From Chloroflexota bacterium (GTDB taxonomy: Bacteria; Chloroflexota; Dehalococcoidia; Lucifugimonadales; UBA3495), in the NCBI GenBank assembly GCA_002723125.1, contig PBNM01000004.1:130842-182835 (forward strand): a DNA stretch of 51,994 bases, in the 5' to 3' direction. A program made the translations under genes and the position numbers. Below, one piece after another: positions 1 through 51,994 of this stretch. How positions within the stretch are numbered: the stretch's first letter is position 1; every line of letters begins with the position of its first letter. The notes under the pieces are model-generated. The model was not told the origin of the DNA and did not search any database. It worked only from the letters and a program-made list of their open reading frames with translations.

Positions 1-69
1 ACTTATTCTTTTTGACATGTTTGTTATATCTATAGCGCCAATAGCTTTGGGGTCGTCTAGTAGATTCAT
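1..69 (-). CDS. N-terminal fragment, possibly bifunctional phosphoglucose/phosphomannose isomerase
   Basis: Only the first 23 codons lie in the window; the gene runs off the left edge. It starts with an ATG whose last bases form the TGA stop of the upstream sugar transferase gene (ATGA overlap), so it is the next gene of the same operon. The visible peptide begins MNLLDDPKAIGAIDITNMSK. The pattern of a DDP motif followed by an I-D-x-x-N-M segment recalls the start of the bifunctional phosphoglucose/phosphomannose isomerases of Chloroflexota, which interconvert Glc-6-P, Fru-6-P and Man-6-P and would feed nucleotide-sugar synthesis. That is recognition from memory on a very short stretch. The existence of a gene start is fairly safe; the product is a guess. 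Confidence 0.4.
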   Translation of the reverse strand, partial: MNLLDDPKAIGAIDITNMSKRIS

Positions 70-686
70 ATTGTATGTTCCTTGTCCGGTTTGTCCCATT
101 TTGCTGACACGGTGTTTAGTATGGACTTAAGTAGAATGTACACGTCTCTTTTGAATGAAATATTATGGATATAATCCAAATCATATTCCAATTTTTTCCC
201 TGGATCCAGATCATACGGTCCAGCTATCTGAGCGCTCCCTGTAAGCCCAGGCTTTATAGCTAACCTTTTATCGAATTGTGGGATTACTTTACTAAACTCG
301 TGATGTAATTCAGGCCTTTCTGCCCTAGGTCCTATGAATGACATGTCGTTTTTAATTATATTTAATATTTGAGGGAGCTCATCAAGTGCAGTAAGCCTTA
401 GTAGTTTCCCGATTTTAGTAATTCTAGGGTCAGATTTGCTGGCCCAAACTGGGCCAGAGGTCTCTGCATTTACTATCATAGTTCTGAATTTATATATTTT
501 GAATAATTTCCCATCTTTACCGATTCTTATTTGTGTGTAAAATATTGGTCCTTTGTCTTCCACCCATATACACACTGGTATGATGACCCAGATTAGTAGC
601 CAGATCAATGGCAATGGGGGAATTATGTGTGCTGATATAACGATTAGTAAGTCTAAAGGCCTTTTATATCTTGGATACTCGACCAA
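66..686 (-). CDS. PglC/WcaJ-type phosphoglycosyl transferase (undecaprenyl-phosphate sugar-1-P transferase)
   Basis: Transfers a sugar-1-phosphate from a nucleotide sugar to a polyprenyl phosphate at the inner face of the membrane, the first committed step of lipid-linked glycan assembly. The 206-residue protein is the short, monotopic form: one hydrophobic segment at about residues 12-40, then the cytoplasmic catalytic domain. Family motifs are visible: GPIFYTQIRIGKDGK, FKIYKFRTM, the catalytic Asp-Glu in RLTALDELPQ, SFIGPRAERPE and the KPGLTG segment. Longer WcaJ/WbaP proteins carry extra N-terminal membrane segments that are absent here. It follows wecB with one base between. The sugar it transfers cannot be read from the sequence. 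It is the only initiating transferase in the window, so it is a good candidate to start the repeat unit of this locus. Confidence 0.9.
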   Translation of the reverse strand: MVEYPRYKRPLDLLIVISAHIIPPLPLIWLLIWVIIPVCIWVEDKGPIFYTQIRIGKDGKLFKIYKFRTMIVNAETSGPVWASKSDPRITKIGKLLRLTALDELPQILNIIKNDMSFIGPRAERPELHHEFSKVIPQFDKRLAIKPGLTGSAQIAGPYDLDPGKKLEYDLDYIHNISFKRDVYILLKSILNTVSAKWDKPDKEHTI

Positions 687-687
687 T

Positions 688-1824
688 TTATATCTCTACG
701 AATTCATTGAAGGGCTGATGTAGTATTTTACTGACAATTCTCTGAGAGGCTAATCCATCGCCATAAGGATTAGATTGCTTGATATATTTCTGATATTCAG
801 ATTGATGCTCGATTACTTTAGAGGTTTGATTAATGATATTGGTTTTATCTGTGCCCAACATTAGTCCCACCCCTTTTGCCACACCTTCTGTACGTTCAGT
901 TTGGTTACGTAATATGAAAACTGGTGTTTTTAATGTGGGCGCTTCTTCTTGTATTCCCCCTGAATCAGTGATGATCAAGAAACAATGTTTAAGAACTTGT
1001 ATAAAGTCGAAATAGTTAAGAGGATCTATTAATGAAATATTTTTTATTCCCTGCAAATCTTTGTAAACTTTTGATTGCACATTGGGGTTAGGGTGGACTG
1101 GGTAGATGACATGAATGTCTTCTGTATATTTGCTGGCTAAAGATTTCAGAGCTTCACAAATTGACTCTAAGGGTCTTCCAAAATTTTCCCTTCGATGAGC
1201 CGTCACCATAATTATCTTAGTGTTTAGATGCGCTACTTCGAGTACATTTTTCACGTGGTCCGATTCATCAGCGCTGGAAGCTATTCGGAGAGCATCTATT
1301 ACTGTGTTTCCAGTTACGATTACATCTTCGTTAGAGATTCCTTCTGACAACAAATTACTTTTAGCACTTAAAGTCGGCGCAAAATGTAGATCTGTTATTT
1401 TACTGATGAGTTGGCGATTAATTTCTTCTGGGTATGGCTCTAATTTATTATAAGTTCTAAGGCCTGCTTCAACATGCGCTACTCGTACACCGTTATAGAA
1501 TCCTGACAATGCTGCAGATAAAGCCGTTGATGTGTCCCCTTGTACTAATATCCAGTCGAAAGGTTTTTGCCTTAATATTTCACTTATTCCTGCCAATGAT
1601 CTACTGAAAATTTCATCCAAGGTTTGATTTTTGGACATTAGGTCGAGATCATAATTTGGAGTTATTTCGAAATTGATTAGAACGTCATCTAAGAGAGCAC
1701 GATGTTGAGCTGTTACGCATACTTCTACATTTACATCCTTAGGGTATTTTTGAAACTCCAATATTGTAGGAGCGAGTTTAATCGCCTCGGGTCTAGTTCC
1801 GATTGCAACTAGTATATTCAGCAT
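688..1824 (-). CDS. wecB: UDP-N-acetylglucosamine 2-epimerase, non-hydrolysing (WecB family)
   Basis: Predicted to interconvert UDP-GlcNAc and UDP-ManNAc (or a related UDP-2-acetamido sugar) in the cytoplasm. At 378 residues it has the usual length of the family. The N-terminus carries the signature LVAIGTRPEAIKLAPTI, followed by CVTAQHRALLDDVL, VQGDTSTALSAAL, VAHVEAGLRT, PEEINRQLIS, VTAHRRENFG and, near the C-terminus, TDSGGIQEEAPTL, which lines the nucleotide site. This is the first of two WecB paralogues in the window (the other ends at 10248), and NeuC is a third relative. Related FnlC/WbpI enzymes use 6-deoxy or uronate substrates, so substrate identity is open. The following SDR (1834) and WbuB-like transferase (2882) fit an amino-sugar branch. 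Confidence 0.9.
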   Translation of the reverse strand: MLNILVAIGTRPEAIKLAPTILEFQKYPKDVNVEVCVTAQHRALLDDVLINFEITPNYDLDLMSKNQTLDEIFSRSLAGISEILRQKPFDWILVQGDTSTALSAALSGFYNGVRVAHVEAGLRTYNKLEPYPEEINRQLISKITDLHFAPTLSAKSNLLSEGISNEDVIVTGNTVIDALRIASSADESDHVKNVLEVAHLNTKIIMVTAHRRENFGRPLESICEALKSLASKYTEDIHVIYPVHPNPNVQSKVYKDLQGIKNISLIDPLNYFDFIQVLKHCFLIITDSGGIQEEAPTLKTPVFILRNQTERTEGVAKGVGLMLGTDKTNIINQTSKVIEHQSEYQKYIKQSNPYGDGLASQRIVSKILHQPFNEFVEI

Positions 1825-1833
1825 TATGAGAGG

Positions 1834-2862
1834 TTAGTTACTTATCTCTCTAACGGCTGAAGATGCTCCAGGTCCAAACTGTGCAACCTTATCTATAAGA
1901 TCCCAGTTTTGTTTGAACCAATCTACCGTATTAGAGATTCCTTCTGTGAATTCTGTGTTAGGTTGGTATCCTATCAAGTTATTGGCTTTATCTATGGATG
2001 CTAAAAGACGGGATTTAGTGTCCCAATTTCTTCTCTTAGCGAAAGTTATACCTGCTGTATTACCTGTTAATTCATTAATCAAATTTGCCAGATCAATAAT
2101 TTGAGTTTCCTTTCCTGACGCAAGATTAAATTCTTCTCCAATTGCTTCTTCATGAATCCCTGATGCTAGAAGCCCATTTGCAATGTCAGTTACATATGTG
2201 AAATCCCGGGTCTCGTCTCCGTTGCCGGTTATAGGAAGAGGTAAACCTTTTAGAGCCCAGTAAATGAAATTAGGTATGACGTTATGGTATTGTCCTGGAA
2301 TTTCTCCAGGTCCATAAGAATTAAAAAATCTCGGCTTAACGATTTTTAATTGATGATGGTTGAAATAATAATTACAATATAATTCACCGAGCATTTTTGT
2401 AATTTGGTACGGTGAGCTTAAATGCATAGACATAAAAGATTCCGTTAAAGGCAATGGTGAATCGCTCCCATAGATTGAGCATCCAGATGAAGCATATATA
2501 AATCTATCTATCCCTGTTAAAGTTGAATATTCGAGTAATTTCAATGTGCCTTTGCCATTGATGTCCAGATCCCATTCTGGGTGGTCTACAGAATTTTGGT
2601 TCGCAAAGAGCGCTGCTAGATGAAATATCACATCTGGTTTTTCATTAAATACTCTCTTGAGAATAACTTCGTCTAATATGTCCCCATTTACGAAAAGTAG
2701 ATTAGAAGTGGATGGTAAATTCCAGCTTTGTCCTGAAGATAGGTTGTCGAGCACAATAACTTCTGCACCTTGAACAAGTAGTGCTTTTGTTAAATTGGAG
2801 CCTATTGCGCCAGCTCCTCCGGTTACTAAAATTCTCTTATTTTTGTATTCTGGATAGTTCAT
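1834..2862 (-). CDS. NAD-dependent epimerase/dehydratase (extended SDR)
   Basis: An extended short-chain dehydrogenase of 342 residues expected to act on a nucleotide sugar with bound NAD(P). It shows the Rossmann motif VTGGAGAIGSNL, the acidic residue in VIVLDNLSSG that favours NAD, the FHLAA motif, a serine-rich catalytic strand (YASSGCSIYG), the YQITK active-site Tyr-Lys pair, and the substrate-side segments KPRFFNSYGPGE and GNGDETRDFTYVTDIA. The overall pattern is that of UDP-glucose/UDP-glucuronate epimerases and decarboxylases, and sequence alone does not separate these. It lies between a WbuB-like transferase and wecB, nine bases upstream of wecB. Confidence 0.85.
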   Translation of the reverse strand: MNYPEYKNKRILVTGGAGAIGSNLTKALLVQGAEVIVLDNLSSGQSWNLPSTSNLLFVNGDILDEVILKRVFNEKPDVIFHLAALFANQNSVDHPEWDLDINGKGTLKLLEYSTLTGIDRFIYASSGCSIYGSDSPLPLTESFMSMHLSSPYQITKMLGELYCNYYFNHHQLKIVKPRFFNSYGPGEIPGQYHNVIPNFIYWALKGLPLPITGNGDETRDFTYVTDIANGLLASGIHEEAIGEEFNLASGKETQIIDLANLINELTGNTAGITFAKRRNWDTKSRLLASIDKANNLIGYQPNTEFTEGISNTVDWFKQNWDLIDKVAQFGPGASSAVREISN

Positions 2863-2881
2863 AATAATCCCTTGCAGATTG

Positions 2882-4105
2882 TCATTTTACTAAGGTAGCA
2901 AAAAGTTCTTGATATTTGATAGTAGCGTTAGATACATTCAAATGGTTTTTTATATAATTTAAGCCATTTTTGCCTAATTCTTCTCTCAGATCATCATTGT
3001 CAACGAGCCGAATTACTGATTCTGCTAATTGACTATGGTCCTCAGGAGATATGTTTATTCCGCATTTTATTTTCTCAACTAACTTAGGCGCATCTCCAGA
3101 TGATTCCATAGAACATATTACAGGTATTCCGGATGCCATTATGGAGTATATTTTAGAAGGGACGACAGGGGTTTTCACTACAGACTTTAAAGTAGCTAGT
3201 CCAAGTTTAGAATTTGTCAAAATAGTCTCATATTCATTACGCGGTAGCATGGGCAATAGTTTTATATTATCTAGCTTAAAGTCTTCTATTGAGTTACAAA
3301 GATATTCTTTTTGGGCACCGTCTCCTACAATCACCCATACAATGTCAGTACGAGCAATGGTTAATTTAGCCGCATTGATAATTATGTCTAAGTCTTGAGA
3401 GTGCCCTAATACTCCACCAAATGTAATCAAATTAGAACCGAGGAGAGAATGTTTATTTAATGTTTCATTGACTGTATTGTGACGAATACTATCAGGTAAA
3501 TTAACCCAGTTTTCTATTATGGTTATTTTGTCCTTGGATGCCCCGTGAAATTGTACATGCTCAAGATTCCCTTCGGACATTACGGTGATGTGGTCTGAAT
3601 GTTGATAACAAAATACTTCTAGATTTTTGAAAATTTGTATAAGTGAAGGGTTTTTTAACATCCCGAGGTCAATAATGCTTTGAGGTACAAGGTCTTGTAT
3701 GTTGAGCACTACTTTGGTTCCTTTGAGTTTACTATTAAGTATTCCGGCTAAGCATAATGGTAAAGGAGGGGAATATACTAAACACACATCATGCTTTTTT
3801 ATAAACAATGATACTAATGATAGAGCAATAGATACCCAAATTTGCCATAATCCTCGGCCTATCCTGAATATCCCTTCAAACCTAGGGCATCTTATTCTAT
3901 GGATTGTGAGGCCATTGATTCTTTCTGTAGCCCACATTTTTTTCTTGTAATTGTCTAAATTACCTGTTGCGTGATACTGAGGAATAGTTGTGAGTACAGT
4001 CACTTTGTCCCCGTTTTCGGATAGATTGGTTGCTAAATCGTGGAACAAATTGGATGCCGAACCATTATCAGGAGGGAAATAGGCTGTTATTAATAGAATG
4101 TTCAC
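2882..4105 (-). CDS. Glycosyltransferase family 4, WbuB-like
   Basis: A 407-residue GT-B retaining glycosyltransferase acting on the cytoplasmic side of the membrane. The N-terminal half begins NILLITAYFPPDNGSASN and contains TTIPQYHATG, YSPPLPL and LNIQDLVPQSIIDLG, a pattern typical of the WbuB group that transfers N-acetyl-fucosamine-type sugars in O-antigen assembly. The C-terminal nucleotide-binding half has FGGVLGHSQDLD, VIVGDGAQKEYL, LPMLPRNEYE and a KIYSIMASGIPVICS segment. Its start overlaps the end of the two-domain oxidoreductase by four bases (ATGA). Family is secure; donor and acceptor are not determined. Confidence 0.85.
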   Translation of the reverse strand: MNILLITAYFPPDNGSASNLFHDLATNLSENGDKVTVLTTIPQYHATGNLDNYKKKMWATERINGLTIHRIRCPRFEGIFRIGRGLWQIWVSIALSLVSLFIKKHDVCLVYSPPLPLCLAGILNSKLKGTKVVLNIQDLVPQSIIDLGMLKNPSLIQIFKNLEVFCYQHSDHITVMSEGNLEHVQFHGASKDKITIIENWVNLPDSIRHNTVNETLNKHSLLGSNLITFGGVLGHSQDLDIIINAAKLTIARTDIVWVIVGDGAQKEYLCNSIEDFKLDNIKLLPMLPRNEYETILTNSKLGLATLKSVVKTPVVPSKIYSIMASGIPVICSMESSGDAPKLVEKIKCGINISPEDHSQLAESVIRLVDNDDLREELGKNGLNYIKNHLNVSNATIKYQELFATLVK

Positions 4106-6258
4106 TTGAGCAGTTTTTCGAATGATGACAACATTTGATTTTCGCCGGTTAGAATCGATGTTTCTATTGCAAAGCTTGTTAGGGTGGTGTTGATGGGATC
4201 TGAGGTAGTAGATTGATTGATATTTGAACGTGTGATGGCATTATAAAGGTAAGTGAGCTGGTTTCTATGTCCTCTGTCGGTGGATAGCCAACTGGAGATA
4301 CTTTTGGTGGATGATTGTGAAGTCATAGTAGCTTTTTTGAAATTATCTATGGAAACAACGGTTCCTCCGCAATAGATTTCAATATGCTCTCGTCGATGCC
4401 TTCGATTGCCTGATGTGACATAAGTAATATTAATGATAGAACCAGAGGTCATTTGCAAGTTGATAACGTAGTCACCCGTACAAGAGCCAACTTGGTAAGC
4501 GAATGCTGAGGACACTAAAGAATCAGTAAAAAATTGCGCGAGGTCAATAAAATGACAGATTTCTCCAATTATCCGGCCTCCTTGACTAGTCTGGTCTGCC
4601 CAACTATTTGGATTCAAATTACCAGCATTTACTATCATATTAATAGTGAGAGGAGTGTTAGAAGGAAGTTGTTTTTTAGCCCAGTTAGAAAACTTTGAAA
4701 AGCGCCTGTTAAAACCTACCATCAGAACGGGTTTATCATTTTCATTGAAAGATTCATGTAAGGTATTGATAGTTTTCAGTTCTTCTAAGTTTAATGCTAG
4801 GGGTTTTTCTACGAAAACGTGTTTTTTTGCTCGCAGGCATTCTTGCACTAAATAGGCGTGTGAATCATGTCTTGTTAAGATTATAGCTAGTTCTATTTTG
4901 GGATTTTGAATTATTTCTGAATGGTTAGTACTGCTCGCTTCGAAGTTATATTTTTTCTGCATATGTCTCAATCGAGCACCATTAGGTGTGCAGATACTGC
5001 TTAACCGGAACGAGGAATTTTTCTTTAGTGCCGGAAGGAAGGTGCCATTAGCGTATAATCCTGCTCCAATGACTCCGGTTGATAGGGCTGAGGAATCAAA
5101 TACTGAAGGTTTGCTTTGGTTTGGTTGTAGGGTTGCAGTGTTATTCGAATGCTTTTTTGATGCCTCTTGGCTATCGTAATTCAAAACAATACCAATGTGG
5201 TTATGGCGGGGACTTAATATTTCTTTGTAAGCTTTTAGAGAGTCATTAATGTTGTAATTGGCTGTTATTAGTTGCTCCACATCACATTGTTTACTATCAA
5301 GGCATTCTAGGAATTCATTAATATTTTCATAGGCCGTGGGGTGTGCGGTATTTTGATATGGGTTATCATCTCCCCAGGCTTTAGATACAGCAAACTGTAA
5401 TTCTTTTTCATAAAATAATTGCCTCGGTATATTTAACCCGGTAAGACCGGTAGATATCACTTTCCCTCTAAGTTTGACGGCAAGAGCACTGGCTTCTATA
5501 GGTTCATTACTATTAGTTGAAGCAGTGATAATGATTGAATCTAGCCCTTCACCCTGTGTGTGAGATTGGACTAAATTTTGGAAATCATCATAACGAGTTG
5601 TGGTTATGATATCTGGGACTAAGGATTTGGCTAGTAATAGTTTGTCAGGGTCAAGATCTATAGCAATAACTTTACATTTATATGATGATAGAAGTTGGAT
5701 GGTTATCAGCCCTATTAACCCAATTCCGATGACCCCAATTGTATTTCCATTTTCCGCCTTTGCCATTTTGATGGACTCTAACGCAATTCCTCCTAATGCA
5801 CAAAACGCTCCGGAATTGAAAGAGACACCTGAAGGTAGTAGAGCACACATATGTTCTGGCACTGAAACGTATTCTGAATGTGAAGCAAACCCAGATCCGG
5901 TGCATGCGACCCTATCTCCGAGTTTAAATCCTGTAACAGCATTACCAATATCTTCAATTATTCCACTTGATGAATAACCTAATAGTATAGGATTTTCTAA
6001 TCTGGCATTCACCTGCCTATAAGTTTCTGCTATCCCCTCAGTTTTGATGTTGTTGAATACCCTCCTGACGAGATCTGGTCTGTGTGTTGCTTTCCCAATT
6101 AAAGATCTGCGAGCTAGGTCAATCATTGTTTTTTCTGTGCCTACACTTACCACTGATGCTTCATTTTTAACTAAAATTTCGTTTGATTTCATCGTAGGTT
6201 TATCTATAGTCACCAGTGCCAATTGGCCAGTTTTGTATTCTTGTTGGACTGCTTTCAT
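4102..6258 (-). CDS. Two-domain oxidoreductase: zinc-type alcohol dehydrogenase fused to Gfo/Idh/MocA
   Basis: This 718-residue protein joins two NAD(P)-binding enzymes. Residues 1-370 form a medium-chain dehydrogenase/reductase, with NEILVKNEASVVSVGTE, LGYSSSGIIEDIG, GDRVACTGSGFASHSEY and the Rossmann loop GVIGIGLIGL. Residues about 400-718 form a Gfo/Idh/MocA domain with TGVIGAGLYANG, the conserved HVFVEKPLAL segment carrying the catalytic-region Glu-Lys-Pro, and VGFNRRFS. Such fusions recur in polysaccharide loci of bacteria and archaea; the reaction is not established, but a paired oxidation and reduction on one sugar is a natural guess. The usual zinc ligands of the first domain are not obvious, so it may be zinc-independent. 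The gene sits seven bases after the propeller gene. Confidence 0.85.
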   Translation of the reverse strand: MKAVQQEYKTGQLALVTIDKPTMKSNEILVKNEASVVSVGTEKTMIDLARRSLIGKATHRPDLVRRVFNNIKTEGIAETYRQVNARLENPILLGYSSSGIIEDIGNAVTGFKLGDRVACTGSGFASHSEYVSVPEHMCALLPSGVSFNSGAFCALGGIALESIKMAKAENGNTIGVIGIGLIGLITIQLLSSYKCKVIAIDLDPDKLLLAKSLVPDIITTTRYDDFQNLVQSHTQGEGLDSIIITASTNSNEPIEASALAVKLRGKVISTGLTGLNIPRQLFYEKELQFAVSKAWGDDNPYQNTAHPTAYENINEFLECLDSKQCDVEQLITANYNINDSLKAYKEILSPRHNHIGIVLNYDSQEASKKHSNNTATLQPNQSKPSVFDSSALSTGVIGAGLYANGTFLPALKKNSSFRLSSICTPNGARLRHMQKKYNFEASSTNHSEIIQNPKIELAIILTRHDSHAYLVQECLRAKKHVFVEKPLALNLEELKTINTLHESFNENDKPVLMVGFNRRFSKFSNWAKKQLPSNTPLTINMIVNAGNLNPNSWADQTSQGGRIIGEICHFIDLAQFFTDSLVSSAFAYQVGSCTGDYVINLQMTSGSIINITYVTSGNRRHRREHIEIYCGGTVVSIDNFKKATMTSQSSTKSISSWLSTDRGHRNQLTYLYNAITRSNINQSTTSDPINTTLTSFAIETSILTGENQMLSSFEKLLK

Positions 6259-6265
6259 AATTGAA

Positions 6266-7312
6266 TTATTTTCTCTTAATTTCCCATAAGTGAGTTGTCA
6301 TATGTTCTTTTTTTACGGAAATTCCTGTAGCGGCTAGGAATGAACTTGAGTTATATCCCGTTGGCAAAGAAATATTGGCGAACTGGAACAATTTGCTAGG
6401 GAGCATACTTTTGTCCCATTTTACTACATTGTCCCAATCTTGGCCGTTGCTACTAATAACCAGAGATGCTGATTTGCTTTTATTTACACTACTAGGTTCT
6501 ACTGCAGAAGAGAAACATAAAATGTTAGAAATATTGCATGCAGACAGAGAAGAGCTTGGCATGGGGCTTAAAGGATTCAAAGAACCATCTTGATCTATGA
6601 GGTATATGTGGTTAGCTTCAAATGGTGTATCAGATGCGAAATACAATCCTTCGGGGCGAGGAATTCCAGCGACGCAACGTATTTGCTGCTTACCTTGGAA
6701 TACAATTTTCAGATTATCCATGTTTTTATCTGCAGTCATAATCAAGCATTCGTTGTGCTCGTCTCCTGTAAAAATCCAGAAGGAGTTTATGTATTGATCC
6801 CAAATTATGTTATGAATATGGCGTATGGCCGACTTAGGGAATGTGTACGCTATTGACCAAGACTCACCTAAATCGTAAGAAGCATAAATGTTAACAGGGT
6901 CTCTAGCCGGATTAGAAAAGTACTCTCCCCAAAAAATGTGTCCTTCTGGATTAGTTGTTAATGATAATGGTCTAGTTCCTCTGGTGATGCTAAATATTTT
7001 TCTGAAGGCTTTCGAATCGGCTGGAAGCTTTACGAGAGCTTTATCTATGATTCCAATCAATTCGTTATTGCCTAGTGCGGTTAAATGGTGGAATCCAGAT
7101 CTTTTAATTCGAGCTAATGTTTTAGAATATTCGCAAGCTCTCTGACTTAAGTTTGGGTTATACCTACCAATAAGATTCCATTGTTCACTTATGGATGCAG
7201 TGTCATAAGAATATACGTTGTAACCACGAGCGGCATAGAGTTTTGTATTGTCCCACATCAAGGCTTTAATGTTAGGAAATCTCGCGGAATGATGGATTGT
7301 ATGGTTTAGCAT
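6266..7312 (-). CDS. Asp-box (BNR/sialidase-like) beta-propeller protein
   Basis: About 348 residues with no clear signal peptide or membrane segment. Two Asp-box motifs of the S/D-x-G-x-x-W kind are visible (YASYDLGESW at about residues 143-152 and SSNGQDWD at about 287-294), spaced by repeated beta-rich stretches, as in the propeller of BNR and sialidase-fold proteins. Conserved-looking elements include RHIHNIIWD and YFASDTPFEANHIY. No complete sialidase arginine triad was identified, so catalysis is not claimed. I chose the internal ATG at 7312, because the upstream in-frame start at 7354 would overlap the carbamoyltransferase gene by 35 bases. Placed between a carbamoyltransferase and an oxidoreductase, it may bind or modify a sugar intermediate, but this is inference. 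Confidence 0.6.
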   Translation of the reverse strand: MLNHTIHHSARFPNIKALMWDNTKLYAARGYNVYSYDTASISEQWNLIGRYNPNLSQRACEYSKTLARIKRSGFHHLTALGNNELIGIIDKALVKLPADSKAFRKIFSITRGTRPLSLTTNPEGHIFWGEYFSNPARDPVNIYASYDLGESWSIAYTFPKSAIRHIHNIIWDQYINSFWIFTGDEHNECLIMTADKNMDNLKIVFQGKQQIRCVAGIPRPEGLYFASDTPFEANHIYLIDQDGSLNPLSPMPSSSLSACNISNILCFSSAVEPSSVNKSKSASLVISSNGQDWDNVVKWDKSMLPSKLFQFANISLPTGYNSSSFLAATGISVKKEHMTTHLWEIKRK

Positions 7313-7319
7313 GAGATTC

Positions 7320-9071
7320 TTAACGAAGAATGAAATCTCCGAGAACCAATACATCCATGTTAGTCCTCAAGAAGCATTCTAGTGCTTCAGAAGGAGTGCA
7401 TACAATGGGTTCATTTTCATTAAATGACGTATTTAATATTACTGGTACACCAGTAATATTGTTGAATTCGTTGATCAAATTCCAGTATCTAGGATTTGAG
7501 TCCTTAGATACTGTCTGGATTCTGCTAGTACCATCAATGTGGACAACTGCAGGCAAGAGATCTTTTTTGTCAGGTTTAATGTTTGCATTCACTAGCATGT
7601 AAGGAGACGGTCTATCAGTATCAAAATATTCTGATACGGATTCTTCTAGTATTGAAGGAGCAAATGGTCGGAATGTTTCTCTTAGTTTAATCCGTTCATT
7701 CAGGATTTCTCTCATGTCATGTCTCCTAGGATCTGCAATTATGCTCCGATTACCTAATGCACGGGGGCCAAATTCTGTTTTTCCTTGGAACCATCCTATT
7801 ATTTTGCCCTCTGAAATGTCTTTGGCAGTGATTTGGCATAGCCTGTTAGTGTCAGTGAATTCTGTGACAGATTTGCCCGACTGAGCTATTTCTAGAGTGT
7901 AAGCTTCTAAAACTTCAGCAATTTGGTTTCTGTCATAGGAAGGCCCCCAGTATGCATGCTCCATAGGTTGTACCCTGGGATTGTCGAGAACATCATGCCA
8001 AACGTATAGTGCAGATCCTAGAGAAGTTCCTCCATCCCAAGCAGCTGGTTGAATATATAGTTCTTCAAAAGGAGTGTTATCTAAAATCTTCGAATTCATA
8101 GTGCAATTTAGAGCTACCCCTCCAGCCATCGTTAATTTTTTCAAGCCGGTTTTTTTGTGTAGTTTGTTCAGCATGTCGAAAACTACTTCTTCCAGACGCC
8201 TTTGCAACGAAGCTGCTATGCCGTAATAAAATTCAGTCATAGGCTCATCGTATTGACGTACTGGCTGGCCTAAAGCTTGAATTAAATTAGGTGAATAGAG
8301 GATATCTACTATAGGTTCTCCTTCCAGCCATTGCATACTATTCACATTTTTATGGTGAGTGAAGTAATTAAGATCCATTTTGAACCCAATCTGCCTTGGG
8401 TCTGTAGTGATTAGACTTCTGAAGAAGTCCATTCTATTTGGTGTGGCATAAGCTGCTAGAGCCATAGTTTTATATTCATCGCCAAACTTAGGCAATCCCA
8501 AGTATTGAGTAATAGCTGTATATAAAATTCCAAGAGAATGGGGAAATTTGACTGCGCCATCTATATGTAATTTATTGCCTCTACCGACACCCCACATAGC
8601 GCTTACAAAATCTCCAAAGCCGTCAACAGAAAAGACAGCAGATTCTTCGTAAGGAGAAGCATAAAAAGCACTAGCAATATGAGCTTTATGATGCTCTACT
8701 TTGTGTAGTTTAGGCTGAAAATTTGTGCTAACTGTGTTTAAACTTTGCTGTAATTCATCTTGTAAGTTGAGTACTTTGCTGTTGGCTTTTAAACGATCTA
8801 CTACTCCTGATACATTAGGTCGGTTTAGTAATGTAAAAAGCACTTTTTCCCAAAAATGGGCTTTAGGATTCCTGCAAATAGCTATGTGTTGTAAGTCTTG
8901 AGTGCCATAATTTGAAGCATCAACACAGAATTTTACTCCATGGTACGGGAAGCCTGCAGAGTGTTTTATTCGGGTAAATCTTTCTTCTTCTACAGCTGCA
9001 GTAAGTTCTCCATTGGTCAAAATTGCAGCCGATGCGTCAGCATTGTATGCATTTAATCCTAAAATTAACAT
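7320..9071 (-). CDS. Carbamoyltransferase, NodU/TobZ family
   Basis: Expected to form carbamoyl-adenylate from carbamoyl phosphate and ATP and pass the carbamoyl group to a sugar hydroxyl. The 583-residue length is normal for the family. The N-terminal Kae1-like (YrdC-unrelated) domain shows LGLNAYNADASAAI, EEERFTRIKHSAGFP, the metal-binding histidines in KVEHHKAHIASAF (His127, His128, His131), FSVDGFGD and MAGGVALNCTMNSK. The C-terminal domain begins near GWFQGKTEFGPRALGNRS, followed by ADPRRHDMREILN and RPFAPSIL, which match NodU and TobZ. Carbamoylation of surface sugars such as nonulosonates or aminohexoses is known for relatives. It lies between a GT4 gene and the propeller gene. Activity is well supported; the acceptor is unknown. 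Confidence 0.92.
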   Translation of the reverse strand: MLILGLNAYNADASAAILTNGELTAAVEEERFTRIKHSAGFPYHGVKFCVDASNYGTQDLQHIAICRNPKAHFWEKVLFTLLNRPNVSGVVDRLKANSKVLNLQDELQQSLNTVSTNFQPKLHKVEHHKAHIASAFYASPYEESAVFSVDGFGDFVSAMWGVGRGNKLHIDGAVKFPHSLGILYTAITQYLGLPKFGDEYKTMALAAYATPNRMDFFRSLITTDPRQIGFKMDLNYFTHHKNVNSMQWLEGEPIVDILYSPNLIQALGQPVRQYDEPMTEFYYGIAASLQRRLEEVVFDMLNKLHKKTGLKKLTMAGGVALNCTMNSKILDNTPFEELYIQPAAWDGGTSLGSALYVWHDVLDNPRVQPMEHAYWGPSYDRNQIAEVLEAYTLEIAQSGKSVTEFTDTNRLCQITAKDISEGKIIGWFQGKTEFGPRALGNRSIIADPRRHDMREILNERIKLRETFRPFAPSILEESVSEYFDTDRPSPYMLVNANIKPDKKDLLPAVVHIDGTSRIQTVSKDSNPRYWNLINEFNNITGVPVILNTSFNENEPIVCTPSEALECFLRTNMDVLVLGDFILR

Positions 9072-9076
9072 TTCAA

Positions 9077-10246
9077 TTATCTGCCAAGCGTATTATTTTG
9101 GAGTAGTTCATCATATATAGATTCTATGGTACCAGTGAGCAATTGAGAATCGAATTTAGTTTTTACCCACTTTCGACCATTATTTCTCATTTTGAGTCTT
9201 AGATAAGGATCGTCAATCAAATTAATTATGGATTGGCCTAAAAAGTCAGGATTATTCATTGGGATTACAAGACCTGTATATCCATGCACTACCTCTTCAG
9301 GATTACCTCCCACATTAGTTGCTATAACAGGGGTTCCGCAGCTCATAGATTCTAGAGGGACGAGAGGACCAGCATCTGTAAGAGAAGGCTGAACTATTAA
9401 ATCTATGGAGTTTAGTAGTTTGGGTATATTATCTTGGTATCCTGTGAATGTTACCTGGGTATTTAATTTAAACTTGGTTATTAATTTTCTTAATTCTTCT
9501 TCATACAAAGATTGATTATCAGGACAGTCTCCAATAATTAGAAAATGAATATCCGCACGAGATTGTTGCACATAATTGGCTGCTTGAATAAATAACTCGT
9601 GTCCTTTTCGCGGATCTAATGCACTAATCATGCTAACTACATATGAATCTTCTTGTATACCGAATAAACGGTGTGCATACTTGGTTTTTTTAGTGGGTTT
9701 GAATACATCTGTATTGATACCGTTATATACGGTTATGATTTTTTTTTCGTCTACGCCTGAATCTTTTAGTTTTTCCGACACAGCGTTTGACACAGCGATG
9801 ACACGAGTGCAAGAACCATTAATAATTTGAGCAAATAGAGCGCTAAATATTGATTTAGCGAATCCTAGCCCATGTACATGAACAATGTGAATAGTTCCTG
9901 TAAGTCTGGCTGCCAACAATGTACTGAAACATATTTCATTATTTGAATGGATTAGATCTATGTTGTTTTTTTTAATAAACTTACATAGAGAGAAGACTTT
10001 TAATGGAAAATTGATAACAATGGATGAAAACTCCATAAGATTTTTCGGACGGCTAATGTTATATATATCTGGAGAATACCTGAAGGTTACATTTGGAGAC
10101 ATGGGATGATTGGGTAATGGACTACCCAAGATCAATTCATACTTTTCATAAGGTAATCCGGCTAAGATTGTATTTCCCACATGTTGTGGACCACCAGAAT
10201 CTTTACTAGGATCAGCAAATAATATTTTAGGTTTGGGTGTGGTCAT
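9077..10246 (-). CDS. Glycosyltransferase family 4
   Basis: A GT-B retaining transferase of about 389 residues. It starts MTTPKPKILFADPSKDSGGP, with the donor-side core further on: STLLAARLTGTIHIVHVHG, IAVSNAVSEKLKDSG, the IITVYNGINTDVFKP segment typical of GT4, SALDPRKGHELFIQA, LIIGDCPDN and the E-x7-E motif in PLVPLESMSCGTPVIATNVGG. I chose the ATG at 10246, which follows the wecB2 stop by one base. An in-frame ATG at 10342 would add 32 residues that overlap the wecB2 gene by 95 bases and match nothing in the family. Donor and acceptor are not determinable. Confidence 0.85.
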   Translation of the reverse strand: MTTPKPKILFADPSKDSGGPQHVGNTILAGLPYEKYELILGSPLPNHPMSPNVTFRYSPDIYNISRPKNLMEFSSIVINFPLKVFSLCKFIKKNNIDLIHSNNEICFSTLLAARLTGTIHIVHVHGLGFAKSIFSALFAQIINGSCTRVIAVSNAVSEKLKDSGVDEKKIITVYNGINTDVFKPTKKTKYAHRLFGIQEDSYVVSMISALDPRKGHELFIQAANYVQQSRADIHFLIIGDCPDNQSLYEEELRKLITKFKLNTQVTFTGYQDNIPKLLNSIDLIVQPSLTDAGPLVPLESMSCGTPVIATNVGGNPEEVVHGYTGLVIPMNNPDFLGQSIINLIDDPYLRLKMRNNGRKWVKTKFDSQLLTGTIESIYDELLQNNTLGR

Positions 10247-10247
10247 A

Positions 10248-11360
10248 TCACTTAAGTAGGATATCCACGATTCTTTGGGAGGTTTTACCATCCCATAAAT
10301 CTGGGATAACCGAATCTTTTGAGTGTGCTGCGTCAATTGCATCTCTTATAAGTTCGGTCAATCCGGGTTCATTCGGATTGATTAAAGTATTTGTCCCCTT
10401 GCTGACGGTTATAGGTCTTTCTGTTGTGCTTCTTAGAGTGATGCAAGTAGTTTTAAGATATGTGGTTTCTTCTTGAATTCCTCCAGAGTCTGTGATCACG
10501 GCATTAGCATTTTTCAACAGGCATAAAAAATCAATATAGCCTAACGGTTGTATACAAATCATGTTATTTGAATTTATGTTCTTTGTAATACTGCGAATTC
10601 TACCTTCCGCTCTGGGATGGACTGGGAATATTATAGGATTTAAGGGAGGTAAGTTTGATACTGCACCTAGTAATGTTGCTAGAGATTCATCATCATCCAC
10701 ATTAGAAGGTCGATGCAATGTCAAAATGTTATACGGTATTATTTTCTCACTTCCTTGGGATTGTAAATTTAAATTTTGCAGGATTAGTGATTGATCAATC
10801 TTTTTCATGGATGATATGAGGGTATCAATCATGATATTGCCAACAAAATAAATATGGTCTTTTTTAATGTTTTCATCTGTTAAGTTAGAGTTTGCATCTT
10901 CTGATGGTGTAAATAAGTAAGATGAAATGTTATCAGTGATGATGCGATTGATTTCTTCTGGCATAGTGTAATCACGGGATCTTAAACCAGCTTCTACATG
11001 GGCAACTGGTATGGACAGTTTGGATCCCGCTAAAGCCCCTGCTAAAGTGGAATTAGTGTCCCCATAGACGATTATACTATCGGGCTTGAATTCGGTGATA
11101 GGTTTTTCGATTCGGATAAGCATTTCCGATAATTGTTGGAGTCCGTTACCTCCGGAAACTTCCAAATTGATGTCAGGCATTGGCAAGTTTAGTTCGTTAA
11201 AAAAAATTCCTGACATGTTGCTGTCAAAATGCTGACCAGTATGAATCAGGAGCTGCTCACAGGGGTTAGGTTGATTTTTGAGAGCTTTTATTAATGGTGC
11301 AGCTTTTATGAAATTAGGCCTAGCTCCAACTATATGTAAAATCTTGTTATTGTTGGCCAT
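10248..11360 (-). CDS. wecB: UDP-N-acetylglucosamine 2-epimerase (second WecB paralogue)
   Basis: A second non-hydrolysing UDP-GlcNAc 2-epimerase family member of about 370 residues. Motifs: ILHIVGARPNFIKAAPLIKAL, IHTGQHFDSNMSGIFF, VYGDTNSTLAGALAG, VAHVEAGLRS, PEEINRIITDN, LTLHRPSNVDD and TDSGGIQEETTYL. In this copy the first motif reads GARPNFIK rather than the GTRPEAIK of the copy at 688, a split seen between the two common subfamilies, so the two genes are not a recent duplication. Start choice is uncertain: the ATG at 11360 fits family N-termini, while the ATG at 11375 is directly preceded by GGAGG with no spacer. Both overlap the upstream GT4 gene. It may supply ManNAc- or a FucNAc-type UDP-sugar. 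Confidence 0.88.
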   Translation of the reverse strand: MANNNKILHIVGARPNFIKAAPLIKALKNQPNPCEQLLIHTGQHFDSNMSGIFFNELNLPMPDINLEVSGGNGLQQLSEMLIRIEKPITEFKPDSIIVYGDTNSTLAGALAGSKLSIPVAHVEAGLRSRDYTMPEEINRIITDNISSYLFTPSEDANSNLTDENIKKDHIYFVGNIMIDTLISSMKKIDQSLILQNLNLQSQGSEKIIPYNILTLHRPSNVDDDESLATLLGAVSNLPPLNPIIFPVHPRAEGRIRSITKNINSNNMICIQPLGYIDFLCLLKNANAVITDSGGIQEETTYLKTTCITLRSTTERPITVSKGTNTLINPNEPGLTELIRDAIDAAHSKDSVIPDLWDGKTSQRIVDILLK

Positions 11361-12549
11361 ATTGATTGATTGCATCCTCCATTAAGAATTCAACATTTTT
11401 CGCAACTAAGTCGTAAGAATATAATTCTAGAACTTTTTTTCGGGCAACTTCTCCTAGTTCTGTACGAAGTTCTTTTGACTCAATTAAGCGTTGCAGATGA
11501 CTTCGTAAATCTTTAACGTTTCCCGTTTCATAGCAAGTTCCTATTCCAAGTTTGGATCTTGCTTTTCCCCATGGCAGGTCAGTTATGATCACAGGAGTGC
11601 CACAAGCTGAGGCTTCAATACAACTCAAAGAAGATTCGCCAGGGTAGACACAAATGTCTGACATTTTCATCAAGGAGGGCAGTTGGGTGATTGGTACAAA
11701 AGATATGGTAAGCACTCTATTAGACACACTAGATAATTGGAAAGGTTCCATACATTGTTTTATGAAGGCAGAATTACCCCCTCCTACAAAAATCAGCCAT
11801 AAACTAGGGTCGTCAATCATTAGTGGCAACATGGCTTTAGTTAATATGTCGGTTCCTTTTTCTTGTGATAGTTTCCCTGTTTGCATTATTATTGTTGCAT
11901 CATCAGGAATCCCATAGTATGTTCGAGTTCGTGGTGATGATTTAAGGTCGTCTCCAAATATACCAGTATCTATTCCAAAATCTAATTTGCCTACTTTAGC
12001 TGGATTTATACCTTGTTGAGTAATCATAAATTCGCATGATTCATCACTCATACCTAGGAAAGAAGAAACGTTTTTATTTAAGTATATTTTGGTTAATAGC
12101 TTGAGAGCGAAATAATACATTCTAGCAAGAATCCCAGATCTTTGAGCAACAAAAGCCATATGATTGTCCATTATCAATGGTATACGGAGCTTTTTTGAAA
12201 TGTTAACTAATGCGAAAGCTAATGGAGAACTCGTACCGTGGCAGAAAATAATATCAGGGTTAATCTCTTTAATTTTCATGAATAAGCCTGAGAGCCAGAT
12301 ACGTCTTTTGAATTCGAGTTTTACAGGCAGCCTATGAATGAGAACATTCTCAATAGTTTCTGTTGATTCCCCAATATGCCGAGGACCTAATATATGCTGC
12401 CAGGTGTTTTCATAGTCAGGTACTGGAGTGTATCTGTCCGAGGTTATTATATGAACTTCGTGCCCATGCTTAGCGTTCCATTTTGGGAGTATGAATTCTT
12501 GGTAACCCATCTCTGGCATGACGTAATCTGCAACATGTAAAATGTTCAT
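11347..12549 (-). CDS. Glycosyltransferase family 4
   Basis: A 400-residue GT-B transferase. The N-terminal domain starts NILHVADYVMPEMGYQEF and continues with KWNAKHGHEVHIITSDR, the usual acceptor-side pattern. The C-terminal domain has KVGKLDFGIDTGIFG, MQTGKLSQEKGTDILTKA, LWLIFVGGGNSAF, and SLSCIEASACGTPVIITDL, which contains the conserved Glu of the E-x7-E motif. Its stop overlaps the start of wecB2 and its start overlaps the stop of the preceding SDR gene by one base, so translation is likely coupled on both sides. The sugar specificity cannot be told. Confidence 0.85.
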   Translation of the reverse strand: MNILHVADYVMPEMGYQEFILPKWNAKHGHEVHIITSDRYTPVPDYENTWQHILGPRHIGESTETIENVLIHRLPVKLEFKRRIWLSGLFMKIKEINPDIIFCHGTSSPLAFALVNISKKLRIPLIMDNHMAFVAQRSGILARMYYFALKLLTKIYLNKNVSSFLGMSDESCEFMITQQGINPAKVGKLDFGIDTGIFGDDLKSSPRTRTYYGIPDDATIIMQTGKLSQEKGTDILTKAMLPLMIDDPSLWLIFVGGGNSAFIKQCMEPFQLSSVSNRVLTISFVPITQLPSLMKMSDICVYPGESSLSCIEASACGTPVIITDLPWGKARSKLGIGTCYETGNVKDLRSHLQRLIESKELRTELGEVARKKVLELYSYDLVAKNVEFLMEDAINQYGQQ

Positions 12550-13457
12550 TATCGCCTAGCCTGCGATATGTACCATTGTATGGTTTTTGCCAAACCATCT
12601 TCCAATGTCCACATGGGTTGCCATGGTATATATTCCTTTGCATCTATTAGGTCACTAGGGCTCCCATATTTTAAATTCGATGTGTCATCAACGTTAAATT
12701 CGACCTGTTCTGGGTTTTTATCCATTAAGGTTAAGATTTGGTCAGTGATGTCTTTTACGGTGGTTGATGTATTTGTACCTATATAGATGGGTTCAGGAGG
12801 GCACGTTTCCAAACCTGCTAGTAAAATAGCGTTTACTACATCATCAATATACAGTACATCGCATTGTCTGTTGAGCTTCAGTTTTACGGGGGTCTCATTA
12901 TTCATTAGGGAAGTAATTGTGTATGGAATTAGGTTTAAAAGATTCTGATTAGGTCCATATGTCATGCAAATATTCAATGGTGATATATTGGCATGATAGT
13001 TCAATTTATATAATTGGCTATACAATGATGTAACTGTTTTAGACACAGAATAAGGAGTTTTAATTTCCGAGTTTTCTAGTATGGATCCGGGCATTATTAT
13101 TCTCGTTTCCGGGATATAGGTCATGGTGTGTTCGAGGATGTTTAATGTTGAAACTACATTATTTGTGTTTGCTTCTCTAATATTCTCGATTTCAGATTGG
13201 CTAGAAACCCATCCTGCAAGATGAAAAATTATCGAATAAGATTGTCCTAGAAACAGGCTTCTACAAGATTCGAAGTCAGATAGATTACAAAACTTGGTGT
13301 TCAAAGAAGATGAATTACTTCTACTAACACTAGTTACGTCTGCATTCAAAGTTTCCAATATTTTGATTAATCTTCGCCCTATGAACCCTGATCCACCAGT
13401 AACTAGAACAGGTAATTTGCTGTATGGCTGCAGTTTTCTACTAGACCAGTCAATCAT
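12549..13457 (-). CDS. NAD-dependent epimerase/reductase (extended SDR), possible CDP-4-keto-3,6-dideoxyhexose reductase
   Basis: A 302-residue SDR with the Rossmann motif PVLVTGGSGFIGRRLI, the downstream SVSRSNSSS segment (basic and serine residues that often mark NADPH preference), FHLAGWVSS, PGSILENSE, the YSVSK active-site pair, and ICMTYGPNQNL. The divergent serine region and the likely NADPH preference resemble the CDP-abequose/CDP-paratose synthases (RfbJ/RfbS) that reduce CDP-4-keto-3,6-dideoxyglucose at C4. That idea is supported by context: rfbF, rfbG and rfbH lie about 2 kb upstream in the same operon and need such a partner. It remains inference; other SDRs in the window could serve. 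Overlaps of eight bases with the upstream membrane protein gene and one base with the next GT4. Confidence 0.7.
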   Translation of the reverse strand: MIDWSSRKLQPYSKLPVLVTGGSGFIGRRLIKILETLNADVTSVSRSNSSSLNTKFCNLSDFESCRSLFLGQSYSIIFHLAGWVSSQSEIENIREANTNNVVSTLNILEHTMTYIPETRIIMPGSILENSEIKTPYSVSKTVTSLYSQLYKLNYHANISPLNICMTYGPNQNLLNLIPYTITSLMNNETPVKLKLNRQCDVLYIDDVVNAILLAGLETCPPEPIYIGTNTSTTVKDITDQILTLMDKNPEQVEFNVDDTSNLKYGSPSDLIDAKEYIPWQPMWTLEDGLAKTIQWYISQARR

Positions 13458-14748
13458 TAGATTTCCTGGCTCTATAATTTCCTAGAGGTTTCCATCTTAA
13501 TACAGATATAGTGGCTAATATTATTACCAGACTGTCTATTGGGAACCTAAACCTAGGTGAAGACCAAAAGATTATAGTGGTTATGTATGCATAGAATATA
13601 ATAGACATAAAAATCCAAAACTCCATTGACCTATAGAATCTAAATGAAGATACGAACAGAAGTAATATAGGAACCCAAACGATAAATAATATTATGTCGT
13701 TCCTGGTCACCTGCGAGTCAAAAGGATCAGGCCTACTACCCCAGAAGTTTATTGTTCTTTCGAATAATATTTTGGGAACTATTTTGCCATTAGAGGATAA
13801 TTCTTGTTTTATAGCTAAGAGGACGAAAGATTTTTGAGCCGCATACGAGGCGTTGTCGTTGGCAAGCTGTGCATATTTAAGAACATTTGTACTATTTTTA
13901 TCATATCCTCCTTCTTGAATGATAGGGCTATTGAAATCCCCATTAGATAAGATGAGTCCGTATGCAAGCCGAGTCTCCGTAGGTATAAAAGACCCGATGG
14001 AATTATAATTCCTGATTATTACTGGAGATGTAATTATAACGATTGTAGCGACTATAATTATCCACTGTTTTATATTTATGAAAGTGTTTGTCGTGGTTGC
14101 TTTTATTACAATACTTGAAATCATAATAAGTATGGGAAGGTATACGTAAGAAGATCTAGATAACATCAAACATGAAAATGAAATTCCGATAGTGATTATT
14201 AAGCTTATTTTAGAGTATTTCCGGATTGTTATTAATAGTAACGCAACAATAGTAATTAAAAGGGCGGTCAGGCTTTCTGTGAGTATTAGGCCAGAATACC
14301 AGATGGCTGGAGGGTAAAATACCCACACAAGAGATGGTATTAGAGATTGTGAGTGAGTGAGCATGAACGCTTTCTTACTTAAATAATAAATGGATATTGG
14401 AGTGATCGAAGAAACTAATGCTAAAAGTATTCTGATTGAATGTATCCCGAGGTCCTGGAAGGGACTGATAATGATGCTTAATAATAATGGCCTTGTACTA
14501 GGAGCATCAGAAGATATCCAACTTGCACCTGATTTTATATAGCTTGCTAATGCTAAATAATCTGGTTCGTCATCCCAGGCTATTGCTGGATCTGGCCAGT
14601 ACAGCTCTAAGAATAGGATTCTGATTAAAGCGCTTAATAAAAATAAGCCTATTAGTACTTGAACATGCCTATGCAGTAAAATTTTGAGAATATTATATTG
14701 TCGGTAATTTATGATTGTATGAGTTTCTTGGAGGATTGTATTCGGCAT
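13450..14748 (-). CDS. GT-C fold membrane glycosyltransferase (ArnT/PMT-like, GT39-related)
   Basis: A polytopic membrane protein of 432 residues with about ten hydrophobic segments. After the first segment (about residues 28-48) comes a periplasm-side loop with the acidic motif WDDEPDYLALA, the position of the catalytic Asp-Glu of GT-C enzymes such as ArnT and protein mannosyltransferases. These enzymes use lipid-phosphate-linked sugars on the outer side of the membrane. The repeated PPAIWYSGLILTESLTAL segment is also typical. The GT2 gene just upstream encodes a DPM1/GtrB-like enzyme and overlaps this gene by 40 bases, a classic pair in which the GT2 makes the polyprenyl-phosphate sugar and the GT-C uses it. 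No better start than the ATG at 14748 was found. Confidence 0.8.
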   Translation of the reverse strand: MPNTILQETHTIINYRQYNILKILLHRHVQVLIGLFLLSALIRILFLELYWPDPAIAWDDEPDYLALASYIKSGASWISSDAPSTRPLLLSIIISPFQDLGIHSIRILLALVSSITPISIYYLSKKAFMLTHSQSLIPSLVWVFYPPAIWYSGLILTESLTALLITIVALLLITIRKYSKISLIITIGISFSCLMLSRSSYVYLPILIMISSIVIKATTTNTFINIKQWIIIVATIVIITSPVIIRNYNSIGSFIPTETRLAYGLILSNGDFNSPIIQEGGYDKNSTNVLKYAQLANDNASYAAQKSFVLLAIKQELSSNGKIVPKILFERTINFWGSRPDPFDSQVTRNDIILFIVWVPILLLFVSSFRFYRSMEFWIFMSIIFYAYITTIIFWSSPRFRFPIDSLVIILATISVLRWKPLGNYRARKSND

Positions 14749-15428
14749 TTTAGAATTGTAATTAAAGAAGCCAAGCCATCTTTCCAGGCGTTTAATTTTT
14801 TACCCTCTGATTTTGTGCGTGGATAGTAAGAGATTCTATTTTCCAGTAATAATCCATTCAGGCGTAATGTTTTTACTACTATCTCAAAATCCAAGTTAAA
14901 TCCTGTATTATTTAATTTGACCGCTTTAATGAAAGAGGCTTTCATTAGTTTCATAGCTGTTGCAGGATCAGTTATCTTACTTCCATATAGGATATTTATT
15001 ATTTTTGTTAGTACAGCTACGCCTATATAATTTTGCAAATATTTGTAAGAAATATTGCCTCCTCCTAAAACCCTGCTACCTAAGGCTAGGTCACCGTTTT
15101 GGTGTTGTATATTTTCGAGCAATGGCATTATGTCTGACGCACTATATTCAAGGTCAGGATCATGTATCAGTATATAATCACCTTGAGCTTTTGCTATTCC
15201 TAAGCGTATTGAACCACCTTTGCCAAGATTCATTTCGTTAAAAATCTTAATCGTATTGGGTGCCTCGAGTGATTGGATCCATTGCTTTGTGCCATCAGTA
15301 GAATTATTATCAATAATAATTACTTCATATTTAATTTTAGATAAACTCAATACTTCTTGTAGTTCTAAGAAAGCACGGTCTATCCTACCTTGTTCATTGT
15401 AGGCGCATAATATTATAGACAGTAACAT
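14709..15428 (-). CDS. Glycosyltransferase family 2, dolichol-phosphate-mannose-synthase-like
   Basis: A 239-residue GT-A enzyme without a clear C-terminal membrane domain. It begins SIILCAYNEQGRIDRAF, followed by EVIIIDNNSTDGTKQW, NEMNLGKGGSIRLGIAKAQG, the metal-binding motif in YILIHDPDLEYSASD, LGSRVLGGG, DPATAMKLM and FDLDFEIVVKTL-like sequence (here FNLDFEIVVKTLRLNG). This set is characteristic of DPM1/GtrB enzymes that load a sugar onto a polyprenyl phosphate. The gene is followed by a GT-C membrane transferase with a 40-base overlap, which supports a joint role in adding a side-branch sugar outside the cytoplasm. A 29-base gap, the longest in the window, separates it from rfbH. Confidence 0.88.
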   Translation of the reverse strand: MLLSIILCAYNEQGRIDRAFLELQEVLSLSKIKYEVIIIDNNSTDGTKQWIQSLEAPNTIKIFNEMNLGKGGSIRLGIAKAQGDYILIHDPDLEYSASDIMPLLENIQHQNGDLALGSRVLGGGNISYKYLQNYIGVAVLTKIINILYGSKITDPATAMKLMKASFIKAVKLNNTGFNLDFEIVVKTLRLNGLLLENRISYYPRTKSEGKKLNAWKDGLASLITILKCRIQSSKKLIQS

Positions 15429-15457
15429 AAATTTGATATCTGGATGCTAATTATATT

Positions 15458-16777
15458 CTATGCTGAGTTAACGAATTGAGATATTGTATCGTGAATGTAA
15501 TTCAACATATCTTTGGTAATGCCAGGGTAAATTCCTACCCAAAATGTATTTTCAGCCACTAGGTCTGTATTTTCTAGAGTCCCAATTTGTCTGTATGTTA
15601 TGTTGTTGTAGGCTGGTTGCCTTAATAAATTTCCTCCAAATAATAATCGAGTCCCAATTTTAGACTGCTCTAGAAATGTAGTAATCTCCCGCCTATCAAA
15701 CTTGCACTGTTTTTTGAGAGTAAGTGGATATCCAAACCAAGATGGCTCACAATTATCTAATGATTCAGGTAGGATAAAGTAATCTTCTAGTGATTTCATT
15801 TTGGAATGTAAGTGTGTGAAATTATTTTTTCGTATTTTTATGAAATTATCTAATTTATCGAGTTGAGCGTTCCCAATTGACGCTTGAAAGTCAGTCATTT
15901 TCAAATTGTATCCAATGTGGGAATATACGTATTTGTGGTCATAACCAAAAGGTAAGTTTTCAAATTGCCACTGGAATCGTTTCCCACAAGTATCGTCTTT
16001 GCCCGGCTCGCACCAGCAGTCTCGTCCCCACTCTCTGTATGATTCGACTAATACTTTTAAAGATGGATTATTAGTGAATACACACCCTCCTTCTCCTGTG
16101 GTTATGTGATGAGCAGGGTACATACTTAGTGTGGATAAGTCACCAAAAGTACCTGTTAATTCACTATTAATTGTTGACCCTAGGGCATCACAGTTATCTT
16201 CAATGAACCATAGGTTTTTTTGATTCGCTAAATTTTTAATTTCTAATGCGTCATACGGATTCCCTAAAGTATGGGCGATAAATATACCTCGGGTTTTGGG
16301 CCCAATAGCTTCACTGATTGAATCTATAGAAGGATTGTAATATCCGATCTCGGTATCTATAAAAACTGGCACCAAGTTATTTTGAATGATTGGATTAACT
16401 GTAGTAGGGAATCCTGCTGCTACAGTGATAATCTCGTCCCCGGGTACTAATTTTAGAGTTCCTAATTTGTCTGAGGTCAATGCGCTAACTGCGAGTAAAT
16501 TTGCGGATGACCCTGAATTGCATAAAATCGCATGTCTAACATTCATGAATTTTGCTAAATTACGTTCAAATTGATTGGCATGCCGTCCAGAAGTCAGCCA
16601 CATATCCAGTGCCGCATCTATACTGTTAATCAATTCTGAGGAGTCGATGACTTTACCTGATACAGGTATATAATCGACACCGACTTCAAACGGTTTGGCA
16701 ACGTATTGAGCATCATAAAATTCTTGAGCTAAGTCAAAAATATTATTTCGAATTTCATTTAAATGTGAATCAGACAT
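15458..16777 (-). CDS. rfbH: CDP-4-dehydro-6-deoxyglucose 3-dehydrase (E1), PLP and [2Fe-2S] enzyme
   Basis: Removes the C3 hydroxyl of CDP-4-keto-6-deoxyglucose on the way to 3,6-dideoxyhexoses. The 439-residue DegT/DnrJ-fold protein has the two diagnostic features of E1. First, the Schiff-base lysine is replaced by histidine in YPAHHITTGEGG (His223/His224), so PMP is used. Second, the four iron-sulfur cysteines are present with the exact family spacing C196-X57-C254-X1-C256-X7-C264. LCNSGSSANLLAVSAL and FIEDNCDALGS are also conserved. It overlaps rfbG by eight bases. The flavin/iron-sulfur reductase E3 (AscD/RfbI-like) that normally supplies electrons was not found in the window. Confidence 0.95.
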   Translation of the reverse strand: MSDSHLNEIRNNIFDLAQEFYDAQYVAKPFEVGVDYIPVSGKVIDSSELINSIDAALDMWLTSGRHANQFERNLAKFMNVRHAILCNSGSSANLLAVSALTSDKLGTLKLVPGDEIITVAAGFPTTVNPIIQNNLVPVFIDTEIGYYNPSIDSISEAIGPKTRGIFIAHTLGNPYDALEIKNLANQKNLWFIEDNCDALGSTINSELTGTFGDLSTLSMYPAHHITTGEGGCVFTNNPSLKVLVESYREWGRDCWCEPGKDDTCGKRFQWQFENLPFGYDHKYVYSHIGYNLKMTDFQASIGNAQLDKLDNFIKIRKNNFTHLHSKMKSLEDYFILPESLDNCEPSWFGYPLTLKKQCKFDRREITTFLEQSKIGTRLLFGGNLLRQPAYNNITYRQIGTLENTDLVAENTFWVGIYPGITKDMLNYIHDTISQFVNSA

Positions 16778-17777
16778 TTGTATTGCCTAAGTAGTCTACG
16801 TACCATTTTATGGTTTGCTGTAATCCTTCTGACAAAGAATATTTTGGTCCCCAATTAAGTATCTGTTTAGCTTTTGAACTATTCAAGTACTGTGAATGGA
16901 TTTCACCTTTGGCCCGATTTTTTATAACTGGTGTTAGATGAGTTTGTTCCATATACAAAGATATGGTATTTACTAAATCAAGTACGGATATTGGATTATT
17001 GTTGCCAAAATTAAAAGCTTGTCCTGGTGTTATTCCAGATATAGTTGCTGAACTCAGAGTGATGTACGCATCGACAATATCTTCTACATATATATAGTCT
17101 CTGAGATGAGTACCATCGCTTCTTATTATCGGAGTTCTTTGATTAAATAGTTCGAGAATAGTGCCTGGTATTATACGATTCCAATTTAAATCTCCCCCTC
17201 CGTAAACATTCCCGCAGCGGGCAATGGAGATAGGCATGTCGTATGTTAACGCATACGATCTAGCTAATAAATCTGTGCAGCTTTTAGAGACTTCGTATGG
17301 GTATATACCATTTAAGCTCGTGTTTTCGGTATAAGGTAAGTCTTTGTGTGTGCCGTACGCTTTGTCACTAGAAGCGACAACAATACCTTTAATTTGGTCT
17401 CCATATGAACGGCAAGCTTCCAATAGGGTGTAAGTACCGCGGACATTGGATTCAAATGTTGTAAATGGATCCTTGAATGCCGTTTCTACAATAGCCTGAG
17501 CCCCTAGATGATAGATAAGATTGATATCATGGTCTTTAAGAATTGATTTTATTAAATTGATATCAGTAAGCGTTCCATGAATATTAGTGGTTTTTTTAAG
17601 GGTATTATGTTTTTCTAGTTCTGGGTTTTGGTAGTCGCCCCATAATAGTACGTTTGTATTAATTTGCATGTCTACTAACCGCTTGAGTAACCACGATCCA
17701 ATAACGCCAGTCCCACCTGTTACTAATACGTTTAATCCAGACAAGTTTGTGTATGATGGTGTTACCAAATTTTCCAT
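16770..17777 (-). CDS. rfbG: CDP-glucose 4,6-dehydratase
   Basis: Converts CDP-glucose to CDP-4-keto-6-deoxyglucose with bound NAD. The SDR of about 335 residues shows NVLVTGGTGVIGSWLLKRL, YHLGAQAIVETAFKDP, ASSDKAYGTHKDLPY, the catalytic PYEVSKSCTDLLARSY segment, ARCGNVYGGGDLNWNRIIPG and the RDYIYVEDIVDAY segment, a pattern specific for RfbG-type dehydratases. It stands between rfbF and rfbH in the order known from Salmonella and Yersinia O-antigen loci. I prefer the ATG at 17777 (16-base overlap with rfbF). A GTG at 17798 would add seven residues and lengthen the overlap. Confidence 0.93.
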   Translation of the reverse strand: MENLVTPSYTNLSGLNVLVTGGTGVIGSWLLKRLVDMQINTNVLLWGDYQNPELEKHNTLKKTTNIHGTLTDINLIKSILKDHDINLIYHLGAQAIVETAFKDPFTTFESNVRGTYTLLEACRSYGDQIKGIVVASSDKAYGTHKDLPYTENTSLNGIYPYEVSKSCTDLLARSYALTYDMPISIARCGNVYGGGDLNWNRIIPGTILELFNQRTPIIRSDGTHLRDYIYVEDIVDAYITLSSATISGITPGQAFNFGNNNPISVLDLVNTISLYMEQTHLTPVIKNRAKGEIHSQYLNSSKAKQILNWGPKYSLSEGLQQTIKWYVDYLGNTNV

Positions 17778-18541
17778 GGAGCAGAGCCAGATTCCCACAT
17801 GGAGCGTAGGAGGCGTAATTCTCTAAGAGTATCCATAGGTTGCCAGAAACCTTCGTGCTTGTAAGCTTCTAATTGGCCTTCACTTGCCAATCGTTCCAAT
17901 GGTTCTCTCTCAAAAATTGTAGTGTCATCTAGTATATAGTTGAATACATCAGGTTCTAACACAAAGAATCCCCCATTTATCCAACCTTCTCCGATTTGAG
18001 GTTTTTCTGAGAAGGTTGTTACTGTGTTACCGTCAAATTCCAGTCTCCCAAACCTGGAAGGAGGACGGACTGCGGTGATTGTTGCAATCTTTCCATGAGA
18101 CTTATGGAATTGGATTAATTGGTTGATATCTATGTCAGCTACCCCGTCACCGTACGTTAAAAGAAAAGTTTCATTTCCGATATATTCTTTTAATTGTAGA
18201 ATCCTCCCTCCCGTTTCAGTGGTTTTACCAGTTTCAATGAGATTGATAGACCAGTTGTCACTGGTCTTATTTATATAGTCAATATTTCCGTTTTTTAAGT
18301 CTACGGTGATGTCATTAGCTAACGTGTTGTAATTGATAAAATATTGTTTTATTTGCTCACCTTTGTAACCTAGGGCAACGTAGAAATTTTCATGCCCATA
18401 AGTGCTGTAGATGTTCATTATGTGCCATAGGATTGGCCTATCTCCTATATCAACCATGGGTTTAGGTTTTACATCCGTTTCCTCGGATAGGCGAGTCCCT
18501 AACCCTCCTGCTAATATGATAGTTTTTAAAGGATCCGTCAT
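17762..18541 (-). CDS. rfbF: Glucose-1-phosphate cytidylyltransferase
   Basis: Makes CDP-glucose from CTP and glucose-1-phosphate. The 259-residue protein matches RfbF/AscA almost end to end: KTIILAGGLGTRLSEETDVK, PKPMVDIGDRPILWHIM, FYVALGYKGEQIKQYF, GGRILQLKEYIG, LTYGDGVADIDI, GRLEFDGNTVTTFSEKPQ, GEGWINGGFFVLEP and the C-terminal HEGFWQPMDTLRELRLL motif. It is first of the three-gene set rfbF-rfbG-rfbH, which together give CDP-4-keto-3,6-dideoxyglucose precursors. Five bases separate it from the preceding glycosyltransferase gene. Confidence 0.95.
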   Translation of the reverse strand: MTDPLKTIILAGGLGTRLSEETDVKPKPMVDIGDRPILWHIMNIYSTYGHENFYVALGYKGEQIKQYFINYNTLANDITVDLKNGNIDYINKTSDNWSINLIETGKTTETGGRILQLKEYIGNETFLLTYGDGVADIDINQLIQFHKSHGKIATITAVRPPSRFGRLEFDGNTVTTFSEKPQIGEGWINGGFFVLEPDVFNYILDDTTIFEREPLERLASEGQLEAYKHEGFWQPMDTLRELRLLRSMWESGSAPWKIW

Positions 18542-18546
18542 AATCT

Positions 18547-19680
18547 TTATTTACCTAGAATTTTATGCGCTCGGCACACCCACGTATTTTCTTGCGCCTT
18601 GCGCCTAGCGTTTCCAGATATTCTATTAGCGAATTGGGTGTTTGTCAGTGTATTTTGGATGCTGGATTTCCACTCTTCTAACTTATCAGCTTCTACTAAT
18701 ATCGCTACTTCATCATCTAACACTTCACGTAGAACTGGAATATCACTTGATATCAATGGTTTCCCTGAAGCCATATATTCGAAAGTCTTCATTGGACTCA
18801 TCCATTGGGAACTGTCACCTCCACCAGACACGGATACTTGTTGTTGGTATGGCATTATCAGGAGGTCGGCAATTGCATAATAGTAATGCAATTTAGAATT
18901 AGGTATAAAACCATAATAAACTAAATTTGATGTGCCCATTTGTAAAGATTTAGATTTCCTGTAAAGCACGTCTTTTTCTGTACCTCCTATGATTATGAAA
19001 TCTATTTCAGGCAATGTTTGTGCTAGTTGTTCAATTAGGTCAATTCCTCGTCCTTCGTATAAATGCCCTACATACATAACGATTTTTCTACTAGGATTCA
19101 AATTCAGTTTGACCTTTGTTTCAACCGAGTCTAGATTTGAGTTAGCAAATCTTTCTATATCTATTGCGTCATGGTGAACTTCAATCATAAATTCGGATAT
19201 ATATGGATGTGTCTCTAGGAGCATATCTTTCAACTTTTGCGAGATTACCACGATTTTTTTTAAAGAGTTACTTTTTGATACTTTTTTTAGAATCCAATTA
19301 CTTTTTTTCGTAGTGGGAAGGAAATGAAGTTCCAAGATAAATTGGATGTTACACCAGTGAGCTGATAATGCACCTCTTAGACTACGAGTATATATAAGAT
19401 CCGGTTTTGCCTTAAGGACATTTAAAGATAGTGTGAAATCATAATCTATATGCTTAATTGATCTATGACTTGAATGACATAACACTTTGAAATCAGATGA
19501 AACGCCATAAAGTTCTGTTAAATTTGTATTTGGTGGTATCTGTGATTTATTCGGTTTTTTTGCATGCAGTGTTGTTATGTGCCCTAAGTTTGTAAATGCT
19601 TCACACATTTTCATGACTTGGATTGAATTGGCAGATGTTGAAGGTATTATTGAATCGGACCAATACATTAGATTGTTCAC
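18547..19680 (-). CDS. Glycosyltransferase family 4
   Basis: A 377-residue GT-B transferase. The start NNLMYWSDSIIPSTSANSIQVMKMCEAF is typical of a GT4 subgroup in surface polysaccharide loci. The C-terminal domain has VEVHHDAID-like sequence (MIEVHHDAIDIERF), MYVGHLYEGRGIDLIEQLA, FIIIGGTEKDV, YYGFIPNSKLHYYYAIADLLIMPYQ and MKTFEYMASGKPLISSDIPVL. Being next to rfbF it could transfer the CDP-derived dideoxyhexose, but that is only a position argument. It follows the M14-like gene with one base between. Confidence 0.85.
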   Translation of the reverse strand: MNNLMYWSDSIIPSTSANSIQVMKMCEAFTNLGHITTLHAKKPNKSQIPPNTNLTELYGVSSDFKVLCHSSHRSIKHIDYDFTLSLNVLKAKPDLIYTRSLRGALSAHWCNIQFILELHFLPTTKKSNWILKKVSKSNSLKKIVVISQKLKDMLLETHPYISEFMIEVHHDAIDIERFANSNLDSVETKVKLNLNPSRKIVMYVGHLYEGRGIDLIEQLAQTLPEIDFIIIGGTEKDVLYRKSKSLQMGTSNLVYYGFIPNSKLHYYYAIADLLIMPYQQQVSVSGGGDSSQWMSPMKTFEYMASGKPLISSDIPVLREVLDDEVAILVEADKLEEWKSSIQNTLTNTQFANRISGNARRKAQENTWVCRAHKILGK

Positions 19681-19681
19681 A

Positions 19682-20899
19682 TTAAAATCCTAAGACTTTT
19701 TTAATAGCTTTTGGCAAATAGTACCGTCCAATGAAGCATTTTTGGAAAAAATTATCTATTATTGTTTTGTTTAATGATCCATATGGACTCAGTATTTGGT
19801 CTTGTAACTGTGAAGGATCGATTGCATCCATTATTTTTTGAATCGTAAGGAGTGCTGTTTCGCGCATTCCTGATTCTCCCATCCTTTGATGTAAATGGTA
19901 TTTGGCGAATGTGATAGTGTTAAACTCTTGTGTGATTTTATGTGGCATGGATGATGGTGAAAACATAGTTTGGGCTTTGCTACCTGGAATGGTTTGTAGA
20001 GAACGAGCTAGCTTTTGAGCTGCGTCCTTAACTGATGAGCCACAATATAGTGCCGAAGGTTTTACATAAGGTCCGAAAGTTTTGCTTTTTCCTTGGGTGC
20101 TGTAACTATGGAAGTCTATGTATACATTGGGTGGAAATTCCTTTAGAAATTCCCAAAAGTAATAGGCCTCTGGGCAAATTTCGGGTTCATTGTTCAGAAA
20201 TTCCCAGAAGAAATTTATACCATTAGTATTACAGCCGTTGGTTCCGATAATAAACCCATCGGGGTTAAGGATGGGCACGATTATTATATCGAATATGTCT
20301 GTATATTGATGCCCACTTGTCGTGAGCCATTCAGCTATAGCAATCGTAGCAATTGTATCTCCTTCTGCAGGGTGAGAACCTGAGCTTATACAAATCAAAG
20401 GACGACTTAAATCGCGTTTTTCAAATAGCTTATAGGCTAATAGGTCCTGTTGATTGGCACTGAGTCCATATTTGATAGATTCTAACAAGTTGGTTTTTTC
20501 TAATTCATGAAACCTTTGGTTAATTGGTGTGAGTGGGCTCCACATTGTGTTGGATAGGTATATTACACCGTAGCTAGGGATGTTGATATCAAACTTGTAT
20601 CCTTCAGGTATAGGTTCAATGATTAATGAAGATTTGGTAAAACGGTGATTAGGAGAGCCGGACTGCCAAATTATTTGAGGTACTGGCTTGTTGGTTTGGA
20701 GCATAGTTATGGTTACTTGTTCTGCTTGCTCAGTGTTATTTTGTAACCCAAAATTAAAATGAAGGTTGTAGTCATGAGTTTCATAGTCAATGTATACAAG
20801 AGGCTCCATCTGTAAGTTGCATATTAAATTATTATTTGACCATCTATAGCTTCCTAACGAATGGCCTTCGTGTTGTTTAACAATTGATATGTTTTCCAT
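19682..20899 (-). CDS. M14-type zinc carboxypeptidase-like hydrolase
   Basis: A 405-residue protein with the M14 metallocarboxypeptidase pattern in its central part. The zinc-binding His-x-x-Glu is visible in SSGSHPAEGDT (His176, Glu179), the NPDG motif follows at about residue 212 with PILNPDGFIIGTNG, and the third zinc ligand fits His264 in YIDFHSYS. The N-terminal 140 residues are a separate beta-rich domain without recognised motifs. No signal peptide is visible, so it appears cytoplasmic. M14 relatives include amide hydrolases and deacylases as well as peptidases; an enzyme inside a glycan operon may remove an acyl or aminoacyl group from a sugar. The catalytic C-terminal Glu could be that in RMGESGMRETALL, which is uncertain. 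Confidence 0.72.
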   Translation of the reverse strand: MENISIVKQHEGHSLGSYRWSNNNLICNLQMEPLVYIDYETHDYNLHFNFGLQNNTEQAEQVTITMLQTNKPVPQIIWQSGSPNHRFTKSSLIIEPIPEGYKFDINIPSYGVIYLSNTMWSPLTPINQRFHELEKTNLLESIKYGLSANQQDLLAYKLFEKRDLSRPLICISSGSHPAEGDTIATIAIAEWLTTSGHQYTDIFDIIIVPILNPDGFIIGTNGCNTNGINFFWEFLNNEPEICPEAYYFWEFLKEFPPNVYIDFHSYSTQGKSKTFGPYVKPSALYCGSSVKDAAQKLARSLQTIPGSKAQTMFSPSSMPHKITQEFNTITFAKYHLHQRMGESGMRETALLTIQKIMDAIDPSQLQDQILSPYGSLNKTIIDNFFQKCFIGRYYLPKAIKKVLGF

Positions 20900-20903
20900 G
20901 ATT

Positions 20904-22463
20904 TTAGAGGTTATTTAAAGACTTTTCAGTATATGCTGCTAGGAAAGAGATTTGTGTGTCCCATTCATCGGTGTTTGATGCATTTCTTGCAGAACCTGTC
21001 GCGACGCCCTGGCGATTTAGTAGCGTGGAGTAGAAATTAAGTCTCTGAGATTCTGAAATGACTGCCATCAGGTAACGTAATATGGAGGTTTTATCGTGTG
21101 TGTATTCAGTAATGAGTTGATGGATGGTATCGCTCAATGTATGGAATCCACGTATTTTGCGTACCATTGTGTCTGGGAGAAATTCGTAAGCGGCGTTCCC
21201 TAAGACAATTACAGGAGTCTCTTTAATTATAGACTCCCAACCTGCAGATCCCCCTATTGTTATTACAATGTTAGCATTATTTATTATGGAATCTGTATTT
21301 ATATACGGATTTATTAGCTTGCAATTGGGGATCTCTAGTATTTTTTGGTAGTAGCTTAATTTTCTTCTACCCATGGACTTTGGATGATCTTTAACCAGCA
21401 GTTCCATGCCAACGGGAAGGCTAGTGGCTATATTTCGAATAACTTCAATTTGGTTAGTATGATATCTTCCGTATACCAAGAGAGCTACTTCGGGTTCTAA
21501 GTGCAATGGAAAGAAGGCATAATTGTGAATACTAAGCTCTGATTGATTCACGTATTGTTTTCGTAAGTTCCAATGTATCAGTTTTTTTACCGCAGGCTTG
21601 TAAAATAGATCAAACATTAAGGGAACTATTATCCCTGGGTCGTGCTTGTCTTTCAAATCACCTAGTTTTATTGAGATATCTGTATATAGAAGTTTGAATA
21701 CCTTAGGAATTTTTATGATTTTTGAAATATATGTTGATATGGTGGCTGTTACTGAGAATCCTGTATGGATGCCTACACCTTCATATTGAAAAATCCCATT
21801 TTTTAATCTTTCATAGATTTCTGTGGCTTCTTTTTCTAATTCTTTAGAATGATCTTGTTCTGCTAAAGCAAAGTATCGATTTTTGATTCGTGTGGTGGGT
21901 TCTTGAATATCGTTTCCAAATACCATGAAATCTTCAATCCTTGTAGTGCGCATATTCAGTATGGGTATCCCACGGGACTTTGCAAACAAGTGAACTAGAT
22001 ATTCAGTGAGAGTTACACATATAAAAGACACCACGAAATCTGGTTTTGTGGTGTCAAATAACTTTTCAACCTGGACTAGGCTTGATTGTAAAATTTGTAA
22101 CAGTTCGATATGAGTGTAAGGAGTAGTGTAATTTTGAAAATAAGTTGCCTTGATGTTTTGCATTAATCTGCGGTCTGCTACTATAGCATCCCAAAAATTA
22201 TTTACATTTAATTTTGTGCAATAGTCTCCCAACATAGTTAAATTGGGTTCAGTCTTTTTATAATTGTTTGTTATCTCCCATTCTTTTACTAGATTAAATG
22301 TGTTTAGCCTGTGACTCTTGTGGGATTTAATAAATTGATTAACAGACCGGCGATGAGATACAACCATTCCAATATTGGATAGATTCAATTGAGATTCCAA
22401 TTTCAAGGCCAGGTCGTGGAACATTTTAATGCTTCCTGATTGACTCACAAATATCGCATTCAT
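20904..22463 (-). CDS. Capsule polysaccharide-type glycosyltransferase (KpsS/LipB-like, GT-B)
   Basis: A 519-residue protein without membrane segments. Its C-terminal half carries the pattern of capsule synthesis proteins of the KpsC/KpsS group and CDP-glycerol-type transferases: FFPLHLEPEVALLVYGR, GMELLVKDHPKSMGRR, then INPYINTDSIINNANIVITIGGSAGWESIIKETPVIVLG. The Lys-x-His-Pro motif and the GGSAGWE donor loop are the best landmarks. Relatives transfer Kdo or other CMP-sugars, which would suit the CMP-sugar genes directly downstream in the operon. It overlaps the following dehydrogenase gene by four bases and is four bases from the M14-like gene. Family call is good; function is inferred. 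Confidence 0.75.
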   Translation of the reverse strand: MNAIFVSQSGSIKMFHDLALKLESQLNLSNIGMVVSHRRSVNQFIKSHKSHRLNTFNLVKEWEITNNYKKTEPNLTMLGDYCTKLNVNNFWDAIVADRRLMQNIKATYFQNYTTPYTHIELLQILQSSLVQVEKLFDTTKPDFVVSFICVTLTEYLVHLFAKSRGIPILNMRTTRIEDFMVFGNDIQEPTTRIKNRYFALAEQDHSKELEKEATEIYERLKNGIFQYEGVGIHTGFSVTATISTYISKIIKIPKVFKLLYTDISIKLGDLKDKHDPGIIVPLMFDLFYKPAVKKLIHWNLRKQYVNQSELSIHNYAFFPLHLEPEVALLVYGRYHTNQIEVIRNIATSLPVGMELLVKDHPKSMGRRKLSYYQKILEIPNCKLINPYINTDSIINNANIVITIGGSAGWESIIKETPVIVLGNAAYEFLPDTMVRKIRGFHTLSDTIHQLITEYTHDKTSILRYLMAVISESQRLNFYSTLLNRQGVATGSARNASNTDEWDTQISFLAAYTEKSLNNL

Positions 22464-23377
22464 TGATTGTGGCCTACCAATTGTTTGAACTTTTGGGCAA
22501 TAAATATTTCTGTGTTTTCCATTGATTCATAAGTGCATCCACCTATGTGAGGCGTGATAATAACGTTATGGATATTTGTTTGTTGTGAATATTGCCAGAG
22601 AGGACTTTCTGTTAGCAAGTATTCTGTCTCAAGAACATCTACTGCTACTCCAGCCAAGAATCCTTCATAGAGACATTCCACAAGATCTGTTTCGTTGATT
22701 ATTTGACCTCTAGATGTATTTATAACATAACCGGATGGATTCATTTGCAGAATGTGTTCTTTGGTTATAAGCCCGTGTGTGTTTTCGTCATATGGAAGAT
22801 GTATTGATATGATATCAGAGCCAAGTAAAGCAGTCTTTAGGTCATTTGAACAAGAGTATTCGTTCACCATTTTGTGATCGAAGCATTGTATTTTCATTTG
22901 AAATGCTGAAGCTATATGGGCTACTTGAACACCCAGTCTTCCCATACCTAAAATACATAGTGTTTTATTTTTTAGTTCGTTGCCTTTATGTGTCATTCTA
23001 TCCCAATTACCGTTGTTCACATCTGTAACTGAGGCAGGGATATGTCTAAGCAACGACAACATTAGAGCTATTGTATGCTCTGCGGTGGCAGCTATAGACG
23101 ACAAAAAATCCACTTCACCTCTTAGAGATACGATTTGAATTTGCCTTTTGGCACATTCTGCTTCGTCGATGTGGTTTAATCCGGTAGTTGCTGTAAGTAT
23201 AAATTTGAGTTCTGGGAATCGATTTAGAAAGTTATAGTCTATTAATTCCCCTAGCCTAGTTATAATTGCATGTATAGGTTCTTTAGTCGGTGTGTCGTAG
23301 TAATTTCCAATGTCTTCTAATATAGATATGGCGTATTTTGAATATTCCAATGGTTCGTTATTAAATACATTAATCAT
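22460..23377 (-). CDS. D-2-hydroxyacid dehydrogenase
   Basis: About 305 residues with the two-domain fold of NAD-dependent D-2-hydroxyacid dehydrogenases. The NAD-binding loop reads LCILGMGRLGVQVAHIA, and the catalytic set is complete: Arg in INTSRGQIINE, Glu in AVDVLETEYL and His in ITPHIGGCTYE. Preceding helix motif TAEHTIALMLSLLRH is conserved. Substrate is unknown. I chose the ATG at 23377, which overlaps the neuA stop as ATGA and has GGGAG upstream; an in-frame ATG at 23395 lacks a ribosome site and would overlap neuA by 22 bases. Its tight coupling to a CMP-nonulosonate synthetase suggests a 2-keto acid sugar or its precursor as substrate. Confidence 0.87.
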   Translation of the reverse strand: MINVFNNEPLEYSKYAISILEDIGNYYDTPTKEPIHAIITRLGELIDYNFLNRFPELKFILTATTGLNHIDEAECAKRQIQIVSLRGEVDFLSSIAATAEHTIALMLSLLRHIPASVTDVNNGNWDRMTHKGNELKNKTLCILGMGRLGVQVAHIASAFQMKIQCFDHKMVNEYSCSNDLKTALLGSDIISIHLPYDENTHGLITKEHILQMNPSGYVINTSRGQIINETDLVECLYEGFLAGVAVDVLETEYLLTESPLWQYSQQTNIHNVIITPHIGGCTYESMENTEIFIAQKFKQLVGHNQ

Positions 23378-24120
23378 AATAAGCCACTCTCCCATGCTGG
23401 AACTATGATTCTAGCGAGTTCGAGGTCTTCATAGTCATCTAAGTTACATATATATTTTTTAGGCATAATGTATGGGACTTTGTTATCAACTATAATTTTA
23501 TTTTGATGCATCAGTATTGAACGGCGGGCAGAATATATTGCGCCGTTTCGGACATAACTTTGTGTAATATCTTGGCGTCGCTTTCTTTGATTATTCTCAT
23601 CAGTGAAAGGACGTAGAGCATCAACGCCATTCTCTCCATCTTTTTCAATATAATATTGATGATCAGGTAGGAATACACCACAATCTGAAACGCTGATTAC
23701 CCCTTCTACATCTGGATACTGAGTCATTATATTAATAACGTTATCTATGTCATCGCCTGTCCGAATAGGTGATGTTGGTTGTAATAGAATAATATTATCG
23801 TAGACGCACTTATTAATAGTTTCCATTGTATTGACTGCATCTTGAAGTGCTGTAACGACGGACGAATCGTCTTGAGCTAAACTGATGGGTCTGTCTCTCG
23901 TAGATATGCAATATTGTGTGGATAATTCAAGAATTTTAGGATTGTCCGATGTGACAATGATGTCTGTTAGTAAGGCACTACTTTTTGCTGCACATATGGC
24001 ATGTTCTATTAAGGTTTTACTACCTACTTGCATTATGTTTTTATTTTTGATGCCTTTGCTACCACCACGAGCTGGGATTACTGCTAAGTTAAGTGAATCT
24101 GATGGAGTAGATTGAATCAT
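23374..24120 (-). CDS. neuA: CMP-nonulosonate cytidylyltransferase (NeuA family)
   Basis: Activates a nonulosonic acid (sialic, legionaminic, pseudaminic or related) with CTP. The 248-residue GT-A-like protein has the family signature LAVIPARGGSKGIKNKNI, then SKTLIEHAICAAK, IIVTSDNPKIL, RPISLAQDDSSVVTAL, ILLQPTSPIRTGDDID and FTDENNQRKRRQDI, which resembles the sugar-binding QxRQD segment of CMP-sialate synthetases. It is coupled by ATGA overlaps to neuC upstream and to the hydroxyacid dehydrogenase downstream. Together with the KdsC-like phosphatase and NeuC it forms the first nonulosonate cassette of the locus. The exact sugar cannot be told. Confidence 0.92.
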   Translation of the reverse strand: MIQSTPSDSLNLAVIPARGGSKGIKNKNIMQVGSKTLIEHAICAAKSSALLTDIIVTSDNPKILELSTQYCISTRDRPISLAQDDSSVVTALQDAVNTMETINKCVYDNIILLQPTSPIRTGDDIDNVINIMTQYPDVEGVISVSDCGVFLPDHQYYIEKDGENGVDALRPFTDENNQRKRRQDITQSYVRNGAIYSARRSILMHQNKIIVDNKVPYIMPKKYICNLDDYEDLELARIIVPAWESGLL

Positions 24121-25271
24121 AGTAATAAAGTTTTTTGGATACGCAATTCACAAGTAGCTAATATGTCAGCAATCTTTTCCCCTGCATATCCATCACCATA
24201 AAGGTGTTCTGAAGCAATGTCGGTCCTATTAAGTTGGGTTTTAATCGATTGGATGATAGTGGAAGCATCGTGATTAGTATCAATCACATTATTGCCACGT
24301 TCTCTCCCAAACTGTCTATTCCCAATGTTAACAGCAGGGATACCTAAGAAAGAACATTCACGGATTGCTACGCTTGAATTACCTATTATACAAGAAGAAG
24401 AAAGAGCAAGTTTCAAAAAATCTTTAGGAGTCATGTTAATAACAAAATGTATATTAGAATGCCCTTCGTATTCTCTAAACCTTCTTAGTTCTTTAGATAT
24501 ACCAGCGGAACCAGCATCTGGGTTTGGCCAAAACCAAAAAGTAGGAATATTAAGAGATTTTATAGCAGATAATGTTTGCAGTGTTTGTTCATTAGAAAGG
24601 TAATGCTCAGTTGTTATGGGGTGTTGCATAACTATCAAGTAATCGCTAGCTACATCAAACGTATTGCCCACACCTTTGTATTTATCAAATGGGTCAAAAT
24701 CCATGTCAGGATTTTCAAGAACTTCTTTTGCTATATCTATGGAAGGGCATCCGGTTATATAAACTGAGCTTGGGTTTTCACCCATACTAATAACACGCTC
24801 GTAGGCTTTTTGAGTTGATACCAGATGGATGTCGGATAATTTAGTTACTGCATGCCTAACTTTTTCATCAATGGAACCAGTTACTTCTCCTCCCTGTATA
24901 TGTATCACAGGAATATTCAGATATGAGGCTGCGATGGCGGTTGCTAAAGTTTCGAATCTATCAGCTATTGTGATAACTGCGTCCGGTTTCATTTTTTCCA
25001 GTTCTGAAGACAATTCTATAACTGCTAAGCCAGTTGATTTGGCTGAGGACAAAAGAGTTTCTCCATCCACCATGTGGTATATTTCGGCATCAGGACTGAA
25101 ACCATCTTCACGAATAAAATCTATAGCAGAACCAAATTTAGTAAGTAGGGCTGATCCGGAGATAATAAGCTGCAATTCTAAGTTTGGATGAGATTGGATA
25201 GCATATAGTGCTGATCTTATTCTGGCGTAACTAGGACGAGCAGTAATCACTACACAAATTTTTCGTTTCAT
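24117..25271 (-). CDS. neuC: UDP-N-acetylglucosamine 2-epimerase, hydrolysing (NeuC family)
   Basis: Releases ManNAc (or a 6-deoxy diacetamido analogue) from the UDP-sugar as the first dedicated step of nonulosonate synthesis. The 384-residue protein starts RKICVVITARPSYARIRSAL and shows ITIADRFETLATAIAASYL, VIHIQGGEVTGSIDEKVRHA, TKLSDIHLVST, VYITGCPSIDIA, MQHPITTEH and IIGNSSVAIRECSFLGIPAVNIGNRQ, which separate the NeuC/LegG type from WecB. It begins one base inside the end of the KdsC-like gene and overlaps neuA by four bases. No LegB dehydratase or LegC aminotransferase is in the window, which tilts toward a Neu5Ac-type route, without proof. Confidence 0.93.
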   Translation of the reverse strand: MKRKICVVITARPSYARIRSALYAIQSHPNLELQLIISGSALLTKFGSAIDFIREDGFSPDAEIYHMVDGETLLSSAKSTGLAVIELSSELEKMKPDAVITIADRFETLATAIAASYLNIPVIHIQGGEVTGSIDEKVRHAVTKLSDIHLVSTQKAYERVISMGENPSSVYITGCPSIDIAKEVLENPDMDFDPFDKYKGVGNTFDVASDYLIVMQHPITTEHYLSNEQTLQTLSAIKSLNIPTFWFWPNPDAGSAGISKELRRFREYEGHSNIHFVINMTPKDFLKLALSSSCIIGNSSVAIRECSFLGIPAVNIGNRQFGRERGNNVIDTNHDASTIIQSIKTQLNRTDIASEHLYGDGYAGEKIADILATCELRIQKTLLL

Positions 25272-25750
25272 TAAATATTCTCCAGTATCAAATTTGCTGC
25301 TTGCCTGACGGCTCCAGAACCTCCTGGTTTAGTCAATCGGACTGTTGCTACGGTTAATATAGATTCTTCGGCGTCAGATACAGCAAATGATATACCTACA
25401 TTCCTCATAATTTCTAAGTCGTTAACATCATCGCCTACATATGCAACTTGCTCAGGGCTTATGTTGAGCTGACCGCATATTTGATTGAGTATTTCTAGTT
25501 TGTTGGTTATCCCACAATATACTAATTTGATATTTAGTTTCTTTGCACGTGTTTTAACAATGTCTGAGTCCTCTCCCGTAATTAATGCTACGTGGATATT
25601 TTGTTCTTGTAGCAATCTCAAACCAACAGCGTCTCTGGTGTGAAACTTTTTCATAATTTCACCTTCAGAACTATAGTACATTCCTCCATCAGTAAGAGTC
25701 CCATCTACATCAGATATGAATAAAGCAATGTCGTTATATTTAATTTTCAT
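25271..25750 (-). CDS. KdsC-like HAD phosphatase
   Basis: About 159 residues, the length of the tetrameric C0-type HAD phosphatases such as Kdo-8-phosphate phosphatase. The catalytic DxD is in LFISDVDGTLTDGG (Asp14 nucleophile, Asp16), followed by FHTRDAVGLRLLQ, ALITGEDSDIVKTRA, and YVGDDVNDLEIMRNVG, a full set of HAD motifs. The domain is also found fused to CMP-sialate synthetases and acting on Kdn-9-phosphate, so the position beside neuC and neuA suggests dephosphorylation of a nonulosonate 9-phosphate; in a Kdo route it would act on Kdo-8-P. The start at 25750 follows the previous stop by one base; an ATG at 25774 would overlap it. Confidence 0.87.
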   Translation of the reverse strand: MKIKYNDIALFISDVDGTLTDGGMYYSSEGEIMKKFHTRDAVGLRLLQEQNIHVALITGEDSDIVKTRAKKLNIKLVYCGITNKLEILNQICGQLNISPEQVAYVGDDVNDLEIMRNVGISFAVSDAEESILTVATVRLTKPGGSGAVRQAANLILENI

Positions 25751-25751
25751 A

Positions 25752-26648
25752 TTAAAATAAGGCCTCATTTTCATAAAAAGAATTTATTAGTTCGATATAT
25801 TGTTTTGGAGCAGTAACAAAAAAGAGTTCTATATAAGGATTGGTATGAGAAGATTTTGTGTACTGTGTGTAGAAGGTATTGGCTGCGTTTAATCCACGGG
25901 CTCTATGAGCATAATTGAACATTTTATTCTGCGATTCCCATAACAACATTAAGTCGTATTTCGTTTGTTCAACATCGGTAATATCTATACCAATATTAGG
26001 AGCTATCATGCTTGTGACTTGATAAGACCACACTTCTTGGATATTGAGCTTTGGAGTGGTACGTAGTACTTCTGCGAATAGGTACGCTGTTCTTTTATGA
26101 TCTAAAGGTAATTCGAGGAAATGGGGCACGAATACACAATCAGGGTTTCGTTCAATAATTAACTTTCGTAGTTGTATGATTGTGGCGTTAACGTCAATGT
26201 CTTGTCGCGTAGGTAGGTTCATAAATGTTGGTTTGGAACCATTTAGTTTTTCCCAGACTTTTTCTGCTTCTTGATTACGGATATTGATGTATTGGGTTCT
26301 GGATTTACCAGTCATCTTGGGAGAAGCGCCGTCTGTGAGGTATATAGTATGAACATCTGATCCTGATTTTGAACTCTTTAATAAGGTACCACCGCATCCA
26401 ATGATATCGTCATCTTGATGAGGTGCTAGTATCAATATGTTTTTGTATTCAGGGCATTCTTTTACTTCTACATCTGTTGGGCTTAAGAATCTGGTAGCAG
26501 CTATTACCTCGTTTATATTATCTGAATTCTTGTTGGCCAATAAGAATTGAGAATACAGTTTGGATCTGAGTAAGTATATTTTCTGATAATCATCAGGTAA
26601 AAGTGTTTTTGTTATTCTATTGAGTACGCCTTTTATAGTTTTGTTCAT
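25752..26648 (-). CDS. PIG-L/LmbE family deacetylase
   Basis: A 298-residue zinc-dependent N-deacetylase-like protein. The metal site is visible as LAPHQDDDIIGCGGTLLK at about residues 73-90 (family pattern H-P-D-D-E; here H-Q-D-D-D, a conservative change), with VFVPHFLELPLDHKRT giving the third histidine region. VHTIYLTDGASP and RNQEAEKVWEKL are also family-like. Members act on GlcNAc-type sugars or their lipid- or nucleotide-linked forms. It lies directly after the AsnB-type gene, a pairing seen in several surface-sugar loci, so the two may act in turn on one amino sugar (deacetylation, then another acylation or amidation). The first 70 residues have no known motif. Confidence 0.82.
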   Translation of the reverse strand: MNKTIKGVLNRITKTLLPDDYQKIYLLRSKLYSQFLLANKNSDNINEVIAATRFLSPTDVEVKECPEYKNILILAPHQDDDIIGCGGTLLKSSKSGSDVHTIYLTDGASPKMTGKSRTQYINIRNQEAEKVWEKLNGSKPTFMNLPTRQDIDVNATIIQLRKLIIERNPDCVFVPHFLELPLDHKRTAYLFAEVLRTTPKLNIQEVWSYQVTSMIAPNIGIDITDVEQTKYDLMLLWESQNKMFNYAHRARGLNAANTFYTQYTKSSHTNPYIELFFVTAPKQYIELINSFYENEALF

Positions 26649-26655
26649 GTTTTAA

Positions 26656-28491
26656 TTACCGCGCTGTCCCAAAAATATTTTGGTCTATGAATGTTCGAAA
26701 CCATAACTCAGTATTAACCCATTGCCATATGAAAAATGAATTTGTTGCACTGTTGTTTTTGAAATGCTTGAATGCTTGGTGTACTTTGGGAATGTCAAAA
26801 ATACCTCTATTAGTAAACGAAGAAGAATGTATGATTTCTTCTACCCAAGTGCTTAGATCTGTCTGTAACCAAAGCGTTTGGGGCGTAACAATCGATTTTT
26901 TAGCTTGTTGAATATCATTGTGTGGGAATTTTGCATGTAGTAAATGTCTCACGATTAATTTCCCCGTATTGTTACTAATTTTAAATTGATTGGGCACTGT
27001 GAAAGCGTATTCGATTAAACGATGGTCTAAAAAAGGAACCCTGAGCTCGATACCGTTGGCCATAGACAGGCGGTCATTCATTCTTAAGACTCTGGGCAAT
27101 TTAGTGTGGAATAAATCTTTATAGAGTACATTTCTGAAATGGTCTGTATAGGGTTTATTAAACATAGGTGGACTGTAGGTCTGTAAAGAATGTTCAGGAT
27201 TAAGTAGTGAAGTATTGATCGCAGTTGTTCCATCTGTGCTTGTGAATTTATCAGAACCATCTAGAATGTTTCGAATTAAGTTTGAGTGTTCTTTGGATTC
27301 TGGATGATTTTTTTCTAGATAACTCCATCCTTTTTCAACTGCTATATCGGCGTAGTAGTATGGTCTTACATAAGCATAACCTCCGAATAACTCATCAAGA
27401 CCCTGAGCTTCTAAAGATACTTTTATACCAAGTTCTTTTATACGAGAATGAAGGTCATAATATGCCAGAGTTGGTATCCCTCCAAAGGGAGCTTCCTGAT
27501 TCCAAGTCAATTTTTTAGCAAGACTTGGAATAGCTTCTGAGTGTGTTATGTTTTTAATTGGAATAAGGTTTTCTAGCCTGGAATGATCTATGTGTCTATA
27601 CTCATCAAATTCTTGTTCTCGGAAAGAACTTGTAAATGCATGAAGTTTTGATGTTTTAAATTCTGAATTCAGTAGATGGGCCAATAAAGTGGAATCTAAT
27701 CCACTGGATAAGTTGAGACCTATTGGTACGTCACTGCGAGAATGTAATTGGATTGCACTGGTTAATAATTCAGTAAGTTCATTAATACATTCATTTTCCG
27801 AACTGTTCGATATTTCAGAGGATATCAGAGGAAGATTCCAATATCTGTGAGTTGATATCTTACCATTCTGGTATATGAGATTGTGACCTGGAGGAACACT
27901 GAATATACCGTCAAAAAATGTGTTGTCTGAGTTATCTGAAAGCCCAAATCTTAAATAATCTGACCATTGGTTCCAATTAGGTTTAGCATCAACGCCCGAT
28001 GATAGTATTGCTTTAATTTCTGAAGAAAATGTGATTTGGTACTTGTTTATGTGGTAGTAGAGTGGTTTGATACCTAATCTGTCACGAGTACATATTAATG
28101 TTTGAGTTGTTTCATCCCAAATAGCATAAGAAAACATACCTATAAATCGAGTAACACAATCAGGACCCCATTTTTTGTAGGCCGCTAATATTATTTCAGT
28201 ATCGCTTGAAGTTCGAAACTTGTACTCATGAAGTAGGTTTTTTAGTTCGATGTAATTATAAATCTCACCATTAAAAACTAAAGAGATATCTCCAGAGGTA
28301 TCAAACATTGGGCATTTAGCTTCTGTGCTTAAGTCAATTATGCTCAGTCGATTATGCCCTAAACCAACCGTATGATTTGGGTTGGTATATATTCCTTCAT
28401 CATCAGGTCCTCGGTGTTTGAGAGAAGATACCATCCGATGCAATTGAGCACTTTCCCAATTCACACCAGCTATTCCTGAGATTCCGCACAT
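26656..28491 (-). CDS. asnB: Asparagine synthetase B-type glutamine amidotransferase
   Basis: A 611-residue class II amidotransferase. The nucleophile Cys2 starts the mature enzyme in MCGISGIAGV; the glutaminase domain also shows LKHRGPDDEGIY, LGHNRLSIIDLS, FNGEIYNYIEL and the SDTEIILAAYKKWG segment. The synthetase domain has the ATP pyrophosphatase loop GLNLSSGLDSTLLAHLL and SLEAQGLDELFGGYAYV. All key elements appear intact. In polysaccharide loci such enzymes commonly amidate a uronic acid or similar carboxylate rather than aspartate; nonulosonates and the uronates suggested by the right-hand genes are possible acceptors. The assignment of chemistry is firm; the acceptor is inference. Confidence 0.9.
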   Translation of the reverse strand: MCGISGIAGVNWESAQLHRMVSSLKHRGPDDEGIYTNPNHTVGLGHNRLSIIDLSTEAKCPMFDTSGDISLVFNGEIYNYIELKNLLHEYKFRTSSDTEIILAAYKKWGPDCVTRFIGMFSYAIWDETTQTLICTRDRLGIKPLYYHINKYQITFSSEIKAILSSGVDAKPNWNQWSDYLRFGLSDNSDNTFFDGIFSVPPGHNLIYQNGKISTHRYWNLPLISSEISNSSENECINELTELLTSAIQLHSRSDVPIGLNLSSGLDSTLLAHLLNSEFKTSKLHAFTSSFREQEFDEYRHIDHSRLENLIPIKNITHSEAIPSLAKKLTWNQEAPFGGIPTLAYYDLHSRIKELGIKVSLEAQGLDELFGGYAYVRPYYYADIAVEKGWSYLEKNHPESKEHSNLIRNILDGSDKFTSTDGTTAINTSLLNPEHSLQTYSPPMFNKPYTDHFRNVLYKDLFHTKLPRVLRMNDRLSMANGIELRVPFLDHRLIEYAFTVPNQFKISNNTGKLIVRHLLHAKFPHNDIQQAKKSIVTPQTLWLQTDLSTWVEEIIHSSSFTNRGIFDIPKVHQAFKHFKNNSATNSFFIWQWVNTELWFRTFIDQNIFGTAR

Positions 28492-28500
28492 ATAAAGTCT

Positions 28501-29946
28501 CTATACTCGATTTGACATAATATCTGATATTGTGTCACCTATAAATTTACCAGCTACACCAGGATTAATATTCACTTCATTTTCGAATAGCTGTTTGCGA
28601 TTTTCCTGATGAATATCAGGATTCTTTAAATAATTGATGATATTAGCTTCTAATTCTTTAAATGTTCTAACCGTAGCGCAGCTTTGATATTTTAAGATAT
28701 GGCTTAGATGCCGAGTTTTTTCTAGCTGGTCAGAATTGGCTAATTGGCGCCATTTGTACATGCTTATATTAATGGTTGGCTTGTTGAATACTGTAGATTC
28801 TAATATAAGAGTTGAATATTCCTGCAGTAAAATTGCAGAATGGCATATTGCTTCTGCCATCGAATACATGTCAGACATCGACAATTGATTGTTAGAATCC
28901 AGATGAGGTTGGTCAGGAAGCCAGAAGTTGATTAATTCACCGTATTTTTGAGTTAGTTTAGTATATTCTTCAGCAAATTTTTCAGTGAGGACGAATTTTC
29001 CATCAACAGTGTGCATGTGTAAAGGATGAAATCTGACAAGCAATTGTAAATCATATTCTTTCAAGTCGTTTGCTATTAGATTCATGATTCCATCGACTAC
29101 CGTAAATCTTTTCTCGAAATTGGTAGGACCACTTAATGCATATAGCAGTATTTTTTTCTTAGAATCCAAGCCATGTGTTTTGCAAAATGTCTTGATGTCA
29201 CCTGGTTTGAATTCTCCGTTAAGGTACTTATCCCAGTGGGCTACCCCACCTATGATGATATTGTTAGGATCCAAATCATGGAAGATTTGCATTTCTTCTT
29301 TCATGTTTCGGTTCCATGCAAACGCAAAGTCTGGCTTGCTTCCTCGGTAGCCATTCACTGATGGGTTATCCCAGCTATGTGGGATGGATATTATTTTACA
29401 ATCATATCGTTTTGCTGCGTTCATTATATGAGGATCTATCCCGTAGCCTAATGATGATATCAGCAATGTCGAAGGTCGATATTTTACAAAATATGGATTG
29501 TATATATCTCCAGAAAATAACCGTGATATTAATAGAGTTAGTAATGTTCTAGCCCATTTAGAATTTGATGTAACCCAACATATAACAGACATAATCAAAA
29601 AGATTAAAGGCCCAAATCCTTTGCTGAATTCTTCTTTGTATTGCATTTTCAAGAAATGTTTTATGGTGGTATTTTTGATTTCTTTTGAACTGCCAGAAGT
29701 CATTATACGAATCAGATTTACTATGGTTCGGAGTTTGCTTTGACGTAGTTCATTGAACAATTCTTTATAGTGTACTGACTCGATTATGATATTCTCGTGG
29801 TTGAGGGATTTACGAAAGTATTCAACTTCATCATCCGCAACAAAGAACACAATTTTGTGACCTCTTTCAATGATACTCGTCAAGATATCAGTGCAAGCGA
29901 TGTATCTCATGCTAAATGACCTGTATGCTTGTATGAATATTGTCAT
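28501..29946 (-). CDS. GT-B fold transferase, capsule/CDP-glycerol transferase-like (paralogue A)
   Basis: A 481-residue protein with one strongly hydrophobic stretch around residues 110-140 that may touch the membrane. The GT-B landmarks are in the second half: ISIPHSWDNPSVNGYRG, IIIGGVAHWDKYL, LLVRFHPLHMH, and the loop HSAILLQEYSTLILESTVFNKPTINIS, equivalent to the donor-binding S-x-E region of CDP-glycerol transferases and capsule transferases. It shares the SWDN-x-x-V-x-GY, GGV-x-H-x-D and LLVR-x-HP motifs with the neighbouring gene at 29950, so the two are paralogues. Donor unknown; CDP- or CMP-linked groups are plausible given the locus. Nine bases separate it from asnB. Confidence 0.65.
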   Translation of the reverse strand: MTIFIQAYRSFSMRYIACTDILTSIIERGHKIVFFVADDEVEYFRKSLNHENIIIESVHYKELFNELRQSKLRTIVNLIRIMTSGSSKEIKNTTIKHFLKMQYKEEFSKGFGPLIFLIMSVICWVTSNSKWARTLLTLLISRLFSGDIYNPYFVKYRPSTLLISSLGYGIDPHIMNAAKRYDCKIISIPHSWDNPSVNGYRGSKPDFAFAWNRNMKEEMQIFHDLDPNNIIIGGVAHWDKYLNGEFKPGDIKTFCKTHGLDSKKKILLYALSGPTNFEKRFTVVDGIMNLIANDLKEYDLQLLVRFHPLHMHTVDGKFVLTEKFAEEYTKLTQKYGELINFWLPDQPHLDSNNQLSMSDMYSMAEAICHSAILLQEYSTLILESTVFNKPTINISMYKWRQLANSDQLEKTRHLSHILKYQSCATVRTFKELEANIINYLKNPDIHQENRKQLFENEVNINPGVAGKFIGDTISDIMSNRV

Positions 29947-29949
29947 ACT

Positions 29950-31413
29950 TTAAGTACTTTTGGCCATTTCTATGATTTGGTTACCTATACGAGAAGCTGC
30001 ACTACCTATATGATGTCCGCATTCAGTCTCTACAAGTTTCAATCTACCCTTTTGTTTAGTTTCTGGATGTTTTATCGAATCGATTATTAAATACTCTAGT
30101 TGCTCAGGGTCATAAGCAACTACTGTAGCATCGTTTTGAAGCACGCGTTGATTGTGTGTTTGTCTTTCATCTGCGTGGATGTTGAATCGTGCTGTTTTGT
30201 AGGAATTGATTTCTATATTGTTATCTTGGAAGGATACATTGATTGTTGGGGTATCAAATATGCTTGCTTCTATGTTAAGGGTCGAAAACATGTTAATCAC
30301 TGCTTTGCTATGTCGTAGGATAGATCCTAGTTTTATAGATTCATTGTCTGGCATCAGGTAACGTAGATCATCCCCTACTATTTTGGGATAATCAATTGTA
30401 ATTACGGAGGGACCATATTGCTTAACCAGAGATTCCCATATTTCTAACTCTGTATATAATTTAGAATTATTGTGACGGAAGTAAATTGGGTGGAGTCTAA
30501 CTAATAAAGTGCAATTTTTTAGTTGTGGATTGTTTGTAATCGACTCACATATTAACTTTGCTATGTAAGGATTGGATTTGTAGGCGTTGGGGGATTTAGT
30601 TCCTAATACTATTATGTCTTTCTCTAGAGGGAGATTGAATTGAGAATACAGTTCTTCTTTAGTCCATAGTGCTTGAGGAGAGTTATATACATCATAATGA
30701 GGTACCCCACCTACTTGAATCATATTTGATTTCTTGTTGTGTAGGTGGATCAGTTCCGATTTCATGATTTCGGACCATGTGATTATATTAGAGCTTTGAT
30801 TGATGCCATAGCCTCGGACTGTCGTGTTATCCCAGCTTAAAATATAACTAATGGTTTTAATTTTCCTTTTTGTGGATTCCCGCAATACATAGGCATCATG
30901 ATCGAATGTACCAATACTAGTTGTTAATAATATATTAGGCTTGAATTGATCAAAGAATGATTTGTTCGCTTGGACGAATGCAAGTTTATTTTCGATTCTG
31001 ATCATAGCCTGCACTATGGATGGATGAAGTTTGGCTATAAATACTAATATGCGGACGATATAAGTTACGATTTTGTTATTGATATTATTATGGCGTTTGC
31101 TATCCTCTATTTCCATGGCGAATAAATCAGAGACGGTTTGGGTCCTTAACGAAAATAATCTAACCATTCTGAGAACCCTGACGATTAGTTTATTGCTGTT
31201 TTGGTCATATGCCTCAGTTTCTAGTTTACAAATAGGAATATTTTTAAATGGAGTATTATCAAGATAAGATTTGATGCTTTTAGGTCCACTGGTCAATATG
31301 ATTGGTTCTAGCTCATTTTCTATAAGGATTCTTAATATATCTGTTTGCATTATTATGCGAGCGCCGAACCCTTGTTCGATTAAGAGTGCTATTCGTTTTT
31401 GTTTGTTAACCAA
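29950..31413 (-). CDS. GT-B fold transferase, capsule/CDP-glycerol transferase-like (paralogue B)
   Basis: A 487-residue protein, paralogue of the one encoded at 28501. Shared landmarks are SYILSWDNTTVRGYGI, IQVGGVPHYDVYN, CTLLVRLHPIYF, and a donor-loop equivalent HSKAVINMFSTLNIEASIFDTPTINVSF. The N-terminus RIALLIEQGFGARIIMQTDIL aligns with the start of paralogue A in a general way. Between the halves is a moderately hydrophobic stretch (about residues 118-135). Three bases separate the two genes. The sequences have diverged well beyond a recent duplication, so they probably make different linkages or use different donors. No residue-level function can be claimed. Confidence 0.62.
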   Translation of the reverse strand: MVNKQKRIALLIEQGFGARIIMQTDILRILIENELEPIILTSGPKSIKSYLDNTPFKNIPICKLETEAYDQNSNKLIVRVLRMVRLFSLRTQTVSDLFAMEIEDSKRHNNINNKIVTYIVRILVFIAKLHPSIVQAMIRIENKLAFVQANKSFFDQFKPNILLTTSIGTFDHDAYVLRESTKRKIKTISYILSWDNTTVRGYGINQSSNIITWSEIMKSELIHLHNKKSNMIQVGGVPHYDVYNSPQALWTKEELYSQFNLPLEKDIIVLGTKSPNAYKSNPYIAKLICESITNNPQLKNCTLLVRLHPIYFRHNNSKLYTELEIWESLVKQYGPSVITIDYPKIVGDDLRYLMPDNESIKLGSILRHSKAVINMFSTLNIEASIFDTPTINVSFQDNNIEINSYKTARFNIHADERQTHNQRVLQNDATVVAYDPEQLEYLIIDSIKHPETKQKGRLKLVETECGHHIGSAASRIGNQIIEMAKST

Positions 31414-31422
31414 TTTGTATTA

Positions 31423-32328
31423 TTAACTAGAGTATTTTAGTTTAACTCGATTAGGTTTCTCGATTTCCATTATAGATTCGGTTTTGAAGTTTAAGGCTTT
31501 CGATACCGCGATAGTATCTTTTCGCACTCTTCGTAGCCCATCGGGTTCAAGAGATGCAGCATGGTCTGTTCCCTTCCATGCGCGGTCTAGAGTGAAATGC
31601 CGTTCTATAAAATCAGCTCCTAATACGAATGCAGGACCATCTAGTCCGATTCCTGTGTAATGGGCTGAAAATCCAATTCCTTTGACCACACTACCATATG
31701 TTGACTTTAATCTACTTATTGACAATAGGCATATGTCCTCTGGAGGCACAGGGTATCCTGAGGTGCAATGGTAGAGCACTAATTGTTTTAGGCGACCATT
31801 AGCCTCAAAAACACTGATTATTTTGTCTTCTTCTTCACTCGTGGTCATACCTAATGATAAATGTATATCTCCAGAGTAGTTTTGGCATAAATGCTCTAAC
31901 ATTTTGTAGTGAGTGTTAGAAGGTGAACCAATCTTTATGAATGGCGGATTTAACTCTACTATTTCCTTGGCTGAAGTTAGATCCCAAACTGACGTGCTGT
32001 ATCCAATATCTACCTCTTTGCAATATTGCATAAGTTCTTTGTGTTGATTAGCTGATAATTCCAAGAATTCTCTGTGGTCTCCATACGTTTTTCCATATGA
32101 ATTTTCTTGTACTGGGTGAGGAGCATTATATTGGGCAGGTGTTAATAATTCTTTTGGATTACGCTTTTGAAATTTCACGAACTGAGCATCACAAAATACT
32201 TTTGCGACGCGAATCATTTCTTTAGCAATTTCAAAATCTCCTTTATGGTTACATCCAATTTCGGCAATTATGGTTGGAGGTTCTCTTTGTACTAGTGTAT
32301 TTATGTCTATTGAGTGATTAAGATTCAT
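31423..32328 (-). CDS. neuB: NeuB-family nonulosonate synthase without SAF domain
   Basis: A 301-residue (beta/alpha)8-barrel enzyme that should condense PEP with a mannosamine-type or related aldose. NeuB motifs are clear: TIIAEIGCNHKGDFEIAKEM, QFVKFQKRNPKELL, DIGYSTSVWDLTSA, FIKIGSPSNTHY, LSLGMTTSEEE, YHCTSGYPVPPEDI, GIGFSAHYTG and DFIERHFTLDRAWKGTDHAASLEPDG. The usual C-terminal antifreeze-like (SAF) domain of NeuB, which contributes an arginine to the partner subunit's active site, is absent: the protein ends about 20 residues after the barrel. It lies next to a radical SAM protein and is quite distinct from the full-length NeuB encoded at 35163. A different or phosphorylated substrate is possible. 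Confidence 0.85.
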   Translation of the reverse strand: MNLNHSIDINTLVQREPPTIIAEIGCNHKGDFEIAKEMIRVAKVFCDAQFVKFQKRNPKELLTPAQYNAPHPVQENSYGKTYGDHREFLELSANQHKELMQYCKEVDIGYSTSVWDLTSAKEIVELNPPFIKIGSPSNTHYKMLEHLCQNYSGDIHLSLGMTTSEEEDKIISVFEANGRLKQLVLYHCTSGYPVPPEDICLLSISRLKSTYGSVVKGIGFSAHYTGIGLDGPAFVLGADFIERHFTLDRAWKGTDHAASLEPDGLRRVRKDTIAVSKALNFKTESIMEIEKPNRVKLKYSS

Positions 32329-32335
32329 AATATTT

Positions 32336-33439
32336 TTACTTCAGCGAATCTTTTGAATTCTTATTGATAATTTGATGCAATTTTGTTTGATCACATCGAT
32401 TAGCACATTTGTAGTTCTCGGGGAAATTACCTTTCAAATGCCATTCTCTTAAGAGATTGTATTTTTCTCCATTCCATATGTTTTCTAGTGAGTCTTCCTT
32501 GACGTTACCTAATTTCATCTCGCAATTGTAATCCTGAGTGCATGGAACAACGTCACCATTAGCCATAACTGTCATTGAAGACCATGGGTACTCACAGTAT
32601 TGTTGGGCGTAATGTGATTTATTAGTCATTTCATCATCTTCTTCGTAATACCATCTATTGTCTTGGCTTTTGACATATGCATATACGTCTAAATCCTTCC
32701 ACATATCCAAGAATTCTTGTTGCATTGATCGATTGTCTACATTTTCGTTTAATTCAATCATGGTAGGAACAATTAGTGTTTTATAACCTTTAGCGTCGCG
32801 CATTGCTATTACATCTTTAATGGTCTGGTAGGCTTTTTCAAAATTGTTGTATTTACCTCTTATACGTTTTGCATTGGAGTCATCCAATGCATCTATAGAG
32901 CATTTTAATACTGTTAATCCTGCCTCCATGATAGATTCTGCTCTTTTGACAGATAAATTCGCAGGGACACATGAAAAATAAGTAGGGATATTACGATCAG
33001 TACATGCCTGAACGCGGTTAACAATATTTTTATCTACCAAAGGTTCTCCATATCCATGTAAGATTACACACCGGGAGACTACATAGAAATAGAATGCGTT
33101 TTCGGAATGTTCGTCAAAATTGATTCCATATTCGGTATTTATAAATTGCCAGAAAGCTTCCATGCTCTCAGGAGTATGAGGGGTCATTTGATCCAATACA
33201 TTTGCAAATGTATTATCATCTATCCAGTCAATATCTCTGGTCATTAGGCTGGTCCGAGGACACATTATGCAAGTCATATTGCAGTGATTGGTCGTTTCGA
33301 TGTTGAATACGTGTGGCTTATGTGATCTGAGGGATTCCAATTGTTCTTCGATTTTCACAATGTCTTTGCTGGTGATTCGCCCTTGCATTAATTCTTTTTT
33401 TAGAACGTCTGCTTTGTGTATAAAATTTATGTCATACAT
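32336..33439 (-). CDS. Radical SAM protein with SPASM-like C-terminal domain
   Basis: A 367-residue enzyme with the [4Fe-4S] motif C-x3-C-x2-C in NHCNMTCIMCPRTS (Cys53, Cys57, Cys60). A segment HGYGEPLVDKNIV matches the usual GGEP region, and LKCSIDALDDSNAKRIRGKYNNF is typical of the barrel. The C-terminus has a SPASM-type cysteine set: CEYPWSSMTVMANGDVVPC, the later NCEMKLGNV, and CANRCDQ, for auxiliary cluster(s). An insertion of about 35 residues lies between the cluster motif and HGYGEP. No substrate can be read; the position between a SAF-less NeuB and a Gfo/Idh dehydrogenase argues for a radical step on a sugar, such as epimerisation, dehydration or C-H oxidation. Confidence 0.85.
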   Translation of the reverse strand: MYDINFIHKADVLKKELMQGRITSKDIVKIEEQLESLRSHKPHVFNIETTNHCNMTCIMCPRTSLMTRDIDWIDDNTFANVLDQMTPHTPESMEAFWQFINTEYGINFDEHSENAFYFYVVSRCVILHGYGEPLVDKNIVNRVQACTDRNIPTYFSCVPANLSVKRAESIMEAGLTVLKCSIDALDDSNAKRIRGKYNNFEKAYQTIKDVIAMRDAKGYKTLIVPTMIELNENVDNRSMQQEFLDMWKDLDVYAYVKSQDNRWYYEEDDEMTNKSHYAQQYCEYPWSSMTVMANGDVVPCTQDYNCEMKLGNVKEDSLENIWNGEKYNLLREWHLKGNFPENYKCANRCDQTKLHQIINKNSKDSLK

Positions 33440-33450
33440 AGTTATTAACC

Positions 33451-34425
33451 TTATTTGGAATCTATATAGTTTTTTATGGATAGAGTTGTTTCGAGCCCCT
33501 GTAGGTTGTTATGTATATTGCTAAGGGGTTCTTTGTTATTAGTTACTGCATAAAGGAAGTCTTTCAATTCTTCTTCAAACATTATATTTCTTTCCCATGT
33601 GTCTTCTACTTTAGAGATTTCCTTAATCTCCCCTGAAATGGTTAACTTTGCTATGTTTTGGTAATAATCCCATTTTATATTACCGTGTTCACCTATGATT
33701 TTCATGGTTCTACTGGGCGGATTTTGCAAGTAATCTATATGGATGTGGATTATAGCATTATTAGAGGTTTTTAAGGTTGCGCTTATGTAGTCTTCTACGT
33801 CAGTTCCAAGGCTAGGAATATTCCCACCCTGTGCATATATCAATTCTAATTTACCAAATATCCAGGTTAAATAATCTATATCGTGGATTTGGGTTAATGC
33901 TACTCCTCCGCCTAATTCTTTTTTAGCCGCATAACTATCCTTGTGGTCTTCCCAAGGGTGCCATAAAGGTAAATATTCTCCTGCATTAACGCTCACATGG
34001 ATAATTTGACCAATGTTTTGGTTTGATATCCATTTTCTTATATCAAGTAAATTTGGATGAAATCTCATTTGATAACCAAGACCTACTTTCACGTTTTTTT
34101 CATTGATTAGTCTGAGTAATCTCGGTAGCGATTTCAGGTTATTTGATAGAGGTTTCTCTATAAATACATGGGAGTTATGTTCTATTGCTTTTAATGCGTA
34201 TTCCATATGCATTGAAGTTGGATTGCATATAAATACGACGTCATAATTGTCCTGTAATGCCATATCATAATCGTTGTATATAGTTATTTTTGATAGATCT
34301 AGTTCTGAATGGAGCTTGTTTGTTGTCCGTACTACCCCTATTTGCGTGACGCCAAGTTTGTGTAGATTTTTGTAGTGCCTGGAACCAATTGAGCCTAGCC
34401 CGACAATTAATATTTTAAGATTCAT
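33451..34425 (-). CDS. Gfo/Idh/MocA family oxidoreductase
   Basis: A 324-residue NAD(P)-dependent sugar dehydrogenase. The Rossmann motif LKILIVGLGSIGSRHYKNL is followed by VVFICNPTSMHMEYALKAI, the conserved HVFIEKPLSN segment, VGLGYQMRFHP and GGGVALTQIHDIDYLTWIFG, whose HDID histidine-aspartate pair belongs to the active site region. I chose the ATG at 34425 because the family usually starts just before the Rossmann strand; an ATG at 34449 would add eight residues and overlap the previous gene by 11 bases, with a weak AGG upstream, and cannot be excluded. It stands between the radical SAM gene and a CMP-sugar synthetase gene. Relatives oxidise UDP- or free sugars. Confidence 0.88.
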   Translation of the reverse strand: MNLKILIVGLGSIGSRHYKNLHKLGVTQIGVVRTTNKLHSELDLSKITIYNDYDMALQDNYDVVFICNPTSMHMEYALKAIEHNSHVFIEKPLSNNLKSLPRLLRLINEKNVKVGLGYQMRFHPNLLDIRKWISNQNIGQIIHVSVNAGEYLPLWHPWEDHKDSYAAKKELGGGVALTQIHDIDYLTWIFGKLELIYAQGGNIPSLGTDVEDYISATLKTSNNAIIHIHIDYLQNPPSRTMKIIGEHGNIKWDYYQNIAKLTISGEIKEISKVEDTWERNIMFEEELKDFLYAVTNNKEPLSNIHNNLQGLETTLSIKNYIDSK

Positions 34426-34438
34426 AATTTGGTTAATG

Positions 34439-35149
34439 CTATTTATCATGAATGAACCTAGAAAAATCCAAGCTTAATTGGTCATCTATATCAACTATAT
34501 TGGGTTCTGTAAGAATGTGTCCTAGTATTCTGGTTCCTGACATTGAATTCAATTTGGTGAGAGTTTCCCTTCTGATCACGTCTAGATAACCAGGTTGAAA
34601 ATATGACTGCGGTAACGATTGCCTTGGCTGATTATATGGCTCATAAATATCTGATGATATTAGAGGAGTTAGATAGCCATAGTCTTCACTTAAAGTCCAC
34701 ATCTTATAGGGATGCTCTTTGGAAGGAGTAACCACTCTTAACGAGTCTGCTTCTTTGAACTCCATCATTTTAGCTATACAGGCATCTATGATTTTTGCAT
34801 CTCGGAAGGGAGTGGTAGGTCGCAAATGAACTATCAAATCTGGTATGTAAGATTCTTTTTCTTTTAACCAAGTTAGGCAATGTTGAAATACGGGAAGATC
34901 GGAGGTATCGTCTTGAGCTATATTCGCAGGTCTTTTAAAGGGTGTTTCGGCATTATATTGTTGACTTATTGCCATAATTTTTTCAGAGTCAGTACTGACT
35001 ATGACTCTGTTGATAGCGGTTGTTTCTAATGCAGATAATATGCTGTGGGCAATAAGTGGCTTCCCTGCAAGTTCCACCACATTTTTATCTGGGATAGATT
35101 TGGAACCACCTCTTGCTGGTATTATGGCTAGTACTTTTGTTTTGAACAT
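34439..35149 (-). CDS. neuA: CMP-nonulosonate cytidylyltransferase (second NeuA-family member)
   Basis: A 236-residue cytidylyltransferase with the signature LAIIPARGGSKSIPDKNVVEL, AGKPLIAHSILSAL, VIVSTDSEKIMAI, KRPANIAQDDTSDLPVF, VHLRPTTPFRDAKIIDA and IVDIDDQLSLDFS. These place it in the LegF/PseF/NeuA group that activates nonulosonates with CTP. The C-terminal VDIDDQLDF-like ending is more typical of legionaminate and pseudaminate enzymes than of classic Neu5Ac ones, which is a soft indication. It follows neuB at 35163 with 13 bases between and should use that enzyme's product. It differs clearly from the neuA at 23374, so two CMP-nonulosonates are likely made. Confidence 0.92.
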   Translation of the reverse strand: MFKTKVLAIIPARGGSKSIPDKNVVELAGKPLIAHSILSALETTAINRVIVSTDSEKIMAISQQYNAETPFKRPANIAQDDTSDLPVFQHCLTWLKEKESYIPDLIVHLRPTTPFRDAKIIDACIAKMMEFKEADSLRVVTPSKEHPYKMWTLSEDYGYLTPLISSDIYEPYNQPRQSLPQSYFQPGYLDVIRRETLTKLNSMSGTRILGHILTEPNIVDIDDQLSLDFSRFIHDK

Positions 35150-35162
35150 GATCTTAGGGTAC

Positions 35163-36212
35163 TTAAACTATGTCCTCTAATAAGATAGGCTTGTCTGCTT
35201 TTATACTATTTTTCAATTGTTTACCCAATAGATGTGGTGCCTCACTTGGGGGTAGCCCGGTTCCAGGTTTTTTAAAAGCTAAATCTTCTGATGTTAGAAG
35301 ATGACCAGCAATTAAGTTGTCTTTAGCGACTATGCTTTTAGCAAATAAATCCCTTAACGGTTTCAATTCTTGTGCTATTTGATTCTTGTCTACAGGGTTA
35401 TTAATCATTCGTTCAATATATCTGATACCTTTGACCACTTCAGAGAGTTCATCAATAGTTATTGATGCAGGTACATCTGGTCCAAACGTTTGCCTGGAAA
35501 AGGTTACATGAATTTCTAACATGTCTATTTCTAACGCTGAAGCAGCTAGAGGAGAATATATGGTTCCTGAATGGTCCGATAGACCCACGGGTATATCAAA
35601 AAGTTCTCTTAATACAGGTATGTTGTTGATTCCTATTTGCTCTGGAGGGCAAGGATACGCAGTTGTAGTTTGGAAAACCAGGACTGGAATATTATATTCT
35701 TGCAAAAAAGATAAGATGTTTTGTATTTCTGATAAGTCACTCATGCCAGTTGATAGCAATACAGGTTTACTTGTTTCCGCGATTTTAGTTAGCATAGGCA
35801 TGTTGCTGACCTCTCCTGAGGCAATTTTCCAAGCTGGCATATTGAGGTTTTCCAATAGATCAACCGCCGCTTCCGAGAAAGGTGAGCTAAGGAAAGTGAT
35901 ACCAGTGTCCTTACAATGATCCCGTAAGCCTTCCCATTGTTCTTCGGTGAATTCCATTCGTTTCCAGTATTCGTATCTGTTAGAGTCTTGTTTGCTGAAT
36001 TGAACTCGGAATGGTTCATCTGGAGTACTTTCTTCCGAAGCTATGTGAGTTTGAAATTTTATTGCGTCAGCTCCTGCTGCTGCTACAGCGTCTATATAAG
36101 CGTGAGCTGTGCCTAAACTGCCATCGTGCGCCTGCGCTATTTCTGCAATTATGAAACATCTTCCGTCACCTATTACATTACCGTCAATCGAAAAAGTGTT
36201 TTTGTTGTTCAT
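35163..36212 (-). CDS. neuB: NeuB-family nonulosonate synthase, full length with SAF domain
   Basis: A 349-residue PEP-condensing enzyme of the NeuB/LegI/PseI family. The barrel has CFIIAEIAQAHDGSLGTAHAYI, GADAIKFQTHIASEESTPDEP, TFLSSPFSEAAVDLLE, WKIASGEVSNMPML, LLSTGMSDLSEI, QTTTAYPCPPEQIGI, VGLSDHSGTIYSPLAAS and EIHVTFSRQTFGPDVPAS. The last 70 residues are the SAF (antifreeze-like) domain, with IVAKDNLIAGHLLTSEDLAFKKPGTGLPP. Where many relatives have Arg-Pro-Gly this protein has Lys-Pro-Gly. It sits between the formyltransferase and the second neuA and has a good ribosome site (GGAGAA, five bases from the ATG) overlapping the previous stop. Probably makes a nonulosonate distinct from that of the SAF-less copy. 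Confidence 0.93.
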   Translation of the reverse strand: MNNKNTFSIDGNVIGDGRCFIIAEIAQAHDGSLGTAHAYIDAVAAAGADAIKFQTHIASEESTPDEPFRVQFSKQDSNRYEYWKRMEFTEEQWEGLRDHCKDTGITFLSSPFSEAAVDLLENLNMPAWKIASGEVSNMPMLTKIAETSKPVLLSTGMSDLSEIQNILSFLQEYNIPVLVFQTTTAYPCPPEQIGINNIPVLRELFDIPVGLSDHSGTIYSPLAASALEIDMLEIHVTFSRQTFGPDVPASITIDELSEVVKGIRYIERMINNPVDKNQIAQELKPLRDLFAKSIVAKDNLIAGHLLTSEDLAFKKPGTGLPPSEAPHLLGKQLKNSIKADKPILLEDIV

Positions 36213-36213
36213 A

Positions 36214-36924
36214 TCAATTCTCCATTATAAGATTTGAAGGCTGGGAGAGTATTGTTAAATGCCTGAGTAGAGGATGCATAATATAGTAATTGTGTCCGTG
36301 AGGGTCTTGTTCTGTTATACCGGTGAATTTATTGTCACTCATGTATTTGGTGATTACCTCTGATAACACCTGTGACCTAATGAATGGATCATATTCATGG
36401 TCAATAGTGGACCAATCCTCAGGAGGATCGAATTTACGCCTGATAACTAGAGGTCCCGTATCGATGTTATTGTCTATCAGAATGGCTGCTGCACCACATG
36501 ATTGCTCTTGTAGAAGGCTATAATAAATGGTGGTACTTCCTTTATAGTCAGGTAAATATCCAGGATGGATATGCAGAAATTGTTTGCCAGTTTTGAGTAT
36601 ATTGTCTCTTATGATCGCTCCTCCAGAGCCTGAATAGATAAATATATTCACAGCTGATTGGTTTAAGGTCTCCTCTACGCCTGGATCATTAATGTTGTTC
36701 GTGTTCAGGAGGGTGACGTTGGTAGACATTCGATTTAATAGTTCAATGCTGCTTGATTCTGAATCAAATAATGTTGTGTTATGTGTGACACCAGAAATCT
36801 TGGGAGCACCATTTTCAAGCAATATGGCTTGTTCTAAACGGATTTGATCTTTCAAGAGACAAGATAAATAAGCTCTGGTTCGTAGTGTGTCAACTCCTAA
36901 TATCCCGATATTAATAGTCTTCAT
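36214..36924 (-). CDS. Formyltransferase (Fmt/ArnA-like), probable sugar N-formyltransferase
   Basis: A 236-residue protein with the N10-formyltetrahydrofolate-dependent formyltransferase core. The hallmark loop appears as FLHIHPGYLPDYKGSTTIYY at about residues 117-135, with the catalytic His120 followed by PGYLP. The catalytic Asp is in NNIDTGPLVIRR (Asp155). The first residue of the classic Asn-x-His triad is His118 instead of Asn. The first 90 residues are a degenerate Rossmann-like half. It lacks the C-terminal tRNA-binding domain of true Fmt, so a sugar amine is the more likely acceptor. It is directly upstream of neuB (one base), so a formylated nonulosonate precursor is an obvious candidate. 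Confidence 0.82.
   Translation of the reverse strand: MKTINIGILGVDTLRTRAYLSCLLKDQIRLEQAILLENGAPKISGVTHNTTLFDSESSSIELLNRMSTNVTLLNTNNINDPGVEETLNQSAVNIFIYSGSGGAIIRDNILKTGKQFLHIHPGYLPDYKGSTTIYYSLLQEQSCGAAAILIDNNIDTGPLVIRRKFDPPEDWSTIDHEYDPFIRSQVLSEVITKYMSDNKFTGITEQDPHGHNYYIMHPLLRHLTILSQPSNLIMEN
36218..36223 (-). promoter_or_regulatory. Shine-Dalgarno site of the full-length neuB gene
   Basis: The minus strand reads GGAGAA, five bases before the ATG at 36212, inside the last codons of the formyltransferase gene. It fixes the start of neuB and supports coupled translation. Confidence 0.65.
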
Positions 36925-37501
36925 GAATTTGACACTTCTCTATTAAACATTGTACGGAATATAGTTCAAACTGGATTGATATATTGATAAGAGCTTTCAA
37001 CTCTTTTTCTAAAGTTTTTTCATACGTAGAAATGACTAAATCATTTAATTTAAGCGCGGTGTTAAGGTATCGATAATTATCGGAATTTTGTTGTTCTGAC
37101 AGTAGTATTAAAGCGAATAAAATGTAATTAATTAACTGCTCGTACAGTTTTGATTTAGGTTTGAAATTTTCATCGTAATCAGAATATATACGTTTAGACA
37201 CTTCAAATCTTTGTAACAACCGCTCAATCCACTCAGAATCTCTCGATGTATCATCAATCAACTCAAGAAGCTTTTTAGAGGTAGGAGTTGTGCACAGTCC
37301 TTCTATGCCGTATTTTTCACTGATGTTGTGTAGTGGGGAATTATTAGAGATAGGCGTATACGACAGTCCTATTTTTTTTAAAAATGAACACCGGTTTTCG
37401 AAGTAGTCAGTTAAAAATTGAATACCATGCCATGGCGTGTAATGGTAATGTTCTTTAGTAATTAATCTATCAGTTTCAGTATATGTGTATGTGTTACTCA
37501 T
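36911..37501 (-). CDS. Protein of unknown function
   Basis: A 196-residue protein that I do not recognise. It has no signal peptide, no membrane segment and no cofactor motif. The first 60 residues are rich in Tyr and His (YTETDRLITKEHYHYTPWHG), and the last 80 residues look all-helical, with NYILFALILLSEQQNSDNYRYLN and repeated Leu/Ile heptad-like spacing, consistent with a small helical scaffold. Eight bases overlap the CDP-amidate kinase-like gene upstream and 14 bases overlap the formyltransferase gene downstream, so it is surely translated with them. It may be an accessory subunit of either neighbour; nothing in the sequence decides. Confidence 0.75.
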   Translation of the reverse strand: MSNTYTYTETDRLITKEHYHYTPWHGIQFLTDYFENRCSFLKKIGLSYTPISNNSPLHNISEKYGIEGLCTTPTSKKLLELIDDTSRDSEWIERLLQRFEVSKRIYSDYDENFKPKSKLYEQLINYILFALILLSEQQNSDNYRYLNTALKLNDLVISTYEKTLEKELKALINISIQFELYSVQCLIEKCQIHEDY

Positions 37502-38003
37502 AAAATGTATCTTTCACATTTTCAAAAATCAACTCCGCCGCTTCTTTCGCCGTTGTTAGTTCAGGGATATTTTTGACAGTTAGATCGGGATACTCAGGGG
37601 GATTGAATGCGATGTCGTACCCTACCACATTTTTGTTTTCGGATGATGAATATAATCCCTTTTGATTACGTTGAGTAATAATGGCCATCGGCACGTCTAA
37701 ATATACTTCATAATATTCATTGTAATTCAGTCTATTCCATTCACGGTCTTCTTTGAATAATGACAGGATTGAACATATTACGTTAATATTTTGTGAATCT
37801 AGATGCTTACATAAATTTCTTATCCGTGAGGCGTTTATTTTTCTGTCCTCTAGGGAATAGCCCAAATCATTCATCATAATCTTGCGTATATCATCACCAT
37901 CGATAAAAACACAGTTTGAATGTGAAGTATTCACACGTTCGTATAGGTGTTTACCTATAGTAGTTTTACCTGAACCGGGTAATCCTATAATCCAAATCAC
38001 CAT
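37494..38003 (-). CDS. APS-kinase-like enzyme, predicted cytidine diphosphoramidate kinase (Cj1415-like)
   Basis: A 169-residue P-loop kinase of the adenylylsulfate kinase fold. Walker A is IIGLPGSGKTTIGKHLYE; FIDGDDIRKIMMNDLGYSLEDR matches the APS-kinase DGD-x-x-R ... DLG-x-S-x-x-DR motif; and QRNQKGLYSS matches its R-x-x-KGLY motif. No ATP sulfurylase gene is near, but the genes before it match the glutamine kinase, amidohydrolase and cytidylyltransferase of the C. jejuni O-methyl phosphoramidate pathway, in which the homologous Cj1415 phosphorylates the 3'-OH of cytidine diphosphoramidate. I therefore predict that role. Start: ATG at 38003 with AAGGAAG eight to nine bases upstream, one base after the preceding stop; an ATG at 38024 would overlap. 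Confidence 0.85.
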   Translation of the reverse strand: MVIWIIGLPGSGKTTIGKHLYERVNTSHSNCVFIDGDDIRKIMMNDLGYSLEDRKINASRIRNLCKHLDSQNINVICSILSLFKEDREWNRLNYNEYYEVYLDVPMAIITQRNQKGLYSSSENKNVVGYDIAFNPPEYPDLTVKNIPELTTAKEAAELIFENVKDTFYE

Positions 38004-38004
38004 G

Positions 38005-38802
38005 TCAGGCTTCCTTTGTTCCAATGTAGACTAAGACGTTGCAAAATTGATCTGGGAATAGAACAGTTAATATCTTGTCAAAAAATTTACCGATAACATT
38101 CAGTTTGTATCCTTCTGAACGATTGGTAGCCTCAGATGAATTATATAAAGAAAAAAATTTGAATCTGTATAATATTGAAACATTTTTGGCTTTGTGGGTA
38201 TGCCTTGTGACTAGCTGATGGTCTTTAAGCAATTCTTCAAATTCTTTGGATGTAAACAGCATCCTGTGGAATTCTGTTTTTGACGAAATTGAATTATTAT
38301 TCTTGTTCCTTATGTTATTCCAATACCACTCGTTGAGATTCATTTCCCAGTTATCGGGTCTAATCGATATACAAAATTGACCGTGTTGTTTTAATATCCT
38401 AGAACATTCGGATAATGCGGTTTTAATCTCTGATAAATTTTCGATATTGTGGTATACCCCAAAGGCTAATACGTTGTCATAAGTTGAATCTGGATGATTC
38501 AATTTGATAGCATCTCCTGATTGTATTGGGAGATTTGAGTCTGATTTTTTTGCGTTTTCAACCGCTACTTGGCTACGTTCTATTCCTTCTATGTTGAATC
38601 CCTTGTAAAAATAATGCTTAAGCACGCGACCTGCACCGCATCCAATTTCCAAGGTTTTCTGAGTTTTTTCTGTCATAATCATTTCGGCGTATTTAATCGG
38701 ATATATATTGGTGTTAGTGAATTTGGATTGATCTTCTCCAGCCTCTTCCCATCTTCTGTCCCAGTATTGGCTATTACTTTCCTTCCTATAAACTTTTTTC
38801 AT
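38005..38802 (-). CDS. Class I SAM-dependent methyltransferase in the phosphoramidate cassette
   Basis: A 265-residue methyltransferase. The SAM-binding motif I is KTLEIGCGAGRVLKHYF, followed by FNIEGIERSQVAVENAK (acidic residue binding the ribose), DAIKLNHPDSTYDNVLAFGVYHNIEN and LKQHGQFCISIRP. The start SNSQYWDRRWEEAGED is typical of small-molecule methyltransferases. It is embedded between the predicted cytidylyltransferase and the CDP-amidate kinase, with 17 bases overlapping the former. In C. jejuni, the cassette makes an O-methyl phosphoramidate and has methyltransferase genes beside it, so O-methylation of the phosphoramidate is the likely role; methylation of a sugar remains possible. 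Confidence 0.82.
   Translation of the reverse strand: MKKVYRKESNSQYWDRRWEEAGEDQSKFTNTNIYPIKYAEMIMTEKTQKTLEIGCGAGRVLKHYFYKGFNIEGIERSQVAVENAKKSDSNLPIQSGDAIKLNHPDSTYDNVLAFGVYHNIENLSEIKTALSECSRILKQHGQFCISIRPDNWEMNLNEWYWNNIRNKNNNSISSKTEFHRMLFTSKEFEELLKDHQLVTRHTHKAKNVSILYRFKFFSLYNSSEATNRSEGYKLNVIGKFFDKILTVLFPDQFCNVLVYIGTKEA
38010..38017 (-). promoter_or_regulatory. Shine-Dalgarno site deciding the start of the CDP-amidate kinase-like gene
   Basis: The minus strand reads AAAGGAAG ahead of the ATG at 38003, with a spacer of six bases, and lies within the end of the methyltransferase gene. It favours the ATG at 38003 over the in-frame ATG at 38024. Confidence 0.6.
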
Positions 38803-39538
38803 TTGTTATGACGCTATCAAAGTATTTTTCAGCAATCTTTAAATCATTCAAGGAGTCAATTTCGAGCCAATTACGATTGATGTGTACTGGACTTATTCCT
38901 ACAGGGTCTTGTGTGAGTATTTGAAGAAGGTCTGTCATATACATATGCTTGGCTTGATATTGGTCTACTTCATACAGAGTTTTGTAAGCATTGACTAGTT
39001 TAGTTTTACCTGATGAGTTGACGTGGATTAATCCTATGTACTGAGATTCTATTTCATTGATGTCGTTTGGTTTTTGTCCAATGGAATAGATTTTGCCATT
39101 ATTTATTTTTAATGATTCAGCGTCGTCTAACGGGTTTTCAAATCGCTCACGCCAATATTCTTGCCAGCCGTCATCAACAACAACAGAGATCGGCTGTTTA
39201 GATTCGATAAGTTTTTCCAAGACATTGGGAGAATATAAAATATCGCCATAAGAAACTATGAACTCTGTTTCCATTATCTCTTCAGCACAAAATAGAGAAT
39301 AGACCATATTGCTACTGGCGAATTCATGGTTGTGTACGGTGGTAATTTCGGGTAGGTTAATCGCTTCATTTTGAAATCCCGTTATCACGACTATGTTATC
39401 TATCCCAATAGATCTTGCTATATTGATCTGCCATTGCAATATGCTTTTGCCGTTGATTGGAACTAAGCATTTGGGCAAACCCTTAGTGATTGGCATTAAC
39501 CGCGTCCCCATACCAGCTGCAAGAATTATGAGTTGCAT
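38786..39538 (-). CDS. Nucleotidyltransferase, predicted CTP:phosphoglutamine cytidylyltransferase (Cj1416-like)
   Basis: A 250-residue sugar-nucleotidyltransferase fold protein. The NTP-binding signature is intact at the N-terminus: LIILAAGMGTRLMPITKGLPKCLVPINGKSILQ-type sequence (residues 3-34), with VITGFQNEAI and the metal-binding VSYGDILYSP following. Family-specific features seen here are NHEFASSNMVYSLFCAEE and DDGWQEYWRERFENPLDDAES. In C. jejuni Cj1416 couples CTP to L-glutamine phosphate to give CDP-L-glutamine; the gene order here (kinase, amidohydrolase, this gene, methyltransferase, kinase-like) supports the same role. On its own the sequence would also fit a choline-P or sugar-1-P cytidylyltransferase. 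It overlaps both neighbours by 13-17 bases. Confidence 0.83.
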   Translation of the reverse strand: MQLIILAAGMGTRLMPITKGLPKCLVPINGKSILQWQINIARSIGIDNIVVITGFQNEAINLPEITTVHNHEFASSNMVYSLFCAEEIMETEFIVSYGDILYSPNVLEKLIESKQPISVVVDDGWQEYWRERFENPLDDAESLKINNGKIYSIGQKPNDINEIESQYIGLIHVNSSGKTKLVNAYKTLYEVDQYQAKHMYMTDLLQILTQDPVGISPVHINRNWLEIDSLNDLKIAEKYFDSVITNEKSL

Positions 39539-40194
39539 AGTTCAATCCAATAATTGAATAAGGCTTCGTCCAATCCATTGGAACTAGTTGTCCTTTCAGG
39601 GTGCCATTGGATACCCAATATGGGTAAATTGGGGTGATAAAATCCTTCTACAAGAGTGTTTTCCCAAGTAGCAAAAGGTTTTAAGCACTTGCTCAAATCG
39701 TCCATACATATACCGTCGTCATGATATGAATTAACAGATACTTCTGAATCAGAAAATTCGGGTATGATTGGATTTGTTAGAATATTGATATTGTGATTAC
39801 TGGCTACTGGATGGTCTTTGGATTTACTAATGTTTGAAGTAATTGCGCCTTTGAAGAATTTGTTTATTAGTTGAAAGCCTCTACAAGTCCCAAGTATAGG
39901 TAATCCCATTCTTATCCCATTTTCTAAAATGCTCAATTCTGAAATATCTCTTTGGTGGTAGATGTTTTCTGTGTGGTTTGTGGGGTTATCTATGATGGAA
40001 TCACCCCCGCTTATTATTATTCCGGACAAACTAATTGAAGCCATAAAAGATTGAATGTCTGCCGAATAGTTTGGTAGTAATATGGGAGATATGCCGTAGT
40101 TGGATAAATAATTTATCCAATCATGGCTAATACTATCTCGGTATTCTACGTACGATGTGTTTTCTGTTATTCTCATGGTTAAACCTATTAGCAT
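39526..40194 (-). CDS. Class I glutamine amidotransferase-like hydrolase, predicted gamma-glutamyl-CDP-amidate hydrolase (Cj1417-like)
   Basis: A 222-residue enzyme of the peptidase C26 / gamma-glutamyl hydrolase group. The nucleophile elbow is LGTCRGFQLIN with Cys104, and the His-Glu pair is in GIQWHPERT (His198, Glu200), completing the triad. SGIIISGGDSI contains the oxyanion-loop glycines. The homologue Cj1417 in C. jejuni hydrolyses CDP-L-glutamine to L-glutamate and cytidine diphosphoramidate, and the neighbours support that role. It starts one base inside the end of the glutamine kinase gene (TGATG), a mark of coupling, and overlaps the cytidylyltransferase gene by 13 bases. The alternative, a PuuD-like polyamine catabolic enzyme, has no support from the neighbourhood. 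Confidence 0.87.
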   Translation of the reverse strand: MLIGLTMRITENTSYVEYRDSISHDWINYLSNYGISPILLPNYSADIQSFMASISLSGIIISGGDSIIDNPTNHTENIYHQRDISELSILENGIRMGLPILGTCRGFQLINKFFKGAITSNISKSKDHPVASNHNINILTNPIIPEFSDSEVSVNSYHDDGICMDDLSKCLKPFATWENTLVEGFYHPNLPILGIQWHPERTTSSNGLDEALFNYWIELCNS

Positions 40195-43100
40195 CAGATG
40201 CCTTTAACCGTTTTATTGACGCAGTCTAGTTCAATTGTGGCATATGATTTCAATTTATTGTAAATATCGGGACCGCAACCTATAGCAGCAGGTATCCCGA
40301 ATTCAGCTGCACGAATTGACATGTGTGAAGCTGCTCCTCCATGTTCAGTGATTAACCCCGATATGCTGTGACTAAATATCCAATCATACCCTGGGTCAGC
40401 AGATGAAATCATGATGATTTTGCCAGCTAATGATGGGTTTGACCGGGATTCATCCAGTATCACTGGGGTTGCTGTAATGCGGCTATCAGAAATGTAATTG
40501 GGTTCACTTTTCAATAATTTAAAATATGATATGTTCGTGTCAGCACTGATCAAGTGAGGTAGTTTAGTGTGGCATGTCAAATTCCATTTTTTTTCTTGAT
40601 ATTGTTTGATCCTGATGAGTTCAGATTTGATTGCTGGACTTGGACTTTCTGCGGCTAATTTTTCGAACTCATGGATGCTTAAGTATGACAAATCATCTCT
40701 AGAGAATCCGATTAATTGCCCAAGTTCTGTAATTGATTCCAGTATTTCGTTTACTAATTTCATGAACTCAAACTTTGCTAACTCTCTAGCTTGGATACTA
40801 TGTGTTATAAAACTGATCAGTTGTTGGGGTGTAGTATTCAAGCCGGACTGTTCTATTTGTTCCTGAAGAATTATAGAATAGTTATTTAAAATATTTTCAG
40901 TTTCCAACCCATTAGTGTTGATTCCAACGGCAGGCTCACTTAATATGCGCGTGAAATATTTAAGGTGGCCATTTTTATAATTGTCAGAAGTTATATCGTA
41001 GGAACTGGGTCTTAGGTGACCGTACTTTTCTAAAAAGTGCTTTAATGAGAGAGTTCCGTTTTGGTAACTAGCAATATCTGCTGTCATGTTTGATGCGATG
41101 GTAGGAATGCTTTTATAAATCTTACCGAGTTCTGATTCAGATATACATCCATTATTGACTAAAGATTTGAGGATGGCAATTGATACAAAAGCACATCTGG
41201 CCAATTTGGCAAAAATTAATGTGCCATGGGTTTCACATGCAAATAATAAATCTGAGATTTTATTACTAAGTTGTGTGATTGATTGAGGTTTTTGATTTAT
41301 AGACCATGTTTCTAAAATGGCTCCTAATGAATTTAATGAATCTAATTCCTGTGAGAGGTCAATACTTTGTTCAGATATCATGTCGTTTGTTATGGTGATG
41401 AGCGCATTCTTGAAATCTGCAATATCATCTTCTGTTAAGCCTGCATTCTTCATATTGGATGTATATTGTGAAAAATTAAAATCATAACATGTAGGAGTTA
41501 ACTCGAATTCGATTTTGTCGTGAAGTTCTGGGTTCCTCTGAAGATTATTCAGACAATGATTTATCCATTTGTTTGCTGTGTCGTTGCTTAATTTAGAAGG
41601 TAAGAATGAGTTGAGACTAAGTTTTATGTTTACGTAAGGGATTCCTCCTAATGATTGTATCAATTGCTTACCTTGCATATCCATGTACCCGAGTTCTGCC
41701 CGGGATTTGGCCCAACTTCGTTGACCGATGAGTCTTTGGTATAAAGACAAAGCTAAAGGTCTTGGTGTTGTTCCTAACATTTCAACGGGGTTCCAATCTG
41801 ACATAGTTCCAAGTAAAACGGAATTTCCTGCTGATACTTGGTCCGAATCAGATAAAGAATGTATAAATTGTTGAATATTATCAAGTTGTTCGTAGAGGTC
41901 TTCATCTTCAAGAATGTATTTTCTAGCTTTGGTTGAGATTGGTCGTAACTGGAATAAATAAAGTTCTTTTGAATCATCTATCCCGAATTCAATGTCTAAA
42001 TCCGATAAGTTAGTTTGAATTTCAAGCTCCTGTACCAGAGCAACACATTTTTGCACGTGTTCATCATTGTATTTATGGACTCTTTGAAGTAATTTCTTAT
42101 TGATATATATAGTTTCTATGTTTGTACCACTTCCACTTGTTACCCCGTCGGTTGAGCCAGGATTCCGATCGATATTAATTAACATGTACGGAGCTGCTGA
42201 TTCTAGATCTCTTGTAAATATCACGCCATTAGCAGTTAAATTGCTTTTATATTCTTGGACGAATATTTCATCAGTTGTCATTGTTTTATTATTGACTGCT
42301 TCATAGCTGCTAAAAACTTCTGAGACAGCCCGTTTAATTTGGATTTTATTATCAGCAGATATTCCTTGTACCGTTTTAAATAGGCCCGCGTTGGACACTT
42401 GTGCGTTGTCTTCAGCAGCTGACGAACTTCTAACGATAATATGAGAATCTGCAAACTTTTCCGATATGGATTGGATAATGTTTTCCGAGTTATCTAACCA
42501 GTCAAAATATGAAAATTTGTATTGTTCTAATACTGTTGCAGACTTCAAAACATGCCTGACTTGTTCTAGAGTTTTTGCTTTCCCCTGAAAAATGGTTTGG
42601 GCTAAATATACTGGTCTATCAAGAGGCGCGACTAATGTGTTGAGATTGATGCTAGTACAAGGCAGTGAATTCCTGAGATTTTCGATTAGATCTTCTAGTT
42701 GGGACTTTGGTTTATGAATTGATAAAGTGTTCACTTGGTTTAGAAATTTATTACATAATTTATTTGGTACGTACATTATTCCCGCAAATTCTGAGTAGTC
42801 TGATTCTAGGAAATTTCCCCCGATACAAATTTCTTTCAGGCTTGCACTGATTTTAGGGTATGTTTCTGGTAATAGGACAGTTGAGGCTCTGATTAATATC
42901 AAATCTGATTCGGTTTCGTTTTCGAACAGTGCTAGGCCTGAGGTTTCCCCACTCGTGTTCCACGTTTGATGATACAAAAAATTGAATTGCGGATAAGATT
43001 GGATGACTTTTTGAATCTGATATCCTCCGATGTATGTGATATTTTTCAGGCCATTTTGTAGCGTGAATTGATATATCCAATCCAATACAGTAGATTGGTC

Positions 43101-43199
43101 ATCTAGGTTTGATAGGGAATTAGGCAGACTTTTTGTTTGATCGAGTCTCCTTCTGCCTCTATTGCAGTCCAATATTATTACTTGTGTTGAATCATTCAT
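40194..43199 (-). CDS. PEP synthase-like enzyme, predicted L-glutamine kinase (Cj1418-like), with N-terminal nucleotidyltransferase-like domain
   Basis: A 1001-residue protein. Residues about 1-200 resemble a degenerate nucleotidyltransferase: the loop at 14-32 (RGRRRLDQTKSLPNSLSNL) keeps the arginines but has Pro-Asn where active enzymes have Pro-Lys. Residues about 220-440 are the PPDK-type ATP-grasp, with HIIVRSSSAAEDNAQVSNAG and ELYLFQLRPIS. A DWNPVEMLGTTPRPLALSLY segment follows. The C-terminus is the swivelling phospho-His domain, ITEHGGAASHMSIRAAEFGIPA, with catalytic His959. In C. jejuni Cj1418 transfers the ATP beta-phosphate to the amide nitrogen of L-glutamine. The full order of neighbours supports that reaction. 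Start and length are unambiguous. The N-terminal domain may bind nucleotide or the cytidylyltransferase partner. Confidence 0.88.
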   Translation of the reverse strand: MNDSTQVIILDCNRGRRRLDQTKSLPNSLSNLDDQSTVLDWIYQFTLQNGLKNITYIGGYQIQKVIQSYPQFNFLYHQTWNTSGETSGLALFENETESDLILIRASTVLLPETYPKISASLKEICIGGNFLESDYSEFAGIMYVPNKLCNKFLNQVNTLSIHKPKSQLEDLIENLRNSLPCTSINLNTLVAPLDRPVYLAQTIFQGKAKTLEQVRHVLKSATVLEQYKFSYFDWLDNSENIIQSISEKFADSHIIVRSSSAAEDNAQVSNAGLFKTVQGISADNKIQIKRAVSEVFSSYEAVNNKTMTTDEIFVQEYKSNLTANGVIFTRDLESAAPYMLINIDRNPGSTDGVTSGSGTNIETIYINKKLLQRVHKYNDEHVQKCVALVQELEIQTNLSDLDIEFGIDDSKELYLFQLRPISTKARKYILEDEDLYEQLDNIQQFIHSLSDSDQVSAGNSVLLGTMSDWNPVEMLGTTPRPLALSLYQRLIGQRSWAKSRAELGYMDMQGKQLIQSLGGIPYVNIKLSLNSFLPSKLSNDTANKWINHCLNNLQRNPELHDKIEFELTPTCYDFNFSQYTSNMKNAGLTEDDIADFKNALITITNDMISEQSIDLSQELDSLNSLGAILETWSINQKPQSITQLSNKISDLLFACETHGTLIFAKLARCAFVSIAILKSLVNNGCISESELGKIYKSIPTIASNMTADIASYQNGTLSLKHFLEKYGHLRPSSYDITSDNYKNGHLKYFTRILSEPAVGINTNGLETENILNNYSIILQEQIEQSGLNTTPQQLISFITHSIQARELAKFEFMKLVNEILESITELGQLIGFSRDDLSYLSIHEFEKLAAESPSPAIKSELIRIKQYQEKKWNLTCHTKLPHLISADTNISYFKLLKSEPNYISDSRITATPVILDESRSNPSLAGKIIMISSADPGYDWIFSHSISGLITEHGGAASHMSIRAAEFGIPAAIGCGPDIYNKLKSYATIELDCVNKTVKGI

Positions 43200-43209
43200 T
43201 AGGAGACAG

Positions 43210-44361
43210 TCATAGTACGTCTAAATTACTGTCATAATTCAATAATTTATTGCTGCGTATGAGATGAGATATCTTAAATAATTGGATGAGGACTTTAATT
43301 CTCCAATGTACAAGTCTGAACTTGCCAGATGATTTTGTGAGACCCGACAGGTTGTTTTTTAGTTCCCAAAAGGATGCAACGAAAGCTAATAGTATTGTAA
43401 ATTTAGGGGAAGCTTGGGAATGTGTGTGAGTACTGTCAAACTCATATAAGTTTAATCGTCTAAAACAATCAATCTCAAAATTTGTGACAGAGTTACTCAG
43501 AATGCTAGGTTTATCAGATATTCTCCCGGTATTTAAAGATTCTTGTCTAGCGTTACCACCATATGGGATACCAAGGATCGTCATGTGTTCGGTAGACTCA
43601 GTTTTATTAATATTCAAGAACTCGCAGAGTTTGCTTGTTTGCGACTCTTGATCCTGCCTGAAACTTCGAACCGAAGTTATGTAGAGGTTAGGATGATTTT
43701 TGTTGTGCTTAATTACATTTGATATTTGTTGGTAGGTTCTCATCCAATACACGGCCCCTTTCTCAGTTCTTATATCGTAGAATTCGTTTGGGCTAATTGA
43801 TTCCAGATAATTGTGCCGTAGGGATGAGTAGCTTTCTAAAGGATTTCTGTAAGGGAAAATTAGCTTTGAGTTTTCAAATAATTCTCGATTTGACCAATCA
43901 AACCCTCTTGCAGTACAAAGCATGGAGTAATAGTCAATTTCTTTATTTCTATATTGACTATTTGACTCTTGATAACATTTGAAGAAGTAATTTAGGTATT
44001 CGAGGCTGGTCATTTGAGAATCTTGCTTTCTAGATAATAGATCTTCAAACAGCGTCACATCAAATGGTCCTATGTGGCTCCCTGATTTGTAATTGGATTT
44101 CGTGATGGATAAGGTATTTCGAGATATTCGTTCTTCGAATCTTTCTTTGAAGTGAGATATGAATTGCTGGTTAAGTTTGGTGACCTTAGCAAATTGCTCG
44201 CCTTTGCTTACTTGTTTAAATACGGTAAAGAAATGGAATTCAGATGGCCAATTTAAAATTTTAGGATGATTGTCGAGTAATGAGTGTATCGCACTATTTG
44301 CAGAACGAGGGGCACCTACTAGGAAAAGAAATTGGATTTGGTTTGGTTTGGATGACTGCAT
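43210..44361 (-). CDS. Sulfotransferase-fold protein, candidate phosphoramidate or sulfate transferase
   Basis: A 383-residue protein with the two nucleotide-binding motifs of PAPS-dependent sulfotransferases. The 5' phosphate loop is FLFLVGAPRSANSAIHSLL (residues 11-29), and the 3'-phosphate motif is LIFPYRNPLESYSSLRHNYL, matching R-x-P-x5-S-x3-H. It lies ten bases upstream of the glutamine kinase gene. The predicted end product of the cassette is a 3'-phospho-CDP-phosphoramidate, the cytidine analogue of PAPS, so a sulfotransferase-fold enzyme could transfer the phosphoramidyl group to the glycan. That is my inference. Plain sulfation with PAPS made elsewhere in the genome is the alternative. 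No membrane segment is evident. Confidence 0.75.
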   Translation of the reverse strand: MQSSKPNQIQFLFLVGAPRSANSAIHSLLDNHPKILNWPSEFHFFTVFKQVSKGEQFAKVTKLNQQFISHFKERFEERISRNTLSITKSNYKSGSHIGPFDVTLFEDLLSRKQDSQMTSLEYLNYFFKCYQESNSQYRNKEIDYYSMLCTARGFDWSNRELFENSKLIFPYRNPLESYSSLRHNYLESISPNEFYDIRTEKGAVYWMRTYQQISNVIKHNKNHPNLYITSVRSFRQDQESQTSKLCEFLNINKTESTEHMTILGIPYGGNARQESLNTGRISDKPSILSNSVTNFEIDCFRRLNLYEFDSTHTHSQASPKFTILLAFVASFWELKNNLSGLTKSSGKFRLVHWRIKVLIQLFKISHLIRSNKLLNYDSNLDVL

Positions 44362-44364
44362 ATA

Positions 44365-45138
44365 TTACTTGATGAATGATTTTTTCTTTAATGAAATCAT
44401 TCCGTTAGCGAATAGGGTGTTGCGTACTATCATTTTGTCTTGGATGATTAAATCATTTTTTGACACAGGGTCTACAAATCCCAGAGCTTCGTTTGGATAG
44501 AATGAAACTTTGTCTTGTCCAAAAGCTAGAGTACAAGCTAGGATTGTGTGTTTTCTGTTGTCAATGATTGCGGATACTGGTTTGCTTGATTGCTGGACAT
44601 ACTGTATGAAATCAAAGTCGCATTGGGTAATGCCTGTGCCGCCGCTTTGATCAGGTCCGTCTATGAACATAAAATCATATGGGTATGATGGTTTATTCTC
44701 ATAAATGACACCAGTTAGTAAGGAATATGACGCTGTGGATAAAGGAGAATGATGAACTTCCACAAAATCTTTGAATTTGTTAGGAATATTATTTTTAGAT
44801 TGTTCATACCATTCTTTCTTGTCTTCCATTGAAATTAGTTTCATGTTATTCAACCGTATATCGCTGGGATTTTCTTGTCTGTTTTCCAACATAGCTTGTG
44901 CTATTACTATTGTTGATTTCCCAGTACCACACTCCAGTACGTACTGCGGCTTGATTTGTTTAACATAAGAATATAGGTTGTAATAATCAGAATATGAAAC
45001 TCCAGAAGAGTCAGACTTATTGTTGGAGTAATCTATTGCAGATTTAAGCCCTTCTGTAAACATGTCAGAATTAATATGATGTTTAGTTTTGTGTCTAATT
45101 GACAGGTTTCTTATTTTTCTTATGAACGACTTAAACAT
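44365..45138 (-). CDS. Class I SAM-dependent methyltransferase-like protein
   Basis: About 257 residues of Rossmann-fold methyltransferase type. The SAM loop is YVLECGTGKSTIVIAQAML, where the usual acidic-Gly-x-Gly motif is present as ECGTGKST; the second strand is KLISMEDKKEWYEQSK with an acidic residue; and FMFIDGPDQSGGT resembles the metal-binding Asp of the class-24 methyltransferases. The substrate is unknown. The start is uncertain: I chose ATG at 45138; a GTG at 45150, immediately after the ABC transporter stop, would add four residues. It sits between the ABC transporter gene and the sulfotransferase-like gene and may methylate a sugar hydroxyl. Confidence 0.72.
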   Translation of the reverse strand: MFKSFIRKIRNLSIRHKTKHHINSDMFTEGLKSAIDYSNNKSDSSGVSYSDYYNLYSYVKQIKPQYVLECGTGKSTIVIAQAMLENRQENPSDIRLNNMKLISMEDKKEWYEQSKNNIPNKFKDFVEVHHSPLSTASYSLLTGVIYENKPSYPYDFMFIDGPDQSGGTGITQCDFDFIQYVQQSSKPVSAIIDNRKHTILACTLAFGQDKVSFYPNEALGFVDPVSKNDLIIQDKMIVRNTLFANGMISLKKKSFIK

Positions 45139-45150
45139 ATAAACATTCAC

Positions 45151-46839
45151 TCATATGACAGATTCTATAATGCCGGCTTCGGACAATTTGTATTCTTTGT
45201 TAAATTCAATTACGGGAGGAGAATGATGGGCAGATATAATTAAGATAGTGCTCGGGCTCAGATGGCTCATAAAATTGGATAGCACTTGTTTTTCGGTTGC
45301 CGAATCTAAATTTGAAGTTGCTTCATCTAATATAACTACGGATGGTGATTGGAGATACGCTCTTGCCAATAATAGGCGTTGTCGTTGGCCTAAAGAAAAA
45401 TTACATGCATTGTCTCCCATAGGTTCATCTAACACATTATGCTGCTCTAGAATTTCCTCTAAACATGCTTCTTTTAGTACTTGCTTTATTTTATCAATAT
45501 CCATTGTAGATTCGGGGTCTATAAAATTCTTTAAAGTCGTATTGGGGATGTACATTTCATTAGAGGCGTAAAATATATGGTCTGTTAGTTTAGCGTTTAT
45601 GGTGGTAGATTTGCTAGCTAAATGGTGGTTGATTGTGACGATCCCTTCATCTGGAAGATAGTAACCGGCTATTATTTTTAATAAAGTTGATTTACCATCT
45701 CCGGACTTTCCTGTTAGTAGGATGCGATCACCTTTAGAAATTGTAGCAGAAAGAGAGTTTAGTATAAGGTCTTGATCGAAAGAAAAGGAAACGTTGTCCA
45801 GAAGTATCCCTTCAATAGTATTGATGCTTGTTTGGTGTCCAACATTGTTTGTTGCTAATCGGCGCATGGCTTCTAGTAATTGAATAGTGCCAGCTCTGTG
45901 TTCTTTAACAAGTACCCATTGAGTTTGATATTCAGCTGTGTATGCCCGGAGCCTACTGAATAGTAGTATCAGTATGAGTAGTCCCTCTATAGACAAAGAG
46001 GTTAATGTTGAAGCGATTGTTACGATTATCAAGAGAGATATTAACCCAAATGAGTCTGACAACATAGTTACTTTCTCGCCGGTTGTTCGTTTCTGTACTC
46101 TCCATGACCAATCCCTTTGGATGATTGTACTCATTTTTCTTAGAACTACATGTTTTAAATTATCAAACTTTATTATTTCAAAACCCCGGATGTTTTGATT
46201 GACTTCGTATAACATTTCTTCATGTATGCCTACTTTGGCTTCACCAATAGATTGCATTTGATTAAAATTGCGCATATTTATCAAGATTGACGCTATTCCA
46301 AGAATTATTGCTGCCAGTGTAATGAAAGGTGACGCGATGAGAGCTGTGATGAATAGTATAGTTATGGATATGAGAGAAGATAACAGCCCTAACCAAGCCA
46401 AAAAATGCGCTGAAGATGCTCCAGATAAATGAAGTATCAGGTTAGACATTTGCTCAGGTTTTTCTTTGCTATGGGCATTACCAGTTAGGCCAAGATAAAG
46501 ACTTACTACACGGTTAGCTTGCTGAGCATAAACATCATATCTAGTTACAGCACTTATGCGTGCTCGGTACATACGTAAGAACGCCCATATGATGATGGCC
46601 ATAAATGTGCAAAGGCTTAGTAATATTACGTAAGCGTGCATAGTCATACTTGTCAATATTATTGGTATGTACTGGCTTATGATGGGAGTGATTCCAGAGT
46701 TGTCAGTGCTGTTTAGTATCAAGTAAATCAATCCTAGAATTGATACCTCTAATGGCGGTATAAGTAAATTAAGAACTAAAATCTGAGTGACCTTCAGACG
46801 ATGTTCATTAGCTAATCTTAATATTTCTTTACGTAACAT
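45151..46839 (-). CDS. ABC transporter half-molecule (MsbA/PglK type), candidate glycolipid flippase
   Basis: A 562-residue exporter-type half-transporter: about six hydrophobic segments (residues 15-45, 55-90, 145-190 and 262-300 hold them in pairs), then a nucleotide-binding domain. Walker A is TGKSGDGKSTLLKI (from residue 376), the signature is FSLGQRQRLLLARAYL, and Walker B is VVILDEATSNLD, followed by the switch histidine in ISAHHSP. The architecture is that of MsbA and of PglK (WlaB), which flips lipid-linked oligosaccharide in Campylobacter. No Wzx flippase or Wzy polymerase was found in the window, so this protein is the only export candidate seen here. Works as a homodimer in relatives. 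Confidence 0.87.
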   Translation of the reverse strand: MLRKEILRLANEHRLKVTQILVLNLLIPPLEVSILGLIYLILNSTDNSGITPIISQYIPIILTSMTMHAYVILLSLCTFMAIIIWAFLRMYRARISAVTRYDVYAQQANRVVSLYLGLTGNAHSKEKPEQMSNLILHLSGASSAHFLAWLGLLSSLISITILFITALIASPFITLAAIILGIASILINMRNFNQMQSIGEAKVGIHEEMLYEVNQNIRGFEIIKFDNLKHVVLRKMSTIIQRDWSWRVQKRTTGEKVTMLSDSFGLISLLIIVTIASTLTSLSIEGLLILILLFSRLRAYTAEYQTQWVLVKEHRAGTIQLLEAMRRLATNNVGHQTSINTIEGILLDNVSFSFDQDLILNSLSATISKGDRILLTGKSGDGKSTLLKIIAGYYLPDEGIVTINHHLASKSTTINAKLTDHIFYASNEMYIPNTTLKNFIDPESTMDIDKIKQVLKEACLEEILEQHNVLDEPMGDNACNFSLGQRQRLLLARAYLQSPSVVILDEATSNLDSATEKQVLSNFMSHLSPSTILIISAHHSPPVIEFNKEYKLSEAGIIESVI

Positions 46840-46842
46840 GAT

Positions 46843-48099
46843 TTAATATGCTTGAGTTAACGATTTGATGTGAGTTAAGTATTTAGTAGATACGTCTTGA
46901 TCTTCAGAGCTTCCGTATACTTGATCAAATAAAAATGTGTTTACGTTTGTCAAGGAATATGGAATGTCGAATTGTCCTAGGTGGATTTTATTAATGGTGT
47001 CAACAATTTCTTCATTTGAGTTGACTGTCCAGCAAGCATTATATTTTTCCCAGCGCATCGTATTGTCGTTGAAATGATTAGGATATATAAATATTTTATC
47101 GAAGTAATATGCATCAAATATTATGCTAGACATATAATTTATGACTATGTCTGACCATTGAATTAGGTGGGTAGAATGAGAGTTATCTATTCGTCCTATG
47201 TACTTTAGCCTCTCATCGGAAAGCTGTTCTCTAGTGTGAGGCTTAATAACTAAATCAGTGAATGGTAAATTATCAATTTCAGTTAGGCTTTCAAGTATAT
47301 CGTCAGGGTGGCTGCGGTATCGGCTAGAATGGTCAAAAAATATTATCTTGGTAGAGTCAGGATTTCGATCAAGAGTGTTTTCACCAATTAATGTGAAATA
47401 CGTTTCACACCACTTTTTTGAGAATCTAGGACTTCCAAGTACTGTCATTTTGGATGGGTTAAGCCCCATTCTAGAATACTTTGTTTTGATATCGCAGGAT
47501 GCAACTATCAGTTCATCGATCCATCCCCAATTTTCATGCATTCTTTGGTTGTTTTGCTTTTCTAATCCTGCTAGAGTCCAATAGTCATTAGCAGCAGAAT
47601 CAAAGCCATGAGGAACGCCTATTATTGGTATGGACATTGCTTTTGCTGCAGTATTGATAGAAGAGTAAATGAATCTTTTCTGGTCTACATAATCTACGAC
47701 AACTGCTCCAATTTGTTGATGCCGTATCAAATCGTGTGCCCACTTTGAATCAAAAAGTTGTTCCATGACACGTGACGAATACAGTCGCATCCGAATTTTG
47801 CTCAGTAATGCTTTTAAAGGTCCGAAGTTGTTTAAAAGGCTATTTCTACATACGGTATCAGTTATTAATATGAAAAGCTTATGAAACAGTGAATGAGGCT
47901 CTAAGTTGTAAATGTATTCTATTTTCACGTTATGTTTATGTTTTATGAAATTGAGCCTGAAGTCATTTTTAATATCGAAATATGGGTTGATACAAGAGAT
48001 CAATACTCTCAGATCTGGTTGGTTTAGGGATTCGTCAAATAATGGCGTCATATGATCTACATCATTAAAAGACCTGAATATAAAGAGAATGGTTTTCAT
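46843..48099 (-). CDS. GT-B fold transferase, capsule/CDP-glycerol transferase-like
   Basis: A 418-residue protein without clear membrane segments. Its N-terminus ILFIFRSFNDVDHMTPLFDES is unlike GT4 enzymes. The second half has the landmarks of the capsule/CDP-glycerol transferase fold: IIGVPHGFDSAANDYW, LIVASCDIKTKYSRMGL, TVLGSPRFSKKW, LVIKPHTREQLSD and QWSDIVINYMSSIIFDAYYFDKIFIYP. The Lys-Pro-His motif and the N-x-x-S donor loop are shared in form with the proteins encoded at 28501, 29950 and 20904, without strong overall similarity by eye. It overlaps the GT2 gene upstream by four bases and is followed after three bases by the ABC transporter gene. Confidence 0.62.
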   Translation of the reverse strand: MKTILFIFRSFNDVDHMTPLFDESLNQPDLRVLISCINPYFDIKNDFRLNFIKHKHNVKIEYIYNLEPHSLFHKLFILITDTVCRNSLLNNFGPLKALLSKIRMRLYSSRVMEQLFDSKWAHDLIRHQQIGAVVVDYVDQKRFIYSSINTAAKAMSIPIIGVPHGFDSAANDYWTLAGLEKQNNQRMHENWGWIDELIVASCDIKTKYSRMGLNPSKMTVLGSPRFSKKWCETYFTLIGENTLDRNPDSTKIIFFDHSSRYRSHPDDILESLTEIDNLPFTDLVIKPHTREQLSDERLKYIGRIDNSHSTHLIQWSDIVINYMSSIIFDAYYFDKIFIYPNHFNDNTMRWEKYNACWTVNSNEEIVDTINKIHLGQFDIPYSLTNVNTFLFDQVYGSSEDQDVSTKYLTHIKSLTQAY

Positions 48100-48944
48100 T
48101 TATTTCTCTGTAGCATCCCGCTCATTGTTCCTATGATCTTATTGGATCGATAAAATAAAACGTCTTTTATAGGTGCTGTGAATGTTTGTTGCTTTTTAAG
48201 GTTCTTGAGATCATTCGTTGCTCTTTTGATTTCAGAAATGATAAGTTTTATGGCAGATAGATCCTTAGTGACTCCTATTGTTTTCATTGCTTTGGATTCT
48301 CTATGAAACCTATGCCGTATTTGTTTCCAGGTTTCGTGATGACTATGGACGATCGAAGCTTTAGGCTCATAGTAAACTGAGAAACCTTGTTTCATCCAAT
48401 GTTTGGCCCAATCTATGTCTTCTTGACCAGAAAGGGATTCATTAAACTTATATTGTTCCCAAGCTCTTTTGGTTAAGCTTGAATTAGCGTTATGTGAAAA
48501 ATAGTTAGGTGCATTGAGCGTTTTCGGTTTATCACCAAATGTCCTGTTTAGATCTGTGAATTCTGGGTATCTTGAATTTTTATCCCCAATTTGTTTACCG
48601 TATACCATGATGATGTTCGGATTTAGAAGAGGACTTATCAAATTAGTTATCCAAGTGTTGTCACACGGTTCTGTATGAGCTGATACTAATACTAGAAAAT
48701 CTCCGGTTGAATTTTCAATGCCTTTATTTAAGGAGTATCCGAATGTGAAATCGCTTTTCTTGATTCCGACTATTTTGTCACAGTACTGCTCAGCAAGTTT
48801 AACGGTGTCATCAGTTGATTCAGAATCGACAAGAATAATTTCAATGTTTGGATACTCTTGCTGTTTGATGGCTCTTAATAGATTAGTGATGTATAGTCCT
48901 TCATTATAAGTTCTTATTATGACTGAAACCTTTTGAGAGAACAT
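48096..48944 (-). CDS. Glycosyltransferase family 2
   Basis: A 282-residue GT-A inverting transferase. It begins VSVIIRTYNEGLYITNLLRAIKQQ, followed by IEIILVDSESTDDTVKLA, FTFGYSLNKGIENSTGDFLVLVSAHTEP (nucleotide-binding and metal-binding region; the usual DxD is replaced by S-A-H), and SGQEDIDWAKHWMKQGF, where the ED pair carries the catalytic base. The VSAHTEP form in place of DxD is known in rhamnosyltransferase-like GT2 enzymes of O-antigen loci. It overlaps the next gene by four bases and follows the hydroxyacid dehydrogenase gene with one base between. Confidence 0.87.
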   Translation of the reverse strand: MFSQKVSVIIRTYNEGLYITNLLRAIKQQEYPNIEIILVDSESTDDTVKLAEQYCDKIVGIKKSDFTFGYSLNKGIENSTGDFLVLVSAHTEPCDNTWITNLISPLLNPNIIMVYGKQIGDKNSRYPEFTDLNRTFGDKPKTLNAPNYFSHNANSSLTKRAWEQYKFNESLSGQEDIDWAKHWMKQGFSVYYEPKASIVHSHHETWKQIRHRFHRESKAMKTIGVTKDLSAIKLIISEIKRATNDLKNLKKQQTFTAPIKDVLFYRSNKIIGTMSGMLQRNK

Positions 48945-48945
48945 A

Positions 48946-49893
48946 TTATTTACTCCATATCCCTAACCCTACTAAGAGATTATTCAAAGTCTGTTCGTGG
49001 ACTTTTTCCCAAGCGTCGGGACTACTGTTAGAATTGTGTGGTGCTAGTAATACGTTTTCTAGGCTCCTAAGCTCACTAGTAGGAGGCAACGGTTCATCTT
49101 CAAAGACGTCTAAAGCCGCTCCTTTTATTTTCCCGTCTTTCAAAGCTTTCACGAGTGCTATCTCATCTATTAATGGACCGCGAGCCGCATTAATGATGTA
49201 CGGCTTCTTGGCCATGTTTGTAAATTCAATGGTCGAAAGAATATGAAGGCTTGAATCGTTTAAATCACAATTTAAAGTTATAAAATCCGATTTTGAAAGC
49301 AGGAAGTCTTTACTTACTAGTTCAATGCTTACACTATCCAAGAATTCTTTAGGTGGTTTACAAGGATCATGTCCTAAGATGCGTATGCCAAATGAGGATG
49401 CTTTACGAGCTATTGCTTGTCCGATATTCCCTAATCCTATTATTCCTAGCGTACATTCATACAGAGATACTAGATTTCTTTTTTCCCAAATATGTTTTTT
49501 TACATCTGTGTCCATAGCATGAAGCTGTCGTGCAAAAGTTAATATATAGCCTAATACAGTATCTGATACTGGATTTGTGAAAGCATTGGGGGTGTTGAAA
49601 ACTTGAATATTTTTCTGATTAGCATATGCTTTATCTATTGAATCGATACCTGTGCCCCATTTCGATATTACAGATAATTGCTTGGCTGCATCCAGGACTT
49701 TAGGAGTGAAACGATCATCCCCACATATCGTGCCCTGTATATCATGGATAACTTCTAGTAGTTCGTGTTCCTCTAGCCTTTCTGTGACTTTTGGAACGAT
49801 AGGTTTTAGATTATATTGTTCGAATACATGCATATACTTGTCAACTACAGGTTGAAAGTAAGGTGCAGATATTAAAATGTTCTTTTTGAGCAT
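48946..49893 (-). CDS. D-2-hydroxyacid dehydrogenase (phosphoglycerate dehydrogenase-like)
   Basis: A 315-residue NAD-dependent D-2-hydroxyacid dehydrogenase. The nucleotide loop is LGIIGLGNIGQAIARKA, and the catalytic residues are Arg in INAARGPLIDE, Glu in LDVFEDEPLPP and His in LAPHNSNSSPDAW; the classic SerA regulatory ACT domain is absent. It starts one base inside the end of the kdsB gene (TAATG overlap). The second hydroxyacid dehydrogenase of this locus (22460) is similarly coupled to neuA, so both stand directly after a CMP-sugar synthetase gene. Substrate unknown; a 2-keto-acid sugar or an acid intermediate is likely, serine synthesis less so. Confidence 0.88.
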   Translation of the reverse strand: MLKKNILISAPYFQPVVDKYMHVFEQYNLKPIVPKVTERLEEHELLEVIHDIQGTICGDDRFTPKVLDAAKQLSVISKWGTGIDSIDKAYANQKNIQVFNTPNAFTNPVSDTVLGYILTFARQLHAMDTDVKKHIWEKRNLVSLYECTLGIIGLGNIGQAIARKASSFGIRILGHDPCKPPKEFLDSVSIELVSKDFLLSKSDFITLNCDLNDSSLHILSTIEFTNMAKKPYIINAARGPLIDEIALVKALKDGKIKGAALDVFEDEPLPPTSELRSLENVLLAPHNSNSSPDAWEKVHEQTLNNLLVGLGIWSK

Positions 49894-50663
49894 TATTCAG
49901 GAACTATATTTAGGTATTGTTTTGTTAAAGGGTCTTCTTTAATAAGTTGTGTTACTAAGTGCAGGTCTTCTAAATTATCAACTGCATGACTGTCGAATTC
50001 ACTTTCTATCATACGGATGCTGTACCCGTGCTCCATGAAACGATTCATATCTACTGATTCAGCAATTTCTAACGGAGTAGGCGCTAGTGCGGTGTATAGT
50101 TTCAAGCCAGATCGAGTGAATGGGATAATACATACTTGTTTGTACATGGGAGTGGAGGACAAATTTGAGACGTCAGCTAGATGAGGAATAGGGCTTCGAG
50201 ACATATATAGTGCATTTGATTCGTTGTTTATCACAACTTTAATAGTATTTGGATTTAGGTAGTCTGAATGTTCAGTGATGCGCTTCATGAGGTTTGTGCA
50301 TATTATTGAGGAATTTTGAAACATTGGTTCTAGAGCAAGGTCTATCATCTCTGGATAGGTCATAGGTTCGTCCCCTTGAACCATTACAATGAGTTCAGCG
50401 TCCAAAGACTCAGCAGCTTCAGCAGTTCTGTCACTAGCACGCTGGTGTTCGGATGATGTCATTATGGCTTTCCCTCCTAAATCCGTGACTGCATCATGAA
50501 TTTCTTTATCACATGTGGCTACGTACACATCAGAAAGTACTTTTGACATCGAAACTCTTCGACGTACATGTTCTATCATAGGTAATCCCAAAATATCTGC
50601 TAATGGTTTACCGGGAAATCTACTGGAACCCATTCGTGCTGGTATTATGGCTACTGCATCCAT
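49893..50663 (-). CDS. kdsB: 3-deoxy-manno-octulosonate cytidylyltransferase (CMP-Kdo synthetase family)
   Basis: A 256-residue CTP-dependent enzyme of the KdsB group. It starts DAVAIIPARMGSSRFPGKPLADILGLP-type sequence (residues 2-28), the family signature with Arg-Met-Gly-Ser-Ser-Arg-Phe-Pro-Gly-Lys, followed by VYVATCDKEIHDAV, VMVQGDEPMTYP (conserved Gln-Gly-Asp-Glu-Pro) and YSIRMIESEFDSHAVDNLEDL. These are more like Kdo synthetases than like NeuA. No KdsA was seen, so the sugar may be Kdo made by genes elsewhere or another 3-deoxy-ulosonate. It has the best Shine-Dalgarno site of the window, AGGAGG five bases before the ATG. Confidence 0.88.
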   Translation of the reverse strand: MDAVAIIPARMGSSRFPGKPLADILGLPMIEHVRRRVSMSKVLSDVYVATCDKEIHDAVTDLGGKAIMTSSEHQRASDRTAEAAESLDAELIVMVQGDEPMTYPEMIDLALEPMFQNSSIICTNLMKRITEHSDYLNPNTIKVVINNESNALYMSRSPIPHLADVSNLSSTPMYKQVCIIPFTRSGLKLYTALAPTPLEIAESVDMNRFMEHGYSIRMIESEFDSHAVDNLEDLHLVTQLIKEDPLTKQYLNIVPE

Positions 50664-50668
50664 TAATT

Positions 50669-50674
50669 CCTCCT
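50669..50674 (-). promoter_or_regulatory. Strong Shine-Dalgarno site of the kdsB-like gene
   Basis: The minus strand reads AGGAGG at these positions, five bases before the ATG at 50663, and the stop codon of the upstream SDR gene (50673-50675) overlaps it. It is a perfect anti-16S match and fixes the kdsB start. Confidence 0.8.
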
Positions 50675-51647
50675 ATGAATCTATTATTATGGTGTCTAGC
50701 CAGTCAGTATTGGCCATATACCAATCGATAGTCATTTGAATTCCATCCTCAAAAGATACTTTAGGAACCCAGTTCAGTATCTTTTTCGCTTTAGTTATAT
50801 CTGCGTAGGTAGAGGTCACATCTGCACTATTTCGAGGCAAATAATTTTTCTGAACGGTTTTGCCAAGCTTATCTTCTATAAGGGTAATGACTTGATTAAC
50901 AGATACTGGATTATTCGAGCCAAGATTAAAAATTTGGTAGCCAACTTTCTCAAGGCTCTTTATAGTGCCAGTTGCAACATCGTTTACATGTGTGAAATCT
51001 CTGGTTTGGCTACCATCTCCAAAAACTGTTAAAGTGCCGCCTTCGTTAATCAATTTTATGAATTTGAAGATGCTCATGTCTGGACGACCAAACTGGCCGT
51101 AAACAGTGAAATACCGGTTGATGCTGATATCGATGTTATATTGGTGATGATATGAGTAACATAATAATTCAGCCGACTTTTTTGATACAGAGTAAGGTGT
51201 TAATGGAGAATCGGTTGGATAAGATTCTGCTATAAGATTGGAGTATGTTTCCCCATATAAACTTGACGTAGAAGCTAATACAAATTTATCTGTTTTTGTG
51301 GATCTGCATAATTCTAATAAATTAAGAGTTCCCATAAGATTGGTGTTTAAATATTCATGAGGATCTAACAAAGATTGTCTTACTCCTGCCCTGGCTGCCA
51401 AGTGGATTATTCCTTCGAACTTAGTGTTTGTGAACAGGTTTAAGGCACCGAAGTCAAGAATGTTTATACTGTGAAATTCAAAGTCTTCGTAATTTTGCAA
51501 TTGACTTAGCCTGACATGTTTGATGGTAGGATCATAGGAATCATTTATCGAATCAATGCCTGTAATGTGATGCCCTGATTCAAGTAGTTGAATACATACT
51601 TGTGTCCCTACAAATCCAATGGATCCCGTTACCAGATAATTACTCAT
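50673..51647 (-). CDS. UDP-glucuronate 4-epimerase-like extended SDR
   Basis: A 324-residue NAD-dependent epimerase. It shows YLVTGSIGFVGTQVCIQL, the GIDSINDSYDPTIKHVRLSQL segment that is diagnostic of the UDP-glucuronate epimerase group (a D-x-x-N-D-x-Y-D pattern), HLAARAGVRQSLLDPHEYLNTN, STSSLYGETYSN, the catalytic TPYSVSKKSAELL, RYFTVYGQFGRPDMSIFKF and GDGSQTRDFTHVNDVA. It starts one base inside the end of the UDP-sugar dehydrogenase gene, so a UDP-uronate made by that enzyme is its probable substrate, giving UDP-galacturonate or an isomer. A usual glycine of the first motif is Ser-Ile here (GSIGFVG), which is mild. Confidence 0.9.
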   Translation of the reverse strand: MSNYLVTGSIGFVGTQVCIQLLESGHHITGIDSINDSYDPTIKHVRLSQLQNYEDFEFHSINILDFGALNLFTNTKFEGIIHLAARAGVRQSLLDPHEYLNTNLMGTLNLLELCRSTKTDKFVLASTSSLYGETYSNLIAESYPTDSPLTPYSVSKKSAELLCYSYHHQYNIDISINRYFTVYGQFGRPDMSIFKFIKLINEGGTLTVFGDGSQTRDFTHVNDVATGTIKSLEKVGYQIFNLGSNNPVSVNQVITLIEDKLGKTVQKNYLPRNSADVTSTYADITKAKKILNWVPKVSFEDGIQMTIDWYMANTDWLDTIIIDS

Positions 51648-51994
51648 TACAATTTAACAACGCTAGATTTACTTTCAGTCACGTTGGCGGTTGCGTTGCG
51701 TGTGTCTAATATGCACTTACTATGTCGTACCACCCAATTCCAGTCGTAATTACTATGATTGGTTGTTATCACCACGCAGTCAAACCTTGACATTGTTGAC
51801 TCATCCAAAGTTATAGACGACATATCAAAATGTTCGTATTTTAAATCTGGAATGTAAGGATCATTGTAAGACACTAATGCTCCTTTATTTCTTAATATGT
51901 CTATTACGTCTAATGATGGAGATTCTCTAAAATCAGAAACATCCGGTTTGTAAGCGATACCTAATATTAGAATTTTCGATCCTTTCAAAGCTCT
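51647..51994 (-). CDS. C-terminal part of a UDP-sugar 6-dehydrogenase (UDP-glucose/UDP-ManNAc dehydrogenase family)
   Basis: The gene enters from the right edge; 115 codons up to the stop are present and no true start is in the window (the codon at 51986-51988 is TTG, an internal leucine). The visible part is the UDP-binding C-terminal domain: LKGSKILILGIAYKPDVSD-type sequence with DFRESPSLDVIDILRNKG, then YNDPYIPDL, DCVVITTNHSNYDW and CILDTRNA. This is the classic ending of NAD-dependent enzymes that make UDP-glucuronate or UDP-N-acetyl-mannosaminuronate. The downstream UDP-glucuronate epimerase-like gene supports a uronate product. Which of the two families cannot be settled from this part. 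Confidence 0.88.
   Translation of the reverse strand, partial: RALKGSKILILGIAYKPDVSDFRESPSLDVIDILRNKGALVSYNDPYIPDLKYEHFDMSSITLDESTMSRFDCVVITTNHSNYDWNWVVRHSKCILDTRNATANVTESKSSVVKL

Follow-up and report, generated by a model that had tools for sequence, protein, structure and literature searches.

A predicted phosphoramidate-donor cassette of seven overlapping genes in a surface-glycan locus of a Chloroflexota bacterium

In the literature surveyed, O-methyl phosphoramidate (MeOPN) is described from Campylobacter only, and phosphorus–nitrogen (P–N) bonds in glycans are treated as a near speciality of that genus (PMC6429109, PMC3907429). The reactions of the Campylobacter jejuni donor pathway up to 3'-phospho-CDP-phosphoramidate follow PMC6429109, work cited in PMC10919079 and general background. 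The four genes concerned, cj1415–cj1418, lie in a capsule-type locus, and the cassette also has the methyltransferases cj1419/1420 and the transferases cj1421/1422. Outside Campylobacter, a CTP:phosphoglutamine cytidylyltransferase has been predicted, on structural grounds, in a glycan region of Cobalt Borg, an archaeal extrachromosomal element for which no formyltransferase or kinase is named in the main text (PMC12660748). A P–N linkage has been observed chemically as a phosphoramide in the lipo-oligosaccharide of Xanthomonas campestris (PMC8042644). A literature search combining phosphoramidate, formyltransferase, gene cluster and polysaccharide brought up a single Campylobacter paper, on an unrelated matter.

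The window, that is, the whole stretch of 51,994 nt analysed here, holds the cassette in a 47-gene block on one strand (positions 1–51994), with gaps of at most 29 nt. The block encodes sugar-nucleotide enzymes, glycosyltransferases, two NeuB-type synthases (at 31423 and 35163), cytidylyltransferases, an ABC transporter and a capsule-synthesis protein. A carbamoyltransferase (7320–9071) is found in the same block, and a SPASM radical-SAM protein (32336–33439) adjoins the nonulosonic-acid pathway. A preliminary description had named five adjacent minus-strand genes, GlnK to APSK in transcription order, and each frame was found where it had been placed (Table 1). The boundary drawn around these five was too narrow, as it left out H196 and FMT (36214–37501): from GlnK through FMT all six junctions overlap (by 1, 13, 17, 20, 8 and 14 nt), whereas the flanks do not (a 10-nt gap before GlnK and 1 nt after FMT), and the cassette therefore comprises seven genes (43199–36214). 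Chance is excluded by the 1001-codon open frame, whose probability in random sequence of the same composition is about 2e-30, together with the homology of four enzymes to a C. jejuni-type locus.

Table 1. Positions in the window and predicted products of the cassette genes and of the adjacent upstream gene
Gene	Position	Strand	Length (aa)	Product and features
ST	43210..44361	-		Sulfotransferase-fold protein directly upstream of GlnK; PF13469
GlnK	40194..43199	-	1001	Predicted L-glutamine kinase, Cj1418 family
Hyd	39526..40194	-	222	Predicted gamma-glutamyl-CDP-amidate hydrolase, Cj1417 type; class-I GATase/C26 fold
CT	38786..39538	-	250	Predicted CTP:phosphoglutamine cytidylyltransferase, Cj1416 type
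MT	38005..38802	-	265	Class I SAM methyltransferase of a cassette-linked family, not Cj1419/1420
APSK	37494..38024	-	176	Predicted CDP-phosphoramidate 3'-kinase, Cj1415 type; start TTG or Met8
H196	36911..37501	-		Conserved all-helical protein, FMT partner; without assigned function
FMT	36214..36924	-		Formyltransferase-fold protein, PF00551; His (HIHPG) in place of the catalytic Asn, Asp155 kept

A locus from a Campylobacterota genome (L134) served as the C. jejuni-type reference. Besides the four enzymes and two methyltransferases, it encodes an 'O-methyl phosphoramidate transferase' (NF058596) and a P450, and has KpsC/S-like and heptose genes; the protein at the Cj1427 position is nearly identical to PDB 6VO6, a C. 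jejuni protein. Apart from the inserted MT, the order GlnK–hydrolase–CT–APSK is the same in L134, in agreement with the C. jejuni order claimed earlier, and the pairwise comparison with the reference is significant for all four enzymes: GlnK (33.5% identity, E 1e-137), Hyd (27%, E 6e-21), CT (38.6% over 249 columns, E 2e-63) and APSK (38.8%, E 4e-38). The domain content that had been claimed was borne out by Pfam and NCBIfam searches, and the catalytic motifs said to be intact (His959; Cys104/His198/Glu200; the nucleotidyl loop LAAGMGTRLMPITKGLPK; Walker A GLPGSGKTT; KGLY) are all present, aligning with invariant or near-invariant columns in alignments of 40–96 relatives each. The window differs from C. 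jejuni in the absence of Cj1419/1420-type methyltransferases from the cassette, which has another methyltransferase, and in the presence of H196 and FMT, a kinase with a CT-derived N-terminal domain and a hydrolase that scores below the curated cut-off.

The core of GlnK, from about residue 200 to 1001, is built of an ATP-grasp PPDK_N domain (PF01326) and a phospho-His domain (PF00391) that contains His959; these were the only Pfam matches, and the PEP/pyruvate C-terminal barrel (PEP-utilizers_C) was not found. Residues 200–999 match NF004508 (PRK05849, which contains Cj1418) with 805 bits against a cut-off of 501, compared with about 55 bits for the PEP synthase family. The L134 kinase reaches 1173 bits with NF004508, which ties this family to Cj1418. 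In a tree with Escherichia coli PpsA as the outgroup to 97 kinases, PpsA falls outside all of them on a branch of length 5.1, and the window GlnK groups with the kinases of L023, L024 and L025 (support 98), three loci that likewise have H196 and FMT, with Campylobacter elsewhere. Score and tree thus place GlnK in the Cj1418 family, apart from PpsA, and rule out a PEP synthase or PPDK. When 96 kinases of many phyla, those of Campylobacter among them, are aligned, conservation reaches 93% or more in 89 columns, one of which is His959 (His737 of the C. jejuni-type protein), suggesting a single reaction.

Residues 1 to about 200 of GlnK form a degenerate CT-like domain, which the cassette CT profile matches with 28.6 bits (E 2e-9). 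Kinases longer than 900 aa are found in about half of the GlnK loci, their additional ~200 residues resembling the cassette CT; the profile matches the N-terminal domain of 42 such fused kinases, the best with 136 bits, and the nucleotide-binding signature of this domain is eroded. Judged by its sequence, the N-terminal domain of the window GlnK is a decayed copy of the CT encoded two genes downstream, probably a regulatory or scaffolding remnant, and the natural fusion links the kinase to the cytidylyltransferase. Cj1419/1420-type methyltransferases accompany none of the 52 fused kinases (>900 aa) in the GlnK loci, versus 15 of the 45 others.

The best NCBIfam match of Hyd, NF045546, scores 110 bits, below the cut-off of 250 (the L134 hydrolase scores 328 bits), and the protein is therefore called Cj1417-like only and not filed as a member of that equivalog. 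Its triad is 98–100% conserved in 77 relatives, and Cys104, His198 and Glu200 align with Cys101, His178 and Glu180 of the C. jejuni-type protein. In CT, the signature GxGxR...PK and Asp99 are invariant or nearly so, with G9, G11, R13, K23 and D99 kept.

The APS-kinase-like enzyme scores 152.7 bits with NF004041 (cut-off 127) and keeps Walker A, DGD and KGLY in the alignment of its relatives. In a tree of 41 cassette APSKs and nine canonical CysC proteins (one of E. coli, the other eight of carrier genomes), a branch with support 99/99 splits the CysC proteins from the cassette enzymes, and the window APSK, for which a tight grouping with CysC had been named as the opposing outcome, is on the Cj1415 side. 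It lies within a 21-row cassette group (100/97), outside the neighbouring group of seven Campylobacter rows; cassette-located proteins from L059, L073 and L084 fall with CysC. In the Mycobacterium tuberculosis CysC, Phe492 and Phe576 stack on either side of the adenine of APS, an arrangement common to other APS kinases (PMC4373884). By our own alignment these residues are the Phe of LGF and of FTG, each present in 9 of 9 canonical CysC proteins, compared with 4/41 and 0/41 of the cassette kinases; in the window APSK they are replaced by Tyr and Val, and the APS adenine clamp is lost. Searches of the organism's own genome (94% complete), positive in controls, found no PF01507 (CysH/CysD type) and no PF01747 ATP sulfurylase gene, so APS synthesis is not visible there, and no second APS-kinase-like gene was found in it. 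On the tree, the clamp residues and a genome lacking an APS source, the CysC or sulfation reading was rejected, and a CysC role is very unlikely. Ordinary glycan sulfation would have APSK making PAPS for a true sulfotransferase, ST, while the kinase, the hydrolase and the nucleotidyltransferase made an unrelated activated sugar. Membership of APSK in the APS kinase superfamily and the sulfotransferase domain of ST agree with this scheme, which is nevertheless highly improbable given that neither type of ATP sulfurylase was found, that APSK groups with the cassette kinases and lacks the clamp, and that several other carriers have a canonical CysC in addition.

Regarding the transfer step, ST matches PF13469 with 42.4 bits (cut-off 27), and its family is also present in the cassettes of L055, L028 and L141. 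The GlnK loci compared here, being the top matches to the query, do not form a random sample; their frames were called by a simple script, so the absence of a gene from a GC-rich locus is weak evidence. APSK is missing from 53 of 97 GlnK cassettes, and these often carry a CDP-glycerol glycerophosphotransferase-like gene. ST-family genes were found near GlnK in 7/44 APSK-bearing versus 0/53 APSK-less loci (p 0.003), and the PF04464-domain family, counting weak matches, in 4/44 versus 16/53 (p 0.012), p-values that overstate independence because the loci share ancestry; the latter family scores above 290 bits in 15 loci, for none of which the gene table lists an APSK, and the contrast is smaller once weak matches are counted. 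This pattern suggests that a 3'-phosphorylated donor would go with a sulfotransferase-fold transferase and plain CDP-NH2 with a CDP-type transferase, and we infer that ST is a candidate glycan phosphoramidate transferase using a 3'-phosphonucleotide donor. Homology of ST to the Campylobacter MeOPN transferase could not be demonstrated, a profile comparison (hhalign) giving a probability of 1.4%. A 481-aa protein of the window (28501–29946) has a weak PF04464 CDP-glycerol glycerophosphotransferase domain, the transferase class found in APSK-less cassettes, and is a second candidate transferase. In addition, a family of about 425 aa, which recurs in seven GlnK loci and is often encoded between APSK and the methyltransferase, may be a further transferase; its members include L060:14338-15633 (no Pfam match), L028:15029-16294 and L053:14476-15918.

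The frequency of APSK-less cassettes also bears on whether the same donor pathway might lead to a different P–N product, with a kinase acting on another amide, or a donor serving a small molecule or lipid instead of a glycan. The enzymes have diverged from their C. jejuni counterparts, and at 27–39% identity their substrates may have changed, to another amide or nucleotide for instance. We regard such a product as improbable in view of the strongly conserved kinase columns and of the rest of the locus, which is devoted to sugar biosynthesis and glycosyltransferases.

The position of MT within the cassette is not accidental, since seven orthologues above 160 bits were found, all in APSK-bearing cassettes (L055, L060, L081, L076, L027, L086 and L040). 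With the C. jejuni methyltransferase pair it shares generic similarity only (best E 6e-4), and by sequence it is a member of a cassette-linked family distinct from Cj1419/1420; no Cj1419/1420-type methyltransferase was labelled near the window GlnK. NF058596, the MeOPN transferase family, had no match in the genome, a weak negative as the control genomes also gave none. With a methyltransferase of another family and this weak negative, the 'MeOPN-like' end product proposed earlier is unsupported, and the product is probably a phosphoramidate-type decoration that need not be MeOPN.

The last two genes of the cassette belong together. H196 matched no Pfam or NCBIfam family; its model is all-helical (pLDDT 85.8), with no PDB fold match at E<0.001, and the fold candidates tried (Foldseek, VIA-align) were middling helical matches with Z up to 7.7, so no fold was assigned. 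The FMT model (pLDDT 90.6) aligns over 210 residues with methionyl-tRNA formyltransferase (Z 18.9, rmsd 4.2). The catalytic Asn, present in the five solved formyltransferases of the alignment, is His in 29/29 relatives, in which His118, His120 and Asp155 are likewise kept (29/29); Tyr19, Arg183 and His217 are further invariant residues. Near GlnK, H196 was found in 26/97 loci and FMT in 40/97, FMT being the next gene in 23 of the 26, and the two are fused in a single chain in L070, L041, L048 and L036. As an independent check, 298 Campylobacterota genomes were compared, of which 67 carry GlnK and five H196, all five being GlnK-positive (chance 5e-4); in three of these H196 is on another contig than GlnK, still adjacent or fused to FMT. 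H196 lies beside Cj1419/1420-type methyltransferases in none of its 26 loci, versus 15 of the 71 loci without it (p 0.009), an exclusion that weakens without Campylobacterota (p 0.098) and is not independent of phylogeny; too few pairs were informative for a phylogeny-independent comparison. In L143, at about 10977–12044, a CT (355 aa) is fused to the C-terminal part of H196, which is another link between H196 and the cassette.

We infer from these associations that H196–FMT may be an alternative tailoring or transfer step. FMT could instead be a normal N-formyltransferase that acts on an amino sugar in the neighbouring nonulosonic acid pathway, with the pair unrelated to phosphoramidate and the core of the cassette unaffected, as its fold and the NeuB and CMP-transferase genes directly after it would allow. 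This explanation is the strongest of the competitors considered, and is still unlikely: the catalytic Asn is His throughout, H196–FMT accompanies GlnK also in loci where NeuB does not adjoin, and the two proteins are fused or adjacent everywhere and, among the Campylobacterota, restricted to GlnK-bearing genomes.

L055 and three further loci are among the closest known systems. The order GlnK-Hyd-CT-APSK-H196-FMT recurs in L055 (Planctomycetota), which also shares MT, ST and a 261-aa neighbour and whose APSK is 49% identical to that of the window; its kinase, unlike that of the window, has no N-terminal domain. The same order is found in a Lysobacterales MAG (L023), Magnetovibrio blakemorei MV-1 (L024) and a Kangiellaceae MAG (L025), which, unlike the window, have no MT in the block. 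The kinases of all four have diverged from the window GlnK, with 40% identity at best. A profile scan of genome contigs with a seven-sequence alignment gave at least 588 candidate stretches, at least 561 of which encode relatives, from bacteria and archaea of many phyla, so that rarity outside Campylobacter, as had been supposed, does not hold in general. The best 80 of these at least 561 include Pseudomonadota, Campylobacterota, Planctomycetota, Verrucomicrobia, Chloroflexi, Bacteroidetes, Omnitrophota, Nomurabacteria, Peregrinibacteria, Bacillota, Haloferax, Woesearchaeota, Pacearchaeota and others; matches were found on 14 plasmids as well. Within the organism's own phylum the kinase gene is rare, occurring in the window genome only among 400 sampled (E<=1e-20). 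The assembly of the organism yielded no bacterial 16S gene; among 45 named genomes, its RpoB is most similar to those of two Anaerolineales (1209 and 1161 bits, the next 881), which suggests Chloroflexota, perhaps Dehalococcoidia. Two DPANN contigs, L046 and L050 (Pacearchaeota, Nanoarchaeota), carry APSK-MTc-GlnK-CT-Hyd, the Campylobacter-type set (MTc, Cj1419/1420-type methyltransferase). A 9.5-kb record labelled 'Bacteriophage sp.' (MT837632.1, 673–3006) and one IMG/VR contig (L103) contain GlnK relatives that may be phage-borne or host contamination.

The scheme proposed here is drawn from what the loci show, namely which genes they hold, the homology and family placement of the products, their conserved residues, and the co-occurrence and fusion of the genes; the reactions and the roles of ST, H196–FMT and MT are predictions. 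GlnK would use ATP to phosphorylate the amide nitrogen of glutamine via phospho-His959, CT would couple the phosphorylated glutamine to CTP, Hyd would remove glutamate to leave CDP-NH2, and APSK would phosphorylate its 3'-OH, yielding a donor that resembles PAPS. From this donor the phosphoramidate would be passed to a sugar by a transferase, for which the adjacent ST is the likeliest choice. Working as a single unit, H196 and FMT would carry out a tailoring or transfer step in place of the twin methyltransferases of Campylobacter, and MT may add a methyl group. We hold with good confidence that the seven genes form a phosphoramidate-donor cassette of a surface-glycan locus working in this way. 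Donor synthesis, the core of the preliminary description, is thus well supported by homology and family placement as a predicted function, and its views of the end product, rarity and boundary are replaced.

The sequence evidence points to a pathway that is broad in bacteria and archaea, and culturable carriers exist, among them Magnetovibrio blakemorei MV-1 and Cohnella panacarvi. More tentatively, and with somewhat more doubt than belief, we suggest a widespread bacterial and archaeal phosphoramidate decoration with at least two types of end product, one methylated by Cj1419/1420-type enzymes and the other made by H196–FMT through a new reaction, the transferase following the donor. If true, H196–FMT would be a previously undescribed two-protein enzyme with a His-for-Asn formyltransferase fold, acting on the phosphoramidate donor or product. 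The pair is a conserved enzyme that lacks an assignment, although the context of its substrate is clear, and the apparent division of donors into 3'-phosphorylated and plain ones, each with its own type of transferase, is a testable rule. In C. jejuni the decoration has a part in how phages recognize the cell and in its interaction with the host, and the same may hold in the other carriers.
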